Assembly: GCA_018710845.1 (NCBI GenBank)
Contig: DVJB01000039.1
Span: 1 to 64,000, forward strand
Reading direction: 5' to 3'
DNA from: Candidatus Onthomonas avicola
Lineage (GTDB): Bacteria > Bacillota > Clostridia > Oscillospirales > Oscillospiraceae
DNA: 64,000 bases
Both the position numbers and the translations under genes were made by a program. Below, piece after piece: positions 1 to 64,000 of this stretch (its first letter is position 1; each line of letters opens with the position of its first letter). The notes below the pieces were generated by a model. It had not been told where the DNA came from, searched no databases, and saw only the letters and a list, made by a program, of their open reading frames with translations.

Positions 1-256
<256 letters not shown>

Positions 257-496
257 TCAGCCCTCGCTCTCCGGCACAAACGGCTCCCCGACCGGCTCGC
301 CGTCCGGCCCCTTGGAGAGCTTGAGCACCTTCTGCTCGGCGTTATCCAGCAGCCGGGTGCAGCCCGCGATCAGCTTCGTCCCCTCTTCAAAGAGCGCGAT
401 GGACTGCTCCAGCGGCGCCTGGCCCTGCTCGAGCTGGGAGACGATAGCCTCCAGCCGTGCCATGGACTCTTCAAAACTCATCTTTTTGGGCGGCAT
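257..496 (-). CDS. xseB: Exodeoxyribonuclease VII small subunit
   Basis: 79 aa, MSFEESMARLEAIVSQLEQGQAPLEQSIALFEEGTKL. Confidence 0.95.
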   Translation of the reverse strand: MPPKKMSFEESMARLEAIVSQLEQGQAPLEQSIALFEEGTKLIAGCTRLLDNAEQKVLKLSKGPDGEPVGEPFVPESEG

Positions 497-536
497 AGTC
501 TCGTTCCTTTCTGTACATTTCCCGGGAAATCGGCGC

Positions 537-1775
537 TCACTTTGGCCGATTCCGGGCGGTCTGTCCTGTCTTTTGCAGACCCATCACGGTGCAGTCCAGC
601 GTCCCGTCAGTCAGGCGCAGGGAGATGGGCTGCCCCGCGCGCACCTGGCTGACGGAGGAGACAACATGTCCCCCCTCATCCCGGGCGAGAGCGTAGCCCC
701 GGCCGAGCACCTTGAGGGGGCTGAGCGCGTCGAGGGAGGCGGCCAGGGCGGCGAGCGCACCACGCCGGGTCTGTAGTTCAGACTGCATCTGGCCGGCCAG
801 CCGGCTCTGCTGCCAGTCGAGCAGGACGCGCTTGTCCCGGAGGGAGGCCAGCGGATCAGTGAGCGCGCGGCTAGCGGCACAGCGGTCCAGCCGCCCTCTC
901 TCCTCCTCCAGGCGGGCAGTCATCGCCCGGCGCATCCGCGCGGCCTGACGCCCCAGCTGGCCGGCGAGTTCACGACGGTCCGGGACCGCCAGTTCGGCCG
1001 CGTTGGAGGGGGTCGCGGCGCGCACATCCGCTACGAAATCCGCGATGGTCACGTCCGGCTCATGGCCGACGGCGGAGATCACCGGCAGCTCGGAGCGGTA
1101 GATCGCCCGGGCGAGGTTCTCGTCGTTGAAAGCCCAGAGATCCTCCATCGAGCCGCCGCCCCGGCCGATGATGATGAGGTCGGCCAGACGGTGACGGTTG
1201 GCGTAGTTCAGTGCGCCCGCCAGTTCCGCGGGCGCCTGCGCCCCCTGGACGCGCACCGGCAGCAGCAGCACCTCGGCCGCCGGCCAGCGCGCTTTGAGAA
1301 TGCGGATCATATCGTGCACCGCCGCGCCGGCAGAGGAGGTGATGAGCGCGATCCGCTCCGGGTAGGGCGGCAGCGGCTTTTTATGAGCCGGGTCAAACAG
1401 CCCCTCCTGCTGCAATTTGGCCTTGAGCTGCTCAAAGGCGACGTAGAGCTCTCCGATTCCATCCGGAATCAGGCCGTCGGTGTAGAGCTGATACTGTCCG
1501 TCGCGCGGGAAGACGGTGATGCGCCCGCGGACGATCACCTTCATGCCGTTTTCCGGCCGGAAGCGCAGCCGCTGGGCGGAGGAGCGGAAGAGGACGCAGC
1601 GCAGCGCCCCCTCTCCGTCCTTCAGGGAAAAATAGTGGTGCCCGGATGGATAGCACTTGTAGTTGGAGATCTCTCCCCGGACGGCGACGGCAGAGAGGAG
1701 CCGGTCCCCGTCCAGTTTGGCTTTCAGGTACTGGTTGACCTGGGTGACGGTGAGGATATTCCGGTCCGGCTGCAT
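537..1775 (-). CDS. xseA: Exodeoxyribonuclease VII large subunit
   Basis: 412 aa, LTVTQVNQYLKAKLD...VRGEISNYKCYPSGHHYFSLKD, GRGGGSMEDLWAFNDE. Confidence 0.96.
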   Translation of the reverse strand: MQPDRNILTVTQVNQYLKAKLDGDRLLSAVAVRGEISNYKCYPSGHHYFSLKDGEGALRCVLFRSSAQRLRFRPENGMKVIVRGRITVFPRDGQYQLYTDGLIPDGIGELYVAFEQLKAKLQQEGLFDPAHKKPLPPYPERIALITSSAGAAVHDMIRILKARWPAAEVLLLPVRVQGAQAPAELAGALNYANRHRLADLIIIGRGGGSMEDLWAFNDENLARAIYRSELPVISAVGHEPDVTIADFVADVRAATPSNAAELAVPDRRELAGQLGRQAARMRRAMTARLEEERGRLDRCAASRALTDPLASLRDKRVLLDWQQSRLAGQMQSELQTRRGALAALAASLDALSPLKVLGRGYALARDEGGHVVSSVSQVRAGQPISLRLTDGTLDCTVMGLQKTGQTARNRPK

Positions 1776-1778
1776 CGC

Positions 1779-2714
1779 TCAGTCCCCCTGTCCCAACTGG
1801 CGCAGGGTGAGCACCGCCGTGCCCATCGCGTTGTCCGTGCTGTAGGCGCCGTCGGCAAAGACGGCCCCCTCTCCCTCCAGCGCCCGGCGCAGCAGGGTGT
1901 TGGAGGCCACGCCGCCGGAGCAGAGCACCGGCAGGCCGGGATACTGCCGCCGGGCGGCCCGCGTCGCGCGGACCACCGCTGAGGCGACCGTCAGCAGGGT
2001 AAAACGCGCCACGTCCGAGGGCAGGGCGTGCGCGGCGACGCGGTCGCGCACCTGGTTTTCCACCCCGGACAGAGAGAATTCCAGTCCCTGCAGGCGGACG
2101 CGAAAGGCGTCTTTGCGCTCGGAGAACTGGGAGAGCCTGTCCAGCGCCTTGCCGGACGGGAAGGGCACCTTGAGCATCTGACCGGTCCGGTCAATCAGCT
2201 GGCCGGCAGAGAGGTCGGTGGTGCCGCCGATGCGGGCACAGTGGACGTTCCGCCCCTCCGGCACGGCCAGCAGCAGCTCGGTCGTGCCGCCGGAGAGATG
2301 CCAGGCGAGCATCGGCCGGTCGAGCAGGTCGAGCCGGCCAGCAGACCAGCAGACGGCGGCCACATGGCCCTGCTGGTGGGAAAAGCGGTAGAACGGGACC
2401 CCCAGCACGGCGGCCAGCGACTCGCCCAGCGAGGCTCCGGGGAGAAAGCAGGGCATATAAGACCCCTCCGCCTCGCGCGGGCGGGTGCTCGCGCCGACGG
2501 CGGACAGTCCCCGCAGCATCCCCTGCGCCTCCAGCTCCCGCAGCCGTTCGGGCAGGGCCTTGACATGCTGGAAGAGGGCCTCGCTCTGGCGCAGGCCGAG
2601 CGCCCCCTCCCGCACCTCCAGGAGTTTGGAGGCGTTGAGCCCCGTCCCGTCCGCGCGGCAGACGGCGGCGGAGGTGGTATAGTTGCTCGTGTCCAGGCCG
2701 AGGGCCGCGGTCAT
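1779..2714 (-). CDS. TsaD-like O-sialoglycoprotein endopeptidase family paralog
   Basis: LGLDTSNYTTSAAV, FSHQQGH (HxxxH metal motif), LSGGTTELLL, VLCSGGVASN; located between nusB and xseA. Confidence 0.8.
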   Translation of the reverse strand: MTAALGLDTSNYTTSAAVCRADGTGLNASKLLEVREGALGLRQSEALFQHVKALPERLRELEAQGMLRGLSAVGASTRPREAEGSYMPCFLPGASLGESLAAVLGVPFYRFSHQQGHVAAVCWSAGRLDLLDRPMLAWHLSGGTTELLLAVPEGRNVHCARIGGTTDLSAGQLIDRTGQMLKVPFPSGKALDRLSQFSERKDAFRVRLQGLEFSLSGVENQVRDRVAAHALPSDVARFTLLTVASAVVRATRAARRQYPGLPVLCSGGVASNTLLRRALEGEGAVFADGAYSTDNAMGTAVLTLRQLGQGD

Positions 2715-3172
2715 GACTGTTCCTCCTCCGGCAGCTCCCCGCGCAGGAAGGAGCCGAGAATGCCGTTGATAAAGCCGACCACCTTCTCGTCCTCATAGCG
2801 CTTGGCGATATTGACCGCCTCGTTGATGGCGGTGCGGTTGGGGATCTCCGGCATATAGAGCATCTCGTACATGGCAACGCGCATGATCGCGGTGGCCACC
2901 CGCGGCATGCGGGAAAACTGCCAGCCGATGGCGTATTTTTCGATGTACCCATCCAGCTCGGCGCCGTGTGCGCCCACGCCCTGTACCACCGCGCGCAGGT
3001 AGCGCTCGGCCGGCTCATCCGGATAGTCGCGATAGAGCGCGTCTTCCTGGCCCAGCGTGTCATACTGTTCCCGGTCCAGCGCACGAGAGAGCAGCGTCTC
3101 GGCGCTCTCATCGGTATAGCCCAGCTCATAGGCCAGGCGGACCGCCAGCTCACGGGCAGCGGTTCTTGTCAT
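2711..3172 (-). CDS. nusB: Transcription antitermination factor NusB
   Basis: MTRTAARELAVRLAYELGYTD...NRTAINEAVNIAKRYEDEKVVGFINGILGSF; ORF track start is further upstream, this internal Met fits better. Confidence 0.92.
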   Translation of the reverse strand: MTRTAARELAVRLAYELGYTDESAETLLSRALDREQYDTLGQEDALYRDYPDEPAERYLRAVVQGVGAHGAELDGYIEKYAIGWQFSRMPRVATAIMRVAMYEMLYMPEIPNRTAINEAVNIAKRYEDEKVVGFINGILGSFLRGELPEEEQS

Positions 3173-3220
3173 CTCCCGTTCCTCCCTGTCTCTCCGTTCA
3201 GGCCAGCGGTCTTTCGACAC

Positions 3221-3250
3221 AATGACCCAATATACAGTATTTAGGTCATT
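3221..3250. promoter_or_regulatory. 30-bp dyad (AATGACC-N16-GGTCATT), operator-like, in the nusB/XRE divergent intergenic region
   Basis: Perfect 7-bp inverted arms read directly; overlaps a minus-strand TATAAT. Confidence 0.45.
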
Positions 3251-3326
3251 ATACACCAGCTTATGCAAAATGAAAACCCTTTCCGAGAAAAAGTGGGGCG
3301 AAAAATGGGAGCTTGCCCTGTAGGGA

Positions 3327-3354
3327 TTGACAGCCGCGTTTTTTTCGATATTCT
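3327..3354 (+). promoter_or_regulatory. Sigma-A-like promoter for the XRE regulator
   Basis: TTGACA (3327-3332), 16-bp spacer, TATTCT (3349-3354), upstream of an AGGAGGA RBS. Confidence 0.6.
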
Positions 3355-3387
3355 GATGATGACGCAGAAGAATAGGAGGAATATCCC

Positions 3388-3669
3388 TTGAATCGACGAA
3401 AACTACCCCTCGGCGACCGCAACCGGGTCGGCAAACGTGTCACGCAGGCGCGGCAGGCAAAGGGGATGCGGCAGACCGAACTGCTCGCCCGGCTGCAGGT
3501 ACAGGGCATCGAGATCAGCCTGCCCGCCTTGTCCCTTCTGGAAGGGCAAAAGCGCCCGGTCTCCGATCTGGAACTGGTCGCCCTCTCCGAGGCGCTGGGC
3601 GTGTCCGTTCTCTGGCTGCTCGGTCTCTCGGATTCTTCAGAGGATACGGAAGGCCCCAAAACAAAATAG
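3388..3669 (+). CDS. Small XRE-family HTH regulator
   Basis: 93 aa, TTG start; RVGKRVTQARQAKGMRQTELLARLQVQGIEISLPALSLLEGQKRPVSDLELVALSEALGVSVLWLL. Confidence 0.85.
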   Translation: MNRRKLPLGDRNRVGKRVTQARQAKGMRQTELLARLQVQGIEISLPALSLLEGQKRPVSDLELVALSEALGVSVLWLLGLSDSSEDTEGPKTK

Positions 3670-3714
3670 CGCGCTCCCGCACGAAACGCCTGTGCGGAAG
3701 CGCGCTGTTTTTTG
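3668..3714 (+). terminator. Rho-independent terminator after the XRE gene, possibly bidirectional
   Basis: AGCGCGCT..CGCAC/GTGCG..AGCGCGCT stem followed by a T run. Confidence 0.75.
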
Positions 3715-3717
3715 TCG

Positions 3718-4365
3718 TTACTGTGCCAGCACCACCTTGACCGCGCTGGCGGCGACATCCGTCTCGCCCAGGACGATGTCGGTGATTTTGGCCACGTCCT
3801 CTGCCTCCAGCGTGCCGCTGGCGGTGGAGACGACGACGCTGACGCTGTTCTCCCCGATAAAGGCCACACAGTCGGAGTAGCCCTTTGCGGTGACCAGATT
3901 CTCAATCTGAGACTCAGCAAGGGTGGCGTTGGCCATGGCGGTGATACTCTCCGAGGCGGCATTCACCGCCGTCTCATCCGCATCGCCGCTCTCCACAGTG
4001 TCCTGCAAGATGGCGAGCGCCTCCGCGCGGGCCTCCTCCCGGTTCAGACGGGCCGTGGCAAAGTAGCCGCCGGCGGTCTCTTCCTCCTGTCCGGTGACGG
4101 CGGCCGCCTCAGCGCTCTCCTCCGACTCCCAGGTATCCAGGACGACATCCTCCGTCACCTCCTCCGCGCCGCTCGAGCCGTCGGAGTTGACCAGGGCCGC
4201 CTCACCCAGCGTCTTATTGGCCTCTGTGCTCTCCGAGGAGGTAGTGACCGCCTCGGCGCCGTTGACGGCGGACTCCTCCTGCCCGTAGGACCAGTTGAGG
4301 TAGACCGCCACACAGACAAAGAGCACAATGGCCGCTACCACCGCATTCCGCTTCCACAATTTCAT
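3718..4365 (-). CDS. spoIIIAH: Stage III sporulation protein AH
   Basis: N-terminal TM then LNRE-EARAEALAILQDTVESG...ITAMANATLAESQIENLVTAKGYSDCVAFI; last gene of the spoIIIA cluster. Confidence 0.92.
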   Translation of the reverse strand: MKLWKRNAVVAAIVLFVCVAVYLNWSYGQEESAVNGAEAVTTSSESTEANKTLGEAALVNSDGSSGAEEVTEDVVLDTWESEESAEAAAVTGQEEETAGGYFATARLNREEARAEALAILQDTVESGDADETAVNAASESITAMANATLAESQIENLVTAKGYSDCVAFIGENSVSVVVSTASGTLEAEDVAKITDIVLGETDVAASAVKVVLAQ

Positions 4366-4874
4366 TCCTGACTGCCTCCTGTCCTTTCACAGATGGATAT
4401 TTGGTTTGCATTCAGTCCGGTGAGGGCCTGCACTGCCTGCAATACCTGCAACTGGATTTGGGAATCGCCGCCGCCGTCGCAGACGACGAGCGCGCCGCGG
4501 TATTCCGGATACAGCTCCTGCACGCTCACCGCCTCCTCGCGGCTGGAGCCGGCGGAGACGACGACGGTCGCGCTCTCCTCTCCGTTCTGGTCGGTGGCCA
4601 AGATCTGGCGCGCGCTGCTGCGCAGCGTGAGGACAACCTCGGCCTGACCTACCCCTTCGATCTGGGAGAGCGTCTCTGCCAGGCGTCTCTCGAGCGCCTC
4701 CGTCTGAGCAGTCCAGTCCACGGTCTGCACCGCAGCCTCCTCCCCCGCCGTCTCCCCGCCGTCTCCGCCGGACGGCCAGAGCAGCAGGCCCAGGCCGACC
4801 GCCAGCACCAGCAGCACATATTGATAGCGTTTGAGCAGTTCCCCCAGCCGCTTGCCATCCCACGGAAGCTTCAA
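4362..4874 (-). CDS. spoIIIAG: Stage III sporulation protein AG
   Basis: LERRLAETLSQIEGVGQAEVVLTLRSS...YPEYRGALVVCDGGGDSQIQLQVLQAVQALTGL. Confidence 0.92.
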   Translation of the reverse strand: MKLPWDGKRLGELLKRYQYVLLVLAVGLGLLLWPSGGDGGETAGEEAAVQTVDWTAQTEALERRLAETLSQIEGVGQAEVVLTLRSSARQILATDQNGEESATVVVSAGSSREEAVSVQELYPEYRGALVVCDGGGDSQIQLQVLQAVQALTGLNANQISICERTGGSQE

Positions 4875-4935
4875 TGTCCCCCTCCTCTCCCCTGATGGAA
4901 AACGCCGCCGTGCCGGAGCGCGTATCCGGATCGCC

Positions 4936-5415
4936 TCAGCGCTCCTGATAGACGACCTGCTCCGGCTCCAGCCCCAAGTCCTCGCAAAATACCTGGGTGA
5001 GCGTCTCCCGCTCGCCCGGCGTCAGGTCACCGGTGACAGTGACCTGCGCCGGCACGGGGGCATCCCCCGACCAGTCCCAGGTCACCTCCGCCCGGCAGTC
5101 GAGCGCAAGCTCGGCCGTCTTGTCCTGAATATATGCGTCCGTGCCCTGTGCTATGATGGATTCGGTGAGCTGCTCCTGGGTCTCCACAAGGGCCTGGCCG
5201 GTCTCTTCCAGCTCGGCAGTATAGCCGGCCAAAATATCCCGCAGCGCCCCGTAGTCAAAGCCCAGCACCGGCCGGACCACCGCCAGAAAGAGCAGCAGTC
5301 CACCCAGCAGCCTGCCCACCGAGCGGACCGGTCCGTCCGGCATCATCGCCAGCGCCACCGCCGTGAGCAATGAGGCCGCCAGCACGCCCAGCAGCCAGTC
5401 GCGCAGCACCTCCAT
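4936..5415 (-). CDS. spoIIIAF: Stage III sporulation protein AF
   Basis: 159 aa, two N-terminal TMs, position between AE and AG. Confidence 0.85.
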   Translation of the reverse strand: MEVLRDWLLGVLAASLLTAVALAMMPDGPVRSVGRLLGGLLLFLAVVRPVLGFDYGALRDILAGYTAELEETGQALVETQEQLTESIIAQGTDAYIQDKTAELALDCRAEVTWDWSGDAPVPAQVTVTGDLTPGERETLTQVFCEDLGLEPEQVVYQER

Positions 5416-5416
5416 C

Positions 5417-6511
5417 TCAGCTCACCGCCACCGCGACGGTGGTGATGATGGCGATCAGGGCCAACAGGGCACAGGCGCCCACCATGCCCAGCATCAGCCC
5501 GAAGGCCCCGCCGATGTCTCCGATCAGGCCGGACAGGCGGCTCTGGGTCATGGCCGCCGTGAGGACGGCGGAGATCCGATACATTAAATACTGCACCCCC
5601 AACTGTAAAAACGGTACCAGGCAGAAGGCGAGCACCGCCAACGTGCCAAAGATCCCGATCGCGTTGCGCAGAATCCCCGCTCCAGCGAGCACCGACTCCG
5701 TCGCGTCGGAGAGGATCCCCCCCACCACCGGCACCATGCCGGAGATGGCAAACCGGGCCAGCTTGACCGCCGCGCGGTCCGCCGTCCCCGCGATCACGCC
5801 GCTGAGGCTGAGATAGGCGGTGAAAATCAGCAGGACCCACGTCAGCACGGTCTGGACTACCCAGCGGACAAACGCGGCGAGCGAGCGAAGGCCATCGTTG
5901 TCCGCGGCGACCGCCCCGGCACAGGCGGCTACATAGAGGTAGACCAGCGGGATAAGCACGCTCTGGATCAGGGACAGCAGGAGATTGGCGGCAAAGAGCG
6001 TCACCATCTGCCGGGCCGCCGCACCGGTCACCGACCCGCCGGCCGCCGCTGCCGCCGTCATGACCGGGATGAGCACACGGGTGAAGCCGGTCAGCTGTAT
6101 GACCGTCTCCCGCCCCAGCGACAGAAGGGAGTGGACATCCCCCACCGAGGCCGCCGTCACCGCCAGCACGCCCACCAGCTGTACCATCTGCGCCGCGCGC
6201 GGGGCGGCGCTCTCGCACAGCGCCTGCGCCAGGGAACAGAAGAGCGCAATGACCAAAATCAGTCCGGCACTCCGGGTTGCCTGGGCAACGATCTCCCGCA
6301 GGCGCTCCAGCGCACCGGAGAAGACGGAGGCAAGGCCGGACTCCAGATCAATCTCCGGGCTGAGCGGGATCTCCAGCACGTCCTCCGCCTGCTGCTCGAC
6401 GGCGGTGGTGTCTACGCTGTCCCAGACCTGCTCCTGTACCTCCGCCGCCGCCCGTGCCGGCAGCGCCAGCAGGGCCAGACACAACCCGGCCAGCAGCAGC
6501 CCCCGCCTCAC
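5417..6511 (-). CDS. spoIIIAE: Stage III sporulation protein AE
   Basis: Multi-TM protein, SGMVPVVGGILSDATESVLAGAGILRNAIG; start set at GTG 6511 overlapping the spoIIIAD stop, since the longer ORF reads through AD in another frame. Confidence 0.9.
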   Translation of the reverse strand: MRRGLLLAGLCLALLALPARAAAEVQEQVWDSVDTTAVEQQAEDVLEIPLSPEIDLESGLASVFSGALERLREIVAQATRSAGLILVIALFCSLAQALCESAAPRAAQMVQLVGVLAVTAASVGDVHSLLSLGRETVIQLTGFTRVLIPVMTAAAAAGGSVTGAAARQMVTLFAANLLLSLIQSVLIPLVYLYVAACAGAVAADNDGLRSLAAFVRWVVQTVLTWVLLIFTAYLSLSGVIAGTADRAAVKLARFAISGMVPVVGGILSDATESVLAGAGILRNAIGIFGTLAVLAFCLVPFLQLGVQYLMYRISAVLTAAMTQSRLSGLIGDIGGAFGLMLGMVGACALLALIAIITTVAVAVS

Positions 6512-6900
6512 AGCAGCTCCTCCAGCAGCTCGAGCACGGCGCGCAGCAGCGGCGTGGCCACCACCAGCGCGGCAAGGCTCCCCCCCAGTTCGAGCAGCAG
6601 GGCGGCGCTGGACATTCCACCGTCCCGGCACAGCTGCGCAGCCAGGCGAACGAGGATGGCGATGCCCACCGTCCGGATGAGAGGGCTGAGCAACTCGTCC
6701 GTCAGCCCGGCGAGCTGGGCCAGCTCCTGCAACAGGGCAACTGCCTGCCCTAGGGCCTCCCGGCTGCGGTACAGGAGCAGCCCCGCCGTGACGATGGCCA
6801 GCACCAGCGCCAGCTCCGGCGTCTGCCGCCGGAGGGTGAGCGCGCACAGCGTGCCCGCCACGGCGATGGCGGCCAGCTGCCAGACAGCCGGACCGGTCAC
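6508..6900 (-). CDS. spoIIIAD: Stage III sporulation protein AD
   Basis: 130 aa membrane protein, order AC-AD-AE. Confidence 0.88.
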   Translation of the reverse strand: MTGPAVWQLAAIAVAGTLCALTLRRQTPELALVLAIVTAGLLLYRSREALGQAVALLQELAQLAGLTDELLSPLIRTVGIAILVRLAAQLCRDGGMSSAALLLELGGSLAALVVATPLLRAVLELLEELL

Positions 6901-7091
6901 AGCCCAAAGAGGTCCTCGACCAGCTGGAACAGGTCGCTGATCTGTTGGACCACCATCATCAGCACCACTACCAGGCCGGCAAGGGTGACCATGGTGGCCT
7001 GCTCCTCCCGCCCGGACCGGGCCAGCACCTGATTCAAAACAGAGACTAAGATTCCCACCGCGGCAATGCGGAAGATCAGATCGACATCCAT
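6897..7091 (-). CDS. spoIIIAC: Stage III sporulation protein AC
   Basis: 64 aa, MDVDLIFRIAAVGILVSVLNQVLARSGREEQATMVTLAGLVVVL. Confidence 0.93.
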   Translation of the reverse strand: MDVDLIFRIAAVGILVSVLNQVLARSGREEQATMVTLAGLVVVLMMVVQQISDLFQLVEDLFGL

Positions 7092-7123
7092 TGAGGTACT
7101 CCTTTATCCTGTGTCCGCCATCC

Positions 7124-7639
7124 CTATCCGGGCATGATCAGCAGCACCAGCAGCAGTCCAACCGACAGTCCCAGAATCAACGAGAGCCGTCCCAGCCGGC
7201 GCTCCTCCTCCCGTGCGTCCTCCAGGCTGCCCTCCAGCGCGCGGCGCAGGCCGGAGAGCAGCCTGGCCTGTTCCTGTCCCTCATAGCGTCCCAGCACCGA
7301 CCCGACCCGCCGGAGCAGTGCGCGCTCTTCCTCCCGCAGGGGCAGGGTGCTCTCCCGCAACGCCTGGTCCCAAATCCGGGCAAAGGGGCGCTCGTTCAGA
7401 TGGTCAAGCCCGTCCAGACATCGGGCAAACAGCGGCGCGCAGCGGTCCTGCGCCTGTGCCAGCAGGGCCAGCAGGGCGGCGGTGTCCGTCTGACAGGCGT
7501 TCAGCTCCGCCGACATCCGGTCAATGGCGTGGACGGCGTCGGAAAGCGTCTGCCGCCGCTCCCGATACCAACTCCAACGGCGCCATCCCACCCAGCCGCA
7601 GGCGGCACAGACCATCAGCCCGCCGGCCAGGCGGATCAC
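7124..7639 (-). CDS. spoIIIAB: Stage III sporulation protein AB
   Basis: GTG start at 7639; GWxxWRRWSWYRERRQTLSDAVHAIDRMSAELN; two TMs. Confidence 0.88.
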   Translation of the reverse strand: MIRLAGGLMVCAACGWVGWRRWSWYRERRQTLSDAVHAIDRMSAELNACQTDTAALLALLAQAQDRCAPLFARCLDGLDHLNERPFARIWDQALRESTLPLREEERALLRRVGSVLGRYEGQEQARLLSGLRRALEGSLEDAREEERRLGRLSLILGLSVGLLLVLLIMPG

Positions 7640-8556
7640 AGCAGCTCCTCCACCCGGTAGCTTCGCCTGCCTCCCTCGCGGCGGATGGTCACCAACCTCC
7701 GGAAGACGCGCTGTTCCAGCAGTGGGCGGTAGACCTCCCGCCGCCGCAGCCCGTCCCAGTCCGTCCCGTGCGCGGTGGCGAGCAGGGCGGCGCCGCAGTT
7801 GGCCCCCTGGCAGAGCGCGGCGGTGTCCTCCGGGCGGGTGATCTCGTCCGCGGCGAGCACCTGCGGCGCCATGGAGCGCAGGAGGAGCAGCAGCCCCTCC
7901 CCCTTGGGACAGCCGTCCAGTACGTCCGCCAGCGGGCCGACGTCCAGCTGCGGCACGCCGCCGCGCAGAGCCGCCACCTCCCCGCGCTCGTCTGCCAGGC
8001 CAGTGCGCACGCCGCGCAGACCGAGCAGGCGGATGAGGTCGCGCAGGAGCGTGGTCTTCCCCTCGCCGGGCGGGGCGACGATCAGGGTGCTCTGGAACCT
8101 CCCCTCCACCAACAGCCTGGGCAGCAGGTCCTCTCCGATTCCGGTCACCGGGCAGGCGATGCGCAGGTTGAGCGAGGAGAGTGTGCGCACGGAGAGCACG
8201 TGCCCCTCCCGGAGCGTGACCGTCCCACACAGGCCGAGGCGGTGCCCCCCGGGCAGCGGCAGAAACCCGGCCGAGAGCTTGTCCGCCGCCCCCTGCAGCG
8301 AGGCGCGCGTGGCGATCTCCACCGTCTGACGCAGGTCCTCCGCGCTGATGGGCACACTCTGCCCGTCCCGTGTCAGACGCTCCTCTGCGCCGTCCCCACC
8401 GGAGACAAAGAGTCCCCGTCCGGCGCGCAGCCGTATCTCCTCCCAGCCCTCCTGGCGCCGCGGGTCCTGCGAGAGCAAAAAACGGCACAGGCTGCCGGGC
8501 AGGACCCGCACCGCCTCGCACACGGCACGGCGCCTCGCGGACATCTCTGCGGTCAT
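7636..8556 (-). CDS. spoIIIAA: Stage III sporulation protein AA (ATPase)
   Basis: Walker A VAPPGEGKTTLLRDLIR; IRLRAGRGLFV; start chosen at MTAEMSARRRAVCEAV. Confidence 0.93.
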   Translation of the reverse strand: MTAEMSARRRAVCEAVRVLPGSLCRFLLSQDPRRQEGWEEIRLRAGRGLFVSGGDGAEERLTRDGQSVPISAEDLRQTVEIATRASLQGAADKLSAGFLPLPGGHRLGLCGTVTLREGHVLSVRTLSSLNLRIACPVTGIGEDLLPRLLVEGRFQSTLIVAPPGEGKTTLLRDLIRLLGLRGVRTGLADERGEVAALRGGVPQLDVGPLADVLDGCPKGEGLLLLLRSMAPQVLAADEITRPEDTAALCQGANCGAALLATAHGTDWDGLRRREVYRPLLEQRVFRRLVTIRREGGRRSYRVEELL

Positions 8557-8627
8557 GACGCTCCACTCCCCTCTCTTCTCCGGGCCGCACATCAGTCCAA
8601 CCCGGGACTTGTCCTTCGGTTCGCTCC

Positions 8628-8657
8628 AGTGTATGAGCCGCGCGGGCCGGTTATGAA
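8628..8657 (-). promoter_or_regulatory. Sigma-E-like sporulation promoter upstream of spoIIIAA
   Basis: Minus strand TTCATAA, 15-bp spacer, CATACACT; close to known sigma-E consensus. Confidence 0.65.
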
Positions 8658-8670
8658 CCGGGGGCAGGAC

Positions 8671-8699
8671 TTGACAAAATCCCGCCTCCGGCCTATACT
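8671..8699 (+). promoter_or_regulatory. Sigma-A promoter for the MocR-type regulator
   Basis: TTGACA, 17-bp spacer, TATACT. Confidence 0.8.
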
Positions 8700-8754
8700 G
8701 GCCCCATTCGTCTTGCAAGAAAGCAAAATCTCAGGCAGGTCAGGAGGGTCATCC

Positions 8755-10161
8755 ATGCTCACGCTCGCCTTCTCCCCCTCAGGACAGGAGCCGCTCTACC
8801 AGCAGCTCTACCACCATATCCGCGACGAAATTCAGGCTGGGCGCCTCGCGGCGGGGGAACGGCTGCCCTCCAAACGGCAGCTCGCCCGCCAGCTCAAGCT
8901 CAGCGTGGTGACGATTGAGGGCGCCTACAGCCAGCTGGTGACGGAGGGCTATCTGGAGAGCCGGGACCGGAAGGGCTACTTCGTTCTGCCGGTGCGCTGG
9001 GAGCGGACCACGCCCAGTCCTCAGGCCGCGCCGGACATCCCCCCGCTGCCGGAGGAGCGCGGACGCTTCCGCTATGATTTTGCCACTTCCGGCTCGGATG
9101 CGGAGAGCTTTCCCTTCGCCACCTGGGCAAAGCTGAGCCGTGAGGTGCTCTCCAGCCGGGATCAGGCCCTCCTCTCCGCCGCTCACCCCCAGGGGGTCCC
9201 CGAGCTGCGCGAGGCGATCGCCCATCACCTCTATCAGTTCCGCGGCATCCTCGTCTCGCCGGAGCAGATCATCGTCGGCGCCGGGTCGGAGTTTCTCTCC
9301 ACCCTGCTCGTGCAGCTGCTTGGGCCGCAGGGCGGCTATGCGCTGGAAGATCCAGGCTACCGGAAGATCGCCCGCATCTTCTCCGCCAGCGGGGCACAGG
9401 TGATCCCCATCCCTCTGGACGCGCACGGCCTGCGCGCCGACCGGCTGGCAGAGAGCGGCGCGCGCATCGTCCACATCACGCCGTCGCACCACTTTCCACT
9501 CGGGACAGTGATGCCGGTCTCCCGGCGTCGGGAGCTGCTGGAGTGGGCGGGCGAACGGGAAGACCGTTATCTGATTGAGGACGACTATGACAGCGAATTT
9601 CGCTTTACAGGCCGTCCCATCCCCGCGCTGCAGGGATTGGACCGCGCGGAAAAGGTGATCTACCTCAATACGTTTGCCAAGAGCCTCGCGCCCTCGCTGC
9701 GCATCGGCTATATGGTCCTGCCCCCCAGCCTGCTGCGGCGCTACCGGCAGGAGCTGCTGTTCTATTCCTCCACTGTCCCCTCCTTCGAGCAGTACACACT
9801 GGCGCTGTTCATGGAGCGCGGACACATGGAGCGGCACATCGCGCGGACCCGCAACCGCTATCAACAGCGGCTGGCCGCGCTGCGGCAGGCCGTGCGCGAG
9901 ACCGGTCTGGACCGTTTCTGTACGCTCTCCGGGGGAGAGAGCGGACTGCACCTGTTGATGACAGTGCGCAGCCCACTCTCCCAGGACGAGCTGACCCGCC
10001 GGGCAGCGGAAGCCGGGATTCGTCTCTACCCACTGGCCTCCTATTATTTATGTGAACCGCATAAGCGCGCCGCCTCCACCTTTGTCATGGGCTACGGAAA
10101 ACTGACGGAAACGGATTTGCAGGACGCTTTTCAGTCGCTTGCGAAGATTTGGTCATTTTGA
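8755..10161 (+). CDS. MocR/PdxR-like GntR-family regulator with aminotransferase domain
   Basis: N-terminal wHTH (PLYQQLYHHIRDEIQAGRLAAGERLPSKRQLARQL) plus PLP aminotransferase fold (DDYDSEFRFTGRPIPALQGLD, YLNTFAKSLAPSLRIGYMV). Confidence 0.93.
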   Translation: MLTLAFSPSGQEPLYQQLYHHIRDEIQAGRLAAGERLPSKRQLARQLKLSVVTIEGAYSQLVTEGYLESRDRKGYFVLPVRWERTTPSPQAAPDIPPLPEERGRFRYDFATSGSDAESFPFATWAKLSREVLSSRDQALLSAAHPQGVPELREAIAHHLYQFRGILVSPEQIIVGAGSEFLSTLLVQLLGPQGGYALEDPGYRKIARIFSASGAQVIPIPLDAHGLRADRLAESGARIVHITPSHHFPLGTVMPVSRRRELLEWAGEREDRYLIEDDYDSEFRFTGRPIPALQGLDRAEKVIYLNTFAKSLAPSLRIGYMVLPPSLLRRYRQELLFYSSTVPSFEQYTLALFMERGHMERHIARTRNRYQQRLAALRQAVRETGLDRFCTLSGGESGLHLLMTVRSPLSQDELTRRAAEAGIRLYPLASYYLCEPHKRAASTFVMGYGKLTETDLQDAFQSLAKIWSF

Positions 10162-10346
10162 CGAATTTCAGAGAAGCTTCCCGTAGCCCGTCTTTCGCGC
10201 AGATTGCGTTGTTCCCTCTCTGTTGTTTTTGTTACCAATTGTTACGAATTGATCTGCCATTTCGCGCCACTTCAACAAACTTCGATTACTATTTTACGAT
10301 AATTGTTCTTTAGTTTCACTGTATTGGGCCAAACGAAAACTTTTTA

Positions 10347-10375
10347 TTGACAAAAGCCTTTTGCGGGTGTATACT
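10347..10375 (+). promoter_or_regulatory. Sigma-A promoter for the YabE-like gene
   Basis: TTGACA (10347-10352), 17-bp spacer, TATACT (10370-10375). Confidence 0.85.
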
Positions 10376-10461
10376 ATCCGTAGTCAAACGGGGTTACAAA
10401 AATTACAACCCATGCATTCGCCGCGGGTCCCGCCCGCGAGAGACGCATATAGGAGGTAATT

Positions 10462-11553
10462 ATGTCTCAACGCAAAGGCTTTTTATGTTCACTCCTTTCC
10501 AAGCCTGTTTTGAAAGGTTCTGCAGTCGCCGCCACCGTCCTGGCCCTGCTGATGCTCTTCTATCTGCCAGCCACCGCTACGGTCACATATGAAATTTCCG
10601 ACGGCGAGAACACCTATCGCATCGAGTCCAACGAGTCCGACGTAAGCGAAGTGCTCGACGAGGCCGGAATTGAGCACTCCGACATCGACCTGATTCAGAC
10701 CTCCGAGGAAGATGAGGTAGTCAGCGTGTCTATCACCCGGAGACAGTACGTGACCGTCGTCTGCGACGATGTGAGCACCTCTATGCTCATTCACACCGGC
10801 GACACCGTAGCCGACGTGCTCGAGCACATGAACATCCAGCTGGGTGAGTATGATCAGATCTCCATGGATCTGGCTGAGACGCCGGAGGCCGGCTCGACCA
10901 TCGAAGTTTACCGGGCAAGCATTACTTACCGCACCGAGAGCACTCCCCTCCCCTACTCCTCCGTCCGCATGGTCGACCCCGAAATGGACCGCGGCGAGGA
11001 AGCTGTCACGCAGGAGGGCGTGGAGGGCAGCCACAACGTCACCTACCGCATCATTGAAGTCGAGGGCAGCGAGCCGGTAGAGGAGCTGTTCAGCGAGACC
11101 ACTGTCGATCCGGTGGACGAGGTTGTCTCCTACGGCACCAAGGTTTACTTTGAACGCCCGACCGGTTACAGCACGACAAGCGAGTACATCACCAATATCG
11201 ACGACGAGGCGGGCACCTTTACCACCTCCAAAGGGGATACCTACTCCTTCTCCGGCACTGTGACACTGGAAGCCACCGCTTATACCGCGCGCTCCGGCGC
11301 AATCTGCTCGACCGGCCGTCTGGCCCGCGTGGGCGTGGTCGCGGTGGACCCTGACTACATCCCCTACGGCACTGAGATGTTCATCATGTCCGCCGACGGC
11401 AGCTTTGTCTACGGCGTGGCCGTGGCGGGCGATTGCGGCGGCGCGATCGACAACTGGGACGTTGATCTGTACATGAATTCCCGTTCTGACTGCATTAACT
11501 TCGGCCGCCGGGATGTGGTCGCCTATATGATCACCGGCGAGGTCGACGCCTGA
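10462..11553 (+). CDS. YabE-like cell-wall protein: DUF348 repeats, G5 domain, C-terminal 3D domain
   Basis: Repeated ubiquitin-like segments, ...EELFSETTVDPVDEVVSYGTK (G5), LEATAYT...VAVDPDYIPYGTEMFI...AGDCGGAIDNWDVDLYM (3D motif). Confidence 0.9.
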   Translation: MSQRKGFLCSLLSKPVLKGSAVAATVLALLMLFYLPATATVTYEISDGENTYRIESNESDVSEVLDEAGIEHSDIDLIQTSEEDEVVSVSITRRQYVTVVCDDVSTSMLIHTGDTVADVLEHMNIQLGEYDQISMDLAETPEAGSTIEVYRASITYRTESTPLPYSSVRMVDPEMDRGEEAVTQEGVEGSHNVTYRIIEVEGSEPVEELFSETTVDPVDEVVSYGTKVYFERPTGYSTTSEYITNIDDEAGTFTTSKGDTYSFSGTVTLEATAYTARSGAICSTGRLARVGVVAVDPDYIPYGTEMFIMSADGSFVYGVAVAGDCGGAIDNWDVDLYMNSRSDCINFGRRDVVAYMITGEVDA

Positions 11554-11579
11554 TCTCCACTGTTTGACAGAAAACGAAA

Positions 11580-11610
11580 CCGGACAACCCACAGCGGCTG
11601 TCCGGTTTTT
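11580..11610 (+). terminator. Rho-independent terminator
   Basis: CCGGACA...TGTCCGG followed by TTTTT. Confidence 0.85.
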
Positions 11611-11688
11611 GTTATTCTCTCTTCCCTTTTTGACAGCTTTTTGGTATGCTGTCTCTATCGTAAATCCAGAGCAGGAGGCTTTTCTCTG

Positions 11689-12558
11689 ATGGACCTGTGC
11701 AACGAACGGCAAATCAAAGCTCTGCTGGCCCGGCACGGCTTTCGCTTCTCTAAGTCCATGGGGCAGAATTTTCTGATCGTCCCCTCCATTCCCCAGGAAA
11801 TCGCCGCCGTCTCCAATGCGGATGAGAACTGCGGTGTGCTGGAGATCGGCCCCGGTATCGGCCCTCTGACCGCCCAGCTCGCCCAGCGAGCCGGCAAGGT
11901 GGTCTCCGTCGAACTGGACCGCGCCCTTCTCCCGGTTCTGGCCGAGACGATGGCCCCCTATCCCAACGTCGAGATCGTCCCAGGCGACATTTTGAAGCTG
12001 GATCTGGGCACTCTGGTTTCTGAAAAGCTGGTTGGCTTTACACCGATTGTCTGTGCGAACCTGCCCTACAACATCACCACCCCCGTCCTCACGCGCCTGC
12101 TGGAGAGCAGACTGTTTCGCTCTGTGACCGTGCTGATCCAGCGAGAGGTGGCCCGCAGAATCTGCGCGCGTCCGGGAACAGCGGACTACGGCGCCTTCTC
12201 CCTCTTCTGCCAGTACCACGCCCGCTGCGAGATCGCCTTCGAGGTCCCGCCGGAGTGTTTTTTGCCGGCGCCCAAGGTGACCTCCGCCGTGCTGCATATG
12301 GAGGTGCTGTCTGAGCCGCCGGTGGAGACAAGGGACGAGGCACTGCTTTTTCGCGTCATCCGCGCCTCGTTTGCCCAGCGGCGCAAGAAGCTCCTCAACG
12401 GCCTCACCGCCGCGTTCGGCAGCGAGCTGTCCCGCGAGGCGCTGGCCGGGGCGATCGCAGACTGCGGCTTCCCGGAATCCGTACGCGGGGAGCAGTTAGG
12501 GCTGTTTGAGTTTGCCTGTCTGGCCGATCAGCTTTACAGTCTCTTATCCGACAGATAA
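11689..12558 (+). CDS. rsmA: 16S rRNA dimethyladenosine transferase
   Basis: SKSMGQNFL, VLEIGPGIGPLTAQLA, CANLPYNITTPVL. Confidence 0.96.
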   Translation: MDLCNERQIKALLARHGFRFSKSMGQNFLIVPSIPQEIAAVSNADENCGVLEIGPGIGPLTAQLAQRAGKVVSVELDRALLPVLAETMAPYPNVEIVPGDILKLDLGTLVSEKLVGFTPIVCANLPYNITTPVLTRLLESRLFRSVTVLIQREVARRICARPGTADYGAFSLFCQYHARCEIAFEVPPECFLPAPKVTSAVLHMEVLSEPPVETRDEALLFRVIRASFAQRRKKLLNGLTAAFGSELSREALAGAIADCGFPESVRGEQLGLFEFACLADQLYSLLSDR

Positions 12559-12570
12559 ACCTATTTTTGA

Positions 12571-12605
12571 CGCGCGCCCGGATAGACTGCCGGGCGCGCG
12601 TTTTC
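12571..12605. terminator. Strong GC hairpin between convergent rsmA and serpin genes
   Basis: CGCGCGCCCGG...CCGGGCGCGCG then TTTT. Confidence 0.8.
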
Positions 12606-12629
12606 TGCGCTTGATGCAGTTTTTTGCCA

Positions 12630-13871
12630 TCAGCCCAGATCGGTCATCGTCCCGATAAAGAGGGGAAGGCCGGTCTCGGTGTCCACCAACAGGTAGAGGA
12701 ACGGGCGGTCCAATGTGACAATATGTGGCTCCGCCATGGAGGAGCCCGCGACCATCTCCACCGCCGTGGCCGCGCCGGCGCGGGTCCCCTGCTCATCCAC
12801 CGTGAGATAGGTCTTGTGCAGGACACGGCCGATCATCAGCCCAAATTCCTCCGTCTGTCCCATCGCGGAGAAATCCGCCAGAGCAGCGTCAAAGGCATCC
12901 GTGACACCCATTGCCTGCAACGTGTCGGAGAGCTCGAGAGAGGTCTCTGCCTCAAACTTCGGAATCCCCGCCGTCACCGGTTCCTCCAGCGCCCCGGTCA
13001 GCGTCGCGCGCAGGCCCTCACCGGTCAAGCTCTGCACATACTCTCCCAGCGAGATCCCCTCGTCCGGCAGGAGCGCCGCAAAGGCGTATTTTCCGCCGTC
13101 GTAGTATTTCAGAAACCCGGTGGCGGAGCCGTCCGTCAGGTAGGCATACTCCGCGCTGTACATCAGCTCCGCCGCCTGTTCCTCGCCATTCGCGGCTGTA
13201 AATGTACCGGAGTGAATCTGATCTTCCGTATAAATCTCGCTCCACTGCGCCTCGAAGGCCAGGGCATTCACCAGATAGAGCATCGCCTCGTCCGGAATCT
13301 CGTCTAAAATGGAGTCGATCATCCCGTCCGTCTCGTCCGATACCCAGGCGTTGATCTCCTCCAGTGTGCCCGCGTCGAAAGGGGCCTTATAGATGCCCGC
13401 ACGATAATACCGTGCCGTCGTGTCGAGGAAGGATTCCTCCACCGTGAGGTCCTCTGTGTCCCGCAGCCAGATCGCATTGGCCAGGTGTACCCGGCAGAGT
13501 TCCTCCTCCGGAAGGGACGAGGCCCAGGCAGCCAGGGCGGGATTCAACTCGTCCAGCGGCAGCCCAAAGGTCGCCTCCAGCTGCGCCAACGTCTCCCCCT
13601 GCGCGCCGTTGGCGGTCATCCCGAGGGCAAAGAGAACGGAGGCCGGCGAGATCAGCGTCCCCTCCTCTCCCACATCACCGCTGTTTTGGAAGAGGTGAAG
13701 AGAGAAGTTTGCCAGCGCGTTCAGCGTCTTCTCAGAGGGTTTGTCCGTCTGTGCCGTAAATTCCGTCTCGCGGCCGGAGAGCAGATTCTGCGCCGAAGAG
13801 GCGCTCGGGCCGGCACATGCGGACAGAAGCAGCATCAGGCACAGCAGGGAGATCCACAGCGTTCGTTTCAT
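12630..13871 (-). CDS. Secreted lipoprotein serpin (serine protease inhibitor)
   Basis: Lipobox LLLSACAG; NFSLHLFQ, TLISPASVLFALGMTANGAQGETL, LANAIWLRD, VDEQGTRAGAATAVEMV (hinge/RCL), DRPFLYLLVDTETGLPLFIGTMTD. Confidence 0.95.
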   Translation of the reverse strand: MKRTLWISLLCLMLLLSACAGPSASSAQNLLSGRETEFTAQTDKPSEKTLNALANFSLHLFQNSGDVGEEGTLISPASVLFALGMTANGAQGETLAQLEATFGLPLDELNPALAAWASSLPEEELCRVHLANAIWLRDTEDLTVEESFLDTTARYYRAGIYKAPFDAGTLEEINAWVSDETDGMIDSILDEIPDEAMLYLVNALAFEAQWSEIYTEDQIHSGTFTAANGEEQAAELMYSAEYAYLTDGSATGFLKYYDGGKYAFAALLPDEGISLGEYVQSLTGEGLRATLTGALEEPVTAGIPKFEAETSLELSDTLQAMGVTDAFDAALADFSAMGQTEEFGLMIGRVLHKTYLTVDEQGTRAGAATAVEMVAGSSMAEPHIVTLDRPFLYLLVDTETGLPLFIGTMTDLG

Positions 13872-13942
13872 TTTATCCTCCTTTCCTATTCCTCAGCCCG
13901 GCCGGAGCGCGGCCGGGCTTTTCCGATTTGAAATCCCAGTTA

Positions 13943-14983
13943 TTAGGGTGTCTCATTTGAATCATGTGAAGCATTTTTGCTTTCCTGCTTTTTCTGCTCG
14001 TTTTTCCTGAAAAGTGTTTTTCCTTTCTGCCTTCTTCTGTGCCGGAGCAACAGGACCGCCGCCGCCAGAATCAGGCCCAGGACGAGCAGCCAGAGCGCAT
14101 TGTAGGCCGCCCAGACCGCCAGATCCTGGACGCCTTCCACAAAGCTCTGCGCACCGAGTCGGAAGCTCTGCGCCACCCGGGCCAGGAAGGTCACCTCTTC
14201 CTCCTCCGTCAGGTCGATGACCTCCTCCAGGTAGAGGTTGACCGTCGCGTAGTCCACCAGGCTGTCGTAGCGGTTGAGGGTGCTGGTGTACAGCTCGATC
14301 TCATATTCCGTCTCACTGATGGCCGATTCAATCTCAATGATGTCTGCCATCTCGGTCGCCTGGCTCAGCAGCTCCTGCAGTCGCTCCAGCTTGGTGCGCA
14401 GGGTGGCCAGCCGGGTCTCCGCGTCGAAGTACTCCGTTCCGATGTCATCCACGTCCTCGCTCAGATTGAGCACAAAGCAATTCTCTGTCTCCGCAGCCGT
14501 GTCCAAAAAGGTGCGGTATTGTCCGCTGGGGACACGGATGGTGTAGCTCATGGAACGTCCACCGCCATAGGAGCCGTAGCCAGCGCTGTAAGCATAGAGA
14601 TTGCTCGACTCAATATAGCCGCCGCACTCCTCCACCAGCGCCTCCAGGCCGGCGACCGCGGCGTCAAAGTCGAGGACCTCCATCTCCAGATTGGCGGTGT
14701 AGATCAGCTTTACCTCGGCGTCCTGCGGATTGACCTGCCCGGAGGAGGGTACCTCATTGTCATCCAACGAGCCGGCTTCCTCAGAGGATGCCGATTCCGT
14801 CTCCTCCGGCTCCGGCACGGCGTCCTCTGTCACCACGCCGTAACCGGCATCTGAGGCAGCTGTGCTGGCAGCCGTGTCCATGCTGTTGCCGCCGTTCCCC
14901 GCGCCGCAGGCCGCCAGCAACAATACCAGCGCCAGCAGCAGCGGCAGGAGGCGCGCTGCCCCGTTTCTTCCCGTATGTCTCAT
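13943..14983 (-). CDS. DUF4349-like lipoprotein
   Basis: Lipobox LLLAACGAG; KLIYTANLEMEVLDFDAAVAGLEALVEECGGYIESS; VNLYLEEV; C-terminal TM. Confidence 0.85.
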   Translation of the reverse strand: MRHTGRNGAARLLPLLLALVLLLAACGAGNGGNSMDTAASTAASDAGYGVVTEDAVPEPEETESASSEEAGSLDDNEVPSSGQVNPQDAEVKLIYTANLEMEVLDFDAAVAGLEALVEECGGYIESSNLYAYSAGYGSYGGGRSMSYTIRVPSGQYRTFLDTAAETENCFVLNLSEDVDDIGTEYFDAETRLATLRTKLERLQELLSQATEMADIIEIESAISETEYEIELYTSTLNRYDSLVDYATVNLYLEEVIDLTEEEEVTFLARVAQSFRLGAQSFVEGVQDLAVWAAYNALWLLVLGLILAAAVLLLRHRRRQKGKTLFRKNEQKKQESKNASHDSNETP

Positions 14984-15148
14984 GATTGTCTCCCCTTTCA
15001 TGACCGTATGGGCGGTTCCCTTCTACCCTTCCATACGTGTGAGCACCCCAAATTGCTGCGCCGACGAAAAAATTTTTTTGCGATATGTCGCTTTTCGCCG
15101 GGCCGGCGCGTAAGATGGCCCATCACCTTTTTCGAGGAGGCAGGCCCT

Positions 15149-15889
15149 ATGCCGCTGCTCTATCTCTCCCCCTCCACCCAGGAGTTCAATCTCTATGTCA
15201 CCGGCGGCACAGAGGAGGAGTACATGAACCGGATTGCCGATGAGATGATCCCCTATCTGCGCGCCAGCGGTATCACCGTCGCGCGCAATACGCCTGACAT
15301 GACCGCTGCCAGCTCCATTCAGGACTCCAACGCGCAGGAGGTCGACCTGCACCTGGCCCTGCACTCCAACGCCGCGCCGGAATTTCTTGCCGGAACATTG
15401 CAGGGCAGCGAGGTGTATTACTCCCCCGCTTCCTATTACAGCCGCGCGGCAGCGCAGATCATCGCCGCCCATCTGCGGGAGATCTACCCCAACCCCGAGC
15501 TGGTGAGCACCATTCCCACCACGACACTCGGCGAAGTGGTCAAGGTGCGTGCCCCCGGCGTGCTGATCGAATTTGCCTATCACGACAATCCGGAGGATGC
15601 CGCCTGGATCCAGGACAACGTCTCCGCAATTGCACAAAATGTCAGCCAGAGCGTCGCGGAGTATTTCGGTCTCCCCTTTCTGGAACCGCAGGCACCCTGG
15701 GAGGGTGTTGTGAATATTCACTGGGGAAAACTGAATATCCGTGAATATCCATCCACATCCAGCCGTATTCTCGCCCAGGCATGCGACGGGGCCAGGCTGA
15801 CCATCTGGAATACCTATCTGGATTGGTATGTGGTCGGCTTTGGCGGCGTGATGGGATTTGCAGCTCAGCGATATATCTCCGTCCCGTAA
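15149..15889 (+). CDS. N-acetylmuramoyl-L-alanine amidase-like protein with C-terminal SH3-type domain
   Basis: LHLALHSNA, GVLIEFAYHDN; SPSTQ at N-terminus instead of DPGHGG; C-terminal VNIHWGKLNIREYPSTSSRIL. Confidence 0.8.
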   Translation: MPLLYLSPSTQEFNLYVTGGTEEEYMNRIADEMIPYLRASGITVARNTPDMTAASSIQDSNAQEVDLHLALHSNAAPEFLAGTLQGSEVYYSPASYYSRAAAQIIAAHLREIYPNPELVSTIPTTTLGEVVKVRAPGVLIEFAYHDNPEDAAWIQDNVSAIAQNVSQSVAEYFGLPFLEPQAPWEGVVNIHWGKLNIREYPSTSSRILAQACDGARLTIWNTYLDWYVVGFGGVMGFAAQRYISVP

Positions 15890-15979
15890 GGTGAAATTCC
15901 CTTATTCTATCGTAATGTTATTTTACTTTACAGGAAAATTGCCGTTTTACCGGCACTTCCCTCCCCCGCTGGACGCAAA

Positions 15980-16017
15980 GCGGCCCGGACCGGGATCAAT
16001 TTCCCGGTCCGGGCCGC
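15980..16017 (-). terminator. Long hairpin downstream of the his operon
   Basis: 16-bp arms GCGGCCCGGACCGGGA/TCCCGGTCCGGGCCGC. Confidence 0.7.
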
Positions 16018-16036
16018 GCTCTGCCGTTTCGGCTAT

Positions 16037-16369
16037 TTAGGTATTGTGGTCGCTCTGGTGGAAGGTCTTGAGGTTGCCGATCTTCCGGCTGCGGCGGTCC
16101 AGCTCCTCCAGCACCGCCTCGAGGGGAATGCCCTCGTTCACCATCAAGACCATCAGGTGGTAGAGCAGGTCGGAGATCTCCCCCACCGTCTCCGGCTGGC
16201 TGCCGTTCTTGGCGGCGATGATGGTCTCGGCGCACTCCTCCCCCACCTTCTTCAAGATCTTGTCCAGCCCCTTGTCAAAGAGATAGCAGGTATAGGAGTT
16301 CTCACTCGGGTGGCTCTTGCGGTCGAGGACCACCTGATAGAGCCCAGTCAGTACACTGTCATTCGGCAT
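16037..16369 (-). CDS. hisE: Phosphoribosyl-ATP pyrophosphatase
   Basis: SYTCYLFDKGLDKILKKVGEECAETIIAAKN...EISDLLYHLMVLM. Confidence 0.95.
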   Translation of the reverse strand: MPNDSVLTGLYQVVLDRKSHPSENSYTCYLFDKGLDKILKKVGEECAETIIAAKNGSQPETVGEISDLLYHLMVLMVNEGIPLEAVLEELDRRSRKIGNLKTFHQSDHNT

Positions 16370-16697
16370 CGGAATCTTCCTCCCAAATCGGATTGAAAAA
16401 GCAGCTGCGCGCACCGGTGTGACAGGTCGGTCCCACCGGGTCGCAGAGGTAGAGCAGGGTGTCGGTGTCGCAGTCAGTCACCATCTTGCGCACATGGAGG
16501 AAGTGACCGGAACTCTCCCCCTTATTCCAGAGCTTCTGGCGGCTGCGCGACCAGAACCAGGCGGTCTTGGTCTGGAGCGTCAACTCCACCGCCTCGCGGT
16601 TGGTGAAGCCGAGCATGAGCACGGCGCCGTCCGCCCGGTCCTGGATGATGACCGGGATCAGATCAGACTTCTGAAACAGTCGGTCAAGGTCAAACAT
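16359..16697 (-). CDS. hisI: Phosphoribosyl-AMP cyclohydrolase
   Basis: [36 protein letters not shown]. Confidence 0.96.
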
Positions 16698-17469
16698 GGG
16701 TACTCCCCCTCTCCTGGCGCACCGGGATACCGCGTGCGCGCAGATAGTCCTTCACCTGCGGGACGGTCAGCTCGCCGAAGTGGAAGAGCGAGGCGGCAAG
16801 GGCCGCGTCGCAGCCGGTCTGCTCGAAGACCTCGGCAAAGTGGGCGAGGCTCCCGCAGCCGCCGGAGGCGATCACCGGGATGGAAACCGCCGCCGTCACC
16901 GCGCGGGTCATCTCCAGGTCAAAGCCGGCCTTGGTGCCGTCGGCGTCCATTGAGGTGAGGAGAATCTCCCCTGCGCCGAGGCGCTCGCCCTCCTTCACCC
17001 ACTCGATCAGGTCCCTGCCGGTGGGGATGCGCCCTCCGGCGACCACCACCTCATAGCCGCCCTCCGGGCGCTTCCGGGCGTCCACCGCCAGCACGACGCA
17101 CTGGCTGCCGAAGCGCTCGGCCGCGCGGGAGATCAGGCTCGGGGCCTTCACGGCAGCAGAGTTGACGGAGATCTTGTCCGCCCCCGCGCGCAGGAGGGTC
17201 TGGAAATCCTCCAACGTGCGGATGCCGCCGCCCACCGTCAGCGGGACGAAGACCTGAGCTGCGGTGCGGGCCACCACGTCCGCCACCGTCTTGCGCGCTT
17301 CATGGGTGGCGGTGATGTCGAGAAAGACGATCTCGTCCGCGCCCTGGTCGGAGTAGTACTTCGCCAGCTCCACCGGGTCGCCGGCGTCGCGGATGTTGAC
17401 AAAGTTGACCCCCTTGACCACGCGGCCGTCGCGCACGTCAAGGCAGGGGATCACTCGTTTGGCCAGCAT
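16690..17469 (-). CDS. hisF: Imidazole glycerol phosphate synthase cyclase subunit
   Basis: [36 protein letters not shown]. Confidence 0.97.
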
Positions 17470-18188
17470 TGTGCTCCCCCCTCCCGGACGGCGCGGGCCA
17501 GGTCCACCGCGCCTGTGTAGTACGCCTTGCCGATGATGGCCCCGTCCAGGCCCATCTCCCGCAGGCGGTTTAGATCTTCGTTGGCGGACACGCCGCCCGA
17601 GGCGACGATCCGGCAGCCGGGCACCGCCGCTTGCAGCGCCGCGAGACGGTCGTAGGACGGGCCGGTCAGCAGGCCGTCGGTGTCAATATCGGTAAAGATA
17701 ATTACCTTTACACCTTTTTCCACGACCTGGCGGGCGAAGTCGAGGTAATCCAGGCCGGAGTCCTCCGTCCAGCCGGCAGTACGCACCCGGCCGTCCCGCG
17801 CGTCGATGCCCACGGCGATGCGCGCGCCGTAGCGCGCCGCCGCCTCGCGCACCAGCTCGGGCCGGGAGACGGCGGCCGAACCGATCACCATCCTCCAGAC
17901 TCCCATCCGGTCTGCCGCCTCCAGGTCGGCCATGGAGCGGATGCCGCCCCCCAGCTCAACATGCAGGCCGGACGAGCGCGCCAGCTCCTCGACAATGGCG
18001 GCATTTTTCCGCACGCCGCTCTTCGCGCCGTCCAGGTCCACCAGATGCAGGTAGCGCGCCCCGGCGGCGTAGAAGGCGCGCGCCGTCTCCAGCGGGCTGT
18101 CCGCCACCTGATGGACCGTGTCAAATTCGCCGCGGCGCAGGCGGACGACTCGCCCATCTTTCAGATCAATTGCAGGCAAGAGAATCAT
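17451..18188 (-). CDS. hisA: ProFAR isomerase
   Basis: [33 protein letters not shown]. Confidence 0.96.
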
Positions 18189-18793
18189 CGGTTCAGCCTC
18201 CCAAAGTTGCGCAGCATCTCCAGGCCCACCTCGCCGGACTTCTCCGGGTGGAACTGGGTGCCGTAGACGTTGCCGTTCTGCACGGCGGCCACGACGGGGA
18301 CGCCGTAGTCGGTGAGGGCGGTCACCTGCTCCTCCCGGGACGCACGGCCGCAGAAGGAGTGGACAAAGTAGACATAGACCCCCTCGTCCAGCCCGTCAAA
18401 GAGCGGGCAGGCGCGGGGAAAGCGCAGGCTGTTCCAACCGATGTGCGGGAGCTTCAGGTCAGTCTCGATCCGCTCCACCGTGCCGCCGATCAGGCCCAAC
18501 CCCTCGCAGGGGCGCACCTCCAGCCCGCGCTCAAAGAGAAGCTGCATCCCCAGGCAGATGCCGAGGATGGGTTTGCGCTCTGCCTCACGGCGTAAAATCA
18601 CGTCCAGTCCGGGGTGGGAGAGCTTCTCCCACGCATCCGGGAAGGCCCCGACACCGGGGAGGATGATGGCGTCCGCGCGCTCAAAGACGGCGGCCTCGTC
18701 GGTAATTCTGGTTTCAAAGCCGAGGTAGCCCATCGCGTTGCGCACACTCATCAGGTTGCCCACGCCGTAATCGACGATGGCTGTATATCCCAT
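18185..18793 (-). CDS. hisH: Imidazole glycerol phosphate synthase glutaminase subunit
   Basis: IVDYGVGNLMSVRNA, ILGICLGMQLLFE, GTQFHPEKSG. Confidence 0.96.
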   Translation of the reverse strand: MGYTAIVDYGVGNLMSVRNAMGYLGFETRITDEAAVFERADAIILPGVGAFPDAWEKLSHPGLDVILRREAERKPILGICLGMQLLFERGLEVRPCEGLGLIGGTVERIETDLKLPHIGWNSLRFPRACPLFDGLDEGVYVYFVHSFCGRASREEQVTALTDYGVPVVAAVQNGNVYGTQFHPEKSGEVGLEMLRNFGRLNR

Positions 18794-18810
18794 AACCGCT
18801 CCCCCCTCTC

Positions 18811-19389
18811 TCACAGAACGCCCTTGGTGGAGGTGACGCCGCCGCCCTCCACCCGCACCGCGTCGCGCAGGGCCATGCCGAGGCTCTTGAAGAGGGCCTC
18901 GGTGATGTGGTGCGCGTTCTCACCGTAGAGGCAGCGCTGATGCAGCGTCAGCCCGGCGTTGTGGGCAAACGCGCGCATAAACTCCACCGTCAGACAGCTG
19001 TCGTACTGCCCGATCATCGGCTGGGGCATCGGCGCGTCAAAGACGAGGTAGGGCCGGTTGGAGAAGTCCAGCGCCGTAAAGGCCAGCGCCTCGTCCATCG
19101 GGATATAGCAGGAGGCGTAGCGGCGGATGCCTGCCCGGTCACCCAGGGCGGCGCGGACCGCCTGGCCGAGGACAATCCCGGTGTCCTCCACCGTGTGGTG
19201 CCCGTCCACCTCCAGGTCGCCGTGAACCGCGATTTCGAGACCGATTTTGGCGTAAAAGCCAAAGGCGGTGAGCATATGGTCAAAAAAGCCGATGCCGGTG
19301 GAGACCCGGACGGGGCCGCCGTCCAGGTTCACCGAGACGGCAACCTGCGTCTCCTTGGTATTGCGTTCCAGCTTTGCCGTTCTCGCCAT
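18811..19389 (-). CDS. hisB: Imidazoleglycerol-phosphate dehydratase
   Basis: STGIGFFDHMLTAF, DGHHTVEDTGIVLGQA; start could also be 19410. Confidence 0.96.
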   Translation of the reverse strand: MARTAKLERNTKETQVAVSVNLDGGPVRVSTGIGFFDHMLTAFGFYAKIGLEIAVHGDLEVDGHHTVEDTGIVLGQAVRAALGDRAGIRRYASCYIPMDEALAFTALDFSNRPYLVFDAPMPQPMIGQYDSCLTVEFMRAFAHNAGLTLHQRCLYGENAHHITEALFKSLGMALRDAVRVEGGGVTSTKGVL

Positions 19390-19399
19390 CCCGTTCACC

Positions 19400-20677
19400 T
19401 CAATCCTCAAACCGCACGGCGATGGAGTTGGCGTGCGCGGTCAGGTGCTCTGCCCGGGCGAAGGTGATAATCTCCTCCTGTAACCCGGCAAGGCTCTCGC
19501 GGTCAAACTCAATCACCGACATGCTCTTCAAAAACGCCTCTACGCTCAGCGGGGAGAAGAATCGGGCCGTGCCGCTGGTGGGCAGGACATGGTCCGGGCC
19601 CGCGAGGTAGTCCCCCAGCGGCTCGGGCGACCACGCGCCGAGGAAGACCGCCCCGGCGTTGCGGATGCCGCCGAGGAGGTCGCGCGGGGCGCGGGTGACG
19701 ATCTCCAGGTGCTCCGGCGCGACGAGGTTGGCCAGCTCGACGCAGGCGGTGAGGTCGCGGCAGACGATGGCCGCGCCATAGTCGCGCACGGAGGCCTCCA
19801 TGATCTCGCTGCGGGAGAGGTAACCTGTCTGGCGCGCCATCTCGCGGTCCACCGCCTCGGCCAGCGTCCTCGAGTCGGTGAGCAGCCAGGGGGAGGCGAG
19901 CCGGTCGTGCTCGGCCTGGCTGAGCAGGTCGGCGGCGACGAACTTCGGGTCGGCGCTGTCATCCGCGATCACCAGCACCTCGGACGGGCCGGCCACCATG
20001 TCGATGTCCAGCGTGCCGTAGGCCAGGCGCTTGGCGGCGGCGACAAAGGCGTTGCCCGGCCCCACCAGCTTGTCCACCCGGGGGATAAAGCCCGCGCCAT
20101 AGGTCAGGGCGGCGACCGCCTGCGCGCCGCCGACGGCGATCACCCGGTCCACCCCGGCAATCTGCGCCGCGGCGAGGACAGCGGCGTTCAGGTTTTCCGT
20201 CGGCGGGGTGACCATCACCACCTCGCGCACCCCCGCCACCTTGGCGGGCACCGCATTCATCAGCACGCTGCTGGGGTAGGCCGCCGTGCCGCCGGGGACG
20301 TAGACGCCCACCCGGTCGAGGGCGCGGACGATGCGCCCCACCCGTCCGCCGTCCGGTGAGGTCCACTCGCGGCTGTGGGTGAGCAGCTTCTCGTTGTAGT
20401 CACGGATATTCGCCGCGGCGTGCTCCATCGCGGCGGTCAGCTCGGGGGCGCAGGCCGCGCGGGCCGCCTCCAGCTCCTCCGGGCCGATCTCGCGCGGCTC
20501 AGCGCGGTCAAAGCGCAGGGAGTACTCCCGCACCGCCTCGTAGCCGCGCGCGCGCACGTCGGCCAAAATGGCGGCCGCGGTCTTGGAGATCTCCTCATTC
20601 GCCGCGGCGGCGCGGGCCTTGAGAGAGGCAATCAGGCGCTGTTCCGATACGCCGTCCGCCGTTACGATCTGAATCAT
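19400..20677 (-). CDS. hisD: Histidinol dehydrogenase
   Basis: [46 protein letters not shown]. Confidence 0.97.
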
Positions 20678-21315
20678 GTGGCACTCCTCACTTCCCTCTC
20701 ACAGCGGGCAATCAGATCCGCGATCTCCGCTTTGTGCAGCTTCATGCTGGCGGTGTTGACGATCAGCCGGGCAGAGACACGGACGACCGTCTCAATCGGA
20801 ATCAGACCGTTGGCCGCCAGCGTCGCGCCCGTCTCCACGATGTCCACAATGCCATCCGCCAGGCCGAGCAGCGGGGCCAGCTCGACGGAGCCCTCGATCT
20901 TGATGATGTCCACGTCCATCCCCTTTTGCTCAAAGAAGGCGCGGGTCACGTTGGGATATTTCGACGCGATGGTGCGCGTTTTATAGCTGCCGTAAAAGTC
21001 GCGCCCCTCCGGCACCGCCAGGGCAAAGCGGCAGGCGCCGAAGCCGAGGTCGAGCACCTCATAGAAGGAACCGCCCTTTTCCAGGATGGTGTCCTTGCCG
21101 ACAATGCCGAGGTCGCAGACGCCGTGCTCGACATAGGTGATGACGTCCGGCGCCTTGGCGAGCACTGCGTCCAGGGGATAGTTCGGCAGGCTGTGAATCA
21201 GGCGGCGGCCGGGATTCTCCAGCGGCTCGCAGTCCAGCCCGGCGCGGGTGAAGAGGTCCATGCTCTTCTTCTGCAACCTGCCCTTGGTCAGGGCGATGCG
21301 CAGGCGGTCTGTCAT
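20674..21315 (-). CDS. hisG: ATP phosphoribosyltransferase (short form)
   Basis: LRIALTKGRLQKKSMDLF, YVEHGVCDLGIVGKD; about 213 aa, pairs with hisZ. Confidence 0.96.
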   Translation of the reverse strand: MTDRLRIALTKGRLQKKSMDLFTRAGLDCEPLENPGRRLIHSLPNYPLDAVLAKAPDVITYVEHGVCDLGIVGKDTILEKGGSFYEVLDLGFGACRFALAVPEGRDFYGSYKTRTIASKYPNVTRAFFEQKGMDVDIIKIEGSVELAPLLGLADGIVDIVETGATLAANGLIPIETVVRVSARLIVNTASMKLHKAEIADLIARCEREVRSAT

Positions 21316-22484
21316 GACACCGTCACCTCCCGAATCCCGTCCTCTTCCAGAATAAGCACCGTCCCAATCCCCTTCTCCCGCGCGAGCTGGAGGGTGCTCT
21401 CCAGGCGGTTGCACGGGGAGAGCTCACAGGTCCCGCGCGCGCGGCTGTCCACCAGAGCGAGGGCCTTGCCGATCAGGTGCGGCGGATAGTGTACCACGGC
21501 GGCGAGGCGAGGCGGCTCGGCCTGCGGCAGGCAGCGGGCTACGCCGTCCACGTCGATGGCAAAGCCGGTCGCCTGCGCCGGGCGTCCAAAGCTCGCGCAG
21601 AGCTGGTCATAGCGCCCGCCGCTGAGCACCGCGTCCCCCGCGCCCTCCACGTAGCCGCGGAAGATGGGGCCGGTATAGTAGTCGATATGGTGGACCATAC
21701 CGAGGTCAAAGCGGAGATAGCTCCCGTAACCGGCGCGGTCGAGCTGAGTATAGAGGTCGCGCAGGTAGTCGATCGCGCTCATCCGGCCGGCGAGGGCCTC
21801 CGCCTCGTCCAGGACCTCCACCCCGCCGAAGAGGTAGGCGAGGCGGCGCACCGCCTCGCAGCCGGGTTGGCCGGCGTAGTTGGACATAAAATCATCCAGA
21901 GCGGTGAAGTTCTTCCCCTCAATCAGCGCGCGCATCTGCTCGAGCTCCTCTCGGTCCATCTCCAGCCGCCGGGCAAAGGCGGGGAAGATGTCCGCGTGGC
22001 CCAGCTCGATGTGGAAGTCCTCCAGAGCGCAGGCGCGCAGGGCGTCTACGGCGGTGGCGATCACCTCGAGGTCGGCCTTTCGCCCCTTCGCGCCGATCAG
22101 CTCAATGCCGCACTGGGGGATTTCGCGGTGGCGGCCGCGGTGTTCCTGCCCGGCGCGGTAGACCGCCTGATTGTAGTAAAACCGCTGTGGGAGGACCGCG
22201 TCCTTCAGCTTGGTCGCCGCGACGCGGGCAATCGGCGTCGTGCAGTCCGGCCGTAGGACGCAGATCTTGCCGGAGCGGTCCACCAGCTTGACCATCTCCT
22301 CCTGCGCGATGGCGCTGCCGGAGATGGTGAACAGGTCGTAAAACTCCTCCTCTGGGGTGATGATCTCGCTGTAACCGCGCTGGCGGAACAGATGCGTCAG
22401 CGCGGACTGGACCCGACGGCGCTCGCGGCACTCCTCAAAAAGGCGGTCCCGCGTGCCCTCCGGGGTGTTGGGTATGTATCGCAT
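21312..22484 (-). CDS. hisZ: ATP phosphoribosyltransferase regulatory subunit
   Basis: HisRS-like: IPNTPEGTRD, RPDCTTPIARVAATKL, YYNQAVYR; directly upstream of short hisG. Confidence 0.92.
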   Translation of the reverse strand: MRYIPNTPEGTRDRLFEECRERRRVQSALTHLFRQRGYSEIITPEEEFYDLFTISGSAIAQEEMVKLVDRSGKICVLRPDCTTPIARVAATKLKDAVLPQRFYYNQAVYRAGQEHRGRHREIPQCGIELIGAKGRKADLEVIATAVDALRACALEDFHIELGHADIFPAFARRLEMDREELEQMRALIEGKNFTALDDFMSNYAGQPGCEAVRRLAYLFGGVEVLDEAEALAGRMSAIDYLRDLYTQLDRAGYGSYLRFDLGMVHHIDYYTGPIFRGYVEGAGDAVLSGGRYDQLCASFGRPAQATGFAIDVDGVARCLPQAEPPRLAAVVHYPPHLIGKALALVDSRARGTCELSPCNRLESTLQLAREKGIGTVLILEEDGIREVTVS

Positions 22485-22543
22485 GAATGCAGTCGCTCCT
22501 ATCCCGGCCGAAGCGAGTCCGGCCTTTACTTTCATTCGCTAAT

Positions 22544-22572
22544 ACATTAGCATACAAGAGTTCTGCTGTCAA
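22544..22572 (-). promoter_or_regulatory. Sigma-A promoter for the his operon
   Basis: Minus strand TTGACA, 17-bp spacer, TAATGT. Confidence 0.75.
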
Positions 22573-22587
22573 TGCCTAAATCCACGC

Positions 22588-22622
22588 AAAAGGGCCGGCT
22601 TCTCGGGGGAAACCGGCCCTTT
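22588..22622 (-). terminator. Terminator after the thioesterase/hflX gene cluster
   Basis: Minus strand AGGGCCGG...CCGGCCCT then TTTT. Confidence 0.7.
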
Positions 22623-22636
22623 CGCTCCACCTCCGG

Positions 22637-23083
22637 TCAGCGCGCCGGCGGCAGCTCCGGCTGGCAGGCCAGCATAGATGCAAAGATGGCGTGATAGTCC
22701 GGGGCGTGGCGCTTGAGGTTGACCGGGCGGTAGCCCTCACGCGCGAGGAAACAGTGCTCGCTCGTACCGGTGCAGCGCAGTTCCCCCGTCTTTGCGTCGC
22801 GCACCTGATAGCTCATGGCAAAGCGGACGCCGTTATAGCGGTCCAGGTGGAAAAAGACCTCCACTGTGTCTCGGAAATGAGTCATCGTCTTGTACTCTGC
22901 CGAGACGCCGATGACCGGGATGATGATGCCGCGCGCTTCCATCTCGTCGTAGTGGATGCCGGCCTGCTCCATCCAGTCGATCCGCGCCTCCTCAAACCAG
23001 CGAATATAGTTGGAGTGGTGGACGACGCCCATCTGGTCCGTCTCGTAGTACTTCGCGTTATGCTGATAGGGTTTGAATTCCAT
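22637..23083 (-). CDS. Acyl-CoA thioesterase, YbgC/4HBT hot-dog family
   Basis: YYETDQMGVVHHSNYIRWFEEARIDWM. Confidence 0.92.
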   Translation of the reverse strand: MEFKPYQHNAKYYETDQMGVVHHSNYIRWFEEARIDWMEQAGIHYDEMEARGIIIPVIGVSAEYKTMTHFRDTVEVFFHLDRYNGVRFAMSYQVRDAKTGELRCTGTSEHCFLAREGYRPVNLKRHAPDYHAIFASMLACQPELPPAR

Positions 23084-23099
23084 CTCGTTCTCCTCCGTG

Positions 23100-23726
23100 T
23101 CACGGCCGGGGCACAGCCCGGCACTCGGTGCCCGTGACTTGGGGACACACCGTCCCCGCCGTCACCTCCACGACTCGCGCGCAAAACGCCTCCGCCCGCT
23201 CCTCCGGGAGGAGGAGTCGGAGCGTCACCTCGGCGCCGTACTCCGTATCCGACACCAGACCGTCGGCCTGCTCCGCCTCAAGCTGGAGGCGGGCGAGCAG
23301 ATGATAGCCGCAGGTGAGCGTGAGGGCGGACCAGGGGCGGACGACGGAAATCCCCGCCGCGTCCAGCGCGTCCTTCGCGCTGCGAGTATAGGCGCGCACC
23401 AACCCGCCCGCGCCGAGCAGGACGCCGCCAAAGTAGCGCGTGACGACACAGACCAGGTCAGTCACCCCCTCGCGGGTGAAGACGCCGAGCATCGGCTGGC
23501 CCGCCGTGCCCTGCGGCTCGCCGTCGTCGGAGTAGCGCACCGGGCCATCGCGCAGGAGGTAGCACCAGCAGTTGTGACGCGCGTCGTGGTGACGGCGGCG
23601 GACCTCGTCCAAAAAGGCGCGGGCCTCCTCCTCCGTCGCGACAGGCTTCACGCGCCCGATAAAGCGAGAGCGCTTTTCCACAAATTCTGTCTCACTTGCC
23701 CGGGTTGGGACGCAGTACGGCTCCAC
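23100..23726 (-). CDS. YigZ/IMPACT family protein
   Basis: EFVEKRSRFIGRVKPV, HHDARHNCWCYLL, SDDGEPQGTAGQPML, VVTRYFGGVLLGAGGLVRAY. Confidence 0.94.
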   Translation of the reverse strand: MEPYCVPTRASETEFVEKRSRFIGRVKPVATEEEARAFLDEVRRRHHDARHNCWCYLLRDGPVRYSDDGEPQGTAGQPMLGVFTREGVTDLVCVVTRYFGGVLLGAGGLVRAYTRSAKDALDAAGISVVRPWSALTLTCGYHLLARLQLEAEQADGLVSDTEYGAEVTLRLLLPEERAEAFCARVVEVTAGTVCPQVTGTECRAVPRP

Positions 23727-23729
23727 ACC

Positions 23730-25022
23730 TCAGCCCTCCCTGTCCGGCGCGAGATAGGCGCGCAGCTGGCCGAGCACGCGAGGCGTGCACACGGCGGTGA
23801 CCTCAATCGTATCGGCGTAGTCCACCTGTTCTACACTCGCCTCGCGGTAGAGCTGGTCGAGCAGGCCGCCCCTGTCATATGGGATGCGCAGGCACACCCG
23901 GCGCCGGCCCTGGTCGAGCCGCCGGGCGATCGCCCGAAGCAGCTCGTCCACTCCCTCTCCCGTCTTGGCCGAGAGACAGACGGCGTCCTCCCCGTGCGGG
24001 AGAATCTCCACCGGATAGAGGTCGCATTTGTTGTAGACGTTGATGCGCGGGGTCTGCTCGGCGCCCAGCTCGGCGATCAGCGACTCCACCACCGCCGCCT
24101 GCTCCCGCCAATCCGGACAGGAGGCGTCGATCACGTGGAGCAGCAGGTCCGCGTGGGTCAGCTCCTCCAGTGTGGCCTTGAATGCCTCGATGAGCTGGTG
24201 GGGCAGCTTGTGGATAAAGCCCACCGTGTCTGAGAGGAGGACGGTGAGGGTATCTGTGATCTCCAGAGTGCGGGTGGTGGTGTCCAGCGTGTCAAACAGC
24301 CGGTCGTTGGCCGGGATGCCGGCCCCGGTGAGCTGGTTGAGCAGGGTGGATTTGCCCGCATTGGTATAGCCGACGAGGGCGACGACGGGCACCTCGTTCT
24401 TCTCTCGGCGCTCGCGCTGGACGGCGCGGACGCGGCGCACCTCGCGCAGGTCCGCCTCCAGGCGGGTGATCTTGCGGCGGATGTGGCGGCGGTCGGTCTC
24501 CAGCTGGGTCTCGCCCGGGCCGCGCGTGCCGATGGGCGATTTGCCGCCCGAGGCGGTCTGGCGAACCAGATGGCCCCACATGCCAGTCAGGCGTGGGAGG
24601 ATATAGCGGTACTGCGCCAGCTCCACCTGGAGCCGGCCCTCCCGCGTCTGAGCGCGCTTGGCAAAGATGTCCAAAATGAGGCCGGCGCGGTCCATCACCT
24701 GAACGCCGACCATCTCGGTGAGCACCCGCACCTGGGTGGGAGAGAGCGCGTTGTCAAAGATGACCAGGTCGGCCTCCAGCGTCTTGACCAGCTCCTTGAG
24801 TTCCTGCGCCTTGCCCTCGCCGATGAAACTGCCGGGATCGGGAGACTCCCGATTCTGGAGCATGGAGCCGACACAGGTGCCCCCCGCCGTCTCCAGCAGG
24901 GCGGCCAGCTCCTCCATGCTCGCCTCGGTGGCAGTCTCCTCCGCGCTCAGGCGGCGGGCGTTGAGCCCGACGAGGATGGCGCGGTTGATCTCGCCCTCTT
25001 TGATGCTGTCAAACTCTGTCAT
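23730..25022 (-). CDS. hflX: GTPase HflX
   Basis: GPGETQLETDRRHIRRKI, VGYTNAGKSTLLNQLTGA, LLSDTVGFIHKLPHQLIEAFKATLEE. Confidence 0.96.
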   Translation of the reverse strand: MTEFDSIKEGEINRAILVGLNARRLSAEETATEASMEELAALLETAGGTCVGSMLQNRESPDPGSFIGEGKAQELKELVKTLEADLVIFDNALSPTQVRVLTEMVGVQVMDRAGLILDIFAKRAQTREGRLQVELAQYRYILPRLTGMWGHLVRQTASGGKSPIGTRGPGETQLETDRRHIRRKITRLEADLREVRRVRAVQRERREKNEVPVVALVGYTNAGKSTLLNQLTGAGIPANDRLFDTLDTTTRTLEITDTLTVLLSDTVGFIHKLPHQLIEAFKATLEELTHADLLLHVIDASCPDWREQAAVVESLIAELGAEQTPRINVYNKCDLYPVEILPHGEDAVCLSAKTGEGVDELLRAIARRLDQGRRRVCLRIPYDRGGLLDQLYREASVEQVDYADTIEVTAVCTPRVLGQLRAYLAPDREG

Positions 25023-25040
25023 TGGTACCTCCGGCGGCGG

Positions 25041-25547
25041 TCAGCGGCGCAGATAGGCCTCCGTGATCTCGCCGATATAGATGTCATGATAGTCGTGGTC
25101 GGGATACCACCGGGCGTCCGCCTCCCGGTCCAGGATACACGCCGGGTCCATCCGCTGGCAGAACTGCTTGCGGCAGACGAGCACCAGCTCCGCCTGCTCG
25201 ACGTAGGCGGCCCCGCAGTCCGCCGCGGCGGTGGTCAAGCCGGTGGCGGCCCACTTATCCCCGTCCCGCCCGGAGTGGCTGCCGCAGTAGGCGAGCGCCT
25301 GGCGGTATTGCTCCGGCAGGAAGGAGAGGGTGAAGTACGCCTCCCGGTCAAGAAACTCCTTCGTATAGCGCTGCGGGCGGATATAGGCGGTAGCCGCCGG
25401 CGCGCCCCAGAGGACGCCCAAGCCGCCCCAGCTGGCGGTCATGGTGTTGCAGTCCCCCGGCTTGCCCGCCGTGACGAGCATCCACTGCTTGCCAATGGCC
25501 CGGAAGACATTGAAATCCAGTTGTTCTACATTGATCTTTTCCAGCAT
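25041..25547 (-). CDS. Flavin reductase-like domain protein
   Basis: FNVFRAIGKQWMLVTAGKPGDCNTMTASWGGLGVLWGAPAATAYIRPQRYT. Confidence 0.85.
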   Translation of the reverse strand: MLEKINVEQLDFNVFRAIGKQWMLVTAGKPGDCNTMTASWGGLGVLWGAPAATAYIRPQRYTKEFLDREAYFTLSFLPEQYRQALAYCGSHSGRDGDKWAATGLTTAAADCGAAYVEQAELVLVCRKQFCQRMDPACILDREADARWYPDHDYHDIYIGEITEAYLRR

Positions 25548-25621
25548 TCCGTACCCCTCCTGTTGCGGTTTCAGACTGTCTGTCATGGTTTCTAGCGTAT
25601 GCACTGTGGCAAATTGCATGC

Positions 25622-25653
25622 AAAAACCCGCACCGGAAGCCGATGCGGGTTCT
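25622..25653 (-). terminator. Terminator after rpmE
   Basis: Minus strand AACCCGCATCGG...CCGGTGCGGGTTTTT. Confidence 0.75.
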
Positions 25654-25661
25654 CTTGCAGC

Positions 25662-25862
25662 TTACTTGAGGCCGAACTTCTTGTTGAAACGGCTCACGCG
25701 ACCGCCAGTATCCACCATTTTCTGCTTGCCGGTGAAAAAGGGGTGACACTTGGCGCAAACCTCGACCCGGATGTCCTTCTTCGTAGAGCCGGTGGGATAG
25801 ACCGCGCCGCAGGCGCAACGGATCGTAGTCTGCTGATAATCAGGATGGATCCCTGCCTTCAT
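25662..25862 (-). CDS. rpmE: 50S ribosomal protein L31 (cysteine-containing, zinc-type)
   Basis: 66 aa [27 protein letters not shown]...[32 protein letters not shown]. Confidence 0.96.
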
Positions 25863-25980
25863 GATGCTCACCTCTTTCGATTCTGTAAAGTCTTTCCCGG
25901 GAAACCCTGATCGTCCCCGGACAACATTAGATATATTATCACACCCTGTCAAAAATTGCAACCGCTTTTTCCGGTTTTTT

Positions 25981-28900
25981 TCATGAAATTTCAAAACCGG
26001 TCCCGCGCGCGAAGTACCAGAGCACCTTCCGGGCCACCGGACAGCCAAAAATCTGTTCCAGGGCCCAGGCATAGCTCTCCAGCTGCGCGCGATAGCGGCG
26101 GCTGTGCGCCTCCTCCTCCCCGGCGCGAATCCGGTCTGTCTTGAAATCGATGAGGGTAAAGCCGTCCGGTCCGGTAAAGCAGCAGTCCACCACGCCCTGC
26201 AGCAGCACCTCCTCCCCCTCCGGCGCGCCGGGGTAGACCCGCCCGGCCGGGACGAGGAGGGAGAACTTGAACTCCCTCCGCAGGTCGGGCGCCCCGGCCG
26301 CCGCGCGGCCGAGGTCTGAGGCGTAGAAGGCCGCCACCTGCTCCGGACGGACAGCCGCGGCCTCCTCCGCCGTGAGCCAGCCGCCCGCGGTGAGCCGGGC
26401 CAGCTCCTCCCGCACGCCGTCCGCATCGGCGGCCCGGCGCAGGTCAATGCGCTCCATCACCGTGTGCAGGGCGGTACCGCGCTGGGCGGCGGTCAGACCG
26501 CGCTCCCCCGCGAGAAAACGCGGGCGCGGGAACGTGAGGGGCGGGGCGGGCACGGCGGCCTCCTCCGCCGCCTCCTGGTCGAGCAGACGGCCCTTGAGCT
26601 GGGTGGCGGTGACCTTGGAGGGCATCTCCGCCAGGGCCTGATAGGGATAGCGCCAGTCGAGCAGGGAGAAGTCGAAAGGGCGAGCGGACTTCTCCGTCTC
26701 CGCCTCGCGCTCCCCCGCCGCGGCGGGCGGCCGGGCGGGGACCAGACGAATCTTCCAATCGGAGGCCGGGATGTGGACGCGGCAGTCCTCCCCCAGTCGG
26801 AGGGCGGCGGCATCCGTCCGGGCAAGTACCGGCAGCAGGAGCCACTGGCCGACGGTGTCCTTCTCCTGAAGGGCCTGCGGGTCAGGGTGAGGGCCCGCCT
26901 CCGGGAGGAGGGTGGCCAGCTCCTTGGCAGCGTCCGCCATGGCGAGGGTCATGATGAGCTTCTCCCGCGCGCGGGTCATCGCAACGTAGAGCAGCCGCAG
27001 CTCCTCTGCCTTGGTCTCCTCCTCCAGCTTGAGGGCAACCGCGCGCCGCGCGAGGGTGGGATACTCCACCCGCAGCGCCCTGTCCACCCCTTTCGGGCCG
27101 ACACCCAACTTGGGGTGAAAGAGGACGGGGGCGCGCTCGTCCGTGCGGTTGATCGGCCGGTTCAGCCCGGCAAGTATCACAACGGGGAACTCCAGTCCCT
27201 TGGAGCGGTGGATGGAGAGGATGCGCACGCCGCTGCCGTCCGTGCGGCTGAGGCCGGGCGTCCGCTGACCCTGCTGCTGGCAGCGGCGCAGCCAGCCGAC
27301 AAAGTCATAGAGCCCCTGCCGGCCGCTGCGGGCAAAGCCGCGCGCCCAGTCATAGAGGGCGAGCAGGTGCTCGCGACGGCGCACGCCGCCCGGCATCGCC
27401 CCGAAGAGGGCGAGTATCCCCAGCTCGTCATAGAGGTCCCAGAGCAGGCGGTGACAGCTCGTGTCCGTCGCGCGCAGGCGCAGGCGCGAGAGTGTCTCGA
27501 GAAACGCGGCCGCGTCCGCCTCGCCCCGCTCCGCCGCGCGAACCAGGCAGGTGTAAAAGTCCCCGTCCTGGGAGGCCGCGCGCAGCTGGGCAAGCCGGTC
27601 GGCGGAAAAGCCCCATATGGGCGAGCGCAGCGCCGCCAGCAGCGGCACGTCCTGGCGGGGGTTGTCGATGATCTCCAGCAGGGCGACGGCGCACTGGACT
27701 TCGGTGGTGTGGAAGAAGTCCTCCGCCCCCTCCGTCTGCCAGGGGACGGAACAGTTGTCCAGCGCCTGGGTGAGATAGCCCATCACCGCGCCGGGCGAAC
27801 GATACAGGATGGCGATGTCCCGCGGGCGGACCGGACGGAGCGCGCCGTCCTCCCCCGTCACGGGAAAGCCGCCGTCCAGCAGCGCGCGCACCCGCCGGGC
27901 GACGTGCTCCGCCTCCAGCTGGTCGCGGGGAATCCGCGCCTGATGCTCCGCGCGCTCGACGGCGGACAGGTCGAGCACATCCAGCTCCACCGCGTCGTTT
28001 GGATGGGGCGGATAGGGAAAGCCGGGATTCAGGCGCTGGTCCTCCGTGTAGTCCAGCTCGCCGAAGTCGCGCGTCATGATGTGAGAAAAGACAAAGTTGA
28101 CCCCCTCGAGTACGCTGGCGCGGGAGCGAAAATTCCGGCTGAGCACAATCACGCGCCCCTGCCCCTCCTTCGCCTCCGGGGCGGGGCGAAAGCTGTGGTA
28201 TTTGCGCAGGAAGATGGTGGGGTCTGCCAGGCGGAAGCGGTAGATGGACTGCTTCACGTCGCCCACCTGGAAGAGATCCTGCCCGTCGCCGGTGAGCGCG
28301 TCAAAGATCGCGTTCTGGACGGCGTTGGTGTCCTGGTATTCGTCCACCATCACCTCGGCATAGCGCGCGCGCAGGGTGTGCGCCACCTCGCTCGCCCCGC
28401 CCTCCGGCGCGGTGAGCAGGCGGAGGGTGAGGTGCTCCAGGTCGTCAAAGTCCACCATCCGGCGCTTCGCCTTGGCTGCGCGGAACGCCTCGTCCAGGTC
28501 GAGGACGAGGGAGAAGAGCGCCTGCACCGCCGGGCGCACCGCCGCCATATCGTCCAGCAACGTCTGGTTGGAGGCGTAAAAGAGGTCGCCCAGCCCCTTC
28601 AGCCGCCGCTTGCAGCGCTCCCGCACCGCCTTGACGCGCTCCTGCAGGCGCTTGTCGGTGATCTTCCGGCTGGACTTCAGGCGGGGAAACTCGATCTCGC
28701 ACAGGGCGCGGGCGCTGTCCCACCCGCGGTCAAGCGCGCCGAGAAAGGCGTCGATACTGTCCATCGTGTCGCAGAAGCTGGGGGAATAGGCCGCCTCCAG
28801 CTCGCGGTCGTCCATCATCTCATTGAGCGCCCGGAGCATCTGATTGTACCAGTAGCGCGCCTGGCGCTCCGCCCGGGCGAGAATCTGCTTGCCCCAGACT

Positions 28901-29526
28901 GTCTCCCCCACGTCGCGGCAGCCGGAGAGGTCAAAGGCCGCGCTCTGCCGCTCCAGCCAAGCGCGCGGGTCGGGGTGGGACTGGACGCGGCGGTGGATGT
29001 CCAGCGCGATCTCCTTGAGCCGCCGGTCGTCCCGGCCGGCGGACATGGTGTCCACCAGCTCGGAGAAGGGGTCGTCCGGGGTGAGGGCGGCGTAGCGCTC
29101 CTCCATCAGGCGGTCGAGCGTCTCGCGCCGCAGCAGCTCGGCGTCCGCCTCCTCCGCCACACGGAAGTCGGGGTCGAGGTCGAGCAGGTGGCCGAACTCC
29201 CGCAGCAGCGCCGTGCAGCAGGCGTGAATGGTGGAGATCTGCGCGCGGTAAACCAGGGTGAGCTGGCGGCGCAGGTGGGCGCTCGGCCGCTCGGCGAGGC
29301 GCTGATTGAGCGCCTGCAAAATCTTGCCGCGCAGCTCGGCGGCGGCGGCGTTGGTGAAGGTGATGATGAGGAAGCGGTCCACGTCCAGCCCCTCGCCCTC
29401 CACGCGCTCAAGCAGGCGCTCGACGAGGACGCGGGTCTTCCCTGAGCCCGCGGCGGCGGAGACGAGCAGTTCCCCGCCACGGTTTTCCACCACGGCGCGC
29501 TGTTCGGCGGTCAGCTCAACGGCCAT
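25981..29526 (-). CDS. addA: Helicase-exonuclease AddAB subunit AddA
   Basis: 1181 aa; [47 protein letters not shown]-terminal nuclease [22 protein letters not shown]. Confidence 0.96.
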
Positions 29527-32500
29527 CTCCGCTCCCCCCTTCCCAGAATTCCTTTCCGCTCACCGAATAGAGGAAGCGGCGGCGGTCGCCGCCCCGCCCC
29601 TCTTCAAAGTGGCAGGCCTGCGCAAAGTCGCAGAAGTCGCAGGCGGTGTGTCCCGAGCCCTTCCAGTAGGGGTCGGCGTCAATGTCGCCCGCGGCGAGCT
29701 CCCGGCCCATCTCGCGCAGGAGGTCGTGCAGCCGCCGGTGCAAGATGCCCCACTGCTCGGCGGTCGCAAGGCTGTCGCCCGAGATTGCCCCGGCCCGGCT
29801 CACGCGGACGGGCAGAAAGCGCGGCCCGCCCTCGTCCCAGGGCTCCATCGCGCGCAGCACCTCCTCGTCGCGCAGCAGCAGTCCGGAGCGGCGCAGGGCC
29901 TTGTCCGCCGCGCGCAGGCGCGACGGCTCGTCCATCTCCCGGCTGCCGGGCAGCAGCACGTCGCGCGCCGGGAGGTAGAGCACCCCCGCCGGGAGCACCG
30001 GGCGGCCGTAATACGACTCCCCCCGCTCCTGAAGAGTGAAGAGGTAGAGCAGCATCTGAAGGGAGAGGCCGTGCCAGACATCAGTGAGGCTGAAGGACTT
30101 CCGGCCTGTCTTGTAGTCCACCACGCGCAGGTAGAGCCGCCCGTCCTTCTCCCAGCCGTCCACCCGGTCCACAAAGCCGGAGACGGAGAGGGTCAGGTCC
30201 CCCACCTCCACGCGCACGGGCGGCAAGTCCTCCCCGCGGCCGAAGCCCAGCTCAAAGGAGAGGGGGACAAACTGGCTGTGCTCCAGCTCGTCCACCACGT
30301 TGTGGACAATGAGCTCCACCGACTGGAGCATCCGTCCGAAGAGGTAGCGAAAGCGGGGCGTCTGTTCCTCCAGCGCGCCGAGCTGCGTCTCGATATAGCT
30401 CTGGACCGCCTCTTCGGAGAGCGACCGGCGCTCCTCTTCCCTCAGCGCCGCGACGCCGCCGCGCGCCTGCGCCGCGCGCAGGACGTGCTCGAGCACGTAG
30501 TGTACAAAGGTGCCCACCTCCGGCGCGTCAAACCCGGCTGGCCGCCGGGCCTTTGCTTTGAGGCCGTATTGCAGAAAATAGGAGAAGTGGCAGCTCTTGA
30601 GCTTGTCCATCCGGGAGGCGGAGAGGGCCGCCTCCCGCCCGTAGAGGGCGCGCACCGTCTCCGGGGAGAGGCGTCCACGCGCAAAGGAGTGGGCGGATCG
30701 GACGCGGCGGACCGCCTCCACCCGCTCCGGGCTGGCTTCCAGGCGCTCGAGCAAGGACTCATCTCCCGTCTCCGCCGCCAGCTCCAGCGCGGGCAGCGGG
30801 GCGAGCAGACGCGCCGACTCCTCCAGCGCGCCGCGGGGCGCGCGGGGGAACATCCGCTCCAGCCGCTCCCAGAGGACGGCCGGGCGCTGCGCCGCCCCGT
30901 CCACCGCCTGTGGATAGCTCAGGTAGAGCAGCTCCGTCGGGCGGGTGAGCGCGCCGTAGGCCAGGGCCTGTTCCCGGTCCAGCCGTTGGCCGGCGGACGG
31001 GGCGAGCTCCAGGCCGTGCCCGGCGAGCAGGGCGCGGTCGCGGTCGGTGAGCAGGCCGGGGGACTCGGAGACGAGGGGGAACTGGCTGTCGTCCACGCCG
31101 AGCAGGAAGAGGGCTTTGCAGCGGGTATGGGCGATGCGCGCCACGTCTCCCCCGTTCACCCGGTCGAGCGCGACCGGAATGGCGCCGACGGAGTACTGGT
31201 TGAGCACCAGCCGGAAGAGGTCGGTGAAGTAGTCCAGCTCGAGCACCTGCTCGGAGAGCAGGTCGCTGCACTGCTCCAGCGCCCCGACGAGCACCTGCCA
31301 GAGCTGGCGGTACTCCTCCGCCTGCTGCAGCTCCCCCGCCGCGCGCAGGGCCTCCGCTCGCTCCGCCAGCCGCTCTGGCAGGGCGATCTCCTCTAAAAAG
31401 CGGTAGAGGGCGCGGGCCAACTCCGTCCCTGTGCCGCGGCGGACCTGCGCCAGCTGCTCGAGCGGGGCGATGACACGCCGGCGCAGCGCGTCCAGGCGGG
31501 CGACGAGGGCGCGGTCCTCCTCCCGCCAGGGCAGGGAATAGCCCTCCGGATGCCAGTTCCAGTCACTCTGGCGCGTCCAGCGGCTGCCACGGATATCCCA
31601 GCGCAGGGCGTAGTTTTCCAGCAGGTCGATCTCCTCCCAGGTCGGGCCGGCCAGGCCGGTCTTCAGGTAGCGGAAGAGGTCGTCCGCCTCATAGTGATTG
31701 CGCACGCTCTCGAGCGCGGCGGTGAGGAGGGTGAGGACCGGCTTTTCCAGAATGTCCTCTTTTCGGCCGAGAAAGAGCGGAATCTGGTAACGCCGAAAGA
31801 CGCTCTCGAGCACCGGCTGATACCGCTCCAGCGTCCGGGCGGCGACGGTGATATCGCGGAAATGCCAGCCCTGCTCCCGCACCAGCGTGAGAATCTGCCG
31901 GGCGGCCCACTCCGCCTCCTCATAGGGGCTGGCGGCGGCGAAGAGGCAGGGACCGGCTGCTTCCTCTGGGGCGGGCGCGCCGTGGGAGAAGAGGTGGGCC
32001 TCCAGATGGCGCAGCTCCGGTGTCACCCTGGAGCGCGGTTCGGTCAGCACCTCGAACTCCATCCCGACGCCCTCCTCCCGGCAAAGGGCGACGAGTGTCT
32101 GCGCCGTGCGCCGGGCGGGCTGAAAGACCGTCTCCCCCGTCTCCTCCAAACCGTCACAGGTGAGAGCGACGGTGACGCTGCGCGCCTGGCGCAGGGCGCG
32201 CGCGAGAATCTGCCGCTGCTGCGGCGTGAAGTCGGTGAAGCAGTCCAGATAGACGTCTTTGCCCTGAAACCAATGGCAGGTGCGCAGAACGTCCGCCAGG
32301 CGGGTGAGGCGGTCGCGCGGGTCCGCGGCGCGCCGGGCGATGAGCGCCTCGTAGCCAGACAGGATCAGGCCGAGGTCGTGCAGCCGGTCGCTTTGCAGTC
32401 CCGGCTCCTCCCGGGCGGCATCGAGCAGATCCTCCGGGCGGACACAGTAGCTCTTCAGCTCGTCTCCGGTGGCCAGCAGCTGTTCCAGAAAGGCCGCCTT

Positions 32501-32830
32501 GCGCGAGGGGCGGGTATAGACGCGCAGGCCGCCTCCCACCAGCGCGACCGCCTGGCTCATGAGCAGCAGCCGTCCGCCCGCGTCCAGCACCGGCGCAGAG
32601 GCCCCGCCCGCCTCGTGAAAGACGCGGCTGGCCAGGCGCGTGAACGAGAGCACCTCCGCCCAGCGCGAGGCGGACGGCCCGCAGGCCCGGCAGAGCAGGC
32701 GCTCCCGATCGTGCGAGACCTGCTCGGGTACCAGGATGACCTGCGGCCGCCGCGGCCCGTTTTCCCGGACCGCCGCCATCAGCCGGGTGGTCTTCCCCGT
32801 TCCGGCGCGGCCGAGCAACAGCTTGAGCAT
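29516..32830 (-). CDS. addB: Helicase-exonuclease AddAB subunit AddB
   Basis: MLKLLLGRAGTGKTTRLM; C-terminal VVDYKTGRKSFSL nuclease and CDFCDFAQACHF Fe-S cysteines. Confidence 0.95.
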   Translation of the reverse strand: MLKLLLGRAGTGKTTRLMAAVRENGPRRPQVILVPEQVSHDRERLLCRACGPSASRWAEVLSFTRLASRVFHEAGGASAPVLDAGGRLLLMSQAVALVGGGLRVYTRPSRKAAFLEQLLATGDELKSYCVRPEDLLDAAREEPGLQSDRLHDLGLILSGYEALIARRAADPRDRLTRLADVLRTCHWFQGKDVYLDCFTDFTPQQRQILARALRQARSVTVALTCDGLEETGETVFQPARRTAQTLVALCREEGVGMEFEVLTEPRSRVTPELRHLEAHLFSHGAPAPEEAAGPCLFAAASPYEEAEWAARQILTLVREQGWHFRDITVAARTLERYQPVLESVFRRYQIPLFLGRKEDILEKPVLTLLTAALESVRNHYEADDLFRYLKTGLAGPTWEEIDLLENYALRWDIRGSRWTRQSDWNWHPEGYSLPWREEDRALVARLDALRRRVIAPLEQLAQVRRGTGTELARALYRFLEEIALPERLAERAEALRAAGELQQAEEYRQLWQVLVGALEQCSDLLSEQVLELDYFTDLFRLVLNQYSVGAIPVALDRVNGGDVARIAHTRCKALFLLGVDDSQFPLVSESPGLLTDRDRALLAGHGLELAPSAGQRLDREQALAYGALTRPTELLYLSYPQAVDGAAQRPAVLWERLERMFPRAPRGALEESARLLAPLPALELAAETGDESLLERLEASPERVEAVRRVRSAHSFARGRLSPETVRALYGREAALSASRMDKLKSCHFSYFLQYGLKAKARRPAGFDAPEVGTFVHYVLEHVLRAAQARGGVAALREEERRSLSEEAVQSYIETQLGALEEQTPRFRYLFGRMLQSVELIVHNVVDELEHSQFVPLSFELGFGRGEDLPPVRVEVGDLTLSVSGFVDRVDGWEKDGRLYLRVVDYKTGRKSFSLTDVWHGLSLQMLLYLFTLQERGESYYGRPVLPAGVLYLPARDVLLPGSREMDEPSRLRAADKALRRSGLLLRDEEVLRAMEPWDEGGPRFLPVRVSRAGAISGDSLATAEQWGILHRRLHDLLREMGRELAAGDIDADPYWKGSGHTACDFCDFAQACHFEEGRGGDRRRFLYSVSGKEFWEGGSGDGR

Positions 32831-32940
32831 GGCGCTCCCTCCCTCTTGTCGTTTTGCTGCCATAGATTATAGCAAACAGGGGCAGCAGCTGGCAAGGGCG
32901 CCGGCCGTGCAGCTCCTGTTTATCGGACCATTGGATGCCG

Positions 32941-33276
32941 TCAGTTCCCGCGCTCCATACATGACCGCCAGTCCAGATATTCCGGCTTTGGGGCAAGAGC
33001 GATCGCCTTGCGGATATAGTGCAGGGCGAGTTCCTGAGAGCCCGGCGGCGTGAGCGGCACAAAGAGATAGTAGGCGATCAGAAAATTCAGGTGCGCCGAC
33101 GTCTCCGCTGTTCTCTGCGCCGGCCCGCCGTGCAGCGACGCGAGCAGGACAAAAAAGAGGTTCAACCGGTCCACCTCGCCGGCCTGGCAATAAAAATCGT
33201 CCAAGTCACCCGGTGTCAGTTCGCGTATGACCTGTTCCGGTAAAACAGGTTGGTCAAAATCAATGGATAATTTCAT
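32941..33276 (-). CDS. Uncharacterised 111-aa protein
   Basis: Good RBS (AAAGGGG) and ATG; MKLSIDFDQPVLPEQVIRELTPGDLDDFYCQAGEVDRLNLFFVLLASLHGG; no family recognised. Confidence 0.6.
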   Translation of the reverse strand: MKLSIDFDQPVLPEQVIRELTPGDLDDFYCQAGEVDRLNLFFVLLASLHGGPAQRTAETSAHLNFLIAYYLFVPLTPPGSQELALHYIRKAIALAPKPEYLDWRSCMERGN

Positions 33277-33318
33277 AATCTTTTTCCCCTTTATGTCATA
33301 ATCTTTTTCCCCTTTATG
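33273..33318 (-). repeat. Perfect 23-bp tandem duplication of the RBS and start codon of the 111-aa gene
   Basis: TCATAATCTTTTTCCCCTTTATG at 33273-33295 and 33296-33318. Confidence 0.95.
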
Positions 33319-33425
33319 ATGGTAGGACGGCGCGGCCGGCGAAGCGGCGCAAGCCGCGTTCCCTTGCCGCGGCGCGGAAAACGTGGTATCCTGTTATCAA
33401 GAAGAACGGAGGAGAGATTCCGCCC

Positions 33426-34592
33426 ATGCGCAAGACGATCTACGACATCATCACCCATCCCGCGCCGCCGGGGCGGCTGCGGCGCTATCTGCCGCAGCTT
33501 CTCCTTCTGGCACTCGCGCTCTCGTCGCTGGGCCTGCTGCGGCTGATCTGCACGCGCCGGGGCTGGGCCGACTGGCTGATCGCCCACGTCACCACGCCGC
33601 TCAAGCAGGTGGCCGGCCGCCTGTTTGGCCTGCTGCCGTTCTCCGCGGCGGAGGTGCTCTGGACCGCCGGGGTGCTGGCGCTGCTCATCTTCCTTTTGCG
33701 CTCGCTGTGGGTGATCGGCCTCGGTGTGGCGCACCGCCTGCAGGGACGGCCGGCCCACCCGCTGCGCAGCCTGCTGCGCCGGGCGCTGGCACTGCTCGCC
33801 GCCGGGCTGCTGGTCTATGCCGGCTACACCTTCACCTGGGGTGTCAACTACTACGGCGCCACCTTCTCCGAGCGCAGCGGCCTGGAGGGCCGGGCGACGA
33901 CGGACGAGGAGCTCTTTCAGCTCACCGCCGCCTTTGCCGTCCGGTGCAGTGAGCTGGCCGGACAGGTGGAGCGCAACGGGGATGGACAGTTCTGCGAGGG
34001 AGATCTCTTTGCGCGCAGCGAGGGGCTCTACAGCTCGCTCTACGATGAATTTCCCTTTCTCGAGCGCGCGGAGGTGCGGGCAAAGCCGATGTTCTACTCC
34101 CGGCTGATGAGCGCGCTCGGCTTCACCGGCTTCTACTTCCCGTTCACCGGCGAGTCGATGGTGAATGTGGACGCGCCAGCCGTGCTCGTCCCGGCCACCA
34201 TCCTGCACGAGCTGGCACACCAGAAAAACGTCGCGCTGGAGGACGAGTGCAACTTTCTGGCCATCGTGGCTGGCCTGAAGAGCGACGATATCGCGTTTCA
34301 GTACTCCTCCGCCCTGATGGGCTACATCCACCTGGGTAACGCCCTCTACTCCGCCGACACCTCCCTCTGGCGGGAGGCCTATGCCCTGCTCGGCGAGCAG
34401 GCGCGCGCCGACCTGATGGAGAACAACGCCTACTGGGCGCAGTTTGACTCCCCGGTGGAAGAGGCGGTGGAGGCCGCGGCGACCAACATCTATTCCGGCT
34501 TTGCCCAGAGCTTCGGGCAGGAGGACGTCATGCACAGCTACGGCGCCTGCGTTGACCTGCTGGCCGCCTACTACTTACCGGAGGAGGGATAA
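33426..34592 (+). CDS. DUF3810-like membrane protein with metalloprotease-type HELAH motif
   Basis: N-terminal TMs; WGVNYYGATFSERSGLEGR; VPATILHELAHQKNVALEDECNFLAI. Confidence 0.85.
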   Translation: MRKTIYDIITHPAPPGRLRRYLPQLLLLALALSSLGLLRLICTRRGWADWLIAHVTTPLKQVAGRLFGLLPFSAAEVLWTAGVLALLIFLLRSLWVIGLGVAHRLQGRPAHPLRSLLRRALALLAAGLLVYAGYTFTWGVNYYGATFSERSGLEGRATTDEELFQLTAAFAVRCSELAGQVERNGDGQFCEGDLFARSEGLYSSLYDEFPFLERAEVRAKPMFYSRLMSALGFTGFYFPFTGESMVNVDAPAVLVPATILHELAHQKNVALEDECNFLAIVAGLKSDDIAFQYSSALMGYIHLGNALYSADTSLWREAYALLGEQARADLMENNAYWAQFDSPVEEAVEAAATNIYSGFAQSFGQEDVMHSYGACVDLLAAYYLPEEG

Positions 34593-34594
34593 GA

Positions 34595-34990
34595 ATGAAC
34601 GACCGTGAACTGCTGGAGTTGGCTGCCGCCATGCGCTCGCGCGCCTACGCCCCCTATTCCCGCTTTGCCGTCGGCGCGGCGCTGCTGACGGAGGACGGGC
34701 GGGTCTTTACCGGGTGCAACGTGGAGAACGCCGCCTACGGCTCCTCTATCTGTGCCGAGCGCTGCGCGCTGCTCAAGGCGGTGAGCGAAGGCGTCCGTGG
34801 CGGCTTTGCCGCCCTTGCCATCGTGGGCAGCGGCGCGGACTACTGCTGGCCCTGCGGGGCCTGCCGGCAGATGCTCTATGAGTTTGCCCCGGACCTGCGT
34901 CTGCTGGTGGCCAACGGCAGAGGAGAATCTGTCTCCTGTTCTCTGCGTGAGCTGCTGCCGCACGGGTTCGGCGCGCAGGCGATGGAGTGA
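34595..34990 (+). CDS. cdd: Cytidine deaminase
   Basis: YAPYSRFAVGAALLTEDGRVFTGCNVENAAYGSSICAER, CWPCGACRQML. Confidence 0.95.
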   Translation: MNDRELLELAAAMRSRAYAPYSRFAVGAALLTEDGRVFTGCNVENAAYGSSICAERCALLKAVSEGVRGGFAALAIVGSGADYCWPCGACRQMLYEFAPDLRLLVANGRGESVSCSLRELLPHGFGAQAME

Positions 34991-35131
34991 GCGGGCTGGA
35001 CCGGTCAGAACCCCAGCAGCGGCACCGCGTAGCGTCACAAACTGCAACTATCATAAAAACACAGTCCCGGCACGAGAGCCCTACAGCTGAGGGCAGTGAC
35101 CCAGAACAAGCGGCGATATATTTATCTGTAA

Positions 35132-35365
35132 AAGGCTCAAATTGAATTACGGAAAGCTATCAAAAGAAAGAAAACGGCTGAAAAAAATTGCGCAAAAGCC
35201 AGACTTGCTAAAAAGCAAAGCCGCAATGGGGATGCAAAAGAACGACAATCTAAAATTAGCAAGTATCTTTTTGCTGAGTTATATGATACTATATATTTAG
35301 AGTCTAAAGATTTGAATCTTCGTGGGTCATTTAGCAAATTAGAAGGAGGTACATCATATGTTTAA
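35132..35365 (+). pseudogene. Start-less open frame, likely the 3' remnant of a gene
   Basis: KAQIELRKAIKRKKTAEKNCAKARLAKKQSRNGDAKERQSKISKYLFAELYDTIYLESKDLNLRGSFSKLEGGTSYV*; no ATG/GTG/TTG near its 5' end; stop overlaps the next ATG; AT-rich. Confidence 0.5.
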
Positions 35366-35579
35366 AAAGGCTTTTTGGGTTCCCTACAAGGACAGTGCAA
35401 ATCCCCCAACTCTTGCAAAAACTATGGAAGCAATTTCAAAATACTGTGAAGAGAATGGAGAGTCTTATACATTTATTAGTGATGATGAGGTTGAGATAAA
35501 TGGAAAAAGATATGAAATATACCGAGGCTATGAAAGTGGCAGTAGGGGGAATTATGGCATAAAGTGCAAAGAAAAATGA
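35358..35579 (+). CDS. Small protein, possibly DUF4318-like
   Basis: 73 aa MFKKAFWVPYKDSANPPTLAKTMEAISKYCEENGESYTFISDDEVEINGKRYEIYRGYESGSRGNYGIKCKEK; strong GAAGGAGGT RBS; DUF4318 resemblance from memory, unverified. Confidence 0.7.
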   Translation: MFKKAFWVPYKDSANPPTLAKTMEAISKYCEENGESYTFISDDEVEINGKRYEIYRGYESGSRGNYGIKCKEK

Positions 35580-35697
35580 CGCCGCATTTCTCAGGGAGAT
35601 AACAAAACCAGCCGAGCCAGTCAGCAGTCAAGATGAACAGCGGCGCATTTCATGCGCTGTGGTGGACAGCCCCGCCCGTCTTTGCTAAAGAGTAATC

Positions 35698-35735
35698 AGG
35701 GCGCTGTGCGGAGACAACCCTCTGCGCAGCGCCCT
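35698..35735. terminator. Hairpin downstream of xpt
   Basis: CAGGGCGCTGTGC...GCGCAGCGCCCTG; no long T run. Confidence 0.45.
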
Positions 35736-35764
35736 GTAGTATTATCCGATTTTGATGTAGCCGC

Positions 35765-36346
35765 TCACTGTTCCCGGAAGGTGATCTCGCCGGTGGCGGG
35801 GTCCATCGCGTCCACGATGGCCAGGGACTCGAGCTGAATGCCGGTCTCGCGGATGATGCGGCCGCCGTCCTGGAAGCCCTTCTCCACACAGATGCCGATG
35901 CCCTCCACCGTGGCCCCCGCCTCCTGCACCAGCTGAATCAGGCCCTGGAGGGCGCAGCCGTTGGCCAGGAAGTCGTCGATGATGAGGACGTGGTCCTCCG
36001 GGCCGATAAACTTCTTGGAGACGACGACATCATATACCCGCTTGTGTGTGAAGCTCTGGACCTTGGTGGAATAGACCTCTCCGGAGAGGTTGATGCTCTG
36101 GGATTTTTTCGCAAACAGGACGGGCACGTCGAAGCACTCGGCCACCACGCAGGCGATTCCGATGCCGCTGGCCTCGATCGTCAGGATTTTATTGATCGGC
36201 TTATCCTTGAACAGGCGCTTGAACTCCATCCCCATCTCGTGAAACAGCTTCACGTCCATCAGATGGTTGAGGAAGCAGTCCACCTTCAGCACGCCGCCCT
36301 CCGCGATGATACCATCCTTGCGAATGCGATCTTCCAAGAGTTTCAT
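35765..36346 (-). CDS. xpt: Xanthine phosphoribosyltransferase
   Basis: [51 protein letters not shown]. Confidence 0.95.
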
Positions 36347-36414
36347 ACCGTCGCTCTCCTTCTTTTGTGCGGGCCGCCGGACGGCTGCCCGGGGAATAAA
36401 AATAAGATGTTGTT

Positions 36415-36443
36415 ATTGTATCATATTTCGTCCCCGCTGTCAT
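36415..36443 (-). promoter_or_regulatory. Sigma-A-like promoter for xpt
   Basis: Minus strand ATGACA, 17-bp spacer, TACAAT. Confidence 0.6.
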
Positions 36444-36514
36444 TCTCTCCGTCTGATTTTTCCCGCTCACTTTCGACTTTTTTTGACCGGCCTCCCGCCG
36501 ACCGTCAGGAGCGC

Positions 36515-37270
36515 TCAGGCAGGCTGCTGCCGCCCGGCGTGGTCGATGGTGTACTCTCCCTCCAGCAGCAGCTCGGACACGGTGCAAAATTGATATCCCT
36601 GTCCCTGGAGGCTGGAAATAATCTCGGGCAGAGCCTCCGGCGTATGCAGTGCCGCGTTATGAAAGAGGATGATGGAGCCCGGCTCTACACGCTCGAGGAC
36701 GCGCTGGGAAATCTCCGTCGCGGACAGCTCCTTCCAGTCCAAACTGTCCACGTCCCACTGGATGGGTTCCATCCCGATAGAGCGGATGGCGTTGATCACC
36801 TGATCGTTGTAGTCTCCGTAGGGACAACGGATCAGGGTGGGGCGCACACCGGTAATGTCCTCGATCTTGTCGTTGCAGGCCTCCAACTCCGCGATGACCT
36901 CTTCCGGGGTGCACTGGGTCAGATAGGGATGGGTGTCCGAGTGGTTCTGGATAGAGTGTCCCGCCTCGGCGAGTGCCTGAACCGACTCGGGATACTTCTC
37001 CACCCAATCGCCCACAACAAAAAAAGTGGCCGTCACGTTGTACTCGCCCAGAATCTCAATCAGCTGCTCGGTGTCCTCGTTGCCCCAGGCGGCGTCAAAG
37101 GTGAGCGCGGCCAGCTGTTCGGTGCGCGCGACGCTGTAGATGGGCAGCTGCCGCTCTGTCGCCGCGGCCCCCACCACATCGGGATGGTTCACCAGCCAGA
37201 ACATGACCGCCGCGATGAGCAGGCAGCCGAGCACCGTCAGCAGCCGGCGGCGCAGAATGAAGATCTTCAC
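36515..37270 (-). CDS. Polysaccharide deacetylase (PdaB-like)
   Basis: GTG start; AALTFDAAWGNEDTEQLIEIL, HSIQNHSDTHPYLT, CPYGDYNDQVINAI, SIILFHN. Confidence 0.9.
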   Translation of the reverse strand: MKIFILRRRLLTVLGCLLIAAVMFWLVNHPDVVGAAATERQLPIYSVARTEQLAALTFDAAWGNEDTEQLIEILGEYNVTATFFVVGDWVEKYPESVQALAEAGHSIQNHSDTHPYLTQCTPEEVIAELEACNDKIEDITGVRPTLIRCPYGDYNDQVINAIRSIGMEPIQWDVDSLDWKELSATEISQRVLERVEPGSIILFHNAALHTPEALPEIISSLQGQGYQFCTVSELLLEGEYTIDHAGRQQPA

Positions 37271-37326
37271 GTTCCACTCCCCTTTCCTTACGGCACTGTA
37301 TGCCGCGGGAGCGGAAAACATGTCTT

Positions 37327-38226
37327 CTATTCCGGAAAGCGCAGCGTGACCGTCCGCCCGGGGACGCCCAGCTTTGCGCCCGGAAAGACGGCGGCCGCCT
37401 CGCCCAGAAAGTCCTCCGGGCGGCTGAGGGAGGGGCTGAAATGGGTCAGCCACAGCTCCTTTGCCCCGCTCTCACGGGCGATGCGCGCCGCCTCGCGGAA
37501 GGTCATGTGACAGGTCTCTTTCGCCTTGGACAGCTTGTCCTGCTCGCCGTACATCCCCTCGCAGATGAGCAGGTCAGCCCCCCGGGCCGCCCGATACAGC
37601 GGCTTGACCGGCCGGGTATCGGTGGCGTAGACCATCCGGATGCCGGGGCGCGGCGGGCCGAGCACCTGGTCGGGCGTATAGCCGTCCACGCACTCTCCCT
37701 GCTGCAGGCGTTTCCAGAGCGGCTTGGGAATGCCGGCGGCGAGGGCGCGCTGGGGGTCAAACTTCCCGCGGCGCGGCACCTCCACCCGGTAGCCAAGGCA
37801 GGGCACCGTGTGGCGTACCGGAAAGGCGGTCAGCTCCCAGTCCCCCAGAGGGATGGTCTGTTCTTCCCCCTCCGCCAGCTCGATCGGCCAGACGGGGAAG
37901 GCCAGCTCCGGGGCGATCACCTTGACCGCCTCGAGCAGGCGGGCCGTCCCTCTCGGGCCGACGAGCGTCACCGGCTCGGTGCGCTCCATATTGCCCATGG
38001 TCAGCAGCAGGCCAGGCAGGCCGGCGGTGTGGTCGGCGTGCAGGTGGGTCAGGCAGATCGTGTCCAGATTCTTAAAGGACCAGCCGGCGGCGCGGGCGGC
38101 GATCTGGGTGCCCTCGCCCGCGTCGATGAGCAGGCTGCGGCCGTTGCAGCGCAGCACAAGCGAGGTGAGCCACCGCCCGGGCAGGGGCATGGTCCCCCCT
38201 GTTCCCAGCAGGCAGACATCCAGCAT
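37327..38226 (-). CDS. rnz: Ribonuclease Z
   Basis: LLGTGGTMPLPGRWLTS, LTHLHADHTAGLPGLLLTM, YATDTRPV, LTHFSPSL. Confidence 0.93.
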   Translation of the reverse strand: MLDVCLLGTGGTMPLPGRWLTSLVLRCNGRSLLIDAGEGTQIAARAAGWSFKNLDTICLTHLHADHTAGLPGLLLTMGNMERTEPVTLVGPRGTARLLEAVKVIAPELAFPVWPIELAEGEEQTIPLGDWELTAFPVRHTVPCLGYRVEVPRRGKFDPQRALAAGIPKPLWKRLQQGECVDGYTPDQVLGPPRPGIRMVYATDTRPVKPLYRAARGADLLICEGMYGEQDKLSKAKETCHMTFREAARIARESGAKELWLTHFSPSLSRPEDFLGEAAAVFPGAKLGVPGRTVTLRFPE

Positions 38227-38271
38227 GTTCTCCGGCCTCCTCTCTGTTGGATTTCAGAACAACATTATATA

Positions 38272-38316
38272 ACAAAAGCCCCGCCGCTGGCAACTGTGGA
38301 TTGCCGGCGGCGGGGA
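38272..38316 (-). terminator. Terminator after the clp gene
   Basis: Minus strand CCCCGCCGCTGGCAA...TTGCCAGCGGCGGGG-like stem then TTTTGTT. Confidence 0.75.
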
Positions 38317-38349
38317 GAGCGGTCATACAGCGCGGACAAAAAGTGTATT

Positions 38350-40920
38350 TTACACGGCGACGAGAGAGATCTTCCCGTCCAGCACCGTGGCGCTCAGATG
38401 GGTGATCTGGCGGTCGTAGTGCTCGATCAGCTCGAGGGCGATGGTGTCCTCCAGTTCGCGCTGGATCAGGCGGCGCAGGTTGCGCGCGCCATAGGTCAGC
38501 GAATAGGACTTTTGGGTCAGGTAATCCACCAGCGCGTCGTCCCAAGTGAAGTCGATCCCCTTCTCCTGGAGGGACTGGCGCAGCTCGCGCAGCATGATGC
38601 CGGTGATGCCCTTGAAGTTCTCCTCGCTGAGGTGGTTGAAGTAGACAATCTCATCCACACGGTTGAGAAATTCCGGGCGGAGGAAGGACTGCAGCGCCTT
38701 GAGGGCGCGGTCCTTATCCTGCTCGTCGGCGGTACGGCCGAAGCCGACGCTGCCGTTCTTGCTCGCGCTGCCGGCGTTGGAGGTCATGACAATAATGGTA
38801 TTTTCAAAGTTGACCTTCCGTCCGTGCGCGTCGGTGATATGGCCGTCGTCCAGAATCTGCAGCAGGATATTGAGCACGTCGGGGTGCGCCTTTTCGATCT
38901 CGTCAAAGAGGATGACGGAGTAGGGCTTGCGGCGGATCTTCTCCGTCAGCTGGCCCGCCTCGTCATAGCCGACATAGCCGGGAGGAGAGCCGACGATCCG
39001 GGAGACGGAGTGCTTCTCCATAAACTCGGACATGTCCAGGCGGATGAGGGACTCGGGACTGTTGAACAGGTCCTGCGCCAGCTGCTTGACCAGCTCGGTC
39101 TTGCCGACGCCGGTGGAGCCGACGAAGATAAAGGACACCGGCTTGTGCTTGGGCGAGATGCCGACGCGGTTGCGGCGGATCGCTCGGGTGACGGCGTCCA
39201 CCGCCTCGTCCTGGCCGATGATGTGCTCCTTCAGGCGCTCATCCAGCTTGCTCAGGCGGGAGAACTCCTCCTCCTGGATACGGCTGGCGGGGATGCCGGT
39301 CCACAGCTCGATCACGCGGGCCAGATTCTCCAGCTCCAGCTGCGGGCGGCCAGCCGCCTCGAGCGTCTTCTGCTCGGCGTCAAGCTGCAGCTCGGTGCTG
39401 CGCAGGTAGGCGATGCGCTCATAGGCGCGGTTGTCCTCCGGAGCGTTCTGGATCTCCATCCGCTCTTGGCGCAGCTGGTCGATCTGGTGGCGCAGCTCCT
39501 CGCTCTGCCGGTCCATGCGGGCCAGACGGTCCTGCTTCTGGACAGGGTCCATCTCGCTGTTGTTCTGCAGGCTGGCGCGCTCACTGTTCAGGTTGCCCAG
39601 CTGTTGGCGGCAGCGAGACTGTTTCTGCTCGTTCTCCTTCAGGCGGCCGGAGCGCTGGGCACTCTGCTGGTCCTGGGAGGCGAGAATCAGTTCCCGCTCC
39701 TTGGCCAGGTCCGCGCGCTCCTTGTCAATGGCGGCCAGGCGGGCCAAATTCTTGTTGTGCAGGTTGACGTCAGAGCAGGCCTCGTCGATCAGATCGATCG
39801 CCTTGTCCGGCAGGTAGCGGTCAGTGATATAGCGCTCTGAGAGCAGCACCGCCTGGCGAAGCATCGCGCGGGGGATCTCCACCTGATGGTAGCCCTCATA
39901 GTAGTGAGCGATTCCCTCGAGGATGCGCACGGAGTCGTCCACCGAGGGCTCTGGCACATTGACCGGCTGGAACCGGCGCTCCAGCGCGGCGTCCTTTTCG
40001 ATATACTTGCGGTATTCGTTATAGGTGGTCGCGCCGATCACCTGGATCTCCCCGCGGCTGAGGGCCGGCTTGAGGATATTGGCCGCGTTCATCGACCCCT
40101 CCGCGTCGCCCGCGCCGACGATGTTATGGACCTCGTCAATGACGAGAATGATATTGCCGATCTTCTTGACCTCTTCGATCAGGCCCTTCATCCGGCTCTC
40201 AAACTGCCCGCGGAACTGGGTGCCGGCGACCAGGGCCGTCAGGTCCAGGAGGTAGACCTCCTTGTCCGCCAGCTTATAGGGCACATGACCGGAGGCAATG
40301 CGCATGGCGAGCCCCTCCGCAATCGCCGTCTTGCCCACGCCGGGCTCACCGATCAGGCAGGGGTTGTTCTTCTGCCGGCGGTTGAGGATCTGCATCACAC
40401 GGGCGATCTCCTCGTCGCGGCCGATCACCTCGTCCAGCTTGCCCTCCCGGGCGCGCCGGGTGAGGGAGATGCAGTAGTTCTCCAAGAATTTTCGCTTGGG
40501 GGCTTTTCCGTTCTGGCGGGTCTCCTGGCTGCTGTTTTCCCGGCCGCCCTCGCTGCGGGAGGGAGAGTTCTCCTCCCGCGGCTGCTGGTTCGAGCCAAAA
40601 AGGCGGTTGAGGAAGGGGAAGGTTGCGGTCTTTCCGTCCTCCTCCGTGTCATCCTCGTCCTCGGTATTCAGATTCTGGTTTTCCATCATGGCCTCCATGG
40701 CCTCCGGGCCGCCAAAGGCGGACATCATATCATTGTTGAGATTGTCGAGGTCATCCTCCGTGATGCCCATCTTCTTGAGCAGGTCGTCTACCGGCTTGAT
40801 CCCCATCGCGCTGGCGCACTTGAGGCAGTAGCCCTCATTTTTTGTCTCGCCGTTCTCCATCCTGGTCAGGAAGATGACGGCCATGTTTTTATGACACTTT
40901 GAACACAGTACTGGCTGCAT
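38350..40920 (-). CDS. ClpE-like AAA+ ATPase with N-terminal zinc finger and long coiled-coil middle domain
   Basis: N-terminal CSKCHKN...CLKCAS; Walker [10 protein letters not shown] and [28 protein letters not shown] loop NGSVGFGRT. Confidence 0.92.
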
Positions 40921-41052
40921 ATATAGTTCTCCTTAAACGGACCGCTGCGCGGTCCTCTCCGATTTCACGGCAATACTACCACGAAATTGTGAACAAATCT
41001 TAGCGGCCGCAAATATTTTTACAGGAAAATGCTGCTTCGGGCACGGCTGACG

Positions 41053-41736
41053 CTATACGCCCGCCGGACGGATGGCAGCAAACAGGCTCAACAGCGCACT
41101 GCTCTGTACACTGTCCTGGCCGATCAGTCCGGTGCCGACAGCCAGCGAGCAGAGCACAGCCAGCACGATCACGCCCTTGATCAGGCCGCAGACGCCGCCG
41201 AGCGTCTTGTTCAGAAAGCGCAGTCCGGGCAGCGCCGCGGCCAGATTGAGCACCCCCGTCAGCAGGCGGCCCAAGAGCATAATGACGAAGAAGGCGATCA
41301 GATAGACCACCAGCCACGCCGCCGACTGCGCCAGCGCCGCTGAGATGGCGGCGCCGATGCTCTCCACGCTGTTGCCGACGGTCTCCGAGACAGCGCCGGC
41401 AAAGTGCTGGTAGAAGTCCGACTGGACCATCTGACCCAGCAGGCCATCCTCGCCGAGCAAAGGCGCCAGGTCAATCACTTCCTGTCCGGCGCCGGCGGAC
41501 GGCAGCGTGTCAGTCTCGCCCAGCGTCTCCTCCAGCCGGAGCTGGACGCTGCTCTCAAAGGCGGGCTGGAACATCTGCGCCACGGTGGGCGAGAGGGCAT
41601 CGGCGGCCACCTGCGCGCCGATCAGAGCAACAATCGCCGTCACCAGTCCGCAGACGGTCAGGATCATGCCTCGCCGGACGCCGGAAAGGACAAAGAGCAC
41701 CAGGGCAACCAGAATAATGATGTCAAACAGATTCAT
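41053..41736 (-). CDS. CvpA family membrane protein
   Basis: NLFDIIILVALVLFVLSGVRRGMILTVCGLV; LLGRLLTGVLNLAAALPGLRFLNKTLGGVCGLIKGV. Confidence 0.88.
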   Translation of the reverse strand: MNLFDIIILVALVLFVLSGVRRGMILTVCGLVTAIVALIGAQVAADALSPTVAQMFQPAFESSVQLRLEETLGETDTLPSAGAGQEVIDLAPLLGEDGLLGQMVQSDFYQHFAGAVSETVGNSVESIGAAISAALAQSAAWLVVYLIAFFVIMLLGRLLTGVLNLAAALPGLRFLNKTLGGVCGLIKGVIVLAVLCSLAVGTGLIGQDSVQSSALLSLFAAIRPAGV

Positions 41737-41772
41737 AGCACAGGACCTCTTTTCAGGCGTAGACCCGCCGGC

Positions 41773-42963
41773 TCAGGGCAGATAGACGCGCGCCGTCTCC
41801 TCCATCACGAGGAAGGCCGAGCCGTCGCTGCGCACAAGCGCCTGCCGGATACCGTCGGTATTTTCCAATACGGCATATTCTTCCAGATCACTGGTGTAGA
41901 TGGTGAGTGCACTGCTGGTGAGCACGGCGATATACCGCCCCGCCGCGGTGACGGAGAGCACCTCCTCCGTTACCTCCAGCGTCCCGGTCACCTGCCCCTG
42001 CCCGTCAATGACGAAGAGCTGACCGACGGCCGAGGCGCTCGAGCGGCTGAGATACTCCACCGCAAAGCCCTCCCCCTGCAGCGAATAGGCCTGCAGATAG
42101 AGCGAGGACTCGCTCCAGCTGGCCAGCTCCTGGCACTGCGCGTCGAGCAGTCGCATCCCGCGCCGCTCTTGCAGCCAGACGCCGTCGCCGTCCCAGCGCA
42201 GGTCAAGCGGCAGAGTCCCGTTGAAGGAGGCGGAGGCGGTCTCCGTCCCGTCCGCGCAGCTGTAGACCGTCACGGCGCTGGTAAAATCCGCTCCCTCCTG
42301 TCCAATCGTCACCACGGCGAGGGACCGGTTGTCCGGCGAGACCGCAGCGTCATAGACAAAGCGGGAGGAGATGTTTTCCGTCACCACCGGTTCTTGGGCG
42401 GCGTCGTAGACCGTCACAGCGCCCTTATAGCCCGAGGCCTGCTCCACCACAGCCAGCCAGCCGGCGTCATTCACCCGGGCGGAGAGAATCGCCAAGTCAG
42501 ACTGCGTCTCATAATGCCAGAGCAGTTCCCGCGCCGAGAAGAGATAGAGGTCCCCCCCACCGGAATCGTAGAGAACGGCGTAGCTGCCGGCCGTCTGCGC
42601 CACCGGCTCGCTGAGGCTGAGTGTCAGGTCCTCATAGACCGAGCCGCTGCCGGAATAGATCTGGGCGGTGTTGCTGCTGTACGCCAACAGGTTATCCCCC
42701 AGCGCGGCATAGCGTCCGCCGGTATAGCGGTCGATGAAGAAGTCAGCTCCCTGGCCGTCCTCGCTGCGCTCCAGGGCGTAGTAGGTCAGATAGCGCGCGA
42801 GCGCGTCCAGATTGATCTTGTCCCGGTGCAGGACCAGCAGGACGCCCGCCGCCACCAGCAGCAGACTGAGCACCACGGTGAGCACCCGCAGCAGGATGCG
42901 CAGCGGCGCGGGCGCCCGCCGCTTCTCCGTTCGGGATTTGAATGTGGTCTTTTTTTCAGACAT
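41773..42963 (-). CDS. DUF5711-like membrane-anchored beta-propeller protein
   Basis: N-terminal TM then repeats of about 40 aa such as YAVLYDSGGGDLYLFSARELLWHYETQSD. Confidence 0.7.
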   Translation of the reverse strand: MSEKKTTFKSRTEKRRAPAPLRILLRVLTVVLSLLLVAAGVLLVLHRDKINLDALARYLTYYALERSEDGQGADFFIDRYTGGRYAALGDNLLAYSSNTAQIYSGSGSVYEDLTLSLSEPVAQTAGSYAVLYDSGGGDLYLFSARELLWHYETQSDLAILSARVNDAGWLAVVEQASGYKGAVTVYDAAQEPVVTENISSRFVYDAAVSPDNRSLAVVTIGQEGADFTSAVTVYSCADGTETASASFNGTLPLDLRWDGDGVWLQERRGMRLLDAQCQELASWSESSLYLQAYSLQGEGFAVEYLSRSSASAVGQLFVIDGQGQVTGTLEVTEEVLSVTAAGRYIAVLTSSALTIYTSDLEEYAVLENTDGIRQALVRSDGSAFLVMEETARVYLP

Positions 42964-42967
42964 GCAC

Positions 42968-43762
42968 TCACTCCTCCGGATCGGTATCCAAACCTACCGG
43001 CTCACGGTACCAGAGTTTGGTCATATACAGCCCGCCGGGCGGCACGGTGGGGCCGGCCTCCACGCGGTTACCGCGGCGGAGGATCTCGCCGATCTCCTCC
43101 GGCGTCAGTTTGCCCTCGGCCGCGTAGAGCACGGTGCCCACCATAATGCGGACCATATTATAGAGAAAGCCGTTGGCGCACACACGCAGAGTGATCAGGT
43201 CGCCCGAGCGCTCCACGTCAAAGTAGTACACGGTGCGGACCGTGGAGCGGACATTGGTCCCCACGTCGCGCACGGCGGCAAAGTCATGTGTGCCGACAAA
43301 GGCGGCGGCCGCGCGGGCCATCACCGCCTCGTCCAGGCGTTTGGGGTAAAAATACGCCCGGTTTACAAAAAAGGCGTTGCGGATCCTGGAGTTATAGACC
43401 TGATAGGTGTACTCCTTTTTCAGGCAGGAGCCGATGGCGTTAAACCCCTCCGACACCTCGCGCGCGGAGACCACTACGATGTCCTCCGGCAGCCGGGCGT
43501 TAAAGGCCAGCGGCATCCGCTCGCAGGGGATGGTGGAGACCGTGCGGAAGTTGGCGATATAGACCCGCGCGTGCACCCCCGCGTCCGTCCGCCCGGCACC
43601 GGTAAAGCGGACCGGATGTCCCACCACCTTGCCCACCGCCTGCTCCAATGTCTCCTGGACGGTGGCGGCATTCTTCTGTATCTGCCAGCCGTGGTAGGCG
43701 GTGCCGACGTACATCAATTGCAGGGCGATATTGCGCGCCGGGCGCTCCCCAGCGGCGCTCAC
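42968..43762 (-). CDS. truA: tRNA pseudouridine synthase A
   Basis: YVGTAYHGWQIQKN, GRTDAGVHARVYIANF, GFLYNMVRIMVGTVL; GTG start. Confidence 0.95.
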   Translation of the reverse strand: MSAAGERPARNIALQLMYVGTAYHGWQIQKNAATVQETLEQAVGKVVGHPVRFTGAGRTDAGVHARVYIANFRTVSTIPCERMPLAFNARLPEDIVVVSAREVSEGFNAIGSCLKKEYTYQVYNSRIRNAFFVNRAYFYPKRLDEAVMARAAAAFVGTHDFAAVRDVGTNVRSTVRTVYYFDVERSGDLITLRVCANGFLYNMVRIMVGTVLYAAEGKLTPEEIGEILRRGNRVEAGPTVPPGGLYMTKLWYREPVGLDTDPEE

Positions 43763-44568
43763 AGCCCAAACCCCAGCGCGAGCACGGACACCGCCACGAG
43801 CAGGCCCCCGCCGATGGCGAAGGTGACGGCGTCGATCCGGGCATAGGCGAGCTGGCGCATCCGGGTGCGGCCCTCGCCGCCGTGGTAGCAGCGGCACTCC
43901 ATCGCAGTCGCCAGCTCATCAGCCCGGCGGAAGGCGGAGACAAAGAGGGGGACCAGCAGCGGCACGAGCGCCTTGGCCTTCTGGATCAGGTTGCCGGAGT
44001 CAAAGTCCGCGCCGCGCGCCTTTTGGGCATTCATAATCTTGTCCGTCTCCTCGATCAGGGTGGGAATGGAGCGCAGGGCGATGGACATCATCATTGCCAG
44101 TTCGTGCACCGGCGCGTGCAGCCGCTTGAGCGGGCTGAGCAGGCTCTCCAGCCCATCGGTGAGCAGGATGGGCGAGGTGGTATACGTCATCAGGAAGGTG
44201 CCGGTGATGAGCATCATAATGCGCACAACCATGAAGAAGGCGGTACGGATGCCCCCCGTGGTGATATGCAGAAAGCCCCACTCCCACAGCAGCGTCCCGG
44301 TGCTGTTATAAAACAGGTTGAGCACACCGGTGAAGATAAGGATGAAGAGCACTGGCTTCATCCCGCGCAGCACCGCCTTGGCCCCCACCTTGGACAGGCG
44401 GACGGACACGACCAGAAAAAGGAACAGCAGGCCGTAGCTGACAAAGTTCTGCGCGATGAAAAGCGCGGCGATATAGACGATGACCATCAGGATCTTGGTG
44501 CGCGGGTCCAGACGGTGGACCACGGTATCACCCGGGAAATACTGTCCGAGCGTGATATCTCTGAGCAC
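43759..44568 (-). CDS. ecfT: Energy-coupling factor transporter transmembrane protein
   Basis: LGQYFPGDTVVHRLDPRTKI; C-terminal ARG motifs. Confidence 0.94.
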   Translation of the reverse strand: MLRDITLGQYFPGDTVVHRLDPRTKILMVIVYIAALFIAQNFVSYGLLFLFLVVSVRLSKVGAKAVLRGMKPVLFILIFTGVLNLFYNSTGTLLWEWGFLHITTGGIRTAFFMVVRIMMLITGTFLMTYTTSPILLTDGLESLLSPLKRLHAPVHELAMMMSIALRSIPTLIEETDKIMNAQKARGADFDSGNLIQKAKALVPLLVPLFVSAFRRADELATAMECRCYHGGEGRTRMRQLAYARIDAVTFAIGGGLLVAVSVLALGFGL

Positions 44569-45435
44569 TCAGACCGCCCCCTTTCGCGCCAGCGCCACGA
44601 GGGCATCCCTGGCCTCGTCCATGGTGTAGACGCAGTCGTCCTGGATCGGCAGACCGAGCTCCTTCAGGCGCTGAAAGACCTGCGTCACCTGCGGCACGCC
44701 CAGCCCCATCTTCCGCAGCTCGGCGCTGTGGGCGAAGACCTCCCGCGGCGTTCCGGTGAAGGGCAGGCGGCCGTCGTTGACGACGACAATCCGGTCCACC
44801 GAGCGCGCAATCTCCTCCATCGAGTGGGAGACGAGGATGATGGTGGAGTTGTTGGACTCGTGGTAGGCGCGGATGTTGGCCAAAATCGCGTCCCGGCCCG
44901 TCGGGTCCAGTCCGGCGGTCGGCTCGTCCAGGATGAGCACCTCCGGCTCCATCGCGATGACGCCCGCGATGGCGACCCGGCGCTTCTGCCCGCCGGAGAG
45001 CTCAAAGGGCGACTTTTTCAGGTGCCGCTCCTGCAGGCCGACAAACTGCGCCGCCTGGCGGACACGCCGGTCGATCTCCTCCTCCGGGAGCTTCATATTC
45101 GTCGGGCCAAAGGCGATGTCGCGGTAGACCGTCTCTTCAAAGAGCTGGTACTCCGGGTACTGGAAGACCAGCCCGACGTGAAACTTCGCCTCGCGCACGC
45201 TCTGCTTGCTCTCCCAGATGTCCCGGCCGCGCAGGAGCACCTGGCCGGAGGTGGGCTTGAGCAGGCCGTTGAGGTGCTGGATCAGGGTGGATTTGCCCGA
45301 GCCGGTGTGCCCGATGATGCCGAGATACTCCCCCGGCCAGGCCTGAAAATTGACCTCATGCAACGCCTCATACTCAAAGGGCGTGCCCACGCTGTAGGTG
45401 CAGCTGAGGTCTCTTGTCTCTAAAATCGGTTCCAA
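44569..45435 (-). CDS. ecfA2: Energy-coupling factor ATPase
   Basis: GHTGSGKSTLIQHLNGLLKPTSG, FQYPEYQLFEETV, LSGGQKRRVAIAGV. Confidence 0.94.
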   Translation of the reverse strand: MEPILETRDLSCTYSVGTPFEYEALHEVNFQAWPGEYLGIIGHTGSGKSTLIQHLNGLLKPTSGQVLLRGRDIWESKQSVREAKFHVGLVFQYPEYQLFEETVYRDIAFGPTNMKLPEEEIDRRVRQAAQFVGLQERHLKKSPFELSGGQKRRVAIAGVIAMEPEVLILDEPTAGLDPTGRDAILANIRAYHESNNSTIILVSHSMEEIARSVDRIVVVNDGRLPFTGTPREVFAHSAELRKMGLGVPQVTQVFQRLKELGLPIQDDCVYTMDEARDALVALARKGAV

Positions 45436-45508
45436 ATAATACTCCTCGCTTTTCCGGTACCGCTCCCCGGTCGGGATGCAGTCCTCTTTGGGGCGGGTGG
45501 TTCTCTTC

Positions 45509-46363
45509 TCAATGCGCCTGTAAGGCGTGGCAGATCGCCTGGGCGCACTCCTCGACGGACAGGGCGTCCAGCGGCACGTCCACCCCGGCCTGGCGGAGCT
45601 GATAGAGCAGCCCCACTGTGTCCGGCACGGTCAGCCCCAGCGCGCCCAGGCGCTCCACCTGCTGGAAGACCTCGCGCGGCGGGCCGTCGGCGACGATCTT
45701 GCCGTGGTCCATCACGACCAGACGGCCGGCCTGCGCGGCCTCATCCATGTGATGGGTGATGAGCACGACGGTGACGCCGCGCTCCCGGTTGAGGCGGACG
45801 ATGGTCCGCATCACGTCCTCGCGCCCGATGGGGTCAAGCATGGCGGTCGGCTCGTCCAGGACGATGCAGCGCGGCTGCATCGCGATGACGCCCGCGATGG
45901 CCACGCGCTGCTTCTGGCCGCCGGAGAGGCGGTGCGGAGCGTGCTTGGCATACTTCTGCATCCCGACGAGGGCGAGGGCCTGGTCGACGCGCCGCCGGAT
46001 CTCCTCCGGCGGGACGCCCAAATTCTCTGGGGCGAAGGCGACGTCCTCCTCCACTACGTTGGCGACGATCTGGTTATCCGGATTCTGAAAGACCATGCCG
46101 ACGGTGCGGCGGATGTCCAGCAGGCGGTTGTCGTCGGCAGTGTCGATGCCGTCGACGTAGACCGCGCCGCCGCTGGGTAGGAAGATGGCGTTCATATGCT
46201 TGGCCAGCGTGCTTTTGCCCGAGCCGTTATGCCCCAGAATGGCCACAAAGCTGCCCGGGACGACGTCCAGCGTCACGCCGTCGAGCACCAGCGGCGCGTC
46301 CTTGGGAGCGTCCGGATAGGTGAAGGTGACATTTTTTATCTCAATCAGATCGGTGTGCTTCAA
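45509..46363 (-). CDS. ecfA1: Energy-coupling factor ATPase
   Basis: GHNGSGKSTLAKHMNAIFLPSGG, FQNPDNQIVANVVEEDVAFAPENLG. Confidence 0.94.
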   Translation of the reverse strand: MKHTDLIEIKNVTFTYPDAPKDAPLVLDGVTLDVVPGSFVAILGHNGSGKSTLAKHMNAIFLPSGGAVYVDGIDTADDNRLLDIRRTVGMVFQNPDNQIVANVVEEDVAFAPENLGVPPEEIRRRVDQALALVGMQKYAKHAPHRLSGGQKQRVAIAGVIAMQPRCIVLDEPTAMLDPIGREDVMRTIVRLNRERGVTVVLITHHMDEAAQAGRLVVMDHGKIVADGPPREVFQQVERLGALGLTVPDTVGLLYQLRQAGVDVPLDALSVEECAQAICHALQAH

Positions 46364-46390
46364 TTTGGTCTCCCCTTCTCTTGCGCGCCG

Positions 46391-47257
46391 TCAGCGCGGG
46401 GCAATCCAGCGGCCGGTCGAGCCGCAGGGCAGCGCCAGGCCGCTCTCTGTCACCGGCAGGCCGAGCTCGTCGCACTCTGCGTGCCCGCCGCGCGGCTTTG
46501 TCAGCAGGGTGTCGAGCAGGTAGCGCAGGACGGATGGGGCCAGACCGGTGGTATAGGAGTTGATGAGGAAAAACAGTGGCCGGTCGCTGAGCACCTGCAC
46601 CACCAGCTCGAGGAAGGGGTACAGATTGTCCTCCAGCTTCCAGACCTCGCCGGAGGGGCCGCGCCCGTAGGAGGGCGGATCCATGATGACAGCGTCATAG
46701 CGCCGGCCGCGGCGGATCTCCCGCTCGACAAACTTGGCGCAGTCGTCCACGATCCAGCGGATGGGAGCCTTCTCCAAGCCGGAGAGGCGGGCGTTCTCCC
46801 GCGCCCAGGCGACCATGCCGCGCGCGGCATCCACATGGCACACGCTCGCGCCCGCCGAGGCGCAGGCCACCGTCGCCCCGCCGGTATAGGCAAAGAGGTT
46901 GAGCACCTGCACCGGACGGCCCGCCGCGCGAATCTGTGCACGGGCAAAATCCCAATTGACCGCCTGCTCCGGGAACAGGCCGGTGTGCTTGAAGTTCATC
47001 GCGCCGATGCGGAAGGTGAGGTCGTCGTAACGAATCTGCCAGTGCTCGGGCATACTCCCCTTCTCCCAGTGGCCGCCGCCCGTCCTGGAGCGGCTGTAGC
47101 GGCCGTCCGGGCGTCTCCACTCCCGGCGGCGGCGCGGCGTATTCCAAATCGCCTGCGGGTCGGGGCGGATCAGGGTGGTCTTCCCCCAGCGCTCCAGCTT
47201 CTCCCCCGCGCCGCAGTCGATCAATTCATAGTCTGTCCAGCGGTCCGCAATCCACAT
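46391..47257 (-). CDS. Class I SAM-dependent methyltransferase, RlmI/YccW-like
   Basis: VLNLFAYTGGATVACASAGASVCHVDAARGMVAWARENA, VIMDPPSYGRGPSGE. Confidence 0.88.
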   Translation of the reverse strand: MWIADRWTDYELIDCGAGEKLERWGKTTLIRPDPQAIWNTPRRRREWRRPDGRYSRSRTGGGHWEKGSMPEHWQIRYDDLTFRIGAMNFKHTGLFPEQAVNWDFARAQIRAAGRPVQVLNLFAYTGGATVACASAGASVCHVDAARGMVAWARENARLSGLEKAPIRWIVDDCAKFVEREIRRGRRYDAVIMDPPSYGRGPSGEVWKLEDNLYPFLELVVQVLSDRPLFFLINSYTTGLAPSVLRYLLDTLLTKPRGGHAECDELGLPVTESGLALPCGSTGRWIAPR

Positions 47258-47487
47258 GCCTGTCCCTTTCCCACCGGCGCGCCGCAAACCGGCGGCGCCG
47301 TGTGACATCCGGCACGCGGGCCGGCTCCATTGTTCAGTACCGCTTATTTTAACATTTTACCGCCGCGGCCGTCAATGTATGAAGTGTGAATTCCCACGCC
47401 CGGGCGCCGCTCCGCTCGTCTAAATTGCCGGGCAGGACAGGCATCTCCGGTTTTTCCCCGGCTGCGCGGCGGAAAATGTCAGGCAGA

Positions 47488-47531
47488 CGTAAGGCGCGCT
47501 TCATCCGCCCGTAAGGGACAGGGAGTATTCT
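47488..47531 (+). promoter_or_regulatory. Putative activator-dependent promoter of the ABC operon
   Basis: CGTAAGG at 47488-47494 and 47510-47516 (22-bp period), TATTCT at 47526-47531, no recognisable -35. Confidence 0.4.
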
Positions 47532-47557
47532 CTCACCTGTAAAGGAGGTCATCGCCT

Positions 47558-48472
47558 ATGAACGTCATTGAAACCCACGGTCTGTGCAAGCGCTATGGAG
47601 ACAAGCTGCGCGTGGATCACCTGAATCTCTCCGTCCCGGAGGGGACCATCTACGGCTTTCTCGGGCCAAACGGGGCAGGGAAATCCACCACGCTGAAGAT
47701 GATCCTCGGCCTGGCACGGCCCACCGCCGGGGAGATCACCGTCTTTGGCCAGACGGTCAACCGGCAAAACCGCATCGCCATCCTCCGCCAGGTGGGCAGC
47801 CTGATCGAGAGCCCGAGCTATTACGGACATCTGACCGGGGAGGAAAACCTGCGCATTGTGCAGACGCTGCGAGGCGTCTCCCCCAAGGATGTGCGCCGGG
47901 TGCTGCAGATCGTCCGTCTGGACGGCCAGCGGGAGAAAAAGGTGGCGCATTACTCCCTCGGCATGAAGCAGCGGCTGGGTCTGGCCGCCGCGCTGCTCGG
48001 CTTTCCGGAGCTGCTGATCCTCGACGAGCCGACCAACGGTCTGGACCCGGCCGGCATCCAGGAGATGCGGGAGCTGATCCTCACCCTTCCGCAGCAGTTC
48101 GGGATGACGGTGGTCGTCTCCAGCCATCTGCTCAGCGAGATTGACCAGATTGCCGGAACGGTGGGCATCATCCGGGAGGGGCAGCTGGTCTTTCAGGACA
48201 GCCTGTCGGCCCTGCACGCGCACAGCCGGCCGAGCCTGGCCCTGCGCACCACCGACAACGCCGCGGCTGCGGAGCTGCTCTCGCGCAGCGGCCTCTCCTG
48301 CCGGCAGGAAGCGGGATATCTCACGCTCCCCCTGCTCTCCGACGCCTCCGCCGCGCAGCTGAGTCAGCTGCTGGCCGCGCACCAACTCGGGCTCCTCCGG
48401 CTGGAGGAGCGGCAGCGGAGCCTGGAGGACATCTTCCTGGCCCTCACCGGCGGCAAGGAGGGGAGCTTATGA
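47558..48472 (+). CDS. Bacitracin/lantibiotic-immunity-type ABC ATPase (BcrA/LanF-like)
   Basis: GPNGAGKSTTLKMILGL, HYSLGMKQRLGLAAALLGFPELLILDEPTNGLDPAGIQEMR. Confidence 0.9.
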   Translation: MNVIETHGLCKRYGDKLRVDHLNLSVPEGTIYGFLGPNGAGKSTTLKMILGLARPTAGEITVFGQTVNRQNRIAILRQVGSLIESPSYYGHLTGEENLRIVQTLRGVSPKDVRRVLQIVRLDGQREKKVAHYSLGMKQRLGLAAALLGFPELLILDEPTNGLDPAGIQEMRELILTLPQQFGMTVVVSSHLLSEIDQIAGTVGIIREGQLVFQDSLSALHAHSRPSLALRTTDNAAAAELLSRSGLSCRQEAGYLTLPLLSDASAAQLSQLLAAHQLGLLRLEERQRSLEDIFLALTGGKEGSL

Positions 48473-49218
48473 GACTGATTGGCATGGAGTTTTTCAAGTG
48501 CCGCCGCCGGCAGGTGCCGCTGATCTGCCTGGCCCTGATCGCGGCGCAGCTCCTGTGGATGGGCGTGTCCATCTCCCGGATGGAGCTGGAGGAGATGAGC
48601 GATGGGTGGATGCTCCTGCTGCACTCCCTGACGGTGATCGACGCGGTGATGCTGCCGCTGACCGTCGCCGCCATCGCCAGCCGGAGCTGCGAGCTGGAGC
48701 ACCGGGGGCACACCCTCAAGCTGCTGGAGACGGTGCGCACGCCGGGCGCACTCTTTGACGCGAAGCTGGCCTGGGGCGCGGTGTGGATCGCGCTCCTCCT
48801 GCTCGGGCGGGAGATCGTGCTGACGGTCTACTGTCTGTGCACCGGCTTCCCGCTGTCCGTCCCATGGGGGCGGCTGGCGCTGCATCTGTTCTTCAGCTTT
48901 GCCGTATCGCTGACCATCTACGTCCTGCAAGAGAGCCTCTCCCTGCTCTTTGCCAACCAGGCCGTCGCCCTCGTCGCCGGCATTTTCGGCAGCTTTGTGG
49001 GACTGTTCACCCTGTTCTTCTCACCGGCGGTGCAGCGGCTGGTGCTCTGGAGCTACTACGGCGTGCTGGCGCTGACTGTGCAGGACTGGAACGCGGCCAC
49101 CCGCGTCACCCACTTCTATTGGCTGGAGCCGAACTGGCCCGGACTGGGGCTGCTGGCCGTCTGGTTTCTCCTGCTGTTGGCGGTGGGGCGGTCCCTCTTC
49201 GTGCGAAAGGAGGTCTGA
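48469..49218 (+). CDS. ABC permease, LanE-like
   Basis: Six hydrophobic segments, MEFFKCRRRQVPLICLALIAAQLLW; coupled to upstream ATPase by ATGA overlap. Confidence 0.82.
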   Translation: MRLIGMEFFKCRRRQVPLICLALIAAQLLWMGVSISRMELEEMSDGWMLLLHSLTVIDAVMLPLTVAAIASRSCELEHRGHTLKLLETVRTPGALFDAKLAWGAVWIALLLLGREIVLTVYCLCTGFPLSVPWGRLALHLFFSFAVSLTIYVLQESLSLLFANQAVALVAGIFGSFVGLFTLFFSPAVQRLVLWSYYGVLALTVQDWNAATRVTHFYWLEPNWPGLGLLAVWFLLLLAVGRSLFVRKEV

Positions 49219-49221
49219 GAC

Positions 49222-49953
49222 ATGGCATTGACGCGCGCGCTGCGGGCAGAACGGCTGAAATGCCGGCGCAATCCGGTCTGGCTGGTCTTTCTGATTCTCC
49301 CCCTCTTCCCCGCCTTCCTGGGGACGATGAACTACCTGAACAACCTCAGCCTGCTCACCCCCGGCTGGGAAAACCTCTGGAGCCAGCACACGCTCTTCTC
49401 GTCCTACTTTTTCCTGCCGGCGGAGCTGGCGGTATTCTGCGCTTGGCAGTGGCGGCTGGAGCACACCGACCACAATTGGAACTGCTTTTTGACCGCCCCG
49501 CTTCCCGTCTGGTCGCTCTACCTGGCCAAGCTGCTGCTGGCGATGGCGGTCTGCGTCCTGGCGGTGGGGAGCATCCTGCTGCTCTACCTCCTCTGCGGGC
49601 TGCTGATCGGGCTGGGCGCGCCTCCTCTGGGCATGCTCGCGGACTGGTTCCTCTTCGGGACGCTGGGGGCCATAGCCACCTGCGCGGTACAGCTGCTGCT
49701 CAGCCTGGTGATCCGCTCCTTTCCCATCCCGGTCGGCATCGCCCTGCTCGGCGGGATTGCCGGGATGCTGCTCACGGCGCGGGGCTACGGTCTGCTCTGG
49801 CCTTACGCCCTGCTGGCAGTCGGGATACGTGCCAACAACCCGAACCTGGTGCTAAACCGGCCACTCTTTCTCCTCTCCTGCGCGGTCTTTGTGGGGCTGT
49901 GCGCGGCACTCTCCCTCCTCTTTCTCTCTCGCCGGGACGCGGCGGCGGAGTGA
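49222..49953 (+). CDS. ABC permease, LanG-like
   Basis: Hydrophobic, RAERLKCRRNPVWLVFLILPLFPAFLGTMNY; third gene of the operon. Confidence 0.82.
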   Translation: MALTRALRAERLKCRRNPVWLVFLILPLFPAFLGTMNYLNNLSLLTPGWENLWSQHTLFSSYFFLPAELAVFCAWQWRLEHTDHNWNCFLTAPLPVWSLYLAKLLLAMAVCVLAVGSILLLYLLCGLLIGLGAPPLGMLADWFLFGTLGAIATCAVQLLLSLVIRSFPIPVGIALLGGIAGMLLTARGYGLLWPYALLAVGIRANNPNLVLNRPLFLLSCAVFVGLCAALSLLFLSRRDAAAE

Positions 49954-49992
49954 GATTTTTGACGGATACACTCAACTCGAACAGAAAGTGGA

Positions 49993-50034
49993 CGCGCCGT
50001 CCTCCTGGGATTGCGGCGCGCCCGCTTTTGTTTT
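49993..50034 (+). terminator. Terminator after the ABC operon
   Basis: CGCGCCG...CGGCGCG then CCCGCTTTTGTTTT. Confidence 0.65.
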
Positions 50035-50115
50035 ACAGTGATAGCATTCCGATCTATTTTTTCTGCCAGGGCGTTGACCAAACGGCGCAGCCGAGCGTGT
50101 TTTCTATGAGAGGGG

Positions 50116-50613
50116 TTGAGAACATTGAGACACACTTCCGGGCGGCCTCCGGAAGAGACGGCGGACATGGTGCGGCGGCACGGGGACATGCTGTTCCGCC
50201 TCTGCCTCGTCATGCTGCGCAGCGAGAGCGACGCGGAGGACGCCGTACAGGAGACCGTGCTGAAATACCTGCAAAAGGCGCCCGCGTTTGACGGTCCGGA
50301 ACACGAGAAGGCCTGGCTGATCCGGGTCGCCGTCAACCAGTGCCGCGATCAGCAGCGTTTTCGGATGCGCCATCCGCAAGTCAGCCTGGACACGTTGTCC
50401 GCCTGCGGCGCCAGCCCGGAGAGCAGCGGCATTATCGAGGCGCTGACGCGCGTCCCGGAACCGTTTCGCATCGTGCTGACGCTCTACTATGTGGAGGAAT
50501 TCCCCATGGAGGAGATCGCCCGCGTCATCGGCCGGTCGGTCTCCGCGGTCAAGATGCGTCTGCAAAAGGGACGCAGGCTGCTGGAAAAAATTTATCGAGA
50601 GGAGTACCTGTGA
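50116..50613 (+). CDS. ECF-type RNA polymerase sigma factor
   Basis: LFRLCLVMLRSESDAEDAVQETVLKYL; EHEKAWLIRVAVNQCRD; PMEEIARVIGRSVSAVKMRLQKGRRLL; TTG start. Confidence 0.93.
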   Translation: MRTLRHTSGRPPEETADMVRRHGDMLFRLCLVMLRSESDAEDAVQETVLKYLQKAPAFDGPEHEKAWLIRVAVNQCRDQQRFRMRHPQVSLDTLSACGASPESSGIIEALTRVPEPFRIVLTLYYVEEFPMEEIARVIGRSVSAVKMRLQKGRRLLEKIYREEYL

Positions 50614-50614
50614 G

Positions 50615-51658
50615 ATGAATGCCCATTGCCTCAGAGACGCCGTCCGGGAGATTCAGATGCCGGAGGCGATGAGAGAGCGGATCGTCCGCCGCTGTACCGC
50701 CCAATCGGGGCCGGCCGCACGCCGTTCGGGTGTGCGCTGGGTCAGACCGGCCGCCGCTTCGGTGGCCGCCCTGCTCTGCCTGACGCTCGCCGTCCCTGTG
50801 CTCGCCGCCCAGGTGGAGCCGATCTACCAGCTGATGTACCTCGTCTCCCCCGCCGTCGCGCAGTACTTTCAGCCGGTCCGGGAGAGCGATACAGACAACG
50901 GCATCCGCCTGGAGGTGGTCTCCGCCTATCTCCACGGCGACACCGCGGAGATCTATGTGACGCTGCAGGACCTGGAGGGAGGCCGCATCGACGAGAGTAC
51001 CGATCTGTTTGACAGTTACTCTATTCACTGCCCGTTTGACAGCTATGCGCGCTGCGACAGCGTCGGCTATGACGAGCAGACCCGCACCGCGACCTTCCTG
51101 ATCACCGTCACGACCATGGGGCAGGAGGAGATCCCGGGCGGCAAGATCACCTTCTCCCTGAAGCAGATCCTCAGCCGGAAGAAGTTCTACGACGGCGTGG
51201 AGGTCCCCCTCGACCTCTCCGCCGTCCCCGAGGCGGAAAAGACGATGGAGGCTGACATATCCGGCGGCAGTGGAACGGCGTTGGACGAGGACACCGCCAC
51301 CGTCCTGGTCCCCGGTGAGGCAGACCCCGCTTTCCCGGTGGAAGAGGCCGAATTGACCGGCCTGGCATTCGTGGACGGGCTGCTGCATATCCAGACCGCT
51401 ATCCCGGATCGCCGCACCCGGGATGACCACGGGTATTTCTACCTGGTAGACGAGGCGGGCCGGGAACGCCTGTGCGACGGTACGATCTACTTCTCCACCG
51501 AAGAGAAGGGCGGCGAGAGGATAGAGTATATGGAGACCGTTTTCGACGTCACGCCGGAGGAGCTGGCCGGCTGCCGGCTGTGCACCCGGTTCTGGACCGG
51601 GGCGCTGCTCACCGAGGGGGACTGGAAGGTCACCTTCCCGCTGGAGCAGGTGCAGTGA
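50615..51658 (+). CDS. DUF4179-like membrane protein, putative anti-sigma factor
   Basis: Short cytoplasmic N-terminus, one TM (AAASVAALLCLTLAVPVLAA), large extracellular domain; directly follows the ECF sigma gene. Confidence 0.75.
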   Translation: MNAHCLRDAVREIQMPEAMRERIVRRCTAQSGPAARRSGVRWVRPAAASVAALLCLTLAVPVLAAQVEPIYQLMYLVSPAVAQYFQPVRESDTDNGIRLEVVSAYLHGDTAEIYVTLQDLEGGRIDESTDLFDSYSIHCPFDSYARCDSVGYDEQTRTATFLITVTTMGQEEIPGGKITFSLKQILSRKKFYDGVEVPLDLSAVPEAEKTMEADISGGSGTALDEDTATVLVPGEADPAFPVEEAELTGLAFVDGLLHIQTAIPDRRTRDDHGYFYLVDEAGRERLCDGTIYFSTEEKGGERIEYMETVFDVTPEELAGCRLCTRFWTGALLTEGDWKVTFPLEQVQ

Positions 51659-51687
51659 CCGGCCGCACGGCACGTATCAAAAAGCAC

Positions 51688-51733
51688 CGCCTCCCACGCG
51701 CGTTCCCTTTGGAACGACGTGGGAGGCGTTTTT
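51688..51733. terminator. Bidirectional terminator between the sigma operon and fabH
   Basis: AAAAAGCACCGCCTCCCACG...CGTGGGAGGCGTTTTT. Confidence 0.85.
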
Positions 51734-51740
51734 GCTGCGT

Positions 51741-52697
51741 TTACCAGCGCACCAGGCAGGCGGTGCTGGACAGACCGCCGCCGAAGGCGGCCATGACGAT
51801 CAGGTCTCCCTCGTGGAACAGGCCCTTGCGACAGCACTCGTCCACCAGCAGAGGGATGCTCGCGGCGGAGGTGTTGCCGTACTCCTGGATATTCATCAGG
51901 AACTTCTCCGACGGGATGCCCTTCAGGCGGCGGGCCGCGGCCTCGATGATGCGGCGATTGGCCTGATGGCAGATGACCCAGTCCACCTGCGACTGCTCCA
52001 CGCCGCACTGCTCCAGCAGCGCGCCGATCTCACCGGGCACGGCACGGGTGGCAAACTTATAGGTCTCGCTGCCGTTCATCTGGACATAGGGATGGCTCTT
52101 CGGACCGGTGTAGAAGGGAGAGATGCCGGGCAGCGTGTCCATCCGCAGCACCTCGTCCCCGCCGCGGACGGTGAGGTGGCTGCCGAGGTAGTTATCCCCT
52201 TTGCCGAGCACCATCGCGCCCGCGCCGTCCCCGAAGAGGATGCAGGTGGAGCGGTCCGTCCAGTCCACCACGCGGGACATCTGCTCCGCGCCGATCACCA
52301 GCACCTTGTCATACCGGCCGGTGGAGATGTAGGCCGCCGCCGTCTCCAGCAAGAACAGGAAGGCGGAGCAGGCGGCATTGAGATCAAATGCCGGGCAGCT
52401 GGCCCCGATCTCCCGCTGGACCAGACAGGCCAGTCCTGGCACGATGTAGTCGCCGCTGACGGTGGCGCAGAGGATCAGGTCCAGCTCCTCCGCCCGGACG
52501 CCACTTCGCGCGAGCGCATCCCGCGCCGCCTCGGCCGCCATCTGGGACGCGGTCTCATCGGTAGCGATGTGCCGGGTCTTGATACCGGTGCGAGTGGTAA
52601 TCCACTCGTCGCTGGTATCCACCAGTTTGGCCAGATCGTCGTTGGTGACTACGTGTTCCGGCACATAGCGGCCGGTCCCCAGAATTTGAAAACTCAT
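51741..52697 (-). CDS. fabH: 3-oxoacyl-ACP synthase III
   Basis: GTGRYVPEHVVTNDDLAKLVDTSDEWITTRTGI, FDLNAACSAFLF, ICHQANRRII. Confidence 0.96.
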   Translation of the reverse strand: MSFQILGTGRYVPEHVVTNDDLAKLVDTSDEWITTRTGIKTRHIATDETASQMAAEAARDALARSGVRAEELDLILCATVSGDYIVPGLACLVQREIGASCPAFDLNAACSAFLFLLETAAAYISTGRYDKVLVIGAEQMSRVVDWTDRSTCILFGDGAGAMVLGKGDNYLGSHLTVRGGDEVLRMDTLPGISPFYTGPKSHPYVQMNGSETYKFATRAVPGEIGALLEQCGVEQSQVDWVICHQANRRIIEAAARRLKGIPSEKFLMNIQEYGNTSAASIPLLVDECCRKGLFHEGDLIVMAAFGGGLSSTACLVRW

Positions 52698-52835
52698 CGG
52701 TTTCAGGTCCTTTCTATCCTCCGCCGGCAGTCAGCGGGTTTCCAGCTGGATTCGTCAATCATAGCTATTGTAGCAAATGAGGGATTTGCTGTCAATTCCC
52801 ATTGCGGGAGGCTGTTCGATTACTTCCCTCTACTC

Positions 52836-52873
52836 AAAAAACGGGTTCCCCACGCATCATGCGGGAAACCCGT
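52836..52873 (-). terminator. Terminator after the U32 peptidase gene
   Basis: Minus strand ACGGGTTTCCC...GGGGAACCCGT then TTTTTT. Confidence 0.8.
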
Positions 52874-52889
52874 CTGTTTTCGTCTATCA

Positions 52890-54122
52890 TCAGGGACTTA
52901 GCCCCACCTCGCGCCGCAGGAGGGAGAGCGGTGGAACTTGCCGCGGCAGCTGCATCCAGAAACGCATCTGCGGATGGCGCGGTTCCTCCAGCGGCTCGCC
53001 CTCCAGCGTCTGCATGGGCGGCACATCAAAGGCAAACGGCCGGCAGTCCGGGCCGACCAGCTCCACCTGATCCCCCGCGCGGAACTTATTGCGCAGCGAG
53101 AGCAGCGCCCGGCCGTCCGGTGTGCACTGCTCCACGACGGCACAGACCTGCCAGTCACGCAGATAGCGCGCGTCGTCGTAGTACTGTCCCGGCTGACCGA
53201 ACCAGAAGCCGGTGGAGTAGTGCCGGTGGCTCACCTTCTCCACCTCAGCCCGCCAGACCGGGTCGACCGGCCGCCCCGCGCCCACGTCGTCGAGTGCGTG
53301 GCGGTAGGCCCCGGTGACGATGGCGGCGTAATAGGCGCTCTTGGCCCGGCCCTCAATCTTGAGCGAGCTGAGCCCGGCATCACAGAGCTCAGGGATGTGG
53401 TCAATCATGCACATGTCCCGGCTGTTGAGGATATAGGTCCCCTTCTCGTCCTCGAAGACGGGGAAATACTCCCCCGGCCGCTTTTCCTCCATCAGATAGT
53501 ACTGGTAGCGGCAGGGCTGGGCGCAGGCGCCGCGGCTGGCGTCCCGCCCGGTCATGTAGTTGGACAGCAGGCAGCGGCCGGAATAGCTCACACACATCGC
53601 CCCGTGTACAAATGCCTCCAGCTCCAGGCTTGCCGGTGTCTTGGCGCGGATCTCCGCGACCTCCTCCAGACTCAGCTCCCGGGCGAGGATGACGCGGCTG
53701 GCTCCCAGGTCATGCCAGGCGCGTGCGGTCTCATAATTGGCCACGCTGGCCTGGGTGGAGATATGCCGCTTCACATGGGGCGCATACCGCCCGGCGAGGG
53801 TAAATGCCCCGAGATCGGCGACAATGACGGCGTCCACACCGGCGTCGTCAAGCACCTCCAGCCAGGCGGGCAGGGAGGCGACCTCTCCGTTGCGCGGCAT
53901 GGTATTCACCGTCACATGGCAGGCCACGCCGCGCGCCTTGCAGCGCCGCACCGCCTCGTAGAGCTCCTGCGTGTCGAAATTGCCGGCAAAGGCGCGCATG
54001 CCAAACGCCGACCCCGCCAGGTAGACGGCGTCGGCGCCATAGGCGATGGCCATATTCAGCCGTTCCATGTCCCCCGCCGGGGCCAGCAGCTCCGGCAGGG
54101 GACGTCTGATCGGATCACTCAT
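52890..54122 (-). CDS. Peptidase U32 family protein
   Basis: LPELLAPAGDMERLNMAIAYGADAVYLAGSAFGMRAFAGNF; CVSYSGRCLLSNYMTGRDASRGACAQPCRY. Confidence 0.93.
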   Translation of the reverse strand: MSDPIRRPLPELLAPAGDMERLNMAIAYGADAVYLAGSAFGMRAFAGNFDTQELYEAVRRCKARGVACHVTVNTMPRNGEVASLPAWLEVLDDAGVDAVIVADLGAFTLAGRYAPHVKRHISTQASVANYETARAWHDLGASRVILARELSLEEVAEIRAKTPASLELEAFVHGAMCVSYSGRCLLSNYMTGRDASRGACAQPCRYQYYLMEEKRPGEYFPVFEDEKGTYILNSRDMCMIDHIPELCDAGLSSLKIEGRAKSAYYAAIVTGAYRHALDDVGAGRPVDPVWRAEVEKVSHRHYSTGFWFGQPGQYYDDARYLRDWQVCAVVEQCTPDGRALLSLRNKFRAGDQVELVGPDCRPFAFDVPPMQTLEGEPLEEPRHPQMRFWMQLPRQVPPLSLLRREVGLSP

Positions 54123-55602
54123 CGGCGGTTTCATCCTCTTCGGCAGCCACATCCTGGCCGCTCTCCACAAGGTCGCGGAACTGCATGAACTCCTCACCGG
54201 TGGAGAAGAAGTGCGTCTGTCCGTCGTTGCCCAGGATAAAGTAGTAATAGGTGGTCGAATTGGGGTACAGCGCGGCCTGGATGGCCTCCATGCCCGGATT
54301 GGAGATGGGGCCTTCAGGTAGGCCGGGATAGAGATAGGTGTTATACGGACTGTCAATCGCCAGATCCTCCGCCGTCAGCTCTTCCTTGCGCTCCTCCAGG
54401 ATAAACTGGATGGTTGAATCCATCTGGAGATAGCCGTCCGTCTCCCCGTCCGTCTCCAGGCGGTTATAGATGACGGAGGCGATATCGCGCTGGTCGCTGC
54501 CGTCCGTCTCCTCCTCAATGATGGAGGCGACAATCATGATCTCGTGCTGGGTATAGCCCAGGCGCTCGGCGCGGGTGCGCATCTCGGAATCGAACTTCTG
54601 CGAGTAATTGTAGAGCATGCGCGAGAGGGCGACATGGGCGTCCCCGTCCACGTAGAACTCATAGGTGTCCGGGAAGAGATAGCCCTCCATCCAGTACGGG
54701 TCGTCCTGCTCCAGGCCCTGGAGGAAGGAGTAGTCGTACTCCTCCGTCATGGCGGCCTCTTCCAGCTCCTCCACCGTGCAGACCCCCTGCGTCTCAAGCA
54801 GCGCAAAGATCTCCTCGACGGTGTAGCCCTCCGGAATGGTGACGGTGACGGTCTCCCGCGCGGACGAGCTGGCGCTGATATTATTCAGCAGCGCGCTGTA
54901 GTCCATGGTGGTGTTCAGTTCGTAGGTGCCGCTGGAGATGGCCTCCGCCTTTCCGGTGAAGGCTGCAAAAATCTGGAAAAGGACGGGGTAGTCGATCAGG
55001 CCCTCCTCATGCAGGCTCTGGGCCACGTCCTCTACGCTCTCCCCCGCCTCGATCACCACGCTGGCGGTGTGCTCCGTCTTATTGAGCGCGAGCAGGTCAT
55101 TGGCCCATCGCCAGCCCAGCGTGGCCATCACAAAGGCGATCGCCAGCACCGACACCACGTAGAGCATGGCCACCAGCACCGTCACGCCCATGCTGCTCCG
55201 GCGGCGCCTTCTGGGCGCGCGGCGCGCGGCGCGCGGCGGATCCTCCGGCGGTGGAGCTGATCCATCACGGTAGCTGTCATATGCCTCGTAGGGGCCGTCC
55301 TCCGCCATTTCCGGCTCTGGCCAATCCTCTTCCTGCTCAGCCATGGGCCAGCCTTCCCCCTCAGCCGGCTCATCCGGCGCTGTCTGCCCGTCTTCCGTCT
55401 CCCAGGTCAACTCAGACGGCTCAGACGACGGCTCGGGCGGGCTGTCCGGGTCAGGCACGGGCTCCTCCGACGGCCCCCCGGCCTCCCGCACGCCGTCGCG
55501 GATGGATTCCGCCTCCCGGCCGTAGTGGGTCCAGTCGATCTCGTCGTAGCCGGAACGGCTGCCGGCGTTCTCTTCAGGATATTGCCTCTTCTCATCGGGC
55601 AT
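54115..55602 (-). CDS. mltG: Endolytic transglycosylase MltG with long acidic N-terminal extension
   Basis: TVTIPEGYTVEEIFALLE, EGYLFPDTYEF, ASIIEEETDGSDQRDIASVIYNRL, PYNTYLYPGLPEGPISNPGMEAIQAAL. Confidence 0.94.
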   Translation of the reverse strand: MPDEKRQYPEENAGSRSGYDEIDWTHYGREAESIRDGVREAGGPSEEPVPDPDSPPEPSSEPSELTWETEDGQTAPDEPAEGEGWPMAEQEEDWPEPEMAEDGPYEAYDSYRDGSAPPPEDPPRAARRAPRRRRRSSMGVTVLVAMLYVVSVLAIAFVMATLGWRWANDLLALNKTEHTASVVIEAGESVEDVAQSLHEEGLIDYPVLFQIFAAFTGKAEAISSGTYELNTTMDYSALLNNISASSSARETVTVTIPEGYTVEEIFALLETQGVCTVEELEEAAMTEEYDYSFLQGLEQDDPYWMEGYLFPDTYEFYVDGDAHVALSRMLYNYSQKFDSEMRTRAERLGYTQHEIMIVASIIEEETDGSDQRDIASVIYNRLETDGETDGYLQMDSTIQFILEERKEELTAEDLAIDSPYNTYLYPGLPEGPISNPGMEAIQAALYPNSTTYYYFILGNDGQTHFFSTGEEFMQFRDLVESGQDVAAEEDETADE

Positions 55603-55660
55603 GGCGGTACCTCCTCCGGCCCCGTCCGCTGCGGCGGGGCATGGTCTTATCCGGGCGCCG

Positions 55661-56260
55661 TCAGTCTGTCCTCCGCCGCCCGGCGACGCCCGTGAGCGTA
55701 CGCCGTTCGGTGAGGACCAGGCCGACTGCCCGGTCGTGTTCCTCGCGGGGAACCTGGTCTTGCAGCAGCGCCTCCCGGCACAGGCCGACGGTCTGTCCGG
55801 AATAGCGCGCGAGAAAACGGTCATAAAATCCGCCGCCGCGGCCGAGCCGCCAGCCCTGTGCGTCATAGCAGACGGCGGGGATCAGGGCCAGTTCGGGCCA
55901 CGCGGCATCCACCAGAGGGCAGTCCTCCGACGGCTCGAGCATGCCAAAGCGGTGACGGATCAGGGACGACTCGCCCAGATAGCGTCGCAGCTCCAGCACC
56001 CCGCCTGACCGGCAGCGGGGCAGGCAGAGCTCCTTGCCCTGCGCGGTGAGCAGCGGGAGCAGGCGCCCGGTCTCCGGTTCCTCCCCCATGCCATAAAAGA
56101 GCAGCACACGCCGCGCACGCGCCAGGGCGTCAAGGGCGAGGAAACGGCGCAGCAGCGCCTCGTCGCTCTGCGCGCGCGCCTGCGGCGTCATCGCCCGCTC
56201 CAGCGCCCGGATCCTGCGGCGCAGAGCGGCCTTCTCCTCAGTCCTGATAGTGGACGGCAC
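55661..56260 (-). CDS. 5-formyltetrahydrofolate cyclo-ligase
   Basis: EKAALRRRIRALERAM; LALIPAVCYDAQGWRLGRGGGFYDRFL; GTG start. Confidence 0.9.
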   Translation of the reverse strand: MPSTIRTEEKAALRRRIRALERAMTPQARAQSDEALLRRFLALDALARARRVLLFYGMGEEPETGRLLPLLTAQGKELCLPRCRSGGVLELRRYLGESSLIRHRFGMLEPSEDCPLVDAAWPELALIPAVCYDAQGWRLGRGGGFYDRFLARYSGQTVGLCREALLQDQVPREEHDRAVGLVLTERRTLTGVAGRRRTD

Positions 56261-56783
56261 GGCGCACCTGCTCGGCGGCCTCTTCCCCGCGCAGCACGCG
56301 CACCAGCTCCAGGCCAAAGTCAAAGGAGGAGCCAGCCGCCTGGCCGGTGATGATGCGCCCGTCACGCACGACGCGGCGGCGGCCGGTGACCACGGCGGAG
56401 AGCATGTCCTCCTCCATGCCGGGGTAGACGGTGGCGTGCCGCCGGTCCAGCAGGCCGAGACGGGCCAAAATGGTGGGCGCAGCGCAGATGGCGGCGAGCC
56501 AGTGCCCCTGCTCTTCCACCTTCTGAATCAGGGTGATGGCGGGAATGCTGGCAGAGATCTCCTCCACGCCGCCCAGCCCGCCGGGCAGGACCAGCATCTC
56601 CATGTCGTCAAACGAGACCTCATCGAGCGTCAGGTCGGCCTGCACCGTCACATTCTGACCGGAGACGACGCTTTTGCCCGCCACACCGACGAGCGCGACC
56701 TTCACGCCGGCCCGCCGCAACAGGTCCGCCGGCGTCAGCGCTTCGACCGTCTCAAAACCGTTGCCCAATAAGATGTAAACCAT
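56238..56783 (-). CDS. DJ-1/PfpI family protein
   Basis: VYILLGNGFETVEALTPADLLRRAGV, LVLPGGLGGVEEI, LAAICAAPTILARLGLL. Confidence 0.93.
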   Translation of the reverse strand: MVYILLGNGFETVEALTPADLLRRAGVKVALVGVAGKSVVSGQNVTVQADLTLDEVSFDDMEMLVLPGGLGGVEEISASIPAITLIQKVEEQGHWLAAICAAPTILARLGLLDRRHATVYPGMEEDMLSAVVTGRRRVVRDGRIITGQAAGSSFDFGLELVRVLRGEEAAEQVRRAVHYQD

Positions 56784-56864
56784 AATACCGTTCTCCCCTC
56801 AATTTTTTCAAAAAATGAAATGAACCCGTCTCTCTCTTCTCTGGTCTGTCTCTCCGGGTCTCTA

Positions 56865-57533
56865 TCATCCAAGCGCCCTGGATACGGCGCTCCAGATGTC
56901 CTGTTCGATCTCCTCCACTCCGCGCGGCGCACCGCCGGCGGCACAGGAGATGACGGTCCAGCCGAGCACATTCGCAGCCGACAGCGCGCACCGGCGGCAC
57001 TCGGCCAGGTAAGCCCCGTCCCGTTCGTGGATATCCGCCTGAGTGTGCGTCCGCTCCTCGCGGCTGCGCAGCAGCGAGAGGGCCAGCTCGGTCGGCATAT
57101 CCAGATAGCACACCAGATCCGGCCTTGGCAGGCCGAGACGGCCGTACTCATACTCATACAGCCAGCGGAAGAAGTCCTCCCGCTCCTGCGGCGGGACCTT
57201 GGCCCCCTGGTGGACGGCGTTGGAGGTGGTATACCGGTCGGCAAGGATCAGCCCACCGTGCTCATAGTCACGCCCCCAGTCCTGCCGGTAGGAGGCATAG
57301 CGGTCCACCGCGTAAAAGGAGGACGCGGCATAGGCATTCACGTCCCCCGGCTGCGCGCCGAAGGCCCCGGAGAGATAGAGGCGGATGAGCGCGGAGGACT
57401 CCTCCTGATAGCGGGGGAACACCAGCCGGTGAAAGCGCCGGCCCTCTCGCTCCAGCCGCCGGCAGAGCAGGGCAAACTGGGTGGATTTCCCCGACCCATC
57501 GGTGCCCTCGAGGACAATCAATTTTCCCGGCAT
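56865..57533 (-). CDS. tmk: Thymidylate kinase-like protein
   Basis: GKLIVLEGTDGSGKSTQFALLCRRLE, FPRYQEESSALIRLYLSG, LILADRYTTSNAVHQGAK. Confidence 0.9.
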   Translation of the reverse strand: MPGKLIVLEGTDGSGKSTQFALLCRRLEREGRRFHRLVFPRYQEESSALIRLYLSGAFGAQPGDVNAYAASSFYAVDRYASYRQDWGRDYEHGGLILADRYTTSNAVHQGAKVPPQEREDFFRWLYEYEYGRLGLPRPDLVCYLDMPTELALSLLRSREERTHTQADIHERDGAYLAECRRCALSAANVLGWTVISCAAGGAPRGVEEIEQDIWSAVSRALG

Positions 57534-58261
57534 ATGCCTCTCCCCTCTTCCATCCAGACCTGGGCCAAAAACAGCGGCAGACGGTACAGCCGCCCCAGAC
57601 GCGACGGCTGACGCAGCGCGCGCCAGAGCCACTCCAACCCCCAGCGCTGCCAGAGCGCCGGGGCGCGTCCCACCCGGCCAGAGAGCACGTCCAACGTTCC
57701 GCCCAGGCCGAGCAGCAGCCGGGCGCCCGTGCGCGCCCCATAACGGTCCATCCACTCCTCCTGCCGGGGCGCCCCCAGGCAGACGAAGACAAGGTCGGCG
57801 CGGGCGCGGGCGATCTCATCTGCGGCGCGGGCCGGATCGGCAAAATAGCCGTCCGCCGCGCCCGCCAGCACAAGGCCGGGGCAGTCGCGCAGCAGCCTGC
57901 GCCCCGCCTCCTGCGCCACGCCGGGGCGGGCGCCGAGGAGATAAATCCGCTTTCCGCGCTCCCCCGCCCGGCGCGCCAGCGCCGCGGCATAGTCCACGCC
58001 CGGCACCCGGTCGGGCAGCTGCGCCCCTCTCAGGCGCGCGGCGAGCAGTACACCCACACCGTCGGCCAGCGACAGCTCCGCCCGATTCAGCAGCGCGCAC
58101 AGCTCCGGGCGTCGCGCCGCCTGGCTCAGCAGCTCGGGATTAGGCGTGATCACCCGGTGTGTCCCCGGCCGCTCGAGCAGCTCCAGGCCGCGCGCGAGCG
58201 CCTCATCCATTGTAACGGCGTCCACCCGGACGCCCAGAATCTTCCATCCTGCTTGATCCAT
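57518..58261 (-). CDS. WecG/TagA/CpsF family glycosyltransferase
   Basis: HRVITPNPELLSQA, LSLADGVGVLLAARLRG, RVPGVDYAAAL, RIYLLGARPG, VCLGAPRQEEWM. Confidence 0.94.
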   Translation of the reverse strand: MDQAGWKILGVRVDAVTMDEALARGLELLERPGTHRVITPNPELLSQAARRPELCALLNRAELSLADGVGVLLAARLRGAQLPDRVPGVDYAAALARRAGERGKRIYLLGARPGVAQEAGRRLLRDCPGLVLAGAADGYFADPARAADEIARARADLVFVCLGAPRQEEWMDRYGARTGARLLLGLGGTLDVLSGRVGRAPALWQRWGLEWLWRALRQPSRLGRLYRLPLFLAQVWMEEGRGICREN

Positions 58262-58485
58262 GGCACGGTCACACTCCCGGGAAAAGATGCTGTCCCCGGC
58301 CGTCGCGCAACCGTTTCCAGCTTCATCATATCATACCCTGGCGGGAAAGTCCATAAAACATTCTTACGAAACCACGTCGGCGGGCAGCAGGATTTTACAT
58401 GGATCGCCAAAAGCAGGTTCGCCTTGGAAACAATCGCGGCATCAGAGGCGCCAGACGGGAGTCCTTCCATGTCCTGAGCTGCATC

Positions 58486-58514
58486 TTGCTTTTTTCGTCG
58501 GAAGATGGTATAGT
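58486..58514 (+). promoter_or_regulatory. Sigma-A-like promoter for the TagH-like ATPase
   Basis: TTGCTT, 17-bp spacer, TATAGT. Confidence 0.6.
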
Positions 58515-58552
58515 GGTAGTACTTATCTCATGCCGTTACAGAAGGAATCATT

Positions 58553-59317
58553 ATGACTGAATGTAAGCAGAATCGAGCCGATCCGGCCATCATCGCCAAA
58601 GACGTCCATCTGAGCTACCGTAGCATTGTCCCCGTCTCCATGCGCGCGCAGCAGTCTGAGACCCCCTCTATCCGCCGCAAAGGGCGCGTGGAGCACTTCG
58701 AGGCGCTGCATGGCATCTCCTTTGAGATCCAGCGCGGGGAGATCGTCGGGCTGGTGGGCCGCAATGGCTCGGGCAAGAGCACGCTGCTACGGGTACTGGC
58801 CGGGATCTTTGAGCCGGACTCCGGCTCGGTTGACCTGCACGGGTGCACTGTCTCCCTGCTGGCCCTCGGTGTCGGCTTTCTGAAGGACCTCTCCGGCCGG
58901 GAGAATATCTATCTGTCCGGTATGCTGCTCGGCTTCACCAAACAGGAGATCGACGAGCAGATTGAGGAGATCATCGCCTTCTCCGAGCTGGGTTCCTTTA
59001 TCGAAAAGCCGGTGCGCACCTATTCCAGCGGCATGGCCTCCAAGCTGGGCTTCGCCATCACCGCCATCTTGAAGACAGATATCATCCTGGTCGACGAGGT
59101 GCTGTCGGTGGGCGACGCGAAGTTCAAGAAGAAGAGCTTTAACAAGATGATGGAGCTGATCTCGGAAAAGACGCGGACGGTGGTCATCGTCTCCCACAGC
59201 ACGGAAACCATCCAGCAACTGTGCAACACGGTGATCTGGCTGCATGACGGCGATATCCGAATGACCGGCCCCACTGAGCAGGTCATGCCGCAGTATGTCA
59301 AATTTATGGATTCCTGA
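58553..59317 (+). CDS. ABC ATPase of polysaccharide/teichoic acid export type (TagH/Wzt-like)
   Basis: FEALHGISFEIQRGEIVGLVGRNGSGKSTLLRVLAGIFEPDSG, LLALGVGFLKDLSGRENIYLSGMLLG, YSSGMASKLGFAI. Confidence 0.92.
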   Translation: MTECKQNRADPAIIAKDVHLSYRSIVPVSMRAQQSETPSIRRKGRVEHFEALHGISFEIQRGEIVGLVGRNGSGKSTLLRVLAGIFEPDSGSVDLHGCTVSLLALGVGFLKDLSGRENIYLSGMLLGFTKQEIDEQIEEIIAFSELGSFIEKPVRTYSSGMASKLGFAITAILKTDIILVDEVLSVGDAKFKKKSFNKMMELISEKTRTVVIVSHSTETIQQLCNTVIWLHDGDIRMTGPTEQVMPQYVKFMDS

Positions 59318-59337
59318 CCGGCGCCGGCGTCCGTTTG

Positions 59338-59379
59338 ATCCTCCATATTCCGGCTGATACCCGGTATGGAGGATTTTTT
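59338..59379 (+). terminator. Terminator after the TagH-like gene
   Basis: ATCCTCCATA...TATGGAGGAT then TTTTTT. Confidence 0.85.
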
Positions 59380-59443
59380 ACGCCAGAGCAGAACCTCACA
59401 GCGGCGCCCGGAGCAGGACGCCGCCCGGAACAGGAGGGATTGA

Positions 59444-61426
59444 ATGGATTTGTCCGCAGTGAGCGAAGGATTGGACCGGATTGGGGCCATATTGAGCGAA
59501 TCGCTGTCCGGGCTGCTGGCGCAGGAGGGACTTGCCGTCCTGCTGGAGCAGGTATTGGGCACAGTGATGCGCTTTCTGCTGCCCGTGCTGGCGCTGCTGG
59601 TGGTCATCCGCTGCGCGCGCAGCCTGCTGCAGGGCAGGCTGGAGTCGGAGACCTGGGGCTATCTGAGCGACGCCGGCGGGCAGACCATGCCGCTGGAGCA
59701 CTGGGAGGTCCTGCTCGGCCGTTCGCGCCGGTGCGACATCGTCCTGCCGGACGCCACCGTCTCGCGCAACCACGCGGCCATGATTCGCAACGACAAGGGG
59801 CAGTGGACGCTCTATCCGCTGCGCAGCAAGAACGGCGTGCTGCTCAACGGGTACCCCGTCACGCAGGCGGCCCCGCTCACCGGCGGAGACGTCATCGCCC
59901 TCGGGGAGACGGAGCTGGCCTTCCGCCCCATCTCTGCCGAGGAGGAGCAGCGCCAGGCCCAGTCGCGCACGCGGCCGGGCAAGGTCTTCTCCCCCGGTAT
60001 GACGCTCTTTTTGCTCACGCTGTTTCAGGCCATTTTGTGCCTGCAGCTGGGAGGTGTGGTCGAACCGGAGTACCAGCGGGCGGTCTACGTCTCCTTCGGC
60101 GTGCTCGCCGGGCTGATGTGGCTGGTGTACGTCATCTACCGCGTGCTCCGGCGGACCGGCTTTGAGATCGAGACGCTCGCCTTTTTCCTCACCTCACTCT
60201 GCCTGACGGTGACCTCCATCTCCGAGCCGCACAGCCTCTACCGCCAGCTGCTGACGGTCGTGCTCGGGCTGATCGCCTTCTTTGTCCTCTCCATCCTGCT
60301 GCGCGACCTGGAGCTGTCCAAGAAGCTGCGCTGGCCGGCGGCGATCGGCGCGGTCGCCCTGCTGGCCTTCAACGTACTGCTCGGCGAGGTGCTCTTCGGC
60401 GCGCGCAACTGGGTGAGCCTCGGGCCGGTCTCCTTCCAGCCGTCTGAGCTGGTGAAGGTGATCTTCATCCTGGTCGGCTCGACGACGCTGGACCGGATGT
60501 TCGCCCGGCGAAATCTGATCTTCACGCTGGTCTTCTCCGCCTACTGCGTGGGCTGCCTGGCGCTGATGAGTGATTTCGGCACGGCGCTGATCTTTTTCGT
60601 CGCCTTCCTGGCCATCGCCTTCCTGCGCTCGGGGGACTTGCCGTCGGTGGCCTTTATGACGGCGGCGGCGGTGTTTGCCGGGTTTCTGGTGCTCCAGTAC
60701 CGGCCCTATATCGCCAACCGTTTCTCCGTCTATCTCCACGTCTGGGAAGACCCGTCCGGGCTGGGCTACCAGCAGACGCGCACCCTCTCCGCCCTCGCCA
60801 GCGGCGGTCTGTTCGGCCAGGGGCTGGGCAACGGGTGGCTGAAGAACATCGGCGCGGCCAACACCGACCTGGTCTTCGGCGTGCTGGCCGAGGAGCTGGG
60901 GCTGATCATCGCCGTGCTGGCCGTAGTGGTGATTTTGCTGCTGGCCCTCTTCACCGTCAAGTCCGCGGCCACCGCGCGCTCATCCTTCTATGTAATCGCC
61001 GCCTGCGCGACGGCGATGATCTTCCTCGTGCAGACGATGCTCAACGTCTTCGGCTCGACCGACCTGTTGCCGCTGACCGGCGTGACCTTCCCCTTTGTCT
61101 CCTGCGGCGGGTCGAGTATGCTCGCCTGCTGGTGTCTGCTGGCCTATATCAAGGCCTCGGACACCCGGCAGAACGCCGGCATCGCCGTCCGCCTGCCCAG
61201 CCGAAGGAAAAAAAACGCCGCGGCGCCCGAGCCGGAACGCGCCCCCCGGTTCAGCCGCCGCGCGCGGCCCCACGCCGCAAGCGATCTGGACGCCACGCAG
61301 CCCTTCCGCCCGCCGGTGGCGACGCCGCTGGCGGATGCTCAGGACGACTTTACGGCCGACCTCTCCATCCACACCGACGCGGACGACTGGCAGTCCTATT
61401 TCCCCTGGGAGGAGGATGACTCGTGA
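59444..61426 (+). CDS. FHA domain fused to an FtsW/RodA/SpoVE-family polymerase
   Basis: N-terminal TM; FHA motifs LLGRSRRCDIVLPDATVSRNHAAMI...RSKNGVLLNG; SEDS core VSLGPVSFQPSELVKV, FGTALIFF, LLPLTGVTFPFVSCGGSSML. Confidence 0.94.
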   Translation: MDLSAVSEGLDRIGAILSESLSGLLAQEGLAVLLEQVLGTVMRFLLPVLALLVVIRCARSLLQGRLESETWGYLSDAGGQTMPLEHWEVLLGRSRRCDIVLPDATVSRNHAAMIRNDKGQWTLYPLRSKNGVLLNGYPVTQAAPLTGGDVIALGETELAFRPISAEEEQRQAQSRTRPGKVFSPGMTLFLLTLFQAILCLQLGGVVEPEYQRAVYVSFGVLAGLMWLVYVIYRVLRRTGFEIETLAFFLTSLCLTVTSISEPHSLYRQLLTVVLGLIAFFVLSILLRDLELSKKLRWPAAIGAVALLAFNVLLGEVLFGARNWVSLGPVSFQPSELVKVIFILVGSTTLDRMFARRNLIFTLVFSAYCVGCLALMSDFGTALIFFVAFLAIAFLRSGDLPSVAFMTAAAVFAGFLVLQYRPYIANRFSVYLHVWEDPSGLGYQQTRTLSALASGGLFGQGLGNGWLKNIGAANTDLVFGVLAEELGLIIAVLAVVVILLLALFTVKSAATARSSFYVIAACATAMIFLVQTMLNVFGSTDLLPLTGVTFPFVSCGGSSMLACWCLLAYIKASDTRQNAGIAVRLPSRRKKNAAAPEPERAPRFSRRARPHAASDLDATQPFRPPVATPLADAQDDFTADLSIHTDADDWQSYFPWEEDDS

Positions 61427-62784
61427 AAAAGCTCAGCGGCCGGACGTGGTTTGTCCTGCTGTTTACCATCCTGCTGGCAGCCGGAACGCTCATCCTGCTC
61501 GGGATGTATGTGGTGCACGGGCGCGACTGGGCCTCCTTCTCCGCCAACCGGCACCTGTATACCGACGGGCGGATCGCCACCGGCTCGATCACCGACCGCA
61601 ACGGCCTGCTCCTCTTTGACGGGGAGACAGGAGACTATGCGCAGGACGGGGCGATCCGCACCGCCACGCTGCACGCGGTGGGCGATGAGTACGGCAACAT
61701 CATCACCGGGGCCAAGCTCCTCTTCTCCGACCGGATGGGGAGTTATAACCCGATCACCGGCGTGAGCGAGACGGGCAACACCGTCAGCCTCACGATTGAC
61801 GCCGAGCTCTGCCAGACCGCCTATGAGGCCCTCGCCGGGCGCAGCGGCGCGGTGGGCGTGTACAACTACGAGACGGGGGAAATTCTCTGCATGGTCTCCT
61901 CCCCCTCCTTCGACCCCTACGACTCGGAGGAGGTGCTGGCAGGGGTCAACGCCGGAGAGAGCCGATATGACGGGGTCTACCTCAACCACTTTCTCTCCGC
62001 CACCTTCACCCCCGGCTCCATCTTCAAGGTCGTCACCGCGGCGGCCGCGATTGAGCGGCTGGGGGCGCTGGAGGACTTCACCTACACCTGCACCGGCTCG
62101 ATGACGGTGGCGGGCAACCAGATCACCTGCCCCAGCGCCCACGGCTCGCTCGACCTCGCCAGCGCGCTGGCCAACTCCTGCAACGGGGCGTTCGCCGAGC
62201 TGGCGCTGGAGCTGGGCGGCGATGTGCTCTACGGCTATGCCGAGGCGGCCGGCCTGTTGGAGGGCGTGACGGTGGACAGTCTGACCTCCGCCGCCGGCCG
62301 GTTTGAGATCGCCCCCGACAACTCCTCTGAGCTGGCGTGGTCTGGCGTGGGCCAGTCCACCAACCTGGTCAACCCCTGCGCCGAACTGGTGCTGATGGGC
62401 TGTATCGCCGGGGAGGGCAGCGCGAGTGAGCCGACGCTGCTCCACTCCGTCACCAGCTCCATCGGTCTGCCGGTCAAGGGCGTCAGCGCAGGCACCGCCT
62501 CCATCGGCTGGAGTGAGGAGACCTGCCAGGCGCTCAAGGCCCTGATGCGAAACAACGTGCTCACCCACTATGGGCAGGAGCCGTTCGGCGACCTCGCTGT
62601 CTGCGCGAAATCCGGCACCGCTGAGGTGGGCAGCGGACTGGAGCCGCACGCCTGGTTCGTCGGGTTCCTCGACGACCCCTCCAACCCCTACGCCTTTGTC
62701 GTCCTGGTGGAAAACGGCGGCTCGGGCAGTACGGTGGCCGGCAGCATCGCCGCCACCGTCCTGAACGAGCTGTGCGGAGACTAA
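61423..62784 (+). CDS. Penicillin-binding protein, PbpA-like transpeptidase
   Basis: SxxK in TPGSIFKV, SxN in ANSCNGAF, KSGTAEV; single N-terminal TM; ATGACTCGTGA overlap with the SEDS gene. Confidence 0.94.
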   Translation: MKKLSGRTWFVLLFTILLAAGTLILLGMYVVHGRDWASFSANRHLYTDGRIATGSITDRNGLLLFDGETGDYAQDGAIRTATLHAVGDEYGNIITGAKLLFSDRMGSYNPITGVSETGNTVSLTIDAELCQTAYEALAGRSGAVGVYNYETGEILCMVSSPSFDPYDSEEVLAGVNAGESRYDGVYLNHFLSATFTPGSIFKVVTAAAAIERLGALEDFTYTCTGSMTVAGNQITCPSAHGSLDLASALANSCNGAFAELALELGGDVLYGYAEAAGLLEGVTVDSLTSAAGRFEIAPDNSSELAWSGVGQSTNLVNPCAELVLMGCIAGEGSASEPTLLHSVTSSIGLPVKGVSAGTASIGWSEETCQALKALMRNNVLTHYGQEPFGDLAVCAKSGTAEVGSGLEPHAWFVGFLDDPSNPYAFVVLVENGGSGSTVAGSIAATVLNELCGD

Positions 62785-62800
62785 AAAGCGAAACAACGAA

Positions 62801-62856
62801 AACAGGCACACGGACCCCGGACCGAAACCGGTCCCGTCCGTGTGCCTGTTTTATTT
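62801..62856. terminator. Terminator after the FHA-FtsW/PBP operon
   Basis: AACAGGCACACGGAC...GTCCGTGTGCCTGTT then TTATTTT. Confidence 0.85.
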
Positions 62857-62883
62857 TATGATAGAAGATAAAATCTCGCCGTG

Positions 62884-63351
62884 TCAGGACAGGCGCTTCT
62901 CGCACCGGCGGTGCGGGATGCCTGCCTCCTGAAAGACCGGGCCATAGCACCGGTAGCCGCAGCGCTCATAGAATCCGACCGCCTGGCACTGGGCATCCAG
63001 CCGGAGGACGCCACACGCGCGCACCTGGTCCAGCCGTTCAACGGCCAGCATCAGGAGCTTCCCGTAGCCGCCGCCGCGAAAGCACTTTCGCACCACCAGA
63101 CGTCCGACATGGACGGCGTCTGGCTCCCAGAGCAGGCGGAGGGTGGCGCAGGGCTCGCCGTCCACGCGCAGGAGGACGTGGGTGCACGTCCGGTCCGCCT
63201 CGTCCAGTTCCAGCGCGGCCGAAATCCCCTGCTCGGTCACAAAGACCTCGATGCGCAGGCGCAGACAGTCCACGAGGGATGCCTGGTCCTCCGCCAGCTC
63301 CACCGTACAGCCTGTCGGGACCCCCTCTGACAGCAGCTCTGCCGCGCTCAT
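62884..63351 (-). CDS. GNAT family acetyltransferase (ElaA-like)
   Basis: CLRLRIEVFVTEQGIS, LDEADRTCTHVLLRVDGEPCATLRL, VGRLVVRKCFRGGGYGKLLM, LDAQCQAVGFYERCGY. Confidence 0.9.
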   Translation of the reverse strand: MSAAELLSEGVPTGCTVELAEDQASLVDCLRLRIEVFVTEQGISAALELDEADRTCTHVLLRVDGEPCATLRLLWEPDAVHVGRLVVRKCFRGGGYGKLLMLAVERLDQVRACGVLRLDAQCQAVGFYERCGYRCYGPVFQEAGIPHRRCEKRLS

Positions 63352-64000
63352 GAGAGGGCCTCCACCACGGCGCGCAGCGTCTCCGGAAGTGCCTCTGCCG
63401 CCTCCTGTCCGGTGTAGATCACGCCGGCATAGCGGACGGCCCCGTCCTCGGAACAGAACCCGTCGTTCTCGCTGCGCACCATCTCCGCACGGCTGGAGAA
63501 AAGGGTGAACTTGTCCCGGTAGGGCAGATAGCCAAACGGGCAGAAACAGACGCAGTTGCCGCACTCATTGCACAGGTCGTCGATATGGACCGCCCGTTTC
63601 AGCTCGGGCAGGGGGACATTCGCCCGGTTTGGGCAGACGTCCACGCAGTTGCGGCAGCGGTAGCAGGCGGGGTCGTCCGGTATCTGCCGCGCCACCTTGC
63701 GGCGGGGCTTCTCCTTGTGGTAGTAGGGGTCCGCCGCCGTCTCCCCGATCAGCCTGCCGAGGGCCGCGCAGTCCACCCGGGCGGGGATTTCCTCCGGGAC
63801 AAGGGCGGCCAGGCGGGTCAGGTTGCGATAGCCGCCGTTTTTCAACAGTAGGGTGGCCACCGTCACCGGGGCGATGCCGGTGGAGAGCACCGCGGCGATA
63901 TTGTGCGCGTCGATACCGCCGGAGAAGGAGACGGGGAGCGCGCCGCCAAAGGCGTCCGAGAGGAGCTGCGCCGTGCGGATGGCGAGCAGGAAGAGGGGCT
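63348..64000 (-). CDS. YgfK-like Fe-S oxidoreductase (putative selenate reductase subunit), C-terminal part, truncated by window edge
   Basis: FSGGIDAHNIAAVLSTGIAPVTVATLLLKNGGYR; CYRCRNCVDVCPNRANV...CNECGNCVCFCPFGYLPYRDKFTLF. Confidence 0.85.
   Translation of the reverse strand, partial: PLFLLAIRTAQLLSDAFGGALPVSFSGGIDAHNIAAVLSTGIAPVTVATLLLKNGGYRNLTRLAALVPEEIPARVDCAALGRLIGETAADPYYHKEKPRRKVARQIPDDPACYRCRNCVDVCPNRANVPLPELKRAVHIDDLCNECGNCVCFCPFGYLPYRDKFTLFSSRAEMVRSENDGFCSEDGAVRYAGVIYTGQEAAEALPETLRAVVEALS

Follow-up and report, generated by a model that had tools for sequence, protein, structure and literature searches.

A predicted in-frame FhaB-RodA fusion with an overlapping PbpA-type transpeptidase in Candidatus Onthomonas avicola: a variant of the FHA/RodA/PbpA module

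Introduction

By what route PASTA-domain Ser/Thr kinases act on the polymerising enzymes of the cell wall is an open question. In mycobacteria, the known links from kinase to wall run through separate adaptor proteins (PMC6180346, PMC3989709). FhaA binds CwlM that has been phosphorylated by PknB and also the pseudokinase domain of MurJ (PMC6180346), and FipA (FhaB) needs its own FHA domain for interaction with PknA (PMC3989709). In Actinomyces oris the gene row reads DUF3662-FHA, FHA, PP2C, FtsW/RodA, PBP2, kinase and PASTA kinase. Tsukamurella has the same row, with the PP2C unlisted in an incomplete annotation, and in Nocardia and Nonomuraea, whose cluster copies were recovered by homology, the members are found together.

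Here we describe a clostridial locus in which an FHA protein and a SEDS polymerase form one polypeptide. The window, a 64,000-nucleotide stretch of contig DVJB01000039.1 from Candidatus Onthomonas avicola (assembly GCA_018710845.1), a spore-forming bacterium of the gut type, belongs to a genome of 2.39 Mb that is listed as 100% complete. Its features of interest are given in Table 1. With slightly more confidence than doubt, we read the locus as FhaB joined in frame to RodA, with PbpA as the working partner of the fusion and the FHA domain bringing a phosphothreonine signal from the PASTA kinase to the polymerase.

Table 1. Predicted features of the fused locus (window coordinates)
Feature	Position	Strand	Basis
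FhaB-RodA fusion: FHA-SEDS peptidoglycan polymerase, 660 aa	59444..61426	+	ATG start, single intact ORF
N-terminal segment with one membrane helix, aa 1-63	59444..59632	+	AlphaFold2 helix 28-63; hydrophobic stretch aa 39-57
FHA domain, aa 72-162	59657..59929	+	Pfam FHA E 1.3e-17; AlphaFold2 model
SEDS polymerase core, aa 184-575, catalytic D475	59993..61168	+	Pfam, alignment, tree, AlphaFold2 model
DATQPF motif in disordered C-terminal tail; candidate kinase/FHA site	61289..61306	+	Sequence pattern
PbpA-type class B transpeptidase, 453 aa, GTG start	61423..62784	+	4-nt overlap with polymerase gene; Pfam, tree

The fused polymerase and its partner transpeptidase

Pfam assigns residues 90-154 of the 660-aa protein to FHA (E 1.3e-17) and residues 261-569 to FTSW_RODA_SPOVE (E 7.5e-58, profile positions 34-347 of 356); the SEDS core has about 40-50 additional N-terminal residues (extra membrane helices). 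In the AlphaFold2 model (mean pLDDT 76.8, pTM 0.77) the order is an N-terminal helix, an FHA beta-sandwich (72-162), a linker helix, the SEDS bundle, and a tail that is disordered from about residue 593. A Foldseek comparison with the PDB ranks FtsW/RodA first and the FHA domain of FhaA next; the FHA part of the model matches the latter with a TM-score, normalised to the target, of 0.88-0.90 (3poa, 0.88). Three arginines (R56, R59, and R65) lie after the hydrophobic stretch of the N-terminal segment. The reading of the first-pass annotation, which had a membrane helix, an FHA domain with GRS, SRNH, and S-NG motifs, and a full SEDS core in a single ORF, is confirmed. The fused ORF is not an assembly error, since independent genomes have it too, at the 44 fused loci that were inspected.

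The catalytic aspartate, D475, is invariant in 92/92 aligned SEDS proteins, as are E335 and E483 (each 92/92), and W323 is found in 91/92. The core is predicted to be a complete glycosyltransferase of the RodA type. It scores below the curated cut-offs of all three SEDS equivalogs: RodA (TIGR02210, 169.8 bits versus 336.7), FtsW (TIGR02614, 218.9 versus 337.5), and SpoVE (TIGR02615, 138.5 versus 448.8). In the SEDS tree, the fused, tandem-split, and split forms group with the RodA proteins of actinobacterial pkn clusters (from Nocardia, Actinomyces, Tsukamurella, and Nonomuraea), apart from 12 canonical FtsW, SpoVE, and RodA proteins, with support of 100/100. Members of this clade have 88-159 residues ahead of SEDS TM2, versus 47-88 in the 12 canonical proteins. 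On this phylogeny the window polymerase belongs to the clade that also holds the actinobacterial pkn-cluster RodA proteins; because the tree does not fix the branching order inside it, we claim membership rather than a sister relation to Actinobacteria.

The 453-aa protein encoded by the overlapping gene has a Pfam Transpeptidase domain at residues 142-447 (E 9.5e-34) with intact motifs (S199-I-F-K, S252-C-N, and K396-S-G-T), whose Ser, Lys, and Asn are invariant among the compared PBPs of the module. Only 198 residues precede the catalytic serine, whereas the genome's other two class B PBPs have 399-410. It had been pointed out at first pass that the next gene overlaps and encodes a PBP with very little pedestal; this is correct, but the short N-terminal region is a trait of the family, because actinobacterial PbpA proteins are similarly short (218-232 residues before the serine). 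In the PBP tree, the window transpeptidase and actinobacterial PbpA form a group apart from 7 canonical PBPs (100/96). The two trees, together with the membrane helix plus FHA build of the N-terminal part, strengthen the proposed tie to the actinobacterial FHA/rodA/pbpA module, fused in this genome.

Distribution and origin of the fusion

The architecture singled out by the first-pass annotation is not a one-off. By our own count from the tables of a survey of FHA-SEDS fusions, 394 genomes were sampled in the order, of which 92 have a full-length fusion; there is also one partial copy. A family (f6) in another order has the fusion in 5/5 sampled genomes. In the window's own family (f1), 32 of 43 sampled genomes carry the fusion. 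The module is absent from the other 11 and is therefore dispensable at the level of lineages; 8 of these 11 genomes have no FHA domain at all. In a class-wide sample, an end-to-end alignment free of stops is obtained in families f1, f3, and f5 of the order; outside these and f6 the alignment crosses a stop, because FHA and SEDS are encoded there by adjacent genes.

The inspected loci of this split kind (L015-L033) have a separate FHA gene encoding 141-183 aa with a hydrophobic stretch at its start. The end of this gene lies anywhere from 23 nt inside to 84 nt upstream of the SEDS start. Where the contig extends far enough, the PBP gene overlaps the SEDS gene or follows it closely. In Monoglobus pectinilyticus, for example, the three products are annotated as an FHA domain-containing protein, an FtsW/RodA/SpoVE family protein, and a penicillin-binding transpeptidase. 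Judged by this comparison, the fused protein is a split FHA and SEDS pair joined in frame. Such a joining of a separate membrane-anchored FHA protein to the polymerase would explain the N-terminal membrane helix of the fusion.

A third arrangement, with duplicated FHA domains, accounts for 13 split copies among the 394 genomes of the order (again by our count from the tables). Fusions and tandem-FHA split copies form one clade (100 or 100/100). However, three trees disagree about the position of the tandem forms: one nests them within the fusions, and the others place them alongside. The tandem form could be either a fission product of the fusion or the older state. Constraining the fusions to a single clade is not rejected (AU p 0.17), and consequently the fusion appears to have arisen once or at most a few times. 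In the SEDS trees the copies of family f6 are nested between those of f3 and f1, and in the PBP tree they are interspersed with copies from the window's order; the SEDS/PBP pair may thus have entered f6 by horizontal transfer.

The FHA domain as a possible phosphothreonine reader

The phosphothreonine-contact set (GR, SRxH, and S-x-N-G) is complete in the window protein, with G92 R93 S94, S107 R108 N109 H110, S128 K129 N130 G131, and N135 G136. These residues fit a working phosphothreonine reader. Across 44 fused proteins, the contacts are kept at G92 in 44, R93 in 41, S107 in 41, R108 in 40, H110 in 42, and N135 in 39. The FHA part has dN/dS values of 0.35 and 0.39 against two relatives, versus 0.08 and 0.23 for the SEDS core. 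Thus, the FHA domain is under purifying selection, though under looser constraint than the polymerase.

The domain may be described as FhaB-like rather than as a formal FhaB; with the NCBIfam FhaB equivalog (NF049868) it scores 53.4 bits, below the cut-off of 125. It is the sole FHA match in its genome, and a single FHA match is likewise found in 45 of the 55 fusion genomes of f1 and f3 (own count from the tables).

The conservation is uneven, and this bears on a different, unlikely explanation, in which the FHA domain needs no phosphate and serves the synthase as a structural or dimerisation module, so that the fusion merely preserves an old protein-protein contact. The Asn of S-x-N-G is present in 10/44 fused proteins (Gly stands in its place in 18/44), and an Arg or Ser contact is missing in 3/44; some fusions may therefore not bind phosphate. 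The FHA domain of GarA also has phospho-independent interactions (Nott 2009, as cited in PMC5448819), and no kinase or PP2C gene was found in the examined flanks of any clostridial FHA-SEDS-PBP locus. Against a phosphate-free role, R93, S107, R108, and H110 are retained in 91-95% of fusions, a set that spans several families of the order plus one beyond it.

A possible route from the PASTA kinase to the polymerase

The genome encodes three SEDS proteins (a member of a dcw-type cluster, which groups with SpoVE, one RodA, and the FHA-SEDS fusion) and, by sequence inspection and the PBP tree, four transpeptidases (class A-type, PBP2, dcw PBP, and PbpA-type). Next to the SpoVE/SpoVD-like dcw pair and RodA/PBP2, the fusion and PbpA would be the third pairing of a SEDS protein with a class B PBP. 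The fusion would combine a membrane-anchored FHA protein of the FhaB type with a SEDS glycosyltransferase of the RodA type, and the overlapping PbpA-type transpeptidase would be its cognate crosslinker. The FHA domain would then lie at the cytoplasmic face, beside the first helices of the polymerase. There it could bind phosphothreonine made by the PASTA kinase, either on the kinase itself or on a partner in wall synthesis. Such binding might dock or gate the polymerase-transpeptidase pair at the sites and times of kinase activity, and the PP2C phosphatase would reverse the signal. Fusion would fix the stoichiometry and make the sensor inseparable from the enzyme.

The relay of a PASTA-kinase signal by the fused FHA domain is proposed by analogy with mycobacterial FhaA and FipA, and we consider Ser/Thr-kinase control of the polymerase plausible. 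The genome has one PASTA kinase; its gene immediately follows a PP2C gene and lies on a different contig from the fusion. A PASTA-kinase model matches 392/394 genomes of the order, with or without the module; consequently, co-occurrence with the kinase cannot serve as a test of kinase control. Against our reading count the uneven contact residues and looser constraint of the FHA domain, the lack of a kinase or PP2C gene in the examined flanks, and the absence of the module from 11 of the 43 f1 genomes.

The FHA domain could also dock the kinase instead of reading other proteins. In this arrangement, to which we give a smaller but real chance, it holds the PASTA kinase by its phosphorylated activation loop, and the kinase goes on to phosphorylate the cytoplasmic tail and loops of the polymerase. 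GarA is recruited by PknB through contacts with the activation loop (Villarino 2005, as cited in PMC5448819), and a Thr-Gln pair is present both in the activation segment of the kinase (KTLTQEAF) and in the DATQPF motif of the window protein's tail. DATQPF is the sole match to the pattern DATQxF in the genome; the related locus L054 has DATQAF, and L057 and L058 have other acidic-Thr-hydrophobic sites in their tails. Within the window's genus such sites are enriched (10 versus 3.2 in shuffled tails, with 0/2000 shuffles as high), which favours kinase docking, but the motif was defined after the sequences had been seen. Moreover, tails outside the genus are short and not enriched (2 sites versus 5.6 expected; the median length is 25.5 aa over all fused rows), and the tail is not a general target. 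By the same count, the tail motif was rejected as a general intramolecular ligand outside the genus.

Inside the genus, the motif could be a candidate target of the kinase or, as in GarA, a ligand for the protein's own FHA domain, a suggestion to be read with its definition after the fact in mind. The second possibility amounts to an intramolecular switch, in which a phosphothreonine of the tail would bend round to the FHA domain of the same protein and release or mask a partner. The FHA domain of GarA does bind its own phosphothreonine (PMC5448819), and although the tails have diverged, those of the window protein, L054, L057, and L058 all have acidic-Thr-hydrophobic sites. Nevertheless, we hold a self-switch to be decidedly improbable: it is limited to the genus, within which L055 is without such a site, and the tail is disordered in the AlphaFold2 model. 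A signal carried from the PASTA kinase through the FHA domain to the polymerase remains our preferred reading.

The question of a sporulation role

The first-pass annotation had also pointed to sporulation genes nearby and to a role in cortex or septum synthesis. This part is not supported. The spoIIIA operon, at 3.7-8.6 kb of the window, is about 51 kb from the fusion, and a PdaB-like gene at 36.5 kb is about 22 kb from it. The immediate neighbours of the module are envelope genes, which encode an MltG-like transglycosylase, a TagA/TarA-like glycosyltransferase, and a TagH-like ATPase. SpoIVA is present in 351/394 genomes of the order, and its occurrence gives no signal for the module when carriers and non-carriers in f1 are compared (31/32 with the fusion, 11/11 without).

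That the FHA-SEDS/PbpA pair is a sporulation-specific synthase for the cortex or polar septum is therefore very unlikely, even though the genome has sporulation genes (SpoIVA, and the spoIIIA operon in the window itself). Besides the envelope-gene neighbours, SpoIVA occurs in every f1 genome without the module and is missing from one that has it. The sporulation role also looks filled: the dcw SEDS groups with SpoVE, its PBP (which has PASTA-like repeats at the C-terminus) groups with SpoVD, and in Firmicutes dcw-encoded SEDS/PBP pairs serve sporulation (PMC10693644). A composite scheme would leave sporulation to the dcw pair and make FHA-SEDS/PbpA a synthase for vegetative growth or septation, gated by the PASTA kinase through a covalently attached phosphothreonine reader and, in the window's genus, switching itself through the tail threonine; in its entirety, we think this scheme improbable.

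Comparison with known systems

In a literature search, with most subscription papers and preprints beyond reach, no publication on an FHA-FtsW/RodA fusion was found. The fusion is a variant of the known FHA/RodA/PbpA module, and the fused form itself is apparently undescribed. It also points to a clostridial class of SEDS/PBP pairs that a synteny-based survey of Firmicutes, in which FHA domains go unmentioned, did not single out (PMC10693644). With a fused reader, a signal from the kinase could reach the polymerase of the wall directly, and the fusion offers a single polypeptide in which to ask whether phosphothreonine binding alters SEDS output.

GarA and OdhI share with the window protein a bacterial FHA domain of similar fold, but they are soluble regulators of metabolism and are not fused to an enzyme. 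The canonical RodA-PBP2, FtsW-FtsI, and SpoVE-SpoVD pairs have the same pairing of a SEDS protein with a class B PBP and the same catalytic residues. Unlike the module, however, they are without FHA, have a shorter SEDS N-terminus and mostly a far longer PBP N-terminal region, and fall in a separate clade.

Within Clostridia, the tandem-FHA split form (L085-L097, a sublineage of f5) belongs to the same SEDS and PBP clade as the fusions but has a separate protein of 242-278 aa with two FHA domains. The split FHA/SEDS/PBP operon (for example, M. pectinilyticus, locus L121) has the same parts in the same order and with the same tight spacing, and its products are orthologues. It differs in its separate FHA protein (141-183 aa), whose gene ends a few nucleotides before that of the SEDS protein, often with just one in-frame stop codon between them.

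The actinobacterial fhaA-fhaB-pstP-rodA-pbpA-pknA-pknB cluster resembles the locus in its RodA and PbpA, which share a clade with the window proteins, in its small FHA protein of the FhaB kind (~155 aa), and in its rodA and pbpA genes, which overlap or abut. In the window genome, by contrast, a single protein combines FHA with RodA, fhaA is absent, and the kinase and phosphatase are encoded elsewhere rather than in the same operon. The natural fusion indicates which FHA protein goes with which polymerase, an FhaB-like one with the pkn-cluster RodA; it condenses into one gene a control module whose parts are separate, adjacent genes in many other Clostridia and in the Actinobacteria.

Genomic context and distribution of the FHA-SEDS/PBP module

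The FHA-SEDS fusion gene and the PBP gene that overlaps it lie in an envelope gene neighbourhood (Table), in which no TagG-like permease was noticed adjoining the TagH-like export ATPase. Within the window's genus, genome G539 yielded three FHA matches and no detectable FHA-SEDS copy, an absence that may reflect either loss or an assembly gap. In one sublineage of f5, another family of the same order, each separate FHA protein carries two FHA domains.

At L006-L010, loci of family f6 from another order, both the SEDS and the PBP genes are nested among copies from the window's order (compared with L005, L074 and L077), and thus horizontal transfer of the whole pair is possible.

Table. Features of the window and of compared loci
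Feature	Location	Remark
Eight-gene run, spoIIIA operon-like	window 3718-8592	SpoIIIAA and SpoIIIAE recognised
MltG-like transglycosylase, TagA/TarA-like glycosyltransferase, TagH-like export ATPase	window 54115-59317	adjoin module
Divergent kinase-like protein	L052 6144-8510	own genome (L052/L053 on contigs C8 and C10)
Divergent kinase-like protein	L053 5603-7285	own genome (as L052)
Separate tandem-FHA protein, 242-278 aa	L085-L097, family f5	adjoins SEDS/PBP pair

One of the two kinase-like proteins has a YD-like repeat array at its C-terminus (EYDASGNRTK); the other ends in several hydrophobic segments.

The SpoIIIAA and SpoIIIAE matches each score below the curated cut-off, and the eight genes look like a spoIIIA operon.
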